A stretch of 52,940 nucleotides of DNA, from the NCBI GenBank assembly GCA_945873395.1, contig CAMCCW010000002.1:1-52940 (forward strand), given 5' to 3'. Source of the DNA: an uncultured Lactobacillus sp. Lineage in GTDB: Bacteria > Bacillota > Bacilli > Lactobacillales > Lactobacillaceae. The notes beneath the pieces are model-generated. The model was not told the DNA's origin and did no database searches. It saw only the letters and a program-made list of their open reading frames with translations. A program made the position numbers and the translations under genes. This document shows, one piece after another, positions 1 through 52,940 of this stretch (position 1 is the first letter of the stretch; each line of letters starts with the position of its first letter).

Positions 1-2
1 TG

Positions 3-71
3 ATTATTACGGTTGCTATTTTTGCCTTGCTGGCCGTTAGTTACGGATTTTTGACTAAAAAGAAAGATTAA
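3..71 (+). CDS. C-terminal end of a membrane or surface protein (partial, runs off the window start)
   Basis: Open frame IITVAIFALLAVSYGFLTKKKD* : hydrophobic segment followed by a basic tail, ending in TAA at 69-71. Confidence 0.5.
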   Translation: MITVAIFALLAVSYGFLTKKKD

Positions 72-196
72 ATTTTTGCCAAATATGGTGTTCAAATTGC
101 CCCAAAAGAGTTCAAAAATCGTGGGACAAACGGTAAAAAAGACCCTAAATGTCTAAGTTATGAAACCGCGACCAATCGCGTAGTGACGCGGCTTAA

Positions 197-225
197 TTGA
201 ACTTTTTAAATTGATCTACTATACT
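197..225 (+). promoter_or_regulatory. Sigma-A type promoter for a non-coding transcript
   Basis: TTGAAC (197-202), 17-nt spacer, TATACT (220-225). Confidence 0.7.
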
Positions 226-231
226 AAGGGT

Positions 232-543
232 GTGGAAAGAGATCGGCCCTTTGATACGAACATCTTCTCATAATAAACTACTTTGAAGCTAGTTAATTAA
301 AATGACTTTACATGATAATTAACAACACCCCACTCCAGACGAAACACATTAGTTTCCTTGAAAAGTATGTTAGCTAAAAATTAGTGGCCATATCTACAAC
401 CTAAATGATAATAAGCTATAAGGGTTCTTCACAAAAGGCGAAAGAACTGCAGATAGAGACACAATAACGGATCTTGATACAATTAACAGTGACCGATCCT
501 TTCCATGCGGAAGCGCGGAGACATTAAATTGTCTCCGTTTTTT
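232..543 (+). ncRNA. Structured small RNA of unassigned family (~310 nt), possibly 6S-like or a lactobacillus-specific RNA
   Basis: Own promoter; closing helix TGGAAAG-a-GATCGG (233-246) with CCGATC-CTTTCCA (493-505); internal hairpins; intrinsic terminator CGGAGAC..GTCTCCG plus T-run (516-543); no convincing ORF. Confidence 0.6.
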
Positions 544-596
544 AGTTTTAAATAAAATGGAGGTTGGACGGCTTAACGTTCAATCTCCATTTTCAA

Positions 597-610
597 ATTT
601 CCCGGGAAAT
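597..610. promoter_or_regulatory. Noc-binding site (NBS) palindrome
   Basis: ATTTCCCGGGAAAT, identical to the B. subtilis Noc consensus. Confidence 0.75.
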
Positions 611-611
611 C

Positions 612-1601
612 TTATTCTGGGTCAGCTAATGATTTACCGCTTGTTGTGTGCTTAAAGCCATCGAAGGCCTGCTCAATTGTCTGGTATTCGGAGTCGGTCA
701 AAGTGATATCGAGGGCCTTAGCATTGGCCTTTACTTGCTCGGCATGCTTAGCACCCGGAATAACAACTGAAATTAGTGGGTTCTGCATGTACCATGCCAG
801 AACAACCTGAGCAACAGTTGCCTGGTGAGCCTTGGCAATTGGCCGGACAACATCGACCGCCTTAAGAACCTTACTAAAGCGAGGCTCGGTGAAATCGGCA
901 ATCTGGCTACGAATATCGTCAGCCGGGAAGTCAATCTTGTGGTCATACTTCCCCGTCAGCAGGCCAGAAGCTAGTGGGAAGTAAGGGACAAAGCTGATCT
1001 GATGGTCGTGCAGGTAGTCTAGCATCCCCTCGGTTAGGTGATCTTGGTGCAGAAGACTGAACTCGTCCTCCACCACATCGACGTAACCGTCCGCGTTGGC
1101 TTCCTTGATTTGGTCTAGGCTGAAGTTAGAAATTCCGATTGCTCGGATCTTGCCAGCTTCCTTCAATTTCTGCAAGGCACCGACCGCCTCGGCTTTTGGA
1201 GTATCGTGGTCAGGGAAGTGAATGTAAAAGATATCGATGTAGTCGGTCCCCAAGCGTTCCAGACTCTTGTTGACCTGCTCCGTCAGGAATTCCGGTCGGT
1301 TATCGATAACCTGCTCACCAGTGGTAAAGTCCTGAGCACCCTTAGTTGCCAGGACGATCTTGTCACGATCGTATTCCTTCATCACCTCACCAACCAGCTC
1401 TTCGGAATGACCTAACCCATAGACGTAGGCCGTATCAAGCAGGTTGATCCCATTATCTAAGGCGGCGCGGACGAGTTCACGGCCGTCGCTATCCTTGAGG
1501 TCTGGGAAGAGGTTATAACCACCCACGGCGTTGGTTCCAAGGCCGAGTGGGGTTGCTAATACGTCGGAATGGCCAATTTTAACTAAATTTGAGTTTTTCA
1601 T
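612..1601 (-). CDS. Aldo/keto reductase family oxidoreductase
   Basis: LGLGTNAVGG, DTAYVYGLGHSEELVGE, IRAIGISNFS motifs; start moved to MKNSNLV at 1601, preceded by an AGGAGG SD; the supplied ORF start at 1709 is an extension. Confidence 0.9.
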   Translation of the reverse strand: MKNSNLVKIGHSDVLATPLGLGTNAVGGYNLFPDLKDSDGRELVRAALDNGINLLDTAYVYGLGHSEELVGEVMKEYDRDKIVLATKGAQDFTTGEQVIDNRPEFLTEQVNKSLERLGTDYIDIFYIHFPDHDTPKAEAVGALQKLKEAGKIRAIGISNFSLDQIKEANADGYVDVVEDEFSLLHQDHLTEGMLDYLHDHQISFVPYFPLASGLLTGKYDHKIDFPADDIRSQIADFTEPRFSKVLKAVDVVRPIAKAHQATVAQVVLAWYMQNPLISVVIPGAKHAEQVKANAKALDITLTDSEYQTIEQAFDGFKHTTSGKSLADPE

Positions 1602-1620
1602 ATCGTCGTGTCCTCCTTGA

Positions 1621-1634
1621 TTAAAGCGTTTTCT
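1621..1634. promoter_or_regulatory. cre-like (CcpA) site upstream of the aldo/keto reductase
   Basis: AGAAAACGCTTTAA on minus strand, 12/14 to TGWAANCGNTNWCA. Confidence 0.35.
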
Positions 1635-1909
1635 AACGTTGATTATATTATATCTTTTTTTATGCAATAAATGAACAAAATTTCTATTTTGAAATGTAAT
1701 ATTGATCATTTCTTAAAAAACAAGTATAATTATGGTTCCTTGGCAGGGGCGGAGAAATGGTTACTGAAAAAGCATACTATTTCTCTATTCTTTTGTTACT
1801 ATTTGTTAGCGCTTCCATAAAATTGGAAAACTTTGTGAAATAAATTTTTTACTGAGTTTGACCAGTGAATATATAGAAGGTAAAACGTTATAGCGCTTTA
1901 CCAGACGCT

Positions 1910-1923
1910 GTAAACGTCATCAT
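1910..1923. promoter_or_regulatory. cre-like (CcpA) site upstream of nupC
   Basis: TGTAAACGTCATCA, 13/14 to TGWAANCGNTNWCA. Confidence 0.5.
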
Positions 1924-2077
1924 TTCACAAAGAACGTAATAATTTGTGCTTTACAGGGGCGAAAATTTAAGATATTCTAAAGATGTCTTAAATTAGCTCA
2001 CTGAACAAAGCAATTATTCTTTCGATTTGAATGGTCGGGCTAACAAACACATGTATTTTATATTAAGGGGTGTAAAT

Positions 2078-3280
2078 ATGTATCTCGCAATCAATATTAT
2101 TGGTCTGATTGTCTTCCTTGCTATTGGTTGGCTGTTCTCAAAGAACCGCAAGGCCATTAACTGGAAGACGGTCGGGATCATGATTGTCATTAACCTTATC
2201 CTGGCATGGTTCCTGACTGGTTCCGCCGCAGGTCGTGCCGGTGTTAAGGCTGCTGCCGACGGTTTCGTTTGGATCGTTGACGTATCTGCAAAGGGTACGG
2301 TCTTCGCACTGGGTGATTGGTACAATCCGAAGAACTTGAACTTCATCTGTTCTGCATTGATGCCAATCCTGATGATTGTTCCACTGTTCGACATTTTGAC
2401 TTACATCGGTTTCCTGCCATGGATTATTAAGTGGATCGGACGTGGACTTTCATACATCACTGGTCAACCAAAGTTCGAATCTTTCTTCGCTGTTGAAATG
2501 ATGTTCTTAGGGAACACTGAAGTTCTGGCCGTTTCTGGTATGCAGATTCGGAAGATGAGCAAGGAACGTAACTTGACCTTGGCTATGATGTCAATGTCCT
2601 GTGTTACTGCCTCGATTCTTGGATCCTATATTCTGATGATGCCTGGTCAGTACATCCTGACCGCTGTTCCAATCAACATCATGAACGCATTGATTGCGAC
2701 GAGTATGTTGAACCCTGTTCAGGTTGCTCCTGAAGACGATACGATTGAAAAGGTTGGTAATACTGATAACGGTAAGAAGGAACCATTCTTCAGTTTCTTG
2801 GGTGACTCCATCCTAGGTGCTGGTAAGCTGATTCTGATCATTATCGCTAACGTTGTTGCCTTCGTTGCATTGGCTGCCCTGATCGACAAGATCTTAGGTC
2901 TGTTCTGGAAGCCACTGTCACTGGAAAGTATCCTTGGTGTCTGCATGTTCCCATTCTCCTGGCTGCTCGGTCTGCCAGTTCACCAAGCATGGGACTTGGC
3001 ACAAAACATGGGTATGAAGTTAGTTACTAACGAATTCGTTGTTATGGGTAAGGTTACCGGTTCTATTAACCACTACCCAGAACACTTGAAGGCTGTTCTG
3101 ACGGTCTTCGTTACCTCCTTCGCCAACTTTGGTACTTTAGGTATGATTATCGGTGCCTTCAAGGGTCTGGCAAACAAGGAAGATAACGACTACATTGCTC
3201 ACAACATTGGTTACCTGTTACTTTCTGGTATCTTGGTATCGCTGCTGTCTGCTGCCTTCGTCGGTCTGTTCGTTTGGTAA
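2078..3280 (+). CDS. nupC: NupC/CNT-family nucleoside transporter
   Basis: CNT-family sequence (GNTEVLAVSGMQIRKMS, TSFANFGTLGMIIGA); start MYLAINIIG at 2078 with AAGGGG SD. Confidence 0.9.
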   Translation: MYLAINIIGLIVFLAIGWLFSKNRKAINWKTVGIMIVINLILAWFLTGSAAGRAGVKAAADGFVWIVDVSAKGTVFALGDWYNPKNLNFICSALMPILMIVPLFDILTYIGFLPWIIKWIGRGLSYITGQPKFESFFAVEMMFLGNTEVLAVSGMQIRKMSKERNLTLAMMSMSCVTASILGSYILMMPGQYILTAVPINIMNALIATSMLNPVQVAPEDDTIEKVGNTDNGKKEPFFSFLGDSILGAGKLILIIIANVVAFVALAALIDKILGLFWKPLSLESILGVCMFPFSWLLGLPVHQAWDLAQNMGMKLVTNEFVVMGKVTGSINHYPEHLKAVLTVFVTSFANFGTLGMIIGAFKGLANKEDNDYIAHNIGYLLLSGILVSLLSAAFVGLFVW

Positions 3281-3284
3281 AATT

Positions 3285-3314
3285 AAAAAGCAGCTTATGA
3301 AGGCTGCTTTTTTT
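3285..3314 (+). terminator. Rho-independent terminator after nupC
   Basis: AAAAAGCAG..CTGCTTTTTTT hairpin and T-run. Confidence 0.8.
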
Positions 3315-3325
3315 AACCAAAGTTT

Positions 3326-3339
3326 CGTAAACGCTTGCA
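3326..3339. promoter_or_regulatory. cre-like site upstream of the nucleoside hydrolase
   Basis: CGTAAACGCTTGCA, 12/14 to cre. Confidence 0.3.
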
Positions 3340-3360
3340 TTTCTCAAGGAGGAATAGAAT

Positions 3361-4269
3361 ATGACTACTAAGATTATTATGGATACTGACCCAGGTATTG
3401 ATGACGCTGCTGCTTTAACGATGGCGATTAATGACCCATCGATTGATCTGAAACTGGTGACGGCGGTTGCTGGGAATGTTACGGTCGACAAGACCACGGC
3501 CAATGCTTTGAAGATTATTCACTTCTTTGGTAAGGACATTCCAGTAGCGGCTGGTGCAGAACAACCACTGATCAAGCCATTCGAAGATGCTGCTCGGATT
3601 CACGGTGAATCAGGGATGCCCGGCTATGACTTTGGCGATGACTATGGCGAGCCGATTAAGAAGACGGCGGTCGAAGCATTGCATGACGCTATTATGGCCG
3701 AAGATGAAGTCATCCTGGTACCAACTGGTTCTTACACCAACATCGCCCTTCTGTTCAGCGAATATCCAGAAGTAAAGAGCCACATCAAGAAGATCGTGGC
3801 AATGGGTGGTTCCATGTCTGGCGGTAACATGACTAGTGCAGCTGAATTTAACGTCTTTACTGACCCTGATGCTGCCCGGATCATGTACAATGCAGGCATT
3901 CCGATCGTCATGGTTGGCTTGGATGTTACCCTGAAGGCCCTCCTGACTAAGGACACGATCGAAAAGCTTGGTAAGATGAACAAGACTGGTGAAATGCTCC
4001 ATGCCCTGATTACCCACTACAACGATGGGACCGATGAAGGACGGCCAATGCACGACGTTAACACCATCTTTTACCTGCTCCACCCAGAAGCATTTACCAC
4101 CAAGAAGATGTGGGTTGATGTTCAGACTGAAGGCCCGGCCATTGGGGCAACGGTCGGTGACATCCGTGGTGCTTACCATGATGGCAAGACCAACGCAGAG
4201 GTTTGCCTGGATATCGACGCTGAATACTTCAACAAGTGGTTCTTGGATGAAGTCAGCAAGATGAACTAA
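3361..4269 (+). CDS. rihC: Ribonucleoside hydrolase (IunH/Rih family)
   Basis: N-terminal Ca-binding motif DTDPGIDDAAAL; MGGSMSGGNMTSAAEFNVFTDPDAA. Confidence 0.92.
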   Translation: MTTKIIMDTDPGIDDAAALTMAINDPSIDLKLVTAVAGNVTVDKTTANALKIIHFFGKDIPVAAGAEQPLIKPFEDAARIHGESGMPGYDFGDDYGEPIKKTAVEALHDAIMAEDEVILVPTGSYTNIALLFSEYPEVKSHIKKIVAMGGSMSGGNMTSAAEFNVFTDPDAARIMYNAGIPIVMVGLDVTLKALLTKDTIEKLGKMNKTGEMLHALITHYNDGTDEGRPMHDVNTIFYLLHPEAFTTKKMWVDVQTEGPAIGATVGDIRGAYHDGKTNAEVCLDIDAEYFNKWFLDEVSKMN

Positions 4270-4286
4270 AAAGATAATTGTGAGAG

Positions 4287-4327
4287 CATGACAGAAGTCG
4301 TAAACGACTTCTGTCATGTTCTTTTTT
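4287..4327 (+). terminator. Rho-independent terminator after the nucleoside hydrolase
   Basis: CATGACAGAAGTCG taaa CGACTTCTGTCATG then T-rich. Confidence 0.9.
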
Positions 4328-4332
4328 GTCGT

Positions 4333-4346
4333 ATTTCCCGGGAAAT
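4333..4346. promoter_or_regulatory. Noc-binding site (NBS) palindrome upstream of rsmG-noc-parAB
   Basis: ATTTCCCGGGAAAT perfect palindrome. Confidence 0.8.
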
Positions 4347-4374
4347 ATTATTGCTAGGCAGTGAGCGCTGGCAG

Positions 4375-4403
4375 TTGAAAGTAGGGCGCTTTTACGGTAC
4401 AGT
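4375..4403 (+). promoter_or_regulatory. Promoter of the rsmG-noc-parA-parB operon
   Basis: TTGAAA (4375-4380), 17-nt spacer, TACAGT (4398-4403). Confidence 0.6.
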
Positions 4404-4413
4404 AGTAGGGTAA

Positions 4414-4437
4414 CGTGAAACAATTTGCTGTTTCACG
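4414..4437. repeat. 9-bp inverted repeat (parS half-site-like) at the predicted mRNA 5' end
   Basis: CGTGAAACA-ATTTGC-TGTTTCACG. Confidence 0.7.
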
Positions 4438-4450
4438 AAAGGAGGATCTA

Positions 4451-5176
4451 ATGAATCCAGAACAATTTCAACAGGCGTTAGCGGATCACGGTATCACGCT
4501 GACTGCTAAACAATTAGAGCAATTTGCAACCTACTATCGGATGCTAGTTGAGAGTAATAAGCATGTTAACCTAACACGAATCACCGCCCAGGACGAGGTC
4601 TACCTGAAGCACTTTTATGACTCCATTACTGGAGCGCTGGCCGAGCCCCGGCTGCAGACTGAGCGCCTAACTTTATGTGATATCGGTGCTGGTGCTGGCT
4701 TCCCATCGTTACCACTAAAGATTGCTTTCCCACAACTCAAGGTGACGATTGTGGATTCACTCAATAAACGGATTGCATTTCTTGAAGCGCTGGTTACCGA
4801 GCTGGGATTGACCGACGTGGAATTGGTTCATGATCGGGCTGAGACCTTTAGTGCTAAGAAGAGTGCTCACCGAGAACAATTCGACGTAGTAACAGCTCGG
4901 GCAGTAGCACGACTGGCGGTCCTGAGTGAATTGTGTCTGCCGGCGGCTAAAGTTGGCGGTGAATTTATTGCTTACAAAGCCCTAGCAGCACCAGAAGAGT
5001 TACATGATGCTACTAAGGCAATTGCTAAGCTTGGTGGTCAGGTTCGACAAACGGTGAAATTGACGCTGCCGGGGACAGATGAGGAACGTAACATTATCCT
5101 GATCGATAAGACGGCGCCAACACCACAGAAATATCCACGGCGGCCGGGATTGCCGAACAAGAAGCCAATTCAATAG
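4451..5176 (+). CDS. rsmG: 16S rRNA (guanine(527)-N(7))-methyltransferase RsmG
   Basis: DIGAGAGFPSLPLKIAFP, VTARAVA motifs; start at 4451 after AAAGGAGG. Confidence 0.95.
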   Translation: MNPEQFQQALADHGITLTAKQLEQFATYYRMLVESNKHVNLTRITAQDEVYLKHFYDSITGALAEPRLQTERLTLCDIGAGAGFPSLPLKIAFPQLKVTIVDSLNKRIAFLEALVTELGLTDVELVHDRAETFSAKKSAHREQFDVVTARAVARLAVLSELCLPAAKVGGEFIAYKALAAPEELHDATKAIAKLGGQVRQTVKLTLPGTDEERNIILIDKTAPTPQKYPRRPGLPNKKPIQ

Positions 5177-5193
5177 CGTCAGGGGGAGAGAGT

Positions 5194-6141
5194 ATGGCAT
5201 TTTCACTATTTAACTTTGGTAAAAGTGATTCAAATAATAAGAATAAGGTTGTCGATATTAAGCTAGACCAGATTATTCCTAACCGTTACCAGCCGCGGAA
5301 GGTCTTTAACCAGGATGAAATTCGTGAGTTGGCCCACACAATTGAAGAACACGGTTTGCTGCAGCCAATCGTCCTTCGGGAATACGAGCCGGCAAAGTAC
5401 GAGATCATTGCTGGTGAACGGCGTTATCGGGCAATGAAGATGCTGGGCTGGGAGACGACTCCGGCCATCCTTAGAAAGATGACGGATGAGGAATCGGCAT
5501 CGCTGGCGCTGATTGAAAACCTTCAACGGGCTCAACTGAGTTCCGTGGAAGAGGCCCAGGCTTATCGGCAGTTGATGGACCTTAACCACCTGACCCAGGC
5601 GGCTCTCGCTAAGGGAATGGGGAAGAGTCAGTCCTTTGTTGCCAATAAGTTACGTCTGCTTAAGTTAATCACGCCTGTTCAGACGGCGATTCTTGATCAC
5701 CGGATCTCTGAGCGGCATGGGCGGGCATTGCTTGACCTGGATGAGAAACAGCAGCGGACCATGCTGATGCGGATCGTCAACGAGCACCTGACAGTGCGGC
5801 AAACGGAGGATGAGGTTGCCAAGGTCCTCGGCCGGCCAGTACCATCAGAAGTTGCTAAGCAGAAGAAACTTGCCAAGGAACAGGTAACAATGGCGACTGC
5901 TCCAACAAGCTCAGCCACTGAAGCCGCTAATAAGCCGGCCAAAAAGACCAAGAAGAAATCAACAAGGAAGAGTAAGTCAACGGCCAAGACGAACGCTAAG
6001 ATTGCTGATGGACGCTTGGCATTGAATACGATTAAGAAATCAATCAAGATGGCAACGGAAAATGGCTTTAAGGTTAACACCCGTGAAAAGGAAACGGGGA
6101 GTGCCTACCAGCTGACCATCGAGATTCCAAAGGAGCAGTAA
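5194..6141 (+). CDS. noc: Nucleoid occlusion protein Noc (ParB/RepB/Spo0J family)
   Basis: ParB-fold with IAGERRYRAMK, HTH (TQAALAKGMGKSQSFVANKLRLLKL), adjacent to rsmG and parAB; N-terminus MAFSLFNFGK resembles an amphipathic helix. Confidence 0.9.
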   Translation: MAFSLFNFGKSDSNNKNKVVDIKLDQIIPNRYQPRKVFNQDEIRELAHTIEEHGLLQPIVLREYEPAKYEIIAGERRYRAMKMLGWETTPAILRKMTDEESASLALIENLQRAQLSSVEEAQAYRQLMDLNHLTQAALAKGMGKSQSFVANKLRLLKLITPVQTAILDHRISERHGRALLDLDEKQQRTMLMRIVNEHLTVRQTEDEVAKVLGRPVPSEVAKQKKLAKEQVTMATAPTSSATEAANKPAKKTKKKSTRKSKSTAKTNAKIADGRLALNTIKKSIKMATENGFKVNTREKETGSAYQLTIEIPKEQ

Positions 6142-6153
6142 GGAGGCAATAGG

Positions 6154-6927
6154 ATGGGCGCAGTAATTGCGTTAGCAAACCAAAAAGGTGGCGTTGGTAA
6201 GACCACGACCAGTGTAAATCTGGGCGCCTGCCTTGCTGACCTGGGAAAGCGGGTATTGTTAATCGATCTTGATCCTCAGGGGAACGCCACCAGCGGCCTG
6301 GGAATTGAAAAAAGGCAGATTGAAAAGAGTATCTACGATGTCCTAATCGATGAAGATACGATGCTCAAAGACGTTATTAAGCCCTCTAGTCATCCGGGCC
6401 TCGATATTGCCCCGACGACGATTGCCCTCTCGGGAGCAGAAGTCGAACTGACTAATTTGATGGCGCGGGAGACCCGGTTGAAGGACTCCTTTGGGACGAT
6501 TAGGGATGATTACGACTTCATCTTGATTGACTGTCCGCCATCGCTGGGGTTGCTGACGATCAATGCCTTTACGGCGGCTGACTCGGTCTTGATTCCGGTC
6601 CAGAGTGAATACTATGCGCTGGAAGGGTTGAGTCAGTTACAGAACACGATCAACCTGGTTAAACGTCACTTCAACCCGCGGATGAAGGTCGAGGGGGTCT
6701 TACTGACGATGTACGACAAGCGGACCAACCTTGGTCAACAGGTCAATGCGGAGGTCCGGAAAGCCTTTGGCGACCGTGTCTATGAGACGGTGATCCCCCG
6801 GAATGTGCGGCTGTCGGAGGCCCCAAGCCATGGATTGGCAATCGTCGACTACGATAAACGGTCGACGGGAGCCCACGTGTATGAACAACTAGCAAAGGAA
6901 GTGTTGGCAAAACATGGCAAAGCGTAA
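6154..6927 (+). CDS. parA: ParA/Soj chromosome segregation ATPase
   Basis: Deviant Walker A NQKGGVGKTTTSVNLG. Confidence 0.95.
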   Translation: MGAVIALANQKGGVGKTTTSVNLGACLADLGKRVLLIDLDPQGNATSGLGIEKRQIEKSIYDVLIDEDTMLKDVIKPSSHPGLDIAPTTIALSGAEVELTNLMARETRLKDSFGTIRDDYDFILIDCPPSLGLLTINAFTAADSVLIPVQSEYYALEGLSQLQNTINLVKRHFNPRMKVEGVLLTMYDKRTNLGQQVNAEVRKAFGDRVYETVIPRNVRLSEAPSHGLAIVDYDKRSTGAHVYEQLAKEVLAKHGKA

Positions 6928-7801
6928 AACAGGCGCCCTGGGTCGTGGAATTGAGGCCCTCTTTGAGGAAAACACTATTGCGCCCCCGGACGAGGGTGAA
7001 CAGGTCCGAGATATTAAGCTGACGGCCATCCGGGCCAACCCTTACCAGCCTCGGCGGACCTTTGATCAAGCCGCACTGAAGGAGCTGGCTGCCTCAATAG
7101 AGAAGTCAGGAGTTTTCCAGCCGATTATTTTGCGGCAACCTGATCCGCAGCTGGAACGCTATGAGTTGGTAGCCGGCGAACGTCGCTTCCGGGCATCCAA
7201 GCTGGCTAAGCAGTCGACAATTCCCGCAATTGTCCGGACAATGAGTGACGAACAGATGATGGAAATTGCTGTCTTGGAAAACCTGCAACGGGAGGATCTG
7301 ACGCCTCTTGAAGAGGCCCAGGCCTACCAAACCTTAATGGAAAAACTATCACTGACTCAAGCCCAGGTTGCGGCTAAACTCGGCAAGAGTCGGCCATATA
7401 TTGCCAACTACCTGCGCTTACTAGGGCTGCCTGCGCCAATCAAGGAGGCTTTAAACGCCGGCAAGCTGTCGATGGGGCAGGCCCGGACGATTCTCGGACT
7501 GAAGAACAAGCGTCAGTTGACTCAGCTGGCTAACCGGGCGGTGAAGCAGAATCTGACGGTTCGACAGTTGGAAAAGATCGTTGCTCAGATGAATGGGACT
7601 GCTAAGGAGAAGGACCAGCATAAGCGACAACGCAAGCCAGTCTACATTCGGGAGGCTGAGAACCAGCTCCAGAGTAAGTTTGGTACTAAGGTTGCGGTTT
7701 CCCAGAGCCGGAAGCGCGGCAGCGGGAAGATCGAGATTCCGTATAACTCAAACGATGATTTGACCAGGATCTTGGAACTGCTTGATATTTCACTCGATTA
7801 G
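6914..7801 (+). CDS. parB: ParB/Spo0J chromosome partitioning protein
   Basis: MAKRKTGALGRGIEALF, VAGERRFRASK; overlaps parA by 14 nt. Confidence 0.95.
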   Translation: MAKRKTGALGRGIEALFEENTIAPPDEGEQVRDIKLTAIRANPYQPRRTFDQAALKELAASIEKSGVFQPIILRQPDPQLERYELVAGERRFRASKLAKQSTIPAIVRTMSDEQMMEIAVLENLQREDLTPLEEAQAYQTLMEKLSLTQAQVAAKLGKSRPYIANYLRLLGLPAPIKEALNAGKLSMGQARTILGLKNKRQLTQLANRAVKQNLTVRQLEKIVAQMNGTAKEKDQHKRQRKPVYIREAENQLQSKFGTKVAVSQSRKRGSGKIEIPYNSNDDLTRILELLDISLD

Positions 7802-7812
7802 GAGGGATGACA

Positions 7813-8010
7813 ATGGCAAGTTATGATAAAGGCGATATCGTGATGATGAAGAAGGCCCACCCGTGCGGCAGTAACCGCTGGGAAATTACCCGGGTGGGGG
7901 CCGATATCAAGATTCAATGCCAAGGCTGTGGTCATGTTGTGATGATGACCCGGCAAAAGTTCGATAAGGGCCTCAAGAAGGTCATTGAAAAAGCCCACTC
8001 GGCAGAATAA
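7813..8010 (+). CDS. DUF951 family protein
   Basis: YDKGDIVMMKKAHPCGSNRWEITRVGADIKIQCQGCGHVVMMTR; adjacent to ychF. Confidence 0.85.
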   Translation: MASYDKGDIVMMKKAHPCGSNRWEITRVGADIKIQCQGCGHVVMMTRQKFDKGLKKVIEKAHSAE

Positions 8011-8088
8011 ATCCGGATAAAGTGGTCACAAATCAAGCAAGATAGCTTAAAATAAAAAAGATTAACGAAAAAGGAAAGTGAATTATTC

Positions 8089-9186
8089 ATGTCATTAACT
8101 GCAGGAATTGTCGGCTTGCCAAACGTTGGTAAGTCAACGCTGTTTAACGCAATTACCAAGGCGGGGGCCGAGATGGCCAACTACCCATTCGCCACGATCG
8201 ACCCAAACGTGGGGATGGTGGAAGTTCCCGACAAGCGTCTTGACCGGATCCAAGAGCTGATCCCCGCCAAGAAGATCGTCCCAACGACCTTCGAATTTAC
8301 TGATATTGCCGGAATCGTTAAGGGGGCCAGCAAGGGTGAAGGACTTGGTAACAAGTTCTTGGAAAACATTCGGCAAACGGATGCGATCGTTCACGTTGTC
8401 CGGGCCTTTGATGATGACGACATCACCACGGTTTCCGGGAAAGTGGACCCAATCGAAGATATCGACACGATCAACCTGGAATTAGTCATGGCGGACCTCG
8501 ATGCCGTTAACAAGCGTCTGGGCAAGGTTCAACGGGCTGCTAAGGGCCGTGATAAGGATGCCTTGGCTGAACTAGCCGTTTTGAACAAGATCAAGCCGGT
8601 TCTGGAAGATGGTAAGAGTGTCCGGTCCATCGACTTCTCCGATGATGAGAAGAAGATCGTCAAGGGCCTCTTCCTACTGACTAGCAAGCCCGTTCTCTAC
8701 GTTGCTAACATCTCTGAAGACGACATGGCTGATCCTGACAACAGCAAGTACATGGCTGCAATCAAGGAACACGTCAAGGGCGACGGTGAGGTTATCGGTG
8801 TTGCTGCTGCGGCCGAAGAACAGATCGCCGAGATGGATGATGCTGACAAGGCCGACTTCCTGGAGATGGAAGGAGTAACTGAACCAGGACTGAACCGGCT
8901 GATTCGGGCGGCCTACAAGCTGCTGGGTCTGGAAACCTTCTTCACTGCTGGTGGTCCGGAAACACGGGCTTGGACCTTTAAGAAGGGGACCAAGGCTCCC
9001 CAAGCTGCTGGGATTATTCACTCTGACTTTGAACGGGGCTTTATCCGGGCTGAAGTAATGAGCTTTGATGACCTTGATCAATTGGGTTCTGCTGCAGCCG
9101 TTAAGGAAGCCGGGAAGCTGCGGCTTGAAGGTAAGGACTACGTAATGCAAGACGGCGACATTGTTGAATTCCGCTTCAACGTTTAA
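8089..9186 (+). CDS. ychF: Redox-regulated ribosome-binding ATPase YchF (Obg-like)
   Basis: GIVGLPNVGKSTLFNAIT, TGS-like C-terminus DYVMQDGDIVEFRFNV. Confidence 0.96.
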   Translation: MSLTAGIVGLPNVGKSTLFNAITKAGAEMANYPFATIDPNVGMVEVPDKRLDRIQELIPAKKIVPTTFEFTDIAGIVKGASKGEGLGNKFLENIRQTDAIVHVVRAFDDDDITTVSGKVDPIEDIDTINLELVMADLDAVNKRLGKVQRAAKGRDKDALAELAVLNKIKPVLEDGKSVRSIDFSDDEKKIVKGLFLLTSKPVLYVANISEDDMADPDNSKYMAAIKEHVKGDGEVIGVAAAAEEQIAEMDDADKADFLEMEGVTEPGLNRLIRAAYKLLGLETFFTAGGPETRAWTFKKGTKAPQAAGIIHSDFERGFIRAEVMSFDDLDQLGSAAAVKEAGKLRLEGKDYVMQDGDIVEFRFNV

Positions 9187-9210
9187 TGCACCACAGAGAG
9201 GAGTTTATTC

Positions 9211-9987
9211 GTGAGCGAAGAACAAGAGCGCAATCAGGCGCGGAATGCAGCGGCGGGCCAACGGCAAAAAGAACATGCTAAGGCCCAGCGACAAGCACAG
9301 GGGAACGCGTTTGAACAGTACCATTTGACTCGTAAAAATGAAGAATTTATGTACCAGCTGAATAAGCAGTTGGACCGGCAAGGCGTTGAAAGTGACAAGA
9401 AGCCTGAGATGCTTCAAGATACGGCCCAACAACTAGCTGCTGGTCAAAAGAAGGGCAAGACGGCGAAGGCCCTCTTTGGTACACCAACCGAGTATGCCAA
9501 GGAATTGAAGAACCCTAAGAAGACTCCAGAACACATGACGAAGCGGTCCATCTGGCTGTTAGCCATTGATAATGCCCTGATCTTCTTGAGCATTTTCACT
9601 TTCATGTTTGGCCTGATGTTCTGGCTGTCACCACTGGCCATGCACAGTAAGCGGGCCGGCAGCAGTGGGATCACGGCGATCCTGTTAGTTGCCATTCTTG
9701 GTGGGGTGCTGTTTGGCTACGTGGCTATGCAGCTGCAACCAACGAAGAACAAGGACGGCAAGTGGGTTCAGACTAAGCCAATGTGGTTCCGGGTATTAAC
9801 CGTGGCCTTTGGGTTGGTGGCTTGGCTGGCAGTCTACATGCTGGCATCATTGTTGCCAAACGTGGTTAACCCTCGACTTAACCAGTGGGGCTACCTGGCA
9901 ATTGCCGTGGTTACATTCGTCGGCGATATTTACTACCGGCGGCGTTACCACATCAGCGGTGGCTTCTACGGCAACCGGCGGCGTTAA
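9211..9987 (+). CDS. DUF1129 family membrane protein (GTG start)
   Basis: Charged N-terminus followed by four hydrophobic segments; layout typical of lactobacillus DUF1129 proteins next to ychF. Confidence 0.7.
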   Translation: MSEEQERNQARNAAAGQRQKEHAKAQRQAQGNAFEQYHLTRKNEEFMYQLNKQLDRQGVESDKKPEMLQDTAQQLAAGQKKGKTAKALFGTPTEYAKELKNPKKTPEHMTKRSIWLLAIDNALIFLSIFTFMFGLMFWLSPLAMHSKRAGSSGITAILLVAILGGVLFGYVAMQLQPTKNKDGKWVQTKPMWFRVLTVAFGLVAWLAVYMLASLLPNVVNPRLNQWGYLAIAVVTFVGDIYYRRRYHISGGFYGNRRR

Positions 9988-9997
9988 TTCAATCTAT

Positions 9998-10033
9998 AAA
10001 AAGATGCGGAGAGCTTTCACCGCATCTTTTTTT
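9998..10033 (+). terminator. Rho-independent terminator
   Basis: AAAAAGATGCGG..CCGCATCTTTTTTT. Confidence 0.85.
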
Positions 10034-10124
10034 GTTACCCAAATTCACGATTGAGCAAGTAAAAATTAATTATTTATGACTATTTTGATGAGATTATCTT
10101 AATTAATTTAGCAAACAAGCAAAA

Positions 10125-10160
10125 TGGTCAAATGTTCAAAAAATATATGGACAAATGTGC
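10125..10160. promoter_or_regulatory. Direct-repeat operator candidate upstream of deoC
   Basis: TGGTCAAATGTTC (10125-10137) and TGGACAAATGTGC (10148-10160), 23 bp apart start to start. Confidence 0.45.
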
Positions 10161-10191
10161 GAGAGATTGTTAAACTATAAACGTAGTCAAA

Positions 10192-10205
10192 TGAAAACGC
10201 ATACA
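10192..10205. promoter_or_regulatory. cre-like (CcpA) site upstream of deoC
   Basis: TGAAAACGCATACA, 13/14 to cre. Confidence 0.5.
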
Positions 10206-10228
10206 TATTTTCAAAGGAGATTTCAACT

Positions 10229-10906
10229 ATGAAGTTAACACAAGCACAACTAGCCAAGTACATGGACCACACGATGCTTAAGCCCGAGGCCACTGCCGAA
10301 ATGATTGATAAGACCGTTGCCGAGGCGCGGAAGTACAACACTGCTTCTGTCTGCATCAACCCATACTGGGTTAAGCGGGTTCATGAGGGCCTCGCCGGGA
10401 CTGATATTAACACCTGTACCGTAATCGGCTTCCCTCTGGGGGCAACCTCAACGGCTAGTAAGGTCTTCGAAACCAAGCAGGCGATTGAAGATGGTGCTGA
10501 TGAGATCGACATGGTGATCAACATTGGTGAACTGAAGGGCGGCAATGACCAAGCGGTTGAAGATGATATCCGTGCCGTTGCTGAAGCTACCCACGAGAAA
10601 GGTAAGCTCCTGAAGGTAATTATTGAAAACTGCCTGTTGACGGATGAAGAGAAGACCCGGGCAAGTAAGCTGACCGTTAAGGGTGGTGCTGACTTCGTTA
10701 AGACTTCTACTGGATTCTCAACTTCTGGTGCCAAGGCTGAAGACGTTAAGCTGATGCGTAAAGCTGTTGGCCCAGACTTCAAGATCAAGGCGGCCGGTGG
10801 TATCCACAGCCTGGCTGAAGCCTATGACATGATCGAGGCGGGTGCTAACCGGCTGGGTGTTTCCGCATCCGTTAAGATCCTGGAGGAAGCTGCTAAGCAA
10901 GACTAA
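10229..10906 (+). CDS. deoC: Deoxyribose-phosphate aldolase
   Basis: [41 protein letters not shown]. Confidence 0.96.
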
Positions 10907-10954
10907 GCAGGCCACAATTTTAGCTAACAAAATTATCAAGATGGAGGGGTTAAC

Positions 10955-12148
10955 ATGTCATACAAACGTGTATTTGTAATTGTGATGGACTCAGTTGGTA
11001 CTGGTGCGGCCCACGATGCCGATAAGTTTGACGACGTTGGTTCAGATACGCTTGGCCACGTTGGTGAATTCTACAAGGGCGACCTGAAATTGCCTAATCT
11101 GGGCAAGATGGGTATTAGCAACCTCCGTAATACGCCAATCGAAGGTGTTCCGGTCGCTGACCCAGCAATTGGTGACTATGGCAAGATGGAGGAAATCTCC
11201 GCCGGTAAGGACAGTATGGATGGCCACTGGGAAATGATGGGGCTGCCAGTTACTAAGCCGCTGTCCACCTTCCCAAACGGGTTCCCACAGGAAATTGTTG
11301 ATAAGCTGGAAAAATTCTCTGGCCGGAAAGCAATCGTCAACAAGCCATACTCCGGAACTGAGGTTATTCACGATTATGGTGAACGGCAGATGAAGACTGG
11401 AGAACTAATCCTCTATACTTCTGGTGACTCCGTAATGCAGATTGCGGCCCACGAAGATGTTATTCCAGTCAAGGAATTGTACAAGATCTGTGAATACGCT
11501 CGGACACTGGTTAACGGTCCTGAATACACTGTGGGTCGGATCATTGCCCGGCCATACGTTGGCCCAGATAAGGACCACTTCACCCGGACCGCTAACCGGC
11601 ACGACTTCAGCCTGAAGCCAATTGGTACGACTGATATGGACCGGCTCCGTGAGGCGGGTTATGAAGTTATCGGGGTTGGTAAGATCAACGACATCTTCTC
11701 CGGTCAGGGAATCGACCGAGGTTACCACAACGAGAGCAACATGGACGGAATGGACCACGTTGACGAAGTGATGAAGCAAGACTTCACCGGTTTCTGCTTC
11801 ACGAACCTGGTAGACTTCGACGCCATGTATGGTCACCGGCGTAATCCAAAGGGCTTTGGTCAAGCACTGATGGACTTCGATAAGCGCCTTGGAACGGTTC
11901 TCAAGGAAATGAAGCCAGACGACCTGCTGATGATCACTGCCGATCACGGTAATGACCCAGGTTTCCGGGGCACCGACCACACGCGTGAAAACGTACCTTT
12001 GCTGGTCTACTCTCCATCGATGAACAAGTCTAACCAGTCATTGGGCCTGCGGAAGACCTTCTCTGACTTAGGAGCAACGATTCTGGAAAACTTCAACGTG
12101 GACTCCGTTCGGGGAACCAGTTTCTATAAGGAAATTAGTAACGACTAA
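10955..12148 (+). CDS. deoB: Phosphopentomutase
   Basis: [32 protein letters not shown]. Confidence 0.96.
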
Positions 12149-12173
12149 CTGAAGTCAAGCGAGAGGAGCGATT

Positions 12174-13475
12174 ATGATGCGGATGGTTGACATCATCGAC
12201 ACCAAGCGAAATGGCGGAACTCTGACCGATGAACAGCTGCAATTCTTCGTGGATGGGGTAGTTGACGGCAGCATTCCTGATTACCAGATCAGTGCCCTCC
12301 TGATGGCGATCTACTTCCAGGGGATGACTAGCAGTGAGCAGACCAGTCTGACTATGAAGATGATGCATTCGGGGGAACGCTTAGACCTCCATCAGATTCC
12401 GGGAATCAAGGTTGATAAGCACTCTACTGGCGGGGTCGGTGATAAGGTCAGCCTACCGCTTGCCGCGATGGTCGCCGCTACAGGAATTCCAGTTCCTATG
12501 ATTTCGGGACGGGGCCTCGGTCATACCGGGGGCACGTTGGATAAGCTGGAAGCAATTCCGGGATTCCGTGTGGAACTAAGTGAACAGGAATTTATCGATC
12601 AGGTTGCCAAGGAGAAGTTGGCAATCGTCGGGGCCACCGGGGAAGTTGCCCCAGCCGACAAGAAAATTTATGGTCTGCGGGATGTTACGGATACGGTAGA
12701 CTCAATTCCATTGATTGCCAGTTCGATCATGAGTAAGAAGATTGCTTCGGGCACTGACGCCTTAGTAATTGACGTCAAGACCGGGGCAGGGGCCTTCATG
12801 AAGACCCTCGATCAGTCCCGGGCCCTCGCCCATGCCCTGGTTGACATTGGAAAACAGGCCGGTTTGCAATGCATGGCTGTGATTTCCGACATGAATCAAC
12901 CGTTGGGTAATAAGATCGGCAACGCCTTAGAAATTGAGGAATCCATTGATGTCCTAAAGGGCAAGGGACCAGCAGACCTAACTGACTTGGTCCTGACCCT
13001 CGGGAGCTACATGGTCGTGATGGGTGGCAAAGCCAAGACACCGGAGCAGGCGCGGCAACTCTTGGAGCAGACGATTACTGATGGAACAGCCTATGATCGC
13101 TTCAAGGCGATGGTGATTGCTCAGGGTGGTGATCCACGAGTGATGGATGACTACCAGGTCATGCCCCAGGCAAAATACCAAATTCCATATCGAGCTAAGC
13201 GGGCCGGAGTAGTTACCAAGCTGACTGCCGACGAGATCGGTACCGCCAGCATGCTCCTCGGCGGGGGCCGGCAGAAGGCTGATGACCAGCTGGATTACAG
13301 CGTGGGAATCGAACTCCACCACAAACTCGGCGATCACGTCGAGGAAGGTGAACCATTGTTGACAATCTACAGCAACCGCCAAGAGATCAAGGATGTTGAA
13401 AAACTTTTAGACGAGAGTATCGAAATCAGTGACCATGGTGAGCAACCAACACTGATTCATGAAATCATTGAGTAA
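12174..13475 (+). CDS. pdp: Pyrimidine-nucleoside phosphorylase
   Basis: [50 protein letters not shown]; start 12174 or 12177. Confidence 0.93.
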
Positions 13476-13493
13476 TTTGAGGAGGAACAAAAA

Positions 13494-14204
13494 ATGAGTA
13501 CACATATTGGCGCCAAGATGGGCGATTACGCAGACGTAGTATTACTTCCTGGTGACCCACTGCGGGCAAAGTACATTGCAGAGAACTTCCTGGATAACGT
13601 TAAGCAGGTTAACTCAGTCCGGAATGCCTTTGGTTACACTGGGGAATATAAGGGTCACCGGGTATCCGTTCAGGGCTCTGGAATGGGGATCCCATCGATG
13701 TCCATTTACATCAACGAACTAGTACAATTCTTTGGTGTCAAGACCATCATCCGGGTGGGTTCCTGTGGCGCCATCGCCCCTGATGTTCATTTGCGGGACG
13801 TAATTTTAGCTCAGGGTTCCTCCACGGACTCAGCGGTAACGATGAACACCTTTGGCCCAGGCTTCCATTATGCACCGTTGGCCGACTTTAAGCTGCTGGA
13901 CACGGCCTACCATGTTGCCGAAAAACTGGGGATTGATACCAAGGTGGGCGACATCTTCGCCGCTGACCGTTTCTACAACGATGAACTGGACATGAAGAAG
14001 CTTCGTGACTACGGCATCCTCGGGACTGAAATGGAGTCAGCTGGTCTGTACCTGCTGGCCGCTAAGCTGCACTTCCGGGCACTCTCCGTATTGACCGTCA
14101 GTGACCTGATCTTCGGCGACGAGAAGACTACGGCTGAAGAACGGGAGAAGACGTTCAATGACATGATCAACATCTCACTGGAGACGGCAATTGCGGACAA
14201 GTAA
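13494..14204 (+). CDS. deoD: Purine-nucleoside phosphorylase (DeoD type)
   Basis: [43 protein letters not shown]. Confidence 0.95.
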
Positions 14205-14254
14205 TGTTCTAGTTTGAATATTATTGATCAATCAGGTAGAATTTAACGAAAAAG

Positions 14255-14301
14255 AAAACAAGGGCCTGGCACGGAAATCCTGTGACGGTTCCCTTGTTTT
14301 T
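14255..14301 (+). terminator. Hairpin with T-run between deoD and deoR
   Basis: AAAACAAGGG..CCCTTGTTTTT; the deoR SD follows directly. Confidence 0.7.
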
Positions 14302-14322
14302 GTGTATAAGGGAGGACAAAAA

Positions 14323-15264
14323 ATGGATGGTGAAAATAAGCGAATTGCTTTGGCCCTCAAGGTAGCCACCCTCTACTACCGGGACGGTTTTAACCAGCAG
14401 GAGATTGCCAGTGAACTGAACATCTCCCGGGCGACCGTTTCCCGTCTGCTGCAGTACGGCCGCGACAAGGGCCTGGTAACAATCAAGATCCACAACCCCC
14501 TCGCTCCGCTGCACCAGCTGCAGACGGAATTACTGGCCAAGTATCCAAGCCTTAAGCAGATAATCATTGTGCCAGGGAAGGACAACCCCTTGGAAGCGGT
14601 CGGGATTGCTGGGGCGCGTTACATTGAAAAGATCGTCAAAAGCAACGACATCATCGGTCTAGGCTGGGGGCGGACGGTCTATCAGGTAGCCCTCCACATT
14701 ACCCCTAAGGATGTCTCCGGGATCAAGGTTGTCCAGATGAAGGGTTCGATGGCTAATACCGAGACCCGGAACTACGCTTTTGAGACGGTCAACACCTTTG
14801 CGAGTGCCTTCAATACCTTACCGCAGTACCTGCCGGTGCCGGTCATCTTTGACCATGCCCAAACCAAGGAACTGGTGGCTAACGATACCCATATCAAGTA
14901 CATCCTCAAGCTGGGGCAGCAGGCAGATATTGCGATGTTTACGGTCGGGACAGTTCGTGATTCCGCTATGCTGTTCAAGTTGGGGTACTTCACTAAAGAG
15001 GAGCAGAAAACCCTTCAACGAGAAGCAGTTGGCGATATCTTCTCTCGGTTCATTGATGCCAAGGGGCAAATTGTGAACAAAGATATCAATGAACGGACGA
15101 TCGGGATCCGTCTTGACGAATTAAAAAAGAAAAAACATAGTATTTTGGTGGCAGCCAATGTAGCTAAAGTTCCGGCAATTCACGGGGCATTAGTGGCAGG
15201 ATATGCCAATACCTTGGTGATCGATCAGGAAAGTGCGAACGATCTTCTGGAATTTTCTCGATAA
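14323..15264 (+). CDS. deoR: SorC/DeoR-family sugar-binding transcriptional regulator
   Basis: N-terminal HTH (NQQEIASELNISRATVSRLL) plus sugar-binding domain (GLGWGRTVYQVA); start 14323 after GGGAGGA. Confidence 0.85.
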   Translation: MDGENKRIALALKVATLYYRDGFNQQEIASELNISRATVSRLLQYGRDKGLVTIKIHNPLAPLHQLQTELLAKYPSLKQIIIVPGKDNPLEAVGIAGARYIEKIVKSNDIIGLGWGRTVYQVALHITPKDVSGIKVVQMKGSMANTETRNYAFETVNTFASAFNTLPQYLPVPVIFDHAQTKELVANDTHIKYILKLGQQADIAMFTVGTVRDSAMLFKLGYFTKEEQKTLQREAVGDIFSRFIDAKGQIVNKDINERTIGIRLDELKKKKHSILVAANVAKVPAIHGALVAGYANTLVIDQESANDLLEFSR

Positions 15265-15341
15265 TTTTAACGTTTTGCTATTGACCTCGGCGCTAATTCC
15301 TAGTAGAGTTGACCTAATCAAAAACTAAGGAGTGTGTTTGA

Positions 15342-16487
<1,146 letters not shown>

Positions 16488-16509
16488 TCATCAAGTTGAT
16501 TTTTAATCA

Positions 16510-16541
16510 GCCGGCGAGAATTCCCTTCTCGCCGGCTTTTT
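16510..16541 (+). terminator. Rho-independent terminator after guaB
   Basis: GCCGGCGAGAA..TTCTCGCCGGCTTTTT. Confidence 0.93.
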
Positions 16542-16627
16542 GTTGTGTTCGGTTTCCCAGAAACTGGTACAATAAAGAAAGAACTAAATTGGTAGATTCA
16601 CTATTGATAATGAGGGGAGGGAAAACG

Positions 16628-17212
16628 ATGAATTATCAGCTAATTCTACTGAGTGTGGCGATCGTGTGCCTGCTACTGTTCTTAATTCAGTGGTTTCGCC
16701 AGGCGCGGCACATCCTGCACGGGGGAACGCGTCCGCTGACTTGGAACCACCCAGTCTTAAACTGGTGCCTGCTGGTTGTTGCGGTGCTAGCGTTTGCCGG
16801 AATGGGGGTTGTCAACATGAAGACGGAAGCTGCCACCAGTCAGGTTGCAAAAACCTCTTCGTCTAAAAAAACGCGTCCGGCATCCAGTAGTTCCCAACCC
16901 AAGCGGCAAACTAAACCGCAGGCAGCTAATCCTAACCGCCAGGGGGAACAGAGTCAGGATAACCTGCCTGCCCCCGAACATCAGGACCTCAAGCTTGACC
17001 AAAATAGCCATGCCGTTTTGAATGATTTTGCTGTTCCAGCGAAGAATCAGTTGCAGATCATTGATGCCGGAAGTGGTAATGTCTTGCAGACGTTTCCTAG
17101 TCAACCAGCTGCAGGGAAGGTCAATTACACCTTTACCAAAGAAGGTAACTACTACCTAATCTTGACAGATGGCGAGAAAGCCAAGACGGTTGCGGTTAGT
17201 GTTAGCCGCTAA
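16628..17212 (+). CDS. Hypothetical membrane-anchored protein with Ser/Lys/Gln-rich linker
   Basis: Two N-terminal hydrophobic segments, low-complexity SSSKKTRPASSSSQPKRQTKPQ, small beta-like C-terminus; start 16628. Confidence 0.6.
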   Translation: MNYQLILLSVAIVCLLLFLIQWFRQARHILHGGTRPLTWNHPVLNWCLLVVAVLAFAGMGVVNMKTEAATSQVAKTSSSKKTRPASSSSQPKRQTKPQAANPNRQGEQSQDNLPAPEHQDLKLDQNSHAVLNDFAVPAKNQLQIIDAGSGNVLQTFPSQPAAGKVNYTFTKEGNYYLILTDGEKAKTVAVSVSR

Positions 17213-17311
17213 GATTTCCTTAAGGTCGGAAGCTAGAGGCGGTCTAAGCGAAACAAATTAGTTATAATTAATAAGTATGTAAAGACAGCTTGAAAAAGGA
17301 GTGGCCGCATA

Positions 17312-18001
17312 ATGAAAATTTTAGTTGTCGATGATGATAAAGAAATTGTTCAATTACTGGAAATTTATATCCGTAATGAAGGGTATGAGCCGGTAGCGGC
17401 TTACAACGGTAAGGAAGCCCTGACCAAGCTGAATACCAACCCAGATATTGGCCTGGTAATCTTGGACCTGATGATGCCCGAGATGGACGGGATGGAAGTT
17501 ATTAAGCAGGTACGTAAGGACTCTGATATTCCGATCCTGGTACTGTCTGCTAAAACGACCGACATGGATAAGATCCAGGGCCTGATCAGTGGGGCGGACG
17601 ACTACGTAACTAAGCCGTTCAATCCGCTGGAGGTCATGGCCCGGGTTAAGTCACTGCTGCGCCGGAGCCAGGGGGAGGTCACCAATGACCAGCCTGATAT
17701 CCTCAACGTGGGTCCGCTGATCATTAACAAGGATTCCCACGAGGTCAAGACGATCAAGGGTGACACGATTCAATTGACGGCCCTGGAGTTCGGAATCTTG
17801 TACCTGCTGGCTAGTCACCCGAACCGGGTCTTCTCTGCAGATGATATTTTCGAGCGGGTTTGGCAACAAGAAAGCGTGGTTTCTGCCAAGACAGTAATGG
17901 TTCACGTCAGTCACTTGCGAGATAAGATCGAAGAAGCCACAAATGGTGAAAAGGTGATTCAGACGGTCTGGGGCGTTGGCTACAAGATTGAGAACCACTA
18001 G
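17312..18001 (+). CDS. OmpR-family response regulator (VanR-like)
   Basis: Receiver domain ILVVDDDKEIVQLLEIY, VILDLMMPEMDGMEV; winged-helix C-terminus. Confidence 0.93.
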   Translation: MKILVVDDDKEIVQLLEIYIRNEGYEPVAAYNGKEALTKLNTNPDIGLVILDLMMPEMDGMEVIKQVRKDSDIPILVLSAKTTDMDKIQGLISGADDYVTKPFNPLEVMARVKSLLRRSQGEVTNDQPDILNVGPLIINKDSHEVKTIKGDTIQLTALEFGILYLLASHPNRVFSADDIFERVWQQESVVSAKTVMVHVSHLRDKIEEATNGEKVIQTVWGVGYKIENH

Positions 18002-18020
18002 TAACTGAGGAGGTTCAAGC

Positions 18021-19157
18021 GTGAAGCTAACGGGACGTGAAAAAAGTTCACTGATATTTGAGGGAGTCATCACGGTTGTCCTGCTGATCCTCTTGAACAT
18101 GGCGATCCTGACCATCATCCAGGACGTCATCCAGTCTAACCCCGGGGTCAACAACGGGATCTTCATGATCAAGCAGTCATTGCGGATCGGTCCAATGCAG
18201 GCCCAGATCTGGAGCTACCAACGGATCCTGATCATCTTCCTGTTACTGATCGACGTTTGGGTCGTCTGGTGGCGGTTGCGCCGGCGTTATCACCTTTACC
18301 TGATGAATCACATTATCGGTGAGCTCCACTACATTGCCCAGGGGCACCTCGACCATCGGATTCCTTTCCGGCTCAAGGGTAATGAGCAGCACGTGATCAC
18401 CAGTGTCAATGCGTTGGTCGATAGTGCGGTTCAATCGATGGACGATGAGCGTAAGATTGAGAAGTCCAAGGACGAACTAATCACTAACGTCAGCCATGAC
18501 CTGCGGACTCCGCTGACCAGTATCATTGGCTATCTGGGATTGATCGAAGATAAGCAGTATCAAAATGAGGAGGATATCCTCAAGTACACCCACATTGCCT
18601 ATGAAAAGGCCAAGCAGATGAAGAACCTGGTGGATGACCTCTTTGAATACACCAAAGTTCAGCAGCATGGGGCTCCCGTTAACATCATGCGGGTAGACCT
18701 TGACCAGTTGCTGGAACAGCTGACGGCCAGTTTTGCCCTGGAGGCGGAACGACGGGGGATTGAGATCAGTTCCAAGGTGGTTCCTAATCCCCTGATGATT
18801 GAGGCGGATCCGGAGAAATTAGGCCGGGTCTTTAATAACCTGGTTGCTAACGCCTTCAAGTACGGCAACGGTGCCAGCTACATTCGTATCACGGCCCATC
18901 AGGAGCAGACCAAGGTGGTTGTTAAGGTGGCCAATGATGGGACGCCAATCCCTAAAGAAGCCCAAAGTCACCTCTTTGAACGTTTTTACCGGGCGGAGGC
19001 ATCGCGATCCCGGGCAACCGGCGGAACTGGATTGGGGCTCGCAATCGTCAAGAGCATCGTGGACCTGCACCACGGCCAGGTTACGGTGACCTCTGATGAG
19101 AACGAGACTGCCTTTATTGTCACTTTGCCTCTTAAACAGGAACAATTGAAAAAATAA
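18021..19157 (+). CDS. Sensor histidine kinase (VanS-like)
   Basis: H-box NVSHDLRTPLTSIIGYL; N-box NLVANAFKYG; G-box GGTGLGLAIVKSIV. Confidence 0.93.
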   Translation: MKLTGREKSSLIFEGVITVVLLILLNMAILTIIQDVIQSNPGVNNGIFMIKQSLRIGPMQAQIWSYQRILIIFLLLIDVWVVWWRLRRRYHLYLMNHIIGELHYIAQGHLDHRIPFRLKGNEQHVITSVNALVDSAVQSMDDERKIEKSKDELITNVSHDLRTPLTSIIGYLGLIEDKQYQNEEDILKYTHIAYEKAKQMKNLVDDLFEYTKVQQHGAPVNIMRVDLDQLLEQLTASFALEAERRGIEISSKVVPNPLMIEADPEKLGRVFNNLVANAFKYGNGASYIRITAHQEQTKVVVKVANDGTPIPKEAQSHLFERFYRAEASRSRATGGTGLGLAIVKSIVDLHHGQVTVTSDENETAFIVTLPLKQEQLKK

Positions 19158-19163
19158 TTTAAC

Positions 19164-19202
19164 AAGAATGGAGAATTTCACCGTAAATTCTTCATTCTTT
19201 TT
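19164..19202 (+). terminator. Rho-independent terminator after the two-component system
   Basis: AAGAATGGAGAATTT..AAATTCTTCATTCTTTTT. Confidence 0.85.
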
Positions 19203-19299
19203 ATTTCGCTATATTCATTAAAAATGGAGTGTGTTAAACTGAAAGAGCATTGTGTCGCCTCAATTTTATTAATAGATGACGATAATTGGAGGAAATTCT

Positions 19300-20166
19300 G
19301 TGGCTAAAGCGCAAATAAATCCAGAAAAAGCACGATGGCTAGAAGTCTTGGGCATTGCAATGCCGCTCTGCCTTAGCTATATTCCAATCGGATTAGCTTG
19401 TGGAATTTTATTACACGCAGCGGGCTTTAACTTTATAATGACCCTTGTGGTATCGATCGTGGTTTTCTCTGGCGGTGCTCAGTTTATTCTGGCTTCGTTA
19501 TTGACGATTCACGCACCGTTAACGTCAATTTTCGTGACCCTGTTCTTCTTGGAGTTGCGGTATGCACTCCTGGGGTCGAGTCTTTCTAAATACATCAAAA
19601 ACGAATCACAACACTTCATCTGGCTATTTGCCGTATCGATGAACGATGAAAACTATGCGGTGAACTACCTTAAATTTGCGACTGATAAGAAGTGGACCCC
19701 TAAAGACGGGCTGTTAGTGGAGCACTACTCCCTAATTTCCTGGTCCGTGGCCAACATGGTCGGGGGTCTGATCGGCAGTACCGTTTCGATTGACCTGGAA
19801 GTGGTGGACTTCGCTCTGACGGCCCTGTTCTTGTACATGGTCGTAATGCAAGTCCGAAACCACCTGACCCTGTTGATCTGCCTGTTCTCGGCAGTGCTGG
19901 CCGTGTTCTTCCTGGTTCTTACCAGGAGTACGCTGGGGATTGTGATTGCAACCCTGATCGCCTCCTTCACCGGTTTCCTGATTGAAAACACAGTTCGGAA
20001 ACACAGTAAGGATCCTGATAGTAACTGGTTCTTGACTAAGATCTTTCGGCCAATGGCTACCCGAATTACGGTGGAAGACCAGCAGGAACGGCGTGAAATG
20101 AAGAAAGTTAAGCAGCAGTTGGATGAGGATCGTCAGGAAAAAGCCCCATCCGAACACGATGATTAG
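19300..20166 (+). CDS. azlC: AzlC family branched-chain amino acid exporter subunit (GTG start)
   Basis: AMPLCLSYIPIGLACGILLHAAGF, FSGGAQFILASLL; GGAGG upstream of GTG 19300. Confidence 0.85.
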   Translation: MAKAQINPEKARWLEVLGIAMPLCLSYIPIGLACGILLHAAGFNFIMTLVVSIVVFSGGAQFILASLLTIHAPLTSIFVTLFFLELRYALLGSSLSKYIKNESQHFIWLFAVSMNDENYAVNYLKFATDKKWTPKDGLLVEHYSLISWSVANMVGGLIGSTVSIDLEVVDFALTALFLYMVVMQVRNHLTLLICLFSAVLAVFFLVLTRSTLGIVIATLIASFTGFLIENTVRKHSKDPDSNWFLTKIFRPMATRITVEDQQERREMKKVKQQLDEDRQEKAPSEHDD

Positions 20167-20178
20167 TGGAGACTAGGT

Positions 20179-20559
20179 ATGGAACAACTATTTAGTAATT
20201 TGCCTTTATTAATTTCCGATACTGGTAACAATAAGACCTTGTATCATATCATTGTCATTATTTTTGCGGCATTTGCGGCCTTTATTCCACGTTATTTCCC
20301 CATCCTGTTTTTCTCCACTCGGAAAATTCCCGAGTGGTTCAACGAATGGATGAAGTACGTTCCCGTCAGCCTCTTCACTGCGCTGATCGTGAAGAACGTC
20401 TTTGTGACGACGGCAGGCTACCACTTCGTTCCGTTTGGCCATGTTGACCAAATTGTGGCGGCCGTTATCGTGATGGTCATTGCCTACTTCACCCGCTCGA
20501 TGTCGATCTCGGTCATCAGTGGGCTGATCGCGGTTTGGCTGCTCAGCATGGTAATATAA
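20179..20559 (+). CDS. azlD: AzlD domain-containing protein
   Basis: Small membrane protein (FIPRYFPILFFSTRKIPEWFNEWMKYVPVSLFTALIVKNVF) following azlC. Confidence 0.85.
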   Translation: MEQLFSNLPLLISDTGNNKTLYHIIVIIFAAFAAFIPRYFPILFFSTRKIPEWFNEWMKYVPVSLFTALIVKNVFVTTAGYHFVPFGHVDQIVAAVIVMVIAYFTRSMSISVISGLIAVWLLSMVI

Positions 20560-20563
20560 ATAC

Positions 20564-20604
20564 AAAAGCACACTGCCTCGTTGGTGAGGACAGTGTGCTT
20601 TTTA
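20564..20604. terminator. Bidirectional terminator between azlD and the methyltransferase
   Basis: AAAAGCACACTG..CAGTGTGCTTTTTAA. Confidence 0.85.
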
Positions 20605-20614
20605 ATTGAATGGA

Positions 20615-21577
20615 CTATTTGCCATGATTGCGACGGTGGGCCTGCTGGGCGGCGCGGGTGTTCCGCTCCCAGAATACTCCGTCTGTGTAGCCTTGGATGT
20701 TATCGCCTGTCTTGGTTTGCTGAAGGCGGTATTCACCCCAAGCGGTGTAGAGGAGGCTCTGTTCAATCCCGATGAAATGGCGATTAAGCTTCTTGGCGGT
20801 GACCAGGCTAGAGCCGGCGCCGGCAAAGGGGTCAAGGATCAGGTCGCCAGGATTGGTACTGGCCAGGATGACCTTGGCCAACAGCTTCTCTGGCTTTTGA
20901 GTCGGGTGTCCAGTATTTTCAGGCATTGACCAGTAGGGGATCGAGATGTCATCCCAGAAGTTAGAGGGCATGGTGTCACGGAAACGGCCGGCCGCCGTCT
21001 CCTGCCAATCGCGAGCCTTGCCAGCAACGCGGTAGGGGGCGATGACCTGGCGGCGCTGTTTGACCTGGTCAACGTTGAAGGTGTAATTGCTCTGATCACG
21101 GACAAGGAACCAAATATCCTCCATGCCGTTTTTCCAGTTGGTCTGGGCGCCTCGGCCCTTCTCACGTTGCCAGGTAATCCGATTCTTGATGGTGAAGTTG
21201 CGGGCAAGGACCGGGGCCAGGGCAATACTAGTTTGCCAATCGGCAAAGACGTAGAGACTAGCGTGTGGCTTCAACTTAGGGATGAGAGCGTCGATCCAAC
21301 GCTGGGTGTAGGTTTGATAGTCCTGATCACTCATCTTCTTAAAATCGAGGCCATCGTACTTCTTGTCGAGGTTATAGGGCGGATCGACAATTGCCAGATC
21401 AGCAACTTGATCCGGGAGTTTTTGAAGAATATTAAAAGCGTCTCCGTTAATGGTCTGATCGATGATGGACGCCAGTTTATCAAGTGAATCATCCTCGTGA
21501 AGAATGCTTTCGAGGACGCCAGCCGGGGCATCCGCTAGCGTAAAGTCGATCGTCTTGTTACGTGCCGATTTGGTCAT
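20615..21577 (-). CDS. Site-specific DNA methyltransferase, beta-type order (DPPY before FAGAG)
   Basis: VDPPYNLDKKYDGLDF, HPTQKPEKLLAKVILAS, ILDPFAGAGSSLVTAKKLNRHFIGIE; start MTKSARN at 21577 after AGGAGG. Confidence 0.9.
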   Translation of the reverse strand: MTKSARNKTIDFTLADAPAGVLESILHEDDSLDKLASIIDQTINGDAFNILQKLPDQVADLAIVDPPYNLDKKYDGLDFKKMSDQDYQTYTQRWIDALIPKLKPHASLYVFADWQTSIALAPVLARNFTIKNRITWQREKGRGAQTNWKNGMEDIWFLVRDQSNYTFNVDQVKQRRQVIAPYRVAGKARDWQETAAGRFRDTMPSNFWDDISIPYWSMPENTGHPTQKPEKLLAKVILASTNPGDLILDPFAGAGSSLVTAKKLNRHFIGIEQSLLYTAWGEYRLQQTKTGDNIQGYTDGVFWERNTRAAQQAHRRNHGK

Positions 21578-21658
21578 TTTGGGCCTCCTTGCCAAAATAA
21601 ATACTAGTAAAGATCATACCATACCAGGCGCGGGACATGATAAATTTGTCAAAGAGTG

Positions 21659-21686
21659 TTGACAACCGCATAGAAAGCGTTTAGTA
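21659..21686 (+). promoter_or_regulatory. pyr operon promoter
   Basis: TTGACA (21659-21664), 17-nt spacer, TAGTAT. Confidence 0.7.
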
Positions 21687-21704
21687 TTATGGGCAATCGA
21701 AATA

Positions 21705-21798
21705 CCTTTAACTTAGTCCAGCGAGGCTAGGAAGGATTTAACTGAGCGTTAGAATATCTCGGCCTTCTTCTTAGTGCACCACTGAGGAGGCCGTTTTT
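21705..21798 (+). promoter_or_regulatory. PyrR-dependent attenuator 1 (binding loop plus terminator)
   Basis: CCTTTAACTTAGTCCAGCGAGGCTAGGAAGG with hexaloop CAGCGA; terminator CGGCCTTC..GAGGCCGTTTTT at 21760-21798. Confidence 0.85.
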
Positions 21799-21890
21799 AT
21801 GCAGAATTTCCCGGGCCGACTCAGGGTGTCGGAAGGAAGATTCGCCCACTTAATCAAATAGGTATTTTTGAAAGAACTGAGCCATTTAAT

Positions 21891-22008
21891 TGTCTCCCGT
21901 GAGAGCAGAATCGGTGCAGTGTTTTCAGCCTATCTAACATAAGCAAAAACACACGAAAAGCAGCGTGACCGCAAACCAGGAGACTGGATCGGTTGACGCT
22001 GCTTTTGT
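21891..22008 (+). promoter_or_regulatory. Probable PyrR-dependent attenuator 2
   Basis: TGTCTCCCGTGAGAGCAG with hexaloop CCGTGA fitting CNGNGA; strong terminator AAAAGCAGCGT..ACGCTGCTTTT at 21957-22006. Confidence 0.65.
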
Positions 22009-22039
22009 CACTTATGCAAAGAAAAAGGAGATCTATTTG

Positions 22040-22969
22040 ATGATTAGTACTGAACGAATTCAACCAAACGTTGTGACTGTTGCCGACATGGATGCCGAGG
22101 ATGCCCTGGACCTGATCAACGAGGCCGAGGAATACAAGCATGACAAGAAGGCCGAACTTACCCGGCCAGCCTACGCCGCTAACCTCTTCTTCGAAAACTC
22201 AACCCGGACCAAGACCAGCTTCCAAATGGCCGAAATGAAGTTGGGGATGCACGTAATGCAGTTTGAAGCGGGTACCAGCTCTGTCAAGAAGGGGGAGAGC
22301 CTCTACGACACTGTCAAGACGATGGAATCCATCGGGGTTGATATCGCAGTTATTCGCCACCCCGAAAACGAATACTACAAGGAACTGATCAAGCACCCCG
22401 GTTTGAAGATCGGGATTGCCAACGGTGGTGACGGCAGTGGCCAACACCCATCCCAATGCCTGCTCGACATGATGACGATCCACGAAGAATTCGGTAACTT
22501 CAAGGGCCTCAAGGTACTGATCATCGGTGACCTGTCCCACTCCCGGGTTGCTCACTCCAACGCCATGATGCTCAACCGGCTGGGCGCTGAGGTTTACTTC
22601 GCCGGCCCACAGGAATGGTATGATGATGAACTGGCCCAATACGGGACTTTCGGCGACTTCGATGAACTGCTTCCACAAATGGACGTGGTCAACCTGCTCC
22701 GGGTTCAGAATGAACGGCTGTCCGGTGCGGAAAACGGTGCATTCAATGCTGAGAAGTACCACCAGCAATACGGCCTGACTAAGGAACGTTACAACAAGAT
22801 GAAGAAGGGCGCCATCATCATGCACCCGGCACCGGTTAACCGGGGCGTCGAAATCGACGGTGACCTGGTTGAAGCTCCGAACTCCCGGATCTTCCGCCAG
22901 ATGCAAAACGGGGTCTTCGTTCGGATGGCCATCCTGAGTCGGATCCTGCGCTACAAGGGCATTATGTAA
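22040..22969 (+). CDS. pyrB: Aspartate carbamoyltransferase catalytic subunit
   Basis: [38 protein letters not shown]; start 22040. Confidence 0.96.
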
Positions 22970-22982
22970 CGGGGGCGCCACT

Positions 22983-25923
<2,941 letters not shown>

Positions 25924-25925
25924 TT

Positions 25926-26579
25926 ATGACTTATTCACAAAGAGTTGCTAAGGCATTATTAGACATTCACGCGGTTACCCTGAGTCCGGACAAACCCTAC
26001 ACGTGGGCAAGCGGTTTGAAGTCCCCAATCTACACGGACAACCGCCTGACAATCTCTTACCCAGATGTGCGCCAAGCCATCTATAATGGGATGGAAGAAC
26101 AGATCAACCTCCACTTTGCGGATGCAGACGTGATCGCCGGAACCGCAACGGCCGGGATTCCACACGCCGCTTGGGTTGCCCAGGAGATGGGCTTACCACT
26201 GGTTTACGTGCGGTCTAAGCCGAAGGACCATGGCCAGGGTCACCAGATTGAAGGGGTCCTCAAGCCGGGTCAAAAGGTAGTTGTAATCGACGACCTGATC
26301 TCCACCGGCGGCAGTGTCCTCAACGCGGTGCGGGCAATCAATAACACTGGTGCCCAAGTCATCGGCGTGGTTGCCGTCTTCACCTACCAACTCCAGGCAG
26401 CCGAACAGAACTTCCTGGCCAACGACTTGAAATACTATGCCGTTACCGACTACACGACCCTGATCAAGGAAGCTCAGGCCACCGACCAGATCAGCGCTGA
26501 CCATCTGAAATCTCTCCAACAATGGCGTGAAGATCCGGTCAAGTGGAGCAAGGAGCACAGCCTCAATGCGGTTGGCTAA
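25926..26579 (+). CDS. pyrE: Orotate phosphoribosyltransferase
   Basis: GTATAGIPHAAWVAQEMGLPLVYVRSKPKDHG, VVVIDDLISTGGSV. Confidence 0.96.
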   Translation: MTYSQRVAKALLDIHAVTLSPDKPYTWASGLKSPIYTDNRLTISYPDVRQAIYNGMEEQINLHFADADVIAGTATAGIPHAAWVAQEMGLPLVYVRSKPKDHGQGHQIEGVLKPGQKVVVIDDLISTGGSVLNAVRAINNTGAQVIGVVAVFTYQLQAAEQNFLANDLKYYAVTDYTTLIKEAQATDQISADHLKSLQQWREDPVKWSKEHSLNAVG

Positions 26580-26612
26580 CCAGTCATATTCAATAGATTT
26601 CCATACATAAGT

Positions 26613-26655
26613 AAACGCGCCGTCACCAGCTTTTTGGCAGTGACGGCGCGTTTTT
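26613..26655 (+). terminator. Terminator of the pyr operon
   Basis: AACGCGCCGTCAC..GTGACGGCGCGTTTTT. Confidence 0.92.
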
Positions 26656-26665
26656 CGTGGCAAAT

Positions 26666-26706
26666 AAAAACCCGTGTCGAACCTCAGCTGAGGTTGGCAC
26701 GGGTTA
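26666..26706 (-). terminator. Terminator of cfa
   Basis: AAAAACCCGTG..CACGGGTT; T-run on the minus strand. Confidence 0.75.
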
Positions 26707-26725
26707 TTTCTATCTAAATTGAGAT

Positions 26726-27901
26726 TTACTTAGTCATATAGTCCCGGGTCATCGGCAGGTTCTTGCCAGAAGCGCCCTTGGTGATCAGGTATTGGATCAC
26801 GTCGATGTTACCGGACTCGAATGAGGCGGCACAAGCCTGCAGGTAGAGGTCCCACATCCAGGTGAAGCGTTCACCCATCATGTCCTGGATTTGGGTACGG
26901 TGGGCATTGAAGTTCGCGTCCCAGATTTCCAGGGTCCGCTGGTAGTGGCGACGCAGCATTTCGATATCGGCAATCTGCATCTGGTTCTCTTCGATGTGCT
27001 GAACCATTTCGACCAGGCCAGGAACGTAGCCACCAGGGAAGATGTACTTGTTGATCCAGCCGTTGTAAGCCCCGCCCTGTTGCCGGGTGATACCGTGGAT
27101 CAGCGCAACCCCGTCATCCTTAAGGTAGCGTTGGATATCCTTGAAGTAGAGGCCGAGGTTTTCCTTACCGACGTGTTCGAACATCCCTACAGAAGTGATG
27201 TAGTCCCACTGTTGGTCACCGAGTTCACGGTAGTCAACCAGTTTGACTTCAGCCACGTCTTCCAGTCCGTCCTTCTTGATCTGTTCCTGGACAAAGCGGT
27301 ACTGTTCCTCACTCAGGGTAACCCCCGTAACCTTCAGACCGTATTCCTTGGCCGCCGTCAGCATCAAAGTACCCCAGCCACAGCCGATGTCCAAGAAGGT
27401 CTTGCCCGGTTTCGGGTTGAGTTTCTTTAAAATATGTTGAACCTTGTCTTCCTGGGCCTTAGTTAGGTCGTCATGGTTATCGCCGGTGAAGTAGGCACAG
27501 GAGTAGGTCATCGTGTCGTCGAGCCAAAGCTTGTAGAAGTCGTTACCGACATCGTAGTGGCTCTGCACATCAGTTTCACTTTCCTTCTCGGAGTGGCCTT
27601 GCTTTGGCAGAAACTTACGGAACTTGGAGTTGCGCATGAAGCTGCCGGCACTCTCATAGGCGGATTCAATCAATTTTTGGATGCTGCCCTGGATTTCGAT
27701 CTTACCATCCATGTAGGCTTCCCCAAGTGCGATTGAGGCGTTCTTCGTAACGTCACGAATCGGGATCTTCTCCTTAAACGTGATGGTAACCTCGGGTTCG
27801 CCGTCACCGTAAACAACGCTCGAACCATCCCAGAAGATGATCTTGACGGGGATGTTGAATGAGTGGCTTAATAGTGACTTGTAGAACGTCTTTTCTAACA
27901 T
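26726..27901 (-). CDS. cfa: Cyclopropane-fatty-acyl-phospholipid synthase
   Basis: [38 protein letters not shown]. Confidence 0.95.
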
Positions 27902-28047
27902 TTAAAGCATCCTTCTTTCTCAAATAATGTCCCTATTATAACACTCTACTTTTAGGGCCGTAACTAAATAGAACAAGCCGGCCAAAACGTTGCTGAAATT
28001 GTCCCTTTAGGATTAAAATTGAATAAGTTTATTAGATTTTTTGAAGG

Positions 28048-29118
28048 GTGATGATTAATGTGACTGATGCCTGGCATCGCTTCATCAAGAATGTGGAGCT
28101 ACGCCGCTTTGTGGTCCTATTGTTAATCGTATTTGCACTGTGGATGATGCGGTCGATGATGAACATGATCCTGTTCACCTTTATCCTGACCTTTATCGTG
28201 GTGAGCTGGGTCCGCTTTGTTCAGCGGTGGATACCGCATTTTTCGACCAAACTGCTGGTGATCTTGACCTACCTGGTGTTACTGATGCTCCTGTACTTCG
28301 GGGTGACCAGGTACCTGCCTGTCCTGGTGCGCCAGGTAGTTAAGATGGTCAACTCGGTGCTCAAGTTTTACAGCAGCCGGGACGCCACGAACCTCTACCA
28401 TTACATCAACCAGTACGTCAGTTGGTCGACGATCATGGCGCAGGTCCGGCACGGGGTTAGTTTCGCCATCAGTGCTCTGACTAGTATTGGGGCCATTACG
28501 GTGACCTTCTTCCTATCTTTTATTTTGAGTTTCTTCTTTGCTTTGGACCTGCAGGAGACGGCGACCTTTTCGAAGCTCTTTTTGAATAGTACCTTTGGCT
28601 GGTTCTTCCAGGACCTGGCTTATTTCGGCAAGAAGTTCGTCAATACCTTCGGGGTCGTCCTGGAAGCGCAGTTCTTCATTGCCATCTGTAACACTGCTAT
28701 TACCACGGTCTGCCTGCTGGTCATGAAGATGCCACAGATCCTGGCTCTGGCCCTGATCGTCTTTATCTTCAGTCTGGTTCCGGTAGCCGGGGTGATCATT
28801 TCAACAATCCCCCTCAGTTTGGTGGCCTATTCAGTCGGCGGGATCCGGGACGTCATCTACATCATCATCATGGTGATCGTTATTCACGCCCTGGAAGCCT
28901 ATGTCCTCAACCCGAAGTTCATGTCTAGCCAGACTGACCTGCCGATCTTCTACACCTTCATTGTTCTTCTGGTCAGTGAACACTTCTGGGGAACCTGGGG
29001 GCTGATCGTTGGGGTGCCGATCTTTACCTTCCTATTGGATATCTTGGGGGTAAAGTCAATTCGTCAGGGGTCGCGATTACGGCGGCGTGCTGCTACAAAT
29101 AATGACGGTAAAAAATAA
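28048..29118 (+). CDS. AI-2E family transporter (PerM-like); exact start uncertain
   Basis: Multi-TM protein with PVAGVIISTIPLSLVAY and NPKFMSSQTDLPIFYTF. Confidence 0.85.
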   Translation: MMINVTDAWHRFIKNVELRRFVVLLLIVFALWMMRSMMNMILFTFILTFIVVSWVRFVQRWIPHFSTKLLVILTYLVLLMLLYFGVTRYLPVLVRQVVKMVNSVLKFYSSRDATNLYHYINQYVSWSTIMAQVRHGVSFAISALTSIGAITVTFFLSFILSFFFALDLQETATFSKLFLNSTFGWFFQDLAYFGKKFVNTFGVVLEAQFFIAICNTAITTVCLLVMKMPQILALALIVFIFSLVPVAGVIISTIPLSLVAYSVGGIRDVIYIIIMVIVIHALEAYVLNPKFMSSQTDLPIFYTFIVLLVSEHFWGTWGLIVGVPIFTFLLDILGVKSIRQGSRLRRRAATNNDGKK

Positions 29119-29201
29119 AATTCGGGAATTACCCTTTACTTATCACTAGAATTACAGTATCTTAATGATATATCCTTATATTAAATAGCGTTTTTAACTT
29201 T

Positions 29202-29214
29202 TTGTTCGTATTTT
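29202..29214. promoter_or_regulatory. PurR-box-like element upstream of fhs
   Basis: TTGTTCGTATTTT (reverse complement AAAATACGAACAA). Confidence 0.6.
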
Positions 29215-29230
29215 AAGGAGGAAGCCAACG

Positions 29231-30892
29231 ATGATGACTGATATTGAAATTGCCGATCGTGCAGAAATGAAACCGATCAAGGAAATTGCTGCCCAGATTG
29301 GCCTGGGTGAGGATGACATCGAACAGTATGGCAAGTACAAGGCGAAGATCACCTTGCCGGTCAAGGCCCACCCAGATAAGAAGCACAAGCTGGTCCTGGT
29401 AACGTCAATTAACCCAACTCCAGCCGGTGAAGGGAAGTCAACGGTTTTGGTTGGCCTTGGTGACGCCATGAACCAGTTGGGCCATCAGACCATCATTGCA
29501 ATGCGGGAACCATCAATGGGCCCTGTCTTTGGGATTAAGGGTGGTGCCACTGGTGGTGGTTACAGCCAAGTGGTCCCAATGGAAGACATTAACCTCCACT
29601 TTACTGGTGACCTTCACGCCTTGACCAGTGCCAACAACACCCTGGCAGCTCTGGTAGATAACTACATCATGCGGGGAAACGAATTGGGACTTGATCCCCG
29701 CCGGATTATCTGGAAGCGGGTCGAGGACGTCAACGACCGGGCCCTGCGGAATGTCGTCACTGGTCTGGGCGGCATCATGCAAGGGGTACCACGGCAGACA
29801 GGCTTTGACATCACGGCCGCCTCAGAACTGATGGCCATCCTCTGCTTATCTACCGACCTGATGGACCTGAAGAAGCGGGTCGGTCGGATTGTCGTCGGCT
29901 ACACCTATGATAAGAAGCCGGTTACGGTGGCCCAGCTTCACTTTGAAGATGCCATCACCATCTTGCTCAAGGATGCCATTAAGCCAAACCTTGTTCAGAC
30001 CCTGGACCACACGCCAACGATCATTCACGGGGGTCCATTTGCCAACATCGCCCACGGCTGCAACAGTGTTCTGGCTACTAAGACCGCTCTGCAGCTGGCG
30101 GATTACACCGTCACCGAGGCCGGTTTCGGTGCTGACCTGGGGGCCGAGAAGTTCATGGACATCAAGCGGCGGGTCCTGGGTAAGAACCCAGATGCCGTCG
30201 TGATCGTTGCCACCGTGCGGGCCCTTGAATACAACGGTGGTGCCCAGCTGGCCGACCTGAAGGAAGAACACCTGCCAGAATTGAAGACGGGGCTGGCTAA
30301 CCTGAACCGCCACATCAAGAACATGCAGCGGTATGGGGTTCCGTTGGTCGTCGCTATCAACCACTTTGTAAGTGACACGGATGCGGAAATCCAGATGATC
30401 AAAGACAATTGCCAGCAGCTCGGCGTTAACGTGGTTACGGCGGATGCCTGGGCCAAGGGTGGTGCTGGTACCCAAGACCTGGCTAAGGAGGTCGTTCGGC
30501 TGACTGAGCAGGAGAGCGACTTCCACGAACTCTACAGTCTCGATGCCACACCAAAGGAGAAAGTCGAAACCATTGCCACCAAGATCTACGGGGCCAAGAA
30601 GGTGGAATTCAGTCGCAAGGCTCAACGCCAACTCAAGCAGTTCAGTGAACTGGGTTGGGACAAGCTGCCAGTCTGCATCGCCAAGACCCAGTACTCCTTC
30701 ACCGATGATAAGAACCTGCTGGGGGCTCCAGAAGGATTCACCTTCCACATCCGGGAGTTCGTACCAAAGCTCGGGGCTGGTTTCATCGTGGCCTTGTCCG
30801 GTAACATGATGACTATGCCAGGCCTATCAAAGGTACCAGCTGCCGTCAATATGACGATTGACGCGGATGGTAAGATTACCGGATTGTTCTAG
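29231..30892 (+). CDS. fhs: Formate--tetrahydrofolate ligase
   Basis: [45 protein letters not shown]. Confidence 0.96.
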
Positions 30893-30902
30893 ATTTAATT
30901 TG

Positions 30903-30933
30903 AAAAGGAGCAAAAAGACTGCTCCTTTTTTAT
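30903..30933 (+). terminator. Terminator of fhs
   Basis: AAAAGGAGC..GCTCCTTTTTTATTTT. Confidence 0.85.
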
Positions 30934-30945
30934 TTTTCTCATTAG

Positions 30946-30990
30946 CAATACGAACAATATATATTTAAATATAAAAAAAGTTCGATAAAT
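30946..30990. promoter_or_regulatory. Inverted pair of PurR-box-like elements upstream of purE
   Basis: AATACGAACAATAT (30947-30960) and AAAGTTCGATAAAT (30977-30990). Confidence 0.65.
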
Positions 30991-31049
30991 CTATTGAAGT
31001 TAAGTAGCGGCTTTGTTATCTTTAAAGCAGATTTAAGGAGGAATCAACA

Positions 31050-31535
31050 ATGAGTCAGATTAGTGTGGTAATGGGTAGTAAGTCCGACTGGCCAACGGTT
31101 AAGGAGGCCTGCCAGATCCTCGATCAGTTTGGTGTTGATTATGATAAGAACGTTATTTCCGCCCACCGGATGCCGGACGAAATGTTCGCCTTTGCGAAGG
31201 GGGCCGTGGCCAACGGAACCAAGGTAATCATTGCCTGTGCCGGTGGGGCTGCCCACCTGCCGGGGATGATCGCCGCCAACACACCCCTGCCAGTGATCGG
31301 GATCCCAGGACAGACCCGGGCCCTCGGCGGGATGGATTCCCTCCTGTCAATTGTCCAGATGCCGGCCGGAATCCCAGTCGCCACGACCGCTATCGGGGTT
31401 GCGGGTGCCAAGAACGCGGCCCTATTGGCTTTGCAAATTCTCGGGATCAATGACCAAAAGATTCAGGACCAGATCGTCGCCTACCGGAAGCAGATGCACG
31501 ACCAGGCGGCAGAAAGTGGGGCGCACCTTGACTAA
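31050..31535 (+). CDS. purE: 5-(carboxyamino)imidazole ribonucleotide mutase
   Basis: VVMGSKSDWPTVKEA, SAHRMPDEMFAFAK, GGAAHLPGMIAA. Confidence 0.96.
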   Translation: MSQISVVMGSKSDWPTVKEACQILDQFGVDYDKNVISAHRMPDEMFAFAKGAVANGTKVIIACAGGAAHLPGMIAANTPLPVIGIPGQTRALGGMDSLLSIVQMPAGIPVATTAIGVAGAKNAALLALQILGINDQKIQDQIVAYRKQMHDQAAESGAHLD

Positions 31536-31536
31536 G

Positions 31537-32652
31537 ATGATTCAACAGGGGCAGACAATTGGCATCATTGGCGGAGGCCAGCTCGGTCAGATGATGGCGC
31601 TAGATGCCAAGCAGACTGGGATGAAAGTGATCGTCCTCGACCCAACTCCGGCCTGCCCAGCCGGTCAAGTAGCAGACGACCAGATCGTCGCTCCCTACGC
31701 TGACGTTAAGGCGATCACGGAGCTGGCCCGGCGTGCTGATGTTCTGACGTATGAGTTTGAAAACGTCGATCTCAATGCCCTGGAGGACGTGGCGGACAAG
31801 GTCTACGTTCCGCAGGGGACCCACCTCCTCTACACAACCAAGAACCGGATCCGCGAAAAGACCTTTCTCCGTGACGCCGGCCTGCAGACAGCCCCTTTCA
31901 TGGCGGTCAAGAATGAGACCGACCTGAAGAAGGCGGTCGACGAGATCGGTTATCCGAGTGTTCTCAAGACCTGCGAGGGCGGCTATGATGGTCATGGTCA
32001 GGAAGTTCTGCACAGTGATGCCGACCTGGCGAAGTGTGCGGGGATCCTCTCGACCAAGGACGCAATCCTCGAGGGCTGGGTTCCGTTTAAGCTTGAGTGC
32101 TCTGTGATGGTGGCCCGCAACGAAAATGGCGAGGTGACGGTCTTCCCCGTTTCCGAGAATATCCATCACAACGAAATTCTTCACCTCAGCATCGTGCCAG
32201 CTCGGATCAGTCCGGAGCTGCAGAAGAAGGCCCAGCAGATGGCGGTCAAGATCGCCCACGCCATCGACCTGCGTGGGATTTTGGGGGTTGAGATGTTCGT
32301 CACTGCCGATGGTCAGATCTACATTAATGAACTGGCCCCGCGGCCGCACAACTCGGGTCATTATTCGATCGAGGCCTGCAACTTCTCTCAGTTTGCAATT
32401 CATAACCGGGCGATCTGCAACTGGCCATTGCCAAAGATCAAGCTCCTGCAGCCGGTGGTGATGGTCAATGTTCTCGGCCAGCACGTCGCCGGTGTTCGCC
32501 AGCAGATTGCTAAGAAACCTAACTGGCATTTCCACGACTACGGGAAGGCAGAGATTCGCCATAATCGGAAGATGGGGCACGTCACCATCTTGACTGATGA
32601 CATTGAAGCTACTTTGAAAGAAATTGACAATACCGGGATCTGGCAGAAATAA
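31537..32652 (+). CDS. purK: 5-(carboxyamino)imidazole ribonucleotide synthase (start ATG 31537 or TTG 31528)
   Basis: IGIIGGGQLGQMMALDAKQ; ELAPRPHNSGHYSIEAC. Confidence 0.95.
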   Translation: MIQQGQTIGIIGGGQLGQMMALDAKQTGMKVIVLDPTPACPAGQVADDQIVAPYADVKAITELARRADVLTYEFENVDLNALEDVADKVYVPQGTHLLYTTKNRIREKTFLRDAGLQTAPFMAVKNETDLKKAVDEIGYPSVLKTCEGGYDGHGQEVLHSDADLAKCAGILSTKDAILEGWVPFKLECSVMVARNENGEVTVFPVSENIHHNEILHLSIVPARISPELQKKAQQMAVKIAHAIDLRGILGVEMFVTADGQIYINELAPRPHNSGHYSIEACNFSQFAIHNRAICNWPLPKIKLLQPVVMVNVLGQHVAGVRQQIAKKPNWHFHDYGKAEIRHNRKMGHVTILTDDIEATLKEIDNTGIWQK

Positions 32653-32724
32653 AGTTCGCCTTTACGCCGAATGGTAACCTGTGCGATAATGATGAAGAAT
32701 AAGAATAGAGAGGATTTTTAACTG

Positions 32725-34020
32725 ATGATTGATCGTTACACAAGTCCAGAGATGAAGAAGATTTGGAGCCTGGAAACTCAGTACCAATGCTGGCTGGAAG
32801 TTGAGATTGCGGCCGACGAAGCCTGGAGCAAGCTGGGCCACATTCCAGCAGAAGACGTTGAGAAGATCAAGAAAAACGCTAAGTTCAGTGTGGAAGGGAT
32901 TGCCGAGATTGAGGCCGTTACCCACCACGATGTGATCGCCTTTACCCGGGATGTCTCCAAGTCCCTCGGCCCTGAACGGAAGTGGGTTCACTACGGTATG
33001 ACCAGTACCGACGTGGTTGACACTGCTCAAGGGCTGCGTTTGAAAAAGGCGAACGATATCATCCGTAAGGACATCGATAACTTCATGGACGTGCTGAAGG
33101 AGATGGCCGAGAAGTACAAGTACACTGTCTGCATGGGTCGGACCCACGGGGTGCACGCGGAACCGACGACCTTTGGGCTGAAGGCAGCCCGCTGGTACTC
33201 CGAGATGAAGCGGAACAAGGAACGGTTCGAACACGCTGCCCGCGGTGTCGAAGCCGGCAAGATCTCCGGTGCGGTTGGGACCTTTGCCGAAATCGATCCA
33301 TTCGTTGAAAAGTACGTCTGCGACAAGCTCGGTCTGCGGGCCCAGGAGATTTCCACCCAAGTTCTGCCACGGGACCTGCACGCCGAATACATCGCCACGA
33401 TTGCCCTGATCGGGACCAGTATGGAAGAGATGGCCACTGAGATTCGTTCCCTCCAACGGACCGAAATCCACGAAGTCGAGGAGCACTTTGCCAAGGGCCA
33501 GAAGGGTTCTTCCGCCATGCCACACAAGCGGAACCCAATTGGCTCCGAGAACATCTGTGGTTGTGCCCGGGTTCTGCGGGGCTACATGACGCCGGCCTAC
33601 GAAGACGTTTCCCTCTGGCACGAACGGGATATCTCTCATTCCAGCGCGGAACGGATGATCCTGCCTGACGCTACGTCCTTGATCGATTACATGTTGCGGC
33701 GCTTTGGCCGGATCCTGAAGAACCTCGACGTCTTCCCAGAGACGATGAAGAAGAACATGGAAAAGACCTTGGGCTTGATCTACTCTGGCCGGGTCCTGCT
33801 CAAGCTGGTCAACTCCGGGATGTCCCGGGAGTCTGCCTACGACTTGATCCAGCCATACACTGCTAAGTGCTGGGCTGAACAGATCCCGTTCCGGCCACTC
33901 CTGGAGGCGGACCCAACGATCCAAAAGCAACTGACCAAGCAAGACCTCGATGACGCCTTTGATTACCACTGGCACCTCCGTCACGTCGACGACATCTACA
34001 AGCGGATTGGTTTGGACTAA
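32725..34020 (+). CDS. purB: Adenylosuccinate lyase
   Basis: [45 protein letters not shown]. Confidence 0.96.
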
Positions 34021-34032
34021 CCGCAATTAATG

Positions 34033-34072
34033 AAAAATGGTTCATGGCAAAAATTGTCATGAACCATTTTTT
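34033..34072. terminator. Convergent terminator between purB and the sirtuin gene
   Basis: AAAAATGGTTCATG..CATGAACCATTTTTT. Confidence 0.9.
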
Positions 34073-34973
34073 AGTTTAAAGCATTAACGAAATCCGCGAG
34101 ATCGTCCCGGATGACGGTGGTCTGTTGACGGATTTCCTGAGGACAGCTGGTTGGTCGGTTATCGACGGTTACCAGGCGGGCTTCGGGATTATTATAGGTC
34201 CAGTTCCAGAAGGGGTACTTGATAATTCCGGGGGTGTTCATCCCAACGCCCAGTTCAAGGAAGAGCACTCGCCCGGTCTGATGGTGAGCAATGAAGTTGT
34301 TGAAACGGGCTGCTGCCTGGTGCCAACCAGTGTCCTCGACGAAGTGACTGTCGACCCGCAGGTTAAGGGCGTACGGCTGGGCCTGCTTGACCAAGCTTTT
34401 ATTGACCTGCATTTTGATTTGATCGCCATCAGGAATGATCAGTTGGTTGTCTGAGCCAATTTGAAATCCCTGGTCTAGGACCATCGCTCGTACCAGCTCG
34501 TAGTTATCGAAGGTCATATTCTGATCGTTGCGTTGGAAGAGTCCGTAGTCGCCCTGAGTGTAGAAGAGCCGGTTCTTATCGATATGGGCCTGCTGGAACT
34601 GGTGGTCGACGTTGGTGGTCAGGACGAAGTAGTTGGTCCCTTGTAAAAAGTGCATCAGCTGCCGATAGGTATCACTCGGTGCCGGCTGGTAACGATTGAT
34701 CCAGATGGCCCGTGACCACCAGGCCCAACGTTCTGCGGGGGTTGGGAATTGAAAGAAACCGCCGGAGTACATGTCGTTGATTCCGTACTTATGCTGAAAA
34801 TCACTGAAGTAGGTCGTGAAACGTGGCCCACTATAGGTCAGCCCGGCGGCAGTCGACAGACCCGAACCGGCGCCAACAATCACGGCATCGGCATGGGCAC
34901 TGAAGTCCTTGATTGCCTTAATCTTGGCTGAGTAACTGTTGGTAAATGCTGCGGTCAGTGTCTTTGAAAACAT
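34071..34973 (-). CDS. Sir2-family protein resembling class M (SirTM, putative protein ADP-ribosylating sirtuin)
   Basis: AVIVGAGSGLSTAAGL, VLTTNVDHQFQ, YTQGDYGLFQ (Q in place of the usual catalytic H), single Cys so no Zn-ribbon; next to a macrodomain gene. Confidence 0.85.
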   Translation of the reverse strand: MFSKTLTAAFTNSYSAKIKAIKDFSAHADAVIVGAGSGLSTAAGLTYSGPRFTTYFSDFQHKYGINDMYSGGFFQFPTPAERWAWWSRAIWINRYQPAPSDTYRQLMHFLQGTNYFVLTTNVDHQFQQAHIDKNRLFYTQGDYGLFQRNDQNMTFDNYELVRAMVLDQGFQIGSDNQLIIPDGDQIKMQVNKSLVKQAQPYALNLRVDSHFVEDTGWHQAAARFNNFIAHHQTGRVLFLELGVGMNTPGIIKYPFWNWTYNNPEARLVTVDNRPTSCPQEIRQQTTVIRDDLADFVNALN

Positions 34974-35691
34974 TAAAAATCACCTTCTTGATTGTTGTGT
35001 TGTTGCGAAGAAAATCGGTCACGGTACGAACGGCCACCGTTGCCGCCTGCCAGTTAGGGAAGCGGAAGACCCCGGTTGAAATGCAGGGGAAGGTAATGCT
35101 GGTCAGGTGGTGCTGGGCCGCCAGTTGCAAGGAATTGCGGTAGGAAGCCGCCAGCTGGTCAACATTGGTGGCTGTCGGCACCGCACCAGCGACGATCGGG
35201 CCGACGGTATGGATAACATACTTGCTGGGGAGGTTAAAGGCGGGAGTGATTTTGGCCTGGCCGGTGGGCTCCGGGTGGCCCTGCACCGCCATCAGCTGGG
35301 CGCAATTATTCCGCAGCTCAATCCCGGCAAAGGTATGGATGGCGTTGTCGATGCAGTTGTGGTTCGGCAGGTAGCACCCGGTCATCTCACTATTGGCGGC
35401 GTTGACAATTGCATCGACCTGGAGCCTGGTGATGTCCCCCTGCCAGATATTCAACCCAGGGTGAAAAAGGTCTTCTGACACGATTCCCTTTTGTCGGGCC
35501 CGTTCCTGGAGATACTGGTCCTGAACATTCTTGAATTCTGGTGAGATGGGATGGGCAGGACGGATGTTGACGAGGGCACGCAGGAGCCGGCGCTGCTTTT
35601 GCGGGTCAGCGGGGATGGTGATCGCGCTGCCGTCGGGATGTTCTGCTAATAGTTGGTGAATTAGATAGATTCGTCGTTGTGTTTGATCCAT
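34918..35691 (-). CDS. Macrodomain protein (protein-ADP-ribose hydrolase, zinc-type)
   Basis: IWQGDITRLQVDAIVNAANSEMTGCYLPNHNCIDNAIH, FPCISTGVFRFP. Confidence 0.9.
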   Translation of the reverse strand: MDQTQRRIYLIHQLLAEHPDGSAITIPADPQKQRRLLRALVNIRPAHPISPEFKNVQDQYLQERARQKGIVSEDLFHPGLNIWQGDITRLQVDAIVNAANSEMTGCYLPNHNCIDNAIHTFAGIELRNNCAQLMAVQGHPEPTGQAKITPAFNLPSKYVIHTVGPIVAGAVPTATNVDQLAASYRNSLQLAAQHHLTSITFPCISTGVFRFPNWQAATVAVRTVTDFLRNNTTIKKVIFNVFKDTDRSIYQQLLSQD

Positions 35692-35703
35692 ATACGATTC
35701 CTC

Positions 35704-36003
35704 CTACATACGGTGGTGGATAAGGCTCTGGTTGCCGCTGGCATAGTGGCCCCATGCGCTGTATACCACGATAGTCTGCTTTTGCTTATCAACGGAATAT
35801 ACCACCCGGTTCTTCTGGCTGATCCGCTTTGAATAGAGGCTCGGCCGAGGAGCACGGTTTTCTAAAACTTCGAAGTGGTGGCCGGTACTGAAGGGATTAG
35901 CAGCTAACTCATCTTTGATTCTTTGGTAGTTTTTGAGGAGGCGGGCTCCCTGCAGGTTTTTCCGGTGCTTCTTGATGAGGTGGCGTTCAATGATTTGATA
36001 CAT
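35704..36003 (-). CDS. Txe/YoeB-like mRNA interferase toxin (start 36003 or 36015)
   Basis: SLYSKRISQKNRVVYSVDKQKQTIVVYSAWGHYAS aligns by eye with YoeB, with counterparts of E46, R65, H83, Y84. Confidence 0.75.
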   Translation of the reverse strand: MYQIIERHLIKKHRKNLQGARLLKNYQRIKDELAANPFSTGHHFEVLENRAPRPSLYSKRISQKNRVVYSVDKQKQTIVVYSAWGHYASGNQSLIHHRM

Positions 36004-36388
36004 TGCGCTCACCACTAAAACGAAAAGCCTTTTGGAAGATTGGCCGTTGCCGAAGGTCGTAGATGGAACCGGTCAGGGGTGTAATGGCGAACGGGCGGAG
36101 AATGCTGCGTCGTTCAGAGTGGTTTTCGCCCGAAATCCGGTGCATCTCCGGGTGGGTAGCAAAGATCTTATCGATATATTGCTGGTCGACCTCTTTAGCG
36201 ATCCCAGTCAGGGTAAAACCGACACTGGTCATGGTCTCGTCGCCGCGCAGGGCAGTAATAGAAATCTGCGGATGCGCCTTGAGTCGGTGATAAAAGGGCT
36301 TCTCAAAGGTCGTCGCAAAGATCAGCCGGTCGTTTTGACAGAGTTCAATGTCAGCGACGTTTGTCCGGGGATTGCCATCCTGGTCCAC
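35987..36388 (-). CDS. Pyridoxamine 5'-phosphate oxidase-like FMN-binding split-barrel protein, possibly 5'-truncated or with a non-standard start
   Basis: TVDQDGNPRTNVADIELCQNDRLIFATTFEKPFYHRLKAHPQISITALRG; GTG at 36388 is the first usual start in frame. Confidence 0.7.
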   Translation of the reverse strand: MDQDGNPRTNVADIELCQNDRLIFATTFEKPFYHRLKAHPQISITALRGDETMTSVGFTLTGIAKEVDQQYIDKIFATHPEMHRISGENHSERRSILRPFAITPLTGSIYDLRQRPIFQKAFRFSGERNVSNH

Positions 36389-36537
36389 GGTCCCAAAGAC
36401 AACGGACTGAAAGGCAGCGGGGATCAGGCTTAGAAATTCGTGATTAGAAAGTTGGTTAGTTAGTTTAGGGATGCTGCTACAATTAATCGCTCTTTCTTGT
36501 TATTTTATTTTTTACACGTATATAAGGTAGCATTTCA

Positions 36538-36574
36538 TTTTATAGATGTCAAAAATAAAATAACATCTATAAAA
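36538..36574. promoter_or_regulatory. 12-bp inverted repeat, operator candidate in the divergent intergenic region
   Basis: TTTTATAGATGT (36538-36549) and ACATCTATAAAA (36563-36574). Confidence 0.7.
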
Positions 36575-36578
36575 CGTG

Positions 36579-36610
36579 TTGACTTTAAAATTGCACGTGC
36601 TATTATAATT
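36579..36610 (+). promoter_or_regulatory. Promoter of nmrA-rrf2 with embedded palindrome
   Basis: TTGACT and TATTATAAT with GCACGTGC palindrome (36593-36600) between them. Confidence 0.55.
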
Positions 36611-36651
36611 CGTGTAAATTACAAAACAACAAGTAAAGGAGATCATTAATT

Positions 36652-37503
36652 ATGAAATATGCTGTAACTGCCGCAACCGGTAATTTTGGTCAAACCGCTG
36701 TTAAGGAACTGAACAAGTTGGTCGGCGTTGATAACGTTGTTGTAATCGCTCGAAACAGTGCAAAGGCGGTCAAGCTGTTTGCAGAAAACGAAGTCCGCAC
36801 TGGTGACTACGAAGATCTGGCTTCGATGACGAAGGCTCTGGCCGGGATCGACCGCGTTCTCTTCATCTCTTCACAACCAGGCGGGAAAGTTGACCGGGCC
36901 ACTGCTCAAGGTAACGTGGTAAAGGCAATGGTTGCTGATGATGTGAAGTTTGTCGCCTACGTCAGCTTCCCGAACGCTCAAGAGTCAACCACCCCATTGG
37001 CTACTGACCACCGCCTGACCGAAAACGCCATTAAGGAAGCGGGCATTGGCCATGCCTTCCTCCGTGACAACTGGTACCTGGAAAACGAAATTGGTTTCCT
37101 GCAAAGTGGGGCTGCTAACCAAGATGCGCTGTACTGGGCCAATAATAAGGCTGGTTGGGCACTCGAACGCGACTACGCAGAAGCAGCGGCTAAGGTTGTC
37201 GCTGGCAATGCCGCCCAGGAAGTCTACGAATTTGCTGGTCAGCCCCGGAGCTACGAAGAATTAGGAGCAGCCCTGAAGGAAGCCACTGGTAATGACTTTA
37301 AGGTTAAGCAAGTTTCTCATGATGAGTACGTCAAGGCGCTAGAGAGCAGCGGCCTTGATAACGCCACCGCAGAGTTGTTTGCTTCCTTCCAGGCGCCAAT
37401 TGAATCTGGTGACCTGGCTGAAGGTAGTGACGACTTGGCAAAGGCCCTCGGGCGGCCGGTTACCCCGATTGTGGATGCCATTAAGGAAATCCTTGCACGT
37501 TAG
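36652..37503 (+). CDS. NmrA-like NAD(P)-binding oxidoreductase (QorB type)
   Basis: YAVTAATGNFGQTAVKELNKLV, DRVLFISSQPG, AGQPRSYEELGAAL. Confidence 0.88.
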   Translation: MKYAVTAATGNFGQTAVKELNKLVGVDNVVVIARNSAKAVKLFAENEVRTGDYEDLASMTKALAGIDRVLFISSQPGGKVDRATAQGNVVKAMVADDVKFVAYVSFPNAQESTTPLATDHRLTENAIKEAGIGHAFLRDNWYLENEIGFLQSGAANQDALYWANNKAGWALERDYAEAAAKVVAGNAAQEVYEFAGQPRSYEELGAALKEATGNDFKVKQVSHDEYVKALESSGLDNATAELFASFQAPIESGDLAEGSDDLAKALGRPVTPIVDAIKEILAR

Positions 37504-37527
37504 AAAACAACAAGTTAAAATGATGGT

Positions 37528-37977
37528 ATGAAATTCTCATACAAACTCAGCGATGCAGTGCATGTTTTAAGCTACTTATATATCTATCGTGATGGCGACC
37601 TGTCCAGTCGGGCAATCGCCAAGAGTGTTGAGTCGAACCCAAGTGTTGTTCGCCAATTGATGTCTGATTTGCGGGAAGCCGGAATTATTGAAACCAGGAA
37701 AGGAGCTGCGGCACCACGCCTGGCTAAGCAACCATCTGAGATTAGCCTGCGCGAGATTTATCTGGCAATCAATATGGACCACAACCTTCTCCACATTGAC
37801 CCGAAAACCAACCCCCAATGTATTGTGGGGGGCAACATTCAGGATACCCTCAACGATTTCTATGGTCGGGTCCAGAAAACGGCATTTGATGAAATGGCAA
37901 AGATTACCCTGGCCGATATTATTGATGATGTCTTGACTAGGCAAGCTGCTAAGCAAAGTAAAAAGAGTTCAGTCTAG
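37528..37977 (+). CDS. Rrf2 family transcriptional regulator
   Basis: KLSDAVHVLSYLYIYRDGDLSSRAIAKSVESNPSVVRQLMSDLREAGIIETRKG. Confidence 0.88.
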   Translation: MKFSYKLSDAVHVLSYLYIYRDGDLSSRAIAKSVESNPSVVRQLMSDLREAGIIETRKGAAAPRLAKQPSEISLREIYLAINMDHNLLHIDPKTNPQCIVGGNIQDTLNDFYGRVQKTAFDEMAKITLADIIDDVLTRQAAKQSKKSSV

Positions 37978-37993
37978 GGCTGAGCTCTTTTTA
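37961..37993 (+). terminator. Terminator after the rrf2 gene
   Basis: AAAAGAGTTCAG..CTGAGCTCTTTTT. Confidence 0.75.
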
Positions 37994-38027
37994 GCTTTAA
38001 TAAGGATGATGTTAATCGCAACCTAAA

Positions 38028-38073
38028 AGCGACCCTAGTTTCCTGATTTGTTAGTCAGGAAGCTAGGGCCGCT
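38028..38073 (-). terminator. Terminator of metA-metY-hom
   Basis: AGCgACCCTAGTTTCCTGA..TCAGGAAGCTAGGGcCGCT; T-run on the minus strand. Confidence 0.8.
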
Positions 38074-38076
38074 TAG

Positions 38077-39339
38077 CTATTCTTGGGGGACGGGTTGCCA
38101 GCTATTAGCAATCGGCAGGTAGGAAACCTTGGCCCCATTCTTTTCAAGGGTATGCAGCAGTTTTTCTAATGTGTCACGTGAAATTACGGACGTCAGGCCA
38201 CTCCAGTAGTGGGGACCAACCGTCTGCTGCTGGAAAAGATCTGGATAGTTAGAATTGGTTAGCGAACGATCCTCTTCCACGGTGATTAAATACCGCTGGG
38301 GAACAGTCGTTAAGGATTGGGCGGCTGCCGGCTTGCGGTAGTTGTTAAATTCACGACCGCAGTCTCCCTTCACGATATCATCGCCGGTAGCTAACAGGTC
38401 GCTCAGAATGCTGTTAGCGGTAGGCGCGGCACCAGCACCAGGGCCGGTGTAGGTGGTTTCGCCAAGGGCATCGCTTTGGACAGCGATCGCGTTTTGCACC
38501 CCGTTGACATGAGCAAGTGGTTCTGCAGCCGGGATCGCCGCCGGCCCAACTAAGGAGTAGAGCTGGTGCCCGGCTTCCTTAGCCACCGCCAGGAGCTTGA
38601 TCTTCATTTTAAATTGTTTAGCACTAGCTAGCTGGGCAGGCGAAATTTTGGTAATCCCTCGGCGCGGAATATCGGCTAGCCTGAGAGATTGACCAAAGGC
38701 AAAGCGGCTAAGGATAATCAGCTTGTAGGTCGCGTCAATCCCCTGCACGTCGTTAGTGGGGTCCGCTTCCGCATAACCCAGCTCCTGAGCATTTTTGAGG
38801 GCCGTTGCATAATCCCTATCTTCCCGATCCATTGCGGTCAGAACATAGTTAGCGGTACCGTTGATAATGCCGGTAATCTGGCTGATTTTATCGGTTTCGA
38901 GACTGGAGGAGAGGACGCGGAGGATGGGGATGCCACCGGCCACGCTCGCTTCATAGAAGAAGTCAACTTTGGCTGTTTTAGCTAATCGCAGAATTTCTTC
39001 ACCGGCGGTCGCGAGGAGGTCCTTGTTGGCGCTGATGATGGATTTGCCATTAAGGATTGCCTGACAGATAGCGACTTTAGCCGGTTCAATCGTTCCCATT
39101 GCTTCAATCACAATCTGAATTTCGGGATCATCGACCACATCGGTTACCTTCTCAGTGAGAATCGTCCCGGCAGGCAGGTCATCGTTTTGGTGACGGGTAC
39201 GGTTGTGAACGGCGACGCTTTTGAGCTTAAAACGAAAATCCTGGGTCCGGGCGATCTTAGCTGCTTGCTTTTGCAGGAGGGTCACAACCCCCTTACCGAC
39301 AGTGCCAAGCCCTAAAAGGCCGATTGTGATTGTTTCCAT
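38077..39339 (-). CDS. hom: Homoserine dehydrogenase
   Basis: IGLLGLGTVGKGVVTLL, GIINGTANYVLTAM, DPTNDVQGIDATYK. Confidence 0.95.
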   Translation of the reverse strand: METITIGLLGLGTVGKGVVTLLQKQAAKIARTQDFRFKLKSVAVHNRTRHQNDDLPAGTILTEKVTDVVDDPEIQIVIEAMGTIEPAKVAICQAILNGKSIISANKDLLATAGEEILRLAKTAKVDFFYEASVAGGIPILRVLSSSLETDKISQITGIINGTANYVLTAMDREDRDYATALKNAQELGYAEADPTNDVQGIDATYKLIILSRFAFGQSLRLADIPRRGITKISPAQLASAKQFKMKIKLLAVAKEAGHQLYSLVGPAAIPAAEPLAHVNGVQNAIAVQSDALGETTYTGPGAGAAPTANSILSDLLATGDDIVKGDCGREFNNYRKPAAAQSLTTVPQRYLITVEEDRSLTNSNYPDLFQQQTVGPHYWSGLTSVISRDTLEKLLHTLEKNGAKVSYLPIANSWQPVPQE

Positions 39340-39354
39340 AGCAGGAGCTCCTTT

Positions 39355-40638
39355 CTAAATTTTGGCGAGTGCTTGATCAAGGTCCGCAATTAGGTCGTCA
39401 GCATTTTCGATCCCCACGGAAATCCGGATGAGGTCTGGGGTCACTCCGGCGGCCTTAAGCTGCTCTTCATTTAGCTGGGCGTGGGTCGTTGATGCGGGGT
39501 GGATAATCAGTGACTTGGCATCGGCAACGTTGGCGAGAAGCGAGAAGAGCTTGAGGTTGCTGATTAACTTCTTTCCAGCTTCCTCGCCGCCCTTAAGACC
39601 GAGGGTGAAGATCGAACCGACGCCCTTAGGGAAGTACTTATCGGCGAGCGGCTTATAAGGGCTATCCGGCAATTCGGGGTAGTTGATCCAGGCAACCTTA
39701 GGATGGTTGTTTAAGAAACTGACGATTTTGCGGGTATTGGCAACGTGGCGTTCGACCCGTAGTGATAATGATTCCAGACCTTGGAGAAGGAGGAAGGAGT
39801 TGAAGGGGCTGATTGTAGCCCCCAGGTCCCGCAGTGTTTCTGCTCGAACCTTAGTAGTGAAGGCGGCTCCCTTCAGGTCGGCAAAGACAATCCCATCGTA
39901 CTGGTCATTTGGTTCGGTAAAGTCAGGGTATCTGCCGCTGGCCTGGTAATCGAACTTGCCATTTTCCACGATTACACCACCCATCGTTGTGCCGTGACCG
40001 CCGATAAACTTGGTGGCGGAGTGAATAACGACATCGGCGCCGTGGTCAAGCGGCTTGACGAGGTAAGGCGTCCCAAAGGTGTTATCAACGATCAGGAGAA
40101 TACCGTGGTCGTGGGCAATCTTGGCGATTTTTTCGAAGTCAACCAGGTTGATCTGTGGATTCCCAATGCTTTCTACGTAAAGGGCCTTAGTATGCTCGTT
40201 AATTTCTTTGGCAAAGTTTTCGGGATCATCGGGGTCGACGAAGTGGGTTGTAATGCCAAGTTTCGGCAAGGTAACGGCGAAGAGGTCGTAGGTCCCACCG
40301 TATAAAGTGCTGGCGGCGACGATCTCGTCACCCTCGGCAGCGATGTTCAAAATGGCGGCAGTGATCGCGGCCGATCCCGTAGCGAGGGTAACGCCGGCAG
40401 TCCCGTGTTCCAAGGCGGCCACCCGCTTATCAACAACGTCTGTCGTAGGATTGGTTAAACGAGTGTAGATGTTGCCGGGTTCCTTAAGACTAAAACGGTC
40501 GGCGGCTTCCTTGGCATCCTTGAAGACGTAGGAGGTTGTTTGATAAATTGGCACAGCCCGGGAGCCGGTTTCGTCAACTGTCTGACCAGCGTGAACTTGG
40601 AGCGTTTCAAAATGGTAGTTATTGTTATTTTCTGTCAT
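39355..40638 (-). CDS. metY: O-acetylhomoserine aminocarboxypropyltransferase / Cys-Met PLP enzyme
   Basis: [40 protein letters not shown]. Confidence 0.93.
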
Positions 40639-40654
40639 ATTTAATACCTACTTT

Positions 40655-41509
40655 CTAGTTTGTGAGTGTGTTTAACCAGTTTTGATAGATTGAATGTGAG
40701 GCGGCTGGCCAGGAATAATTAATCTGGTCAGTTGCTTCGTTTTTAAAGTAGTGAAGTGGTACCTGAATTGTGCGCCGCTTTTTTTGATCGCGGTAGTATT
40801 CCTTGGCAAGGGTGTCGCAACTGTATTCCGGATGCCCAGTGATGTAAGTATGGTGGCGACGATGGGACCGGAGAAGCATTGGCCCGGCTTCTACGCTGTC
40901 GACAATTATCTTGAGGTCGCCAGGAAGGTGGTGCCGGTCAAGGATACTGGCGCTGTGACGGGATTGCGGCATCTTGATTAACCCTCCGGCACCCAGATTC
41001 AGTGAGAGGCGGGATGACGGATCGATGCTCGTGGCGGTAAAGATTCCGAAGAGCTTATTGCTGAGTGTGCGTTTGGAGATGTTGAAGTCAACGAACAGCC
41101 CCGCCTGTGCGGCCCAGCATTCGAAAAGGGTTTCGTGAACGTGGTGATTAGCCCAGGCGATGATGCGACAAAGTTCTGGCCAGTAATCAACCTGCTTAAA
41201 AGGAAGTTGCTCAACAGGCGCCCCGGTGATGATTAGGCCATCAAAGTGCCGGTCCTTAATCTGGTCAAAGTTAAGGTAGGTCTTTCGAATAATTCCCAAT
41301 GGGGTGCCCTTGAAGTGGTGAGTGGCCGGATAAAGGAAGGTTAAGGTGACATCCGACGATAGGTGATTGAAGCGGCTGAGAAATTGCAACTCAGTAGTCA
41401 GTTTGGTAGGCATTAAGTTGAGCACCAATAATTGAAGAGGTGCGGTCTGCTGGTGATTTTGCCATTGCTTTTTAATTATTGCGAAGCCATTCTGTGCGTT
41501 TGCGGTCAT
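40655..41509 (-). CDS. metA: Homoserine O-acyltransferase (MetA family)
   Basis: LQLLVLNLMPTKLTTELQFL, GLIITGAPVEQLPF, WAAQAGL, YITGHPEYSCDTLAKEYYRD. Confidence 0.93.
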   Translation of the reverse strand: MTANAQNGFAIIKKQWQNHQQTAPLQLLVLNLMPTKLTTELQFLSRFNHLSSDVTLTFLYPATHHFKGTPLGIIRKTYLNFDQIKDRHFDGLIITGAPVEQLPFKQVDYWPELCRIIAWANHHVHETLFECWAAQAGLFVDFNISKRTLSNKLFGIFTATSIDPSSRLSLNLGAGGLIKMPQSRHSASILDRHHLPGDLKIIVDSVEAGPMLLRSHRRHHTYITGHPEYSCDTLAKEYYRDQKKRRTIQVPLHYFKNEATDQINYSWPAASHSIYQNWLNTLTN

Positions 41510-41533
41510 CTTGCCATCTCCTTTCGATAAAAT

Positions 41534-41815
41534 AAAAAAGCCTTCGTCTCGGTCCTATTACTAGGATTCCGGGACGAAGGCTTTCGCGGTACCACCCTGA
41601 TTTGCTGCCAGCTCACACTGCCAGCCTTAATAAGTACTCACTATTTACACATAGTGAAGACCCGACAGGATACCGGTTGTCGACCGTTCCACCAGCCGCG
41701 ACGACCAGGGGAATAACTCGGAGCTCATCTTCGTGCTAATAATTGGTACCTCCTCACACCAACCGGCGGCTCTCTGAAACGATATTAGCATTACTCTTCT
41801 CTTCAATGTCTAATC
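41534..41815 (-). promoter_or_regulatory. T-box leader, probable tRNA-Met specificity
   Basis: AGGGTGGTACCGCG T-box (41585-41598, minus strand), AGTA and GAA-G-ATG-A specifier-loop pattern (ATG at 41726-41728), terminator AGCCTTCGTC..GACGAAGGCTTTTTT. Confidence 0.92.
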
Positions 41816-41909
41816 AAATTCTAATTGTTTGGTAGTTTATCACACTACTTTTTAATGTCAAGCGGTTAATCAGCTTTTTCAACAATTAAATAGCAAGCCT
41901 ATATATTTT

Positions 41910-42094
41910 AATTGCGAACAATTTTCTCCTCACATTTCGCAAATAAGATTTTATATTATCAAAACACGAACTTATTTTGAAATAGAAGCGACTAAGTTAG
42001 TAAAATACGTTGACACTTTAAAAACAAAATAGTATATTGAAACCATAAAATAGCGAATGGAAATTTGCCATCGTGTATATATTGTTCGTGTTTT
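41910..42094. promoter_or_regulatory. Cluster of PurR-box-like elements upstream of purC
   Basis: TGCGAACAATTT (cgaac 41915-41919), AAAACACGAACTTATT (cgaac 41967-41971), ATTGTTCGTGTTTT (gttcg 42084-42088). Confidence 0.6.
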
Positions 42095-42118
42095 CAATTC
42101 AAAGGAGTCAACTGAGTG

Positions 42119-42838
42119 ATGGAAAAGTTACTGTACACCGGTAAAGCAAAGCAAATGTGGCAAACGGACGATCCCGAAGTCCTACGGGTAGTCTACATGG
42201 ATCAGGCAACCGCACTGAATGGTAAGAAGAAGGACCATTTCGCCGGCAAGGGGGCCGCTGCCAAGGGAATCTCGGACCTTGTCTTTAACTACCTGATTGA
42301 ACACGGGATTGCGACCCACTTCATCAAGCAGTTGTCGCCAACCGAGGACCTGGTTAAGAAGTGCCAGATGTTTCCTCTGGAATTTGTTACCCGTAACGTG
42401 ATTGCGGGTCACTTTGCCAGCCGTTACGGTCTGAAAGAAGGTAAGGTACTGGCGGAACCGGTCGAGGAAACCTTCTATAAGAGCGACGAACTCGACGATC
42501 CCTTCATCAACGAGTCCGCTACGATCGCCCTGGGCATTGCCAGTCATGCGGATCTGGAAAAAATGTGGAGCCTCTGCCGGGAGGTCAACGCCCTGCTCAA
42601 GCCGCTCTTTGAAAAGGCCGGGATTCAGCTGGTGGACTTCAAGCTCGAATTTGGCCGCCTCGCCGATGGTCAGATCGTCCTCGCTGATGAATTTTCCCCA
42701 GACAACTGCCGGTTATGGGATCTCAAGACTGACCAACACCTGGACAAGGATGTTTACCGGCGGAAGCTTGCGGACCTGACCAAGACCTACGACGAAGTAT
42801 TGGATCGGCTGAAGGATGCCTTAGGAAAGGAGAACTAA
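42119..42838 (+). CDS. purC: Phosphoribosylaminoimidazole-succinocarboxamide synthase (start 42119 or GTG 42116)
   Basis: LLYTGKAKQMWQTDDPEVL, FSPDNCRLWD. Confidence 0.96.
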   Translation: MEKLLYTGKAKQMWQTDDPEVLRVVYMDQATALNGKKKDHFAGKGAAAKGISDLVFNYLIEHGIATHFIKQLSPTEDLVKKCQMFPLEFVTRNVIAGHFASRYGLKEGKVLAEPVEETFYKSDELDDPFINESATIALGIASHADLEKMWSLCREVNALLKPLFEKAGIQLVDFKLEFGRLADGQIVLADEFSPDNCRLWDLKTDQHLDKDVYRRKLADLTKTYDEVLDRLKDALGKEN

Positions 42839-42840
42839 TC

Positions 42841-43092
42841 ATGACAAACGTTCGGATTTTCGTAACCTACAAGCAATCAGTGTTTGACCCCCAGGGTGAG
42901 ACGATCAAGGACGCCATCCACAGTTTGGGCCACGATGAGGTCACCGCGGTCAAGGTGGGGAAGTTCTTCGACGTTACCATTGATGCAACTGGGGACGCTG
43001 TTGATAAGACCGTCAAGGAGATCGCCGACCAGTTGCTGGTCAACTTCAACATGGAGACCTACCGCTACCAAGTACTGGAGGAAGCAGAATGA
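42841..43092 (+). CDS. purS: Phosphoribosylformylglycinamidine synthase subunit PurS
   Basis: [29 protein letters not shown]-like sequence between purC and purQ. Confidence 0.95.
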
Positions 43093-43769
43093 AAATCGCA
43101 GTAATTGTTTTTCCGGGTTCGAACTGTGACGTCGACCTGTATGAGGCTCTGGGCAGTGTCTGCGGCGCGGACGTCGAATATGTCTCCCACCACGAGCACA
43201 GTCTGGATGGCTTCGATGCAGTGATGCTGCCAGGGGGCTTTTCTTATGGTGACTACTTGCGCGCCGGGGCGATTGCCCGTTTTACCAACATCATGCCAGC
43301 TATTATCAAGATGGCAAATGAAGGGAAACCGGTCTTTGGCACCTGCAACGGGTTCCAGATCCTGACCGAAGCCGGACTGCTGCCGGGAGCACTGAAACGT
43401 AACGACAGCCAGCGCTTCGTCTGCAAGACCGTTCCGCTCGAAGTCGTCAACAACCAGACCCTTTTCACGAGCCAGTACCAGCCGCACGAACGGATCAACT
43501 TACCGATTGCTCATGCCGACGGGAGCTTTTACGCCGACCAAGCAACCTTGGATCAGCTGGAAGCTAACCACCAGGTCGTCTTTCGTTATGCAGAGGAGAA
43601 TCCAAATGGTAGTTTGCGAAATATTGCTGGAATTACTAACCAGCGTGGCAACGTTCTGGGAATGATGCCGCATCCCGAACGCGCAGTTGAAGCAATCTTA
43701 GGAAATACGGATGGCTTACGGTTGTTCAAGTCACTGTTGGCCAATGGACGTGTGAAAGTGGGGGAATAA
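43089..43769 (+). CDS. purQ: Phosphoribosylformylglycinamidine synthase subunit PurQ
   Basis: [44 protein letters not shown]. Confidence 0.96.
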
Positions 43770-43772
43770 GCA

Positions 43773-46001
43773 ATGGAGCAGGCAATGACGCCCGAAGAGA
43801 TCAAAGAACAGAAGCCGTACTTGGACTGGAGCCTGAGCGAAAACGAATATAACTACATCAGTGAAAAGCTGCTCGGCCGGCTGCCGAACTACACCGAGAC
43901 CGGTCTGTTTGCGGCGATGTGGAGTGAACACTGTTCCTACAAGAAATCCAAACCAGTTCTCCGCCTCTTTCCTAATAAGAGTGACCGGGTTATCCAGGGC
44001 CCTGGTGAGGGTGCCGGGGTCGTGGACATTGATGATGGCCAAGCTGTCGTCTTCAAGGCCGAGAGTCACAACCACCCAACCACGGTTGAACCCTACCAGG
44101 GTGCCGCAACCGGGGTCGGTGGCATCCTGCGGGACATCTTCAGCATGGGTGCCCGGCCGGTGGCATCACTCGATTCGCTACATTTCGGCGAGCTTGATGA
44201 TTCGACCACTCGGATGAAGGTCGACGGTACGGTACGGGGCATTGGTGACTACGGTAACTGCATGGGAATCCCCACGATTGCCGGTGAGACCACCTTTGAT
44301 CCTTGCTACCAGGGCAACGTACTCTGCAACGCGATGAGTGTCGGCCTGATGGACCAGAAGGATATCCAGCAAGGCAAGGCCGCCGGGGTCGGCAACGCCG
44401 TGATGTACGTCGGCGCCAAGACTGGTCGAGATGGCATTCACGGTGCAACCTTTGCCTCCGCCGACTTTAGTGACGAAAACGCCACCCAGCGTTCTGCCGT
44501 CCAAGTCGGTAATCCTTTCATGGAAAAGCTCCTGCTGGAAGCTTGCTTAGAGTTAATCACCAAGCATCCTGACTGGCTGGTCGGTATCCAGGACATGGGA
44601 GCCGCCGGAATTGTCTCTTCCAGTGCCGAGATGGCTTCGGAAGGGAAGAGTGGCATGGACCTCAACCTGGACCTGGTTCCACAACGGGAAACCGGGATGT
44701 CCGCCTACGAGATCATGCTGAGTGAGTCCCAAGAGCGGATGCTGCTGTGTGTTAATAAGGGCCACGAGGAGGATGTCAAGAAGATCTTTGACTTCTACGA
44801 CCTCGATGCCGTCACGATCGGACGGATCACGGAGGGTCACCAATACGTCCTCCACCACGATGGTCAGGTGGTCTGCGACATTCCCGTTGCTAGCCTGACT
44901 GACGATGTCTTAGAAGAAGTCAGTGAGGAACGTAAACCGGCCCGGATCACGGCCGCTGAACAACAACCAGCCTGGCAACCACGGATTGATGATCCGGCCG
45001 CCACCTTGAAACAGCTGCTTGCACAGTCGACCATTGCTGACAAGAGTAGTTTCTACCAGCAGTATGATTCCCAAGTCCGGACCTCAACCGTAGTGGGTCC
45101 CGGGAGTGATGCCGGGGTTCTACGGGTGCGCGGTACTCACAAGGGCCTGGCAATGACCACCGACGGTAATGGCCGCTTTGTCTACCTCAATCCAGAGGTG
45201 GGTGGCCAAATGGCACTAGTGGAAGCCGCCGCTAATATCATTTCATCCGGTGCCCAGCCCCTGGCGATCACTGATTGCCTGAATTACGGTGATCCAAACG
45301 ATCCGGAGATCTTCTGGGAGCTTCACCAGTCAGTAAAAGGAATGGCCGCGGCCTGCCGGACCTTCGATACGCCAGTAATTTCCGGGAACGTTTCCCTATA
45401 CAACGAAAACAATGGCCAGGCTATTCATCCAACACCAATGGTCGGAATGGTTGGCCTGATTAAAAACATTGACCGGGTGGTCCCGAGCTTTGTCCAGCAT
45501 GCTGGCGACCGGGTTTACCTGGTTGGCCAAACCCGTGACGATTACGCTGGCTCAGAGCTGCAAAAGATGCTGACGGGCGAGATCAGTGGGGTCGTTCAAT
45601 CCTTTGACCTCGATCAGGTTCACGACTACATGACCCGCCTGCTGCACACGATGGAGAATGGTCACGTGGTCAGCTGTCACGACCTCAGTGAGGGTGGCCT
45701 TGGGGTGGCCTTAGCCGAGACCCTCTTTAAGACCGACCAGGGGATGAACCTGAATCTCCGTCACCTGACTAATGCCCAGCTGTTTAGCGAGACACCGGGG
45801 CGCTTCGTAGTGACGGTGCGGTCTGACCACGCAGCGGCGTTTGAACAGGATCTTGGCGACGCTGCCCAGCTAGTTGGGGAGGTTACCAATACCCACTGGT
45901 TGGAGGCCCACCTAGCTGACAGTGAGTTGAACCTTAACGTTGATGAATTGCAGAAGATCTGGGAGGAGGCAATCCCGTGCCAAATGAAGTCAAAGGACTA
46001 A
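43773..46001 (+). CDS. purL: Phosphoribosylformylglycinamidine synthase subunit PurL
   Basis: [43 protein letters not shown]. Confidence 0.96.
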
Positions 46002-47434
46002 ATGAAGAATGTGGGGTCTTCGGCGTCTTCGGGGCACCGGATGCCGCCCAGCTGACTTACTACGGCCTCCATACTCTTCAGCACCGGGGACAAGAAGGCG
46101 CCGGGATCGTGTCGACTGATGGTGAAAACCTCTACCAGCACCGTGATCGCGGACTGCTGGCCCAGGTCTTCGCTGACCCGGCCGAACTCAAACGGTTGGT
46201 TGGTGATTCCGCCATCGGCCACGTCCGTTACGGTACCAGTGGTCATAACTCAATTGCCAACGTCCAGCCCTTCCTCTTCCGCTTCCATGACGGGGACATT
46301 GCCCTGGCCCACAACGGTAATCTGACCAACGCCGTTACCCTTCGTCGCCAATTAGAGGATGACGGAGCGGTCTTCCAATCCGACTCTGATACGGAAATCC
46401 TGATTCACCTGATCCGTAAGCATATCCGGGAAGGCTTCATTCCCGCCCTCAAGAAGAGCCTTAACCAGGTACACGGTGGTTTTGCCTTCCTGCTCCTGCA
46501 AAAGGACCGCTTGGTGGCGGCGCTGGATCCCAATGGCATTCGTCCCCTTTGCATTGGTCAACTAGAAAATGGGGCTTACGTGGTGGCCAGTGAAACCTGT
46601 GCCCTCGACATTGTCAACGCTACTTTTGTCCGTGACGTCCAACCGGGGGAGCTGATCGTGATCGATCGGGATGGCCTGCACATTGACCATTACACCACCG
46701 ATACCCGCTTGGCAATCTGCTCGATGGAGTACATCTACTTTGCCCGGCCCGACTCCATCATCCACGGGGTAACGGTTCACAACGCCCGTAAGAAGATGGG
46801 CCGCCTACTGGCCCGCGAGCACCCGGTCGATGCTGACATGGTGATTGGGGTGCCGAACTCTTCGCTCTCCGCAGCCAGCGGATATGCCGAAGAGTCCGGC
46901 CTGCCCTACGAGATGGGGTTGATCAAGAGCCAGTACGTTGCGCGGACCTTCATTCAACCAACCCAGGCCCTTCGTGAGCAAGGGGTGCATATGAAACTCT
47001 CCGCTGTCCGCGGGGTCGTCAGTGGTAAACGAGTCGCCGTGGTTGACGACTCGATTGTCCGTGGGACGACCTCCAAGCAGATCGTCAAGATGCTCCGTGA
47101 TGCTGGTGCTAAGGAAGTCCACCTGTTGATCTCCTCACCACCGTTCCGTTTCCCATGTTTCTACGGAATTGATATTTCGACCCGGTCAGAACTGATGGCG
47201 GCCCACTACTCGGTTGAGGAGATGCGCCAACAAATCGGTGCTGACAGCCTGAGCTTCCTGAGCGTTGATAGCCTGATCAAGGCCATCAGCGTTCCCGACG
47301 CTGGAAATGCTCCTGACGGCGGGTTAACGGTGGCCTACTTTACGGGGCAGTACCCAACGCCACTCTATGATTACGAGGCTGGCTACCTGAAGTCACTGAA
47401 TGAACAGGAACTGCGTGCACAAAGGAGGCAGTGA
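45977..47434 (+). CDS. purF: Amidophosphoribosyltransferase (GTG start, overlaps purL)
   Basis: [55 protein letters not shown]. Confidence 0.96.
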
Positions 47435-47436
47435 GG

Positions 47437-48474
47437 ATGAACCGATACCAAGAAGCGGGAGTCGACGTCAACGCGGGTTACGAGTTGGTCCGTCGCATCA
47501 AGGACGCCGTCAAGTCCACCGCCCGCCCGGGGATGATGACCGGGATCGGGAGCTTCGGCGGAATGTTCGACCTGGGTGCGTTACACGTGAAACATCCAGT
47601 GCTGGTTTCCGGCACCGATGGGGTGGGTACCAAGTTATTGCTCGCCCAACAGATGGATAAGCACGATACGATTGGCATCGATGTGGTGGCAATGTGTGTC
47701 AACGATGTCCTAGCCCAGGGTGCTGAGCCACTTTACTTCCTGGACTACATTGCCACTGGCCATAATGACCCGGCTAAGATGGCGGCGATCGTCCAGGGCG
47801 TGGCGGCTGGCTGTCGCGACGCCGGTGCTGCCCTGGTCGGTGGCGAGACCGCTGAGATGCCGGATATGTACGCCAAGGAAGAGTATGACTTGGCCGGGAC
47901 CGTCACTGGGGTTGCCGAGAAGGATCATCTGCTGACGGCGGACTTACCTCAGAATGGTGACGTCCTGCTCGGTCTCCCATCCAGTGGTCTTCATTCCAAT
48001 GGCTTTTCCCTGGTTCGACAGATTCTTTTTAAGGATCATGACGTTCATTTGACTGACCATCCTGCAGCACTGGGCGGTCAGTCAGTGGGCGACGTCCTGT
48101 TGACCCCGACCCGGATCTATGTTCGCCAGGCCTTGCCACTGGTACGAGCTGGTTTGGTCCACGGGATCAGTCATATTACCGGGGGCGGCCTGATCGAAAA
48201 CGTTCCCCGGATGTTTGGCGACCAGCTCCAGGCGGAGATTGATAGTCAATCTTGGCCTAAATTGCCAATCTTCGAATACCTGAAGGATCTTGGCCAACTT
48301 GATCCAGCCGACTGTTTCCAAACCTTTAACATGGGGATTGGCCTGGTTCTGGCGGTGGCGCCGGGACAGGTTGCCACCGTTCAACAACGGCTACAAGCGG
48401 TTGATCAAGTAAGCTACCAAATTGGTCGCCTGCAACAGCGGCCCGAGAATGAAGCAAAGATTGTAATTAAGTGA
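47437..48474 (+). CDS. purM: Phosphoribosylformylglycinamidine cyclo-ligase
   Basis: [55 protein letters not shown]. Confidence 0.96.
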
Positions 48475-48484
48475 GGCGTTTGAG

Positions 48485-49066
48485 ATGAAAACCGCAATTT
48501 TAGCGTCTGGTAATGGGACCAATTTCGAAGTCCTAGCCAAACACTTCCAAGCAGGCGACCTGCCCGGTGAGCTGGCTTTGCTCTTTTGCAACCACCCGGA
48601 CGCGCCGGTGATGGACCGAGCAAAGCGTCTGGGTGTGCCGGCAGTTAGCTTTACCGTCAAGTCCTGTGGTGGCAAGACGGCTTACGAAGAGAAGCTGTTA
48701 GCTGCCCTTCAGGAATACCAGATTGATTTTATCGCTCTGGCTGGCTACCTCCGGGTGGTGGGGCCGACGATCCTCGAGCACTATGACCACCGGATTGTCA
48801 ACCTCCATCCCGCCTGGTTACCTGAATATCCGGGACTCCATTCAATTGAGCGGGCCTTTGCCGACCACCGCTCCCAAACTGGGGTGACGGTCCACTACAT
48901 TGATGCCGGGTTGGACTCCGGCCCGATCATTGCCCAGTGCCACGTTCCGATCCTGGATACGGACACGGAGGAAAGTCTTGAGAGCCGGGTTCATGATACT
49001 GAACACCAGCTTTACCCATTAGCATTGAAACAAGCGTTGGTTGCATTGAATAAAAAGGAGAATTAA
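48485..49066 (+). CDS. purN: Phosphoribosylglycinamide formyltransferase
   Basis: ILASGNGTNFEVLAKHFQ, NLHPAWLPEYPGLHSIERAF. Confidence 0.96.
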   Translation: MKTAILASGNGTNFEVLAKHFQAGDLPGELALLFCNHPDAPVMDRAKRLGVPAVSFTVKSCGGKTAYEEKLLAALQEYQIDFIALAGYLRVVGPTILEHYDHRIVNLHPAWLPEYPGLHSIERAFADHRSQTGVTVHYIDAGLDSGPIIAQCHVPILDTDTEESLESRVHDTEHQLYPLALKQALVALNKKEN

Positions 49067-49069
49067 CTC

Positions 49070-50608
49070 ATGAAACGTGCATTGGTAAGTGTATCTGATA
49101 AGACGAACCTGGTTCCCTTTGTTAAAGGATTAGCCGCAAACGGCTACGAGATTGTTTCGACTGGTGGGACCAAGAAAGTGCTTGATGATGCTGGAATTTC
49201 AACGATCAGTATCGAAGATGTTACCCACTTCCCAGAGATTCTTGACGGCCGGGTTAAGACCCTGAACCCGTATGTTCACGGCGGATTACTAGCACGGCGT
49301 GAATTGCCGGAACACATGGCCACTCTGAAGAAGCTTAACATCACACCAATCGACCTGGTCTGCGTCAATCTCTATCCATTCAAGGAGACAATTGAGAAGC
49401 CCGGCGTCGAACTGGCCGATGCCATTGAGAACATTGATATCGGTGGCCCATCAATGGTGCGGTCCGCTGCTAAGAACTACCGCGACGTGACCGTGGTGGT
49501 TGATCAGAACGACTACGATACGGTGCTGGGTGAGATCAAGGATGGCGGCGACACCACCCTGGACACCCGGGCCAAATTAGCCGCCAAGGCCTTCCGTCAC
49601 ACCGCCGCTTACGATGCCCTGATTTCTCAGTACCTGACCAAGCAGGTTGGCCTGGAAGATCCTGAACAGCTTACGATGACCTGGGATCTGAAGGAAACGA
49701 TGCGTTACGGGGAAAACTCGCACCAGAAGGCCTGGTTGTATGAGGATGCCCTGCCAAAGAGTTACTCCATCCTGAGTGCCAAGCAGCTGCACGGGAAGAA
49801 GCTTTCCTACAACAACATCAAGGATGCCGACGAAGCTTTGCGGTGCATCCGTGAGTTTGATGAACCAACCGTGGTCGCTATGAAGCACATGAACCCGTGT
49901 GGGATTGGCCGTGGTGAAACCCTTGAGCAGGCCTGGGACCGGGCTTACACCGCTGACTCCGTTTCGATCTTCGGTGGGGTAATCGCCCTTAACCGCCGGG
50001 TTGACCTGGCAACAGCGGAAAAGATGCACAAGATCTTCCTGGAGATTGTAATTGCCCCCGGCTTCGATGACGATGCCTACGCAATCCTGGCCAAGAAGAA
50101 GAACATCCGCCTGCTCAGTCTGGACTTCTCAAAGAAGGATGAACCAGCCCGCCACGAACTGGTCACCGTCATGGGTGGGGCCCTGATGCAGGAACAGGAT
50201 ACTTTGAAGGAGGACTACCACGACTGGAAGTGCGTCACTGACGTTCAGCCGACTGAGGAGCAACTCAAGAATCTGATGTTTGCTTGGAAGGCCGTCAAGC
50301 ATGCTAAGTCCAACGCCATTGTTTTAGCCAACGACGAGCGGACCCTGGGTGTCGGTGAAGGACAACCAAACCGGATTGACTCTCTGAAGATCGCCGTCAA
50401 ACATGCCGGTGACGCGATCGATGACCGGACTGTCATGGCCTCCGACGCCTTCTTCCCATTCGGTGACTGTGTCGAATATGCCGGTAAGCATGGCATTAAG
50501 GCCGTCGTTCAACCAGGTGGCTCAATTCGGGACCAGGAGTCAATCGACATGGCAAACAAGTATGGAATTGCGATGGTGACGACTGGTATTCGTCACTTCC
50601 GTCACTAA
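49070..50608 (+). CDS. purH: Bifunctional AICAR formyltransferase / IMP cyclohydrolase
   Basis: [42 protein letters not shown]. Confidence 0.97.
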
Positions 50609-50628
50609 ATTAAACTGGGGTGTCATAA

Positions 50629-51888
50629 ATGGTAGAAGGAGTAAATGTACTAGTTGTTGGCGAGGGTGGTCGCGAGTTTGCCATTGCGCGCAAGCTTCAA
50701 GAAAGTCCTAAAGTTAAGCAGGTTTACTGTGCGCCTGGTAATGTGGGGATGCCATCAGTCGGCGTCCAGCCGGTGGGCATTGCCGAAACCGACTTTGCGG
50801 GTTTGATTCGTTTTGCTAAGGAGCACCAGGTGGCTTGGACTTTTGTGGGGCCCGAGGACTGCCTGGTTGACGGAATTGTCGATGATTTTCGGGCAGCGGG
50901 ATTGCTGGCGTTTGGTCCGACTGCCCGGGCGGCCCAGCTAGAGGGCTCCAAAGACTATGCCCTTAATTTCATGAATAACTACGGTGTCCCAACTGCCCGG
51001 CACGCCTCCTACCGTGACCAGGCTAGTGCGATTGCCAACGTCGACCAGTTCGGTTTCCCGGTAGTAATCAAGGAAAACGGCCTCGCCGGGGGCAAGGGCG
51101 TGGTGATTGCTAAAGACAAAGAGACCGCTGTCCAGACAATTAAGGAGATGTTCGATCGTGGGCAGGCCCGACTGGTACTTGAAGAATGCCTGACGGGTCC
51201 TGAATACTCCATGTTTGTCCTCTTAAGCGATGACCAGTACCGGATTCTACCAATGGCCCAGGATCACAAGCGGGCCTATGATGATGATCGTGGCCCTAAT
51301 ACCGGTGGGATGGGGGCTTATAGTCCGCTGCCCCAGCTGAGTGCAGAGGATCGCCAAGCAATGATCGACCAGGTGGTGGTACCCACTGTCCATGGCCTGG
51401 TGGCAGGAAACTACCACTACCACGGGATCCTCTACATTGGTCTGATCATGACCTCCGATGGCCCTAAGGTGATCGAGTACAATGTTCGCCTGGGGGACCC
51501 GGAGACCCAGGTTATCCTACCGCGGCTGAAGACCGACCTCTTTGAACTGGTTGATGCAGCCATTCACGACCAACCCCTTCCAGAAGTTGAAGTTAATGCT
51601 GCTGCCTGCCTCGGTGTCGTGTTGGCTTCCAAGGGCTACCCGACTAATCCGCTGCATGGCCAATCACTTGGTCGCCTTCCTCAGGTGGCGGGGATTGACC
51701 TGGACTACGCCAACGTCACTGGTAGCTTAGATGACCTCCGGGGCAACGGCGGTCGTCTGTTAATGGTGCTGGCCCAAGCGGATAACCTCCAGGAAGCTCA
51801 TGACCGGGTTTACAACTACCTGGCCAACCTGGATGAGCCGGACTGTTTCTACCGTCACGACATCGGTGCCAAAGCTGGCTTAAATTAA
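50629..51888 (+). CDS. purD: Phosphoribosylamine--glycine ligase
   Basis: NVLVVGEGGREFAIARKL, VVIKENGLAGGKGVVIAKDKETA. Confidence 0.96.
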   Translation: MVEGVNVLVVGEGGREFAIARKLQESPKVKQVYCAPGNVGMPSVGVQPVGIAETDFAGLIRFAKEHQVAWTFVGPEDCLVDGIVDDFRAAGLLAFGPTARAAQLEGSKDYALNFMNNYGVPTARHASYRDQASAIANVDQFGFPVVIKENGLAGGKGVVIAKDKETAVQTIKEMFDRGQARLVLEECLTGPEYSMFVLLSDDQYRILPMAQDHKRAYDDDRGPNTGGMGAYSPLPQLSAEDRQAMIDQVVVPTVHGLVAGNYHYHGILYIGLIMTSDGPKVIEYNVRLGDPETQVILPRLKTDLFELVDAAIHDQPLPEVEVNAAACLGVVLASKGYPTNPLHGQSLGRLPQVAGIDLDYANVTGSLDDLRGNGGRLLMVLAQADNLQEAHDRVYNYLANLDEPDCFYRHDIGAKAGLN

Positions 51889-51892
51889 TTAT

Positions 51893-51931
51893 AAGAAGGC
51901 TCCCAACCGCTATTGGTAGGGGGCCTTTCTT
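51893..51931 (+). terminator. Terminator of the pur operon
   Basis: AAGAAGGCTCCC..GGGGGCCTTTCTT. Confidence 0.8.
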
Positions 51932-51971
51932 GCTATAATTGGCTTGCTAAAAAAGAAACGAGGAGATGACG

Positions 51972-52484
51972 ATGAGAAAAAACAATAACCGCCTGATTGG
52001 CCTGACAGTACTAGCTGTCGTGATCATGCATATTCTGGCCGAAAGCAACCTACTGGATTCCAGCTGGTCACGCATCTTGGACACGGCGGCTTCCCTGCTG
52101 GTTGTGATTGCCATTGCCTATATTGCCCTGGGCAAGCATGCTAATGTGAGCATTCTTAGCGGTTCCCGGCGCGAACTGACTGCCACTAGCCAGCAGATCA
52201 GCAGCGTAAACCTGCTGGGTGGCACCAAGATCTACCTTGGCCCCGGAGACGACCAGGTGGTGATCGATGCCAGTTTCATCAACATCATGGGCGGCGGCGA
52301 TATTTATTTGCCGGCCGGCTGGCGGGTGGAAGATCATTCGCTGAAGCTGCTAGGTGGGGTGACCGATAAGCGAGGCACCCATGTTACCGGTCCGGCACCG
52401 ACCGTGCGAGTGAGCGGCTTCCTTCTGTTCGGCGGGGTAACGATCAGGGAGCTTCCCCAGACGGCAATTAGTACGGTATCGTGA
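51972..52484 (+). CDS. LiaF-like membrane protein with cell-wall-response C-terminal domain
   Basis: N-terminal TM segments, then repeated GG-containing beta strands (VNLLGGTKIYLG, INIMGGGDIYLPAGWRV, LLGGVTDKRG, LLFGGVTIRE). Confidence 0.7.
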   Translation: MRKNNNRLIGLTVLAVVIMHILAESNLLDSSWSRILDTAASLLVVIAIAYIALGKHANVSILSGSRRELTATSQQISSVNLLGGTKIYLGPGDDQVVIDASFINIMGGGDIYLPAGWRVEDHSLKLLGGVTDKRGTHVTGPAPTVRVSGFLLFGGVTIRELPQTAISTVS

Positions 52485-52605
52485 TTGGATTCACGAAAAG
52501 CTAACATTTTGCGGGGCTGCCTATTGGCATTTATCGACGATTGGATTAAAATGATAAAGAAATGCAATTGCATGGTATTTTAAGAAGAAAGAGGTCAAAA
52601 ACAAT

Positions 52606-52940
52606 ATGGCTAAATTAGTACTGATTCGTCACGGTCAAAGTGAATGGAACCTGGCTAACAAGTTCACTGGTTGGATCGATGTTGACTTGAGCGAAAAGGG
52701 TGTTGAACAAGCTAAGGAAGCTGGTAAGGCCCTTAAGGAACATGGTATCGAATTCGACTACGCTTACACTTCTGTTCTGAAGCGTGCCATCAAGACGTTA
52801 CACTACGCTCTTGAAGAATGTGACCAACTTTGGATTCCTGAAACCAAGACTTGGCGTTTGAACGAACGTCACTATGGTGCCCTGCAAGGCCTTAACAAGA
52901 AGGCTACTGCTGAAAAGTACGGTGACGAACAAGTTCACAT
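52606..52940 (+). CDS. gpmA: 2,3-bisphosphoglycerate-dependent phosphoglycerate mutase (partial, runs off window end)
   Basis: [32 protein letters not shown]. Confidence 0.95.

Follow-up and report, generated by a model that had tools for sequence, protein, structure and literature searches.

The window, meaning the whole 52.9 kb stretch of DNA that was analysed, comes from a draft Limosilactobacillus genome, of which it is contig 2; judged by pyrB, the named species nearest to this genome are Candidatus L. gallistercoris and L. pontis. It carries a pyrB-C-D-F-E operon spanning 22040-26579, with pyrB as the first gene, and the pyrB leader (21659 to pyrB at 22040) contains two PyrR-type attenuators about 180 nt apart without an intervening gene. 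Divergent to the pyr promoter, on the minus strand at 20615-21595, lies a DNA methyltransferase-like ORF (motif DPPYN). The features of the leader are listed below.

21659-21687, plus strand: promoter of the pyr operon, TTGACA (21659), 17 nt, TAGTAT (21682), with 10 of 12 consensus matches
21700-21739, plus strand: BL1, hairpin of the canonical PyrR-binding type (anti-antiterminator 1), with UUUAA at 21707 and AGUCCAGCGAGGCU at 21716-21729
21700-21707, plus strand: 5′ strand of BL1 (AAAUACCU), candidate partner of 21860-21867, complementarity kept through change in Limosilactobacillus leaders
21727-21735, plus strand: 5′ strand of antiterminator 1 (CUAGGAAGG), pairing with 21763-21774 in the nascent-transcript fold to 21784
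21760-21798, plus strand: terminator 1 (GGCCUUCUUC...GAGGAGGCC, UUUUU), -18.2 kcal, z -4.2, listed by the terminator scan
21799-21861, plus strand: 20-codon ORF after GAGGAG in terminator 1, with a good Shine-Dalgarno sequence, not conserved, probably not a gene
21860-21867, plus strand: AGGUAUUU, conserved post-terminator segment, able to pair with 21700-21707 or (as AUAGGU) with GCCUAU at 21928-21933, invariant in 13 distinct clade-A sequences
21876-21920, plus strand: BL2, variant putative PyrR-binding hairpin, lower stem ACUG-GCC/GGU-CAGU, UUUAA, hexaloop CCGUGA, with UCUCCCGUGAGAGC at 21893-21906
21892-21897, plus strand: GUCUCC of BL2, candidate strand of antiterminator 2, pairing with GGAGAC at 21979-21984 in the loop of hairpin 2
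21956-22006, plus strand: terminator-like hairpin 2, 16 bp outer stem, U-run UUUUGU, -28.7 kcal, z -5.9
22024-22033, plus strand: Shine-Dalgarno region of pyrB (AAAGGAGATC), read from the sequence
22040-22969, plus strand: pyrB, aspartate carbamoyltransferase, from the ORF list and the pyrB tree

A preliminary description, made from the letters alone, had reported two tandem PyrR-type attenuators before pyrB with no gene between them, and both hairpins were recovered in place. The motif TTNAA-N5-TCCNGNGAG occurs twice in the window, at the two attenuators and nowhere else (0.02 occurrences expected), and none of 100 shuffled windows carries two copies. Across the whole genome, a looser motif finds both attenuators, the leader of a uracil permease and two further places, and the motif read backwards is not found. 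The window is also free of pyrR, as had been claimed, the best tblastn match in its 52.9 kb having an E value of 2. The gap between the attenuators, given earlier as about 100 nt of apparently non-coding DNA, is shorter (about 77 nt from terminator 1 to BL2) and does appear to be non-coding. Its 20-codon ORF is found in three genomes (G000, G026 and G001), is shortened in G012 and has no ATG in G028 and G062; a leader peptide at this place was rejected for want of conservation among relatives.

Attenuator 1 is the classic PyrR loop with a terminator that it was taken for. Its hairpin fits the consensus ARUCCNGNGAGGYU with UUUAA as internal strand, and BL1 is kept in 15 of 15 clade-A pyrB leaders. 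Antiterminator 1, formed by CUAGGAAGG and CCUUCUUCUUAG, appears in the nascent fold before terminator 1 is complete, so that, by folds and terminator scan together, a pyr gene is preceded by an antiterminator and an intrinsic terminator that exclude each other. The suggested scan with the Rfam PyrR model (RF00515) succeeded in part: the full model aligns to attenuator 1 at 21701-21800 with 48.4 bits (E 1.2e-5), which is below the gathering score of 54 and therefore gives no default Rfam match, and attenuator 2 is left without a match. In the leaders L208 (G283) and L210 (G266) the first hairpin is AGUCCGAGAGACC, with the usual loop short by two bases, and BL2 is intact.

The second hairpin, described as having a CNGNGA hexaloop, presents CCGUGA on a stem in two parts that shows covariation and has UUUAA in its 5′ strand, and retains the arrangement UUUAA-N5-UCCNGNGAG. 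With respect to the published consensus ARUCCNGNGAGGYU, BL2 agrees in the core UCCNGNGAG but not in the outer flanking positions, hence not in full, and RF00515 yields no match to it even at E 10. BL2 occurs in all 15 readable clade-A pyrB leaders, the site being unreadable in G072, where the contig ends, and in G020, where the operon is rearranged. Its core and UUUAA are invariant across 13 distinct clade-A sequences, whereas the preceding spacer varies. Several genera share this architecture, in 40 distinct sequences with a mean z of -2.4 against shuffles of the flanks. All keep UCC-N-G-N-GAG in the loop and UUNAA in the strand, except that one species pair has UCAA. The lower stem varies on both sides (ACC/GGU, GACG/CGUC, ACCAU/AUGGU and UUUCAU/AUGAAA), a covariation that is taken from per-sequence folds; RNAalifold on automatic alignments, in which bulged stems are misaligned, recovered neither the whole BL2 hairpin nor any pair with changes on both sides.

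Hairpin 2 had been called a very strong terminator ending at 22006. The strength of the stem is borne out by its energy and z score, its quality as a terminator less so, given the short U-run and its absence from the terminator scan. Pairing of GUCUCC with GGAGAC is seen in the nascent folds to 21985 and 21995, and in 36 leaders the BL2 5′ strand and loop are more complementary to the inner part of their own hairpin 2 (-13.6 kcal) than to those of others (-12.4 kcal; permutation p 0.001, with related sequences treated as independent). In the folds, no antiterminator 2 comes near the stability of the completed hairpin 2, and read-through at attenuator 2 is therefore perhaps kinetic only.

Variants of this second element are found in related pyrB leaders. 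In L091 (G034), L092 (G009), L093 (G074) and L094 (G021) the second PyrR-type hairpin is not followed by a terminator; a CCUCC strand, to which BL2 is complementary, can pair with the pyrB Shine-Dalgarno sequence GGAGG, and from their sequences these leaders seem to combine attenuation of transcription with a second attenuator that acts on translation. In L088, L089 and L090 (G016, G067 and G035), ACAGUGAG replaces UCCNGNGAG in a hairpin at the BL2 position, with UUUAA before it, and this hairpin may be a diverged BL2.

The origin of the arrangement can be approached through the sister genus Paucilactobacillus, in which the order is attenuator 1-pyrR-attenuator 2-pyrB (G200, which is P. suebicus, G118, G079 and others). 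The proposed comparison with relatives that keep pyrR thus finds the gene between the same two hairpins and before the same downstream gene, and the window pyrB groups as sister to Paucilactobacillus pyrB (100/98). The window BL2 is 83-87% identical to the hairpin of attenuator 2 in the Paucilactobacillus pyrR-pyrB intergenic region; against the BL2 of Paucilactobacillus and g22 the likeness has z scores of 11-13 and identities of up to 87%, against its own BL1 only 55% and z 0.7, which is the level of shuffled sequences. This comparison contradicts a duplication of attenuator 1 as the source of attenuator 2, and the presence of the same second hairpin at the same place in pyrR-containing relatives weighs in the same direction; that UUUAA and UCCNGNGAG stand at equal spacing in both attenuators is what a copying event in place of the loss of pyrR from between them would offer in its favour, and such an event is highly improbable.

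The gene itself has not disappeared. A genome without any pyrR would have contradicted the preliminary description, but one is present, unlinked, at G000:C72:3579-4109 (NF003549, 250.7 bits); it is the sole copy and, in the PyrR tree, orthologous (100/98) to the operon pyrR of Paucilactobacillus, whose genomes each have one pyrR, in the operon. In that tree all unlinked Limosilactobacillus copies group together (100/100), joined by the Paucilactobacillus operon copies (100/98) and next by the operon copy of G173 (99/95). The new site, downstream of purA and an orfX, is common to most of the genus. An order with pyrR between the attenuators also occurs in G173 and in the divergent second pyrB operon (clade B) of other Limosilactobacillus, which makes it the older state. 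From the PyrR tree and this common location, a single departure of pyrR at the root of the genus is most likely, with its two attenuators left behind. Of the scar of pyrR or pyrP loss or relocation that had been proposed, the relocation of pyrR is thus upheld by the Paucilactobacillus order, the BL2 identity and both trees, while the loss of pyrP is not: relatives with a gene at this place have pyrR alone, and the uracil permease of the present genome is separate with its own PyrR site. A former pyrP between the two sites was rejected, no relative examined having it there. Between the attenuators, blastn-short found no pyrR remnant, and a LIK-stop likeness to the ends of clade-B PyrR was discarded as too short to count. 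The relocated pyrR is preceded by a PyrR site of its own (L226, 3465-3554, on G000:C72) with the degenerate loop GGCACAGUGAGGCC; in the corresponding site of relatives, a U-A pair replaces the loop-closing C-G pair (GAUUCCGUGAAAUC).

The tandem arrangement is not peculiar to this genome; it is frequent among Limosilactobacillus and recurs elsewhere in the family. A pattern scan found tandem sites in at least 29 of 301 Lactobacillaceae genomes, in seven genera, against 0 in the read-backwards control; this is a lower bound, since the scan covered two spacing classes and the third (154-184 nt), which includes the window, lies outside it. Most tandems for which the position of pyrB is known stand directly before it. 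Tandems without pyrR are also found in the genera g22, g30 and g37 and in clade-B Limosilactobacillus, and the pyrR that remains in g22 belongs to another PyrR branch. The two attenuators are found together before pyrD in G003, G022 and G036 and before pyrE in G024, and judged from these contexts the pair appears to behave as a unit. In six species, attenuator 1 stands alone before pyrE and BL2 is lost (L011, L012, L014, L015, L016 and L018). In L224 (G020), the pyr operon (3167-7688) has the reversed order pyrE-F-D-C-B; the coding strand of the 12 kb region there lacks any UCCNGNGAG site, and PyrR control of the operon therefore seems to be lost.

These distributions bear on the question of whether attenuator 2 is functional. 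Attenuator 1 could be the only regulatory one, with BL2 a decaying remnant of the attenuator that once lay between pyrR and pyrB, and with hairpin 2 a spacer or a partial terminator that acts constitutively, as the off-consensus flanks of BL2, its invisibility to Rfam and its loss from the six pyrE leaders, which derive from this leader type, would suggest. Such decay is improbable, however, for an element whose core and UUUAA are held invariant beside a changing spacer, which stays with attenuator 1 before pyrD or pyrE and which recurs in tandems of other genera.

The reading preferred here, with a probability of roughly 0.8, is that the leader places two transcription attenuators under PyrR control one after the other, an arrangement that arose through the departure of pyrR from the pyr operon. 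The ancestral order is promoter-attenuator 1-pyrR-attenuator 2-pyrB, as in Paucilactobacillus, and the comparison shows that in the Limosilactobacillus line pyrR passed to the purA region, the attenuators being left adjacent. PyrR-UMP is known to stabilize an anti-antiterminator hairpin and thereby to block the antiterminator (PMC7430163), a mechanism demonstrated in S. pneumoniae on a leader with one site (PMC6296669), and by analogy we infer PyrR action on both sites and a two-step behaviour. At high UMP, PyrR-UMP would hold BL1, antiterminator 1 would not form and terminator 1 would stop transcription; polymerases that leak through would reach BL2, which PyrR would hold likewise, leaving hairpin 2 free to form. 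At low UMP, BL1 would open into the CUAGGAAGG:CCUUCUUCUUAG pairing, and the opening of BL2 would free its 5′ strand and loop to pair with the inner part of hairpin 2. The single unlinked PyrR would have to serve both attenuators. The pathway thus probably now has two consecutive UMP-sensing checkpoints, and since two checks multiply, repression would be expected to be tighter than with one site.

An extension of this serial reading would couple the two switches through the conserved segment AGGUAUUU. As long as BL1 is open, the segment could pair with the 5′ strand of that hairpin; with BL1 held by PyrR, it could turn to GCCUAU (21928-21933), below BL2, and the state of attenuator 1 would be passed on to attenuator 2. 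In the Limosilactobacillus set, complementarity is stronger within leaders (-8.37 kcal) than after swapping (-7.31 kcal; p<1/3000, n=51, including a few loci from other families, with related sequences that are not independent), and pairing is kept through changed sequences (UACCU:AGGUA, UGUCCU:AGGACA/AGGGCA, AAAGUCC:GGACUU and ACAAAuuUACCUUU:AAAGGUAuUUUGU). Furthermore, CUAGGUAUUUU survives in the six pyrE leaders that lack BL2; there, an ACCUAG that overlaps the pyrE Shine-Dalgarno sequence is a possible pairing partner of CUAGGU. On the other hand, the helix of AGGUAUUU with AAAUACCU has a probability of at most 0.24 in window folds, even with antiterminator 1 forced; the AUAGGU:GCCUAU helix, which extends BL2, has 0.8-0.9 in both states, the BL1-forced state being a rough control, as its imposed pairs stand two bases out of register; and shuffles of single leaders give p values of up to 0.26. 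In other contigs, mostly of the Bacillus group, complementarity of the AGGUAUUU type does not exceed chance (own -6.0, swapped -6.48, p 0.97, n=31). Coupling is thus doubtful and is put forward tentatively; if it were real, one PyrR-binding hairpin would control two successive decisions, the second taken at hairpin 2 or, where hairpin 2 is lost, at a ribosome-binding site.

If two serial attenuators did arise in this manner, a leader RNA with two sensors can evolve by a simple step, the removal of a regulator gene from between its two targets. The relatives offer a natural series in which to follow the effect of a second copy, with pyrR between the sites, with nothing between them, with pyrD or pyrE behind the pair, or with the first site only. 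In practical terms, Rfam, and annotation built on it, miss predicted pyrB-proximal PyrR sites in this part of the Lactobacillaceae. A limited literature search, with most subscription journals outside it, found no account of tandem PyrR sites without an intervening gene.

Among known systems, the pyr operon of Bacillus subtilis has three PyrR attenuators, before pyrR, pyrP and pyrB (PMC7430163). The present leader shares with it the anti-antiterminator hairpin responding to PyrR-UMP, here predicted, and the use of more than one attenuator serially in one operon; it differs in that both attenuators lie in one untranslated leader with pyrR elsewhere, whereas in B. subtilis a gene follows each. 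Paucilactobacillus is closest, with the same two hairpins, order and downstream gene, but with the only pyrR of the genome between them. With respect to the Rfam element RF00515, attenuator 1 is a full-length relative below the gathering score and attenuator 2 goes unrecognized. In the same family, pyr genes are under PyrR control in L. plantarum, which has PyrR1 and PyrR2 (PMC3582564); G173, in which one pyrR lies in the operon and another is unlinked, is comparable to it, while in the present genome the only pyrR, itself unlinked, belongs to the operon lineage. Tandem glycine riboswitches (PMC3766115) likewise have the same sensor twice in front of a single gene; unlike these, the PyrR sites would bind a protein, each has its own expression platform, and their pairing would have originated from the removal of a gene from between them.
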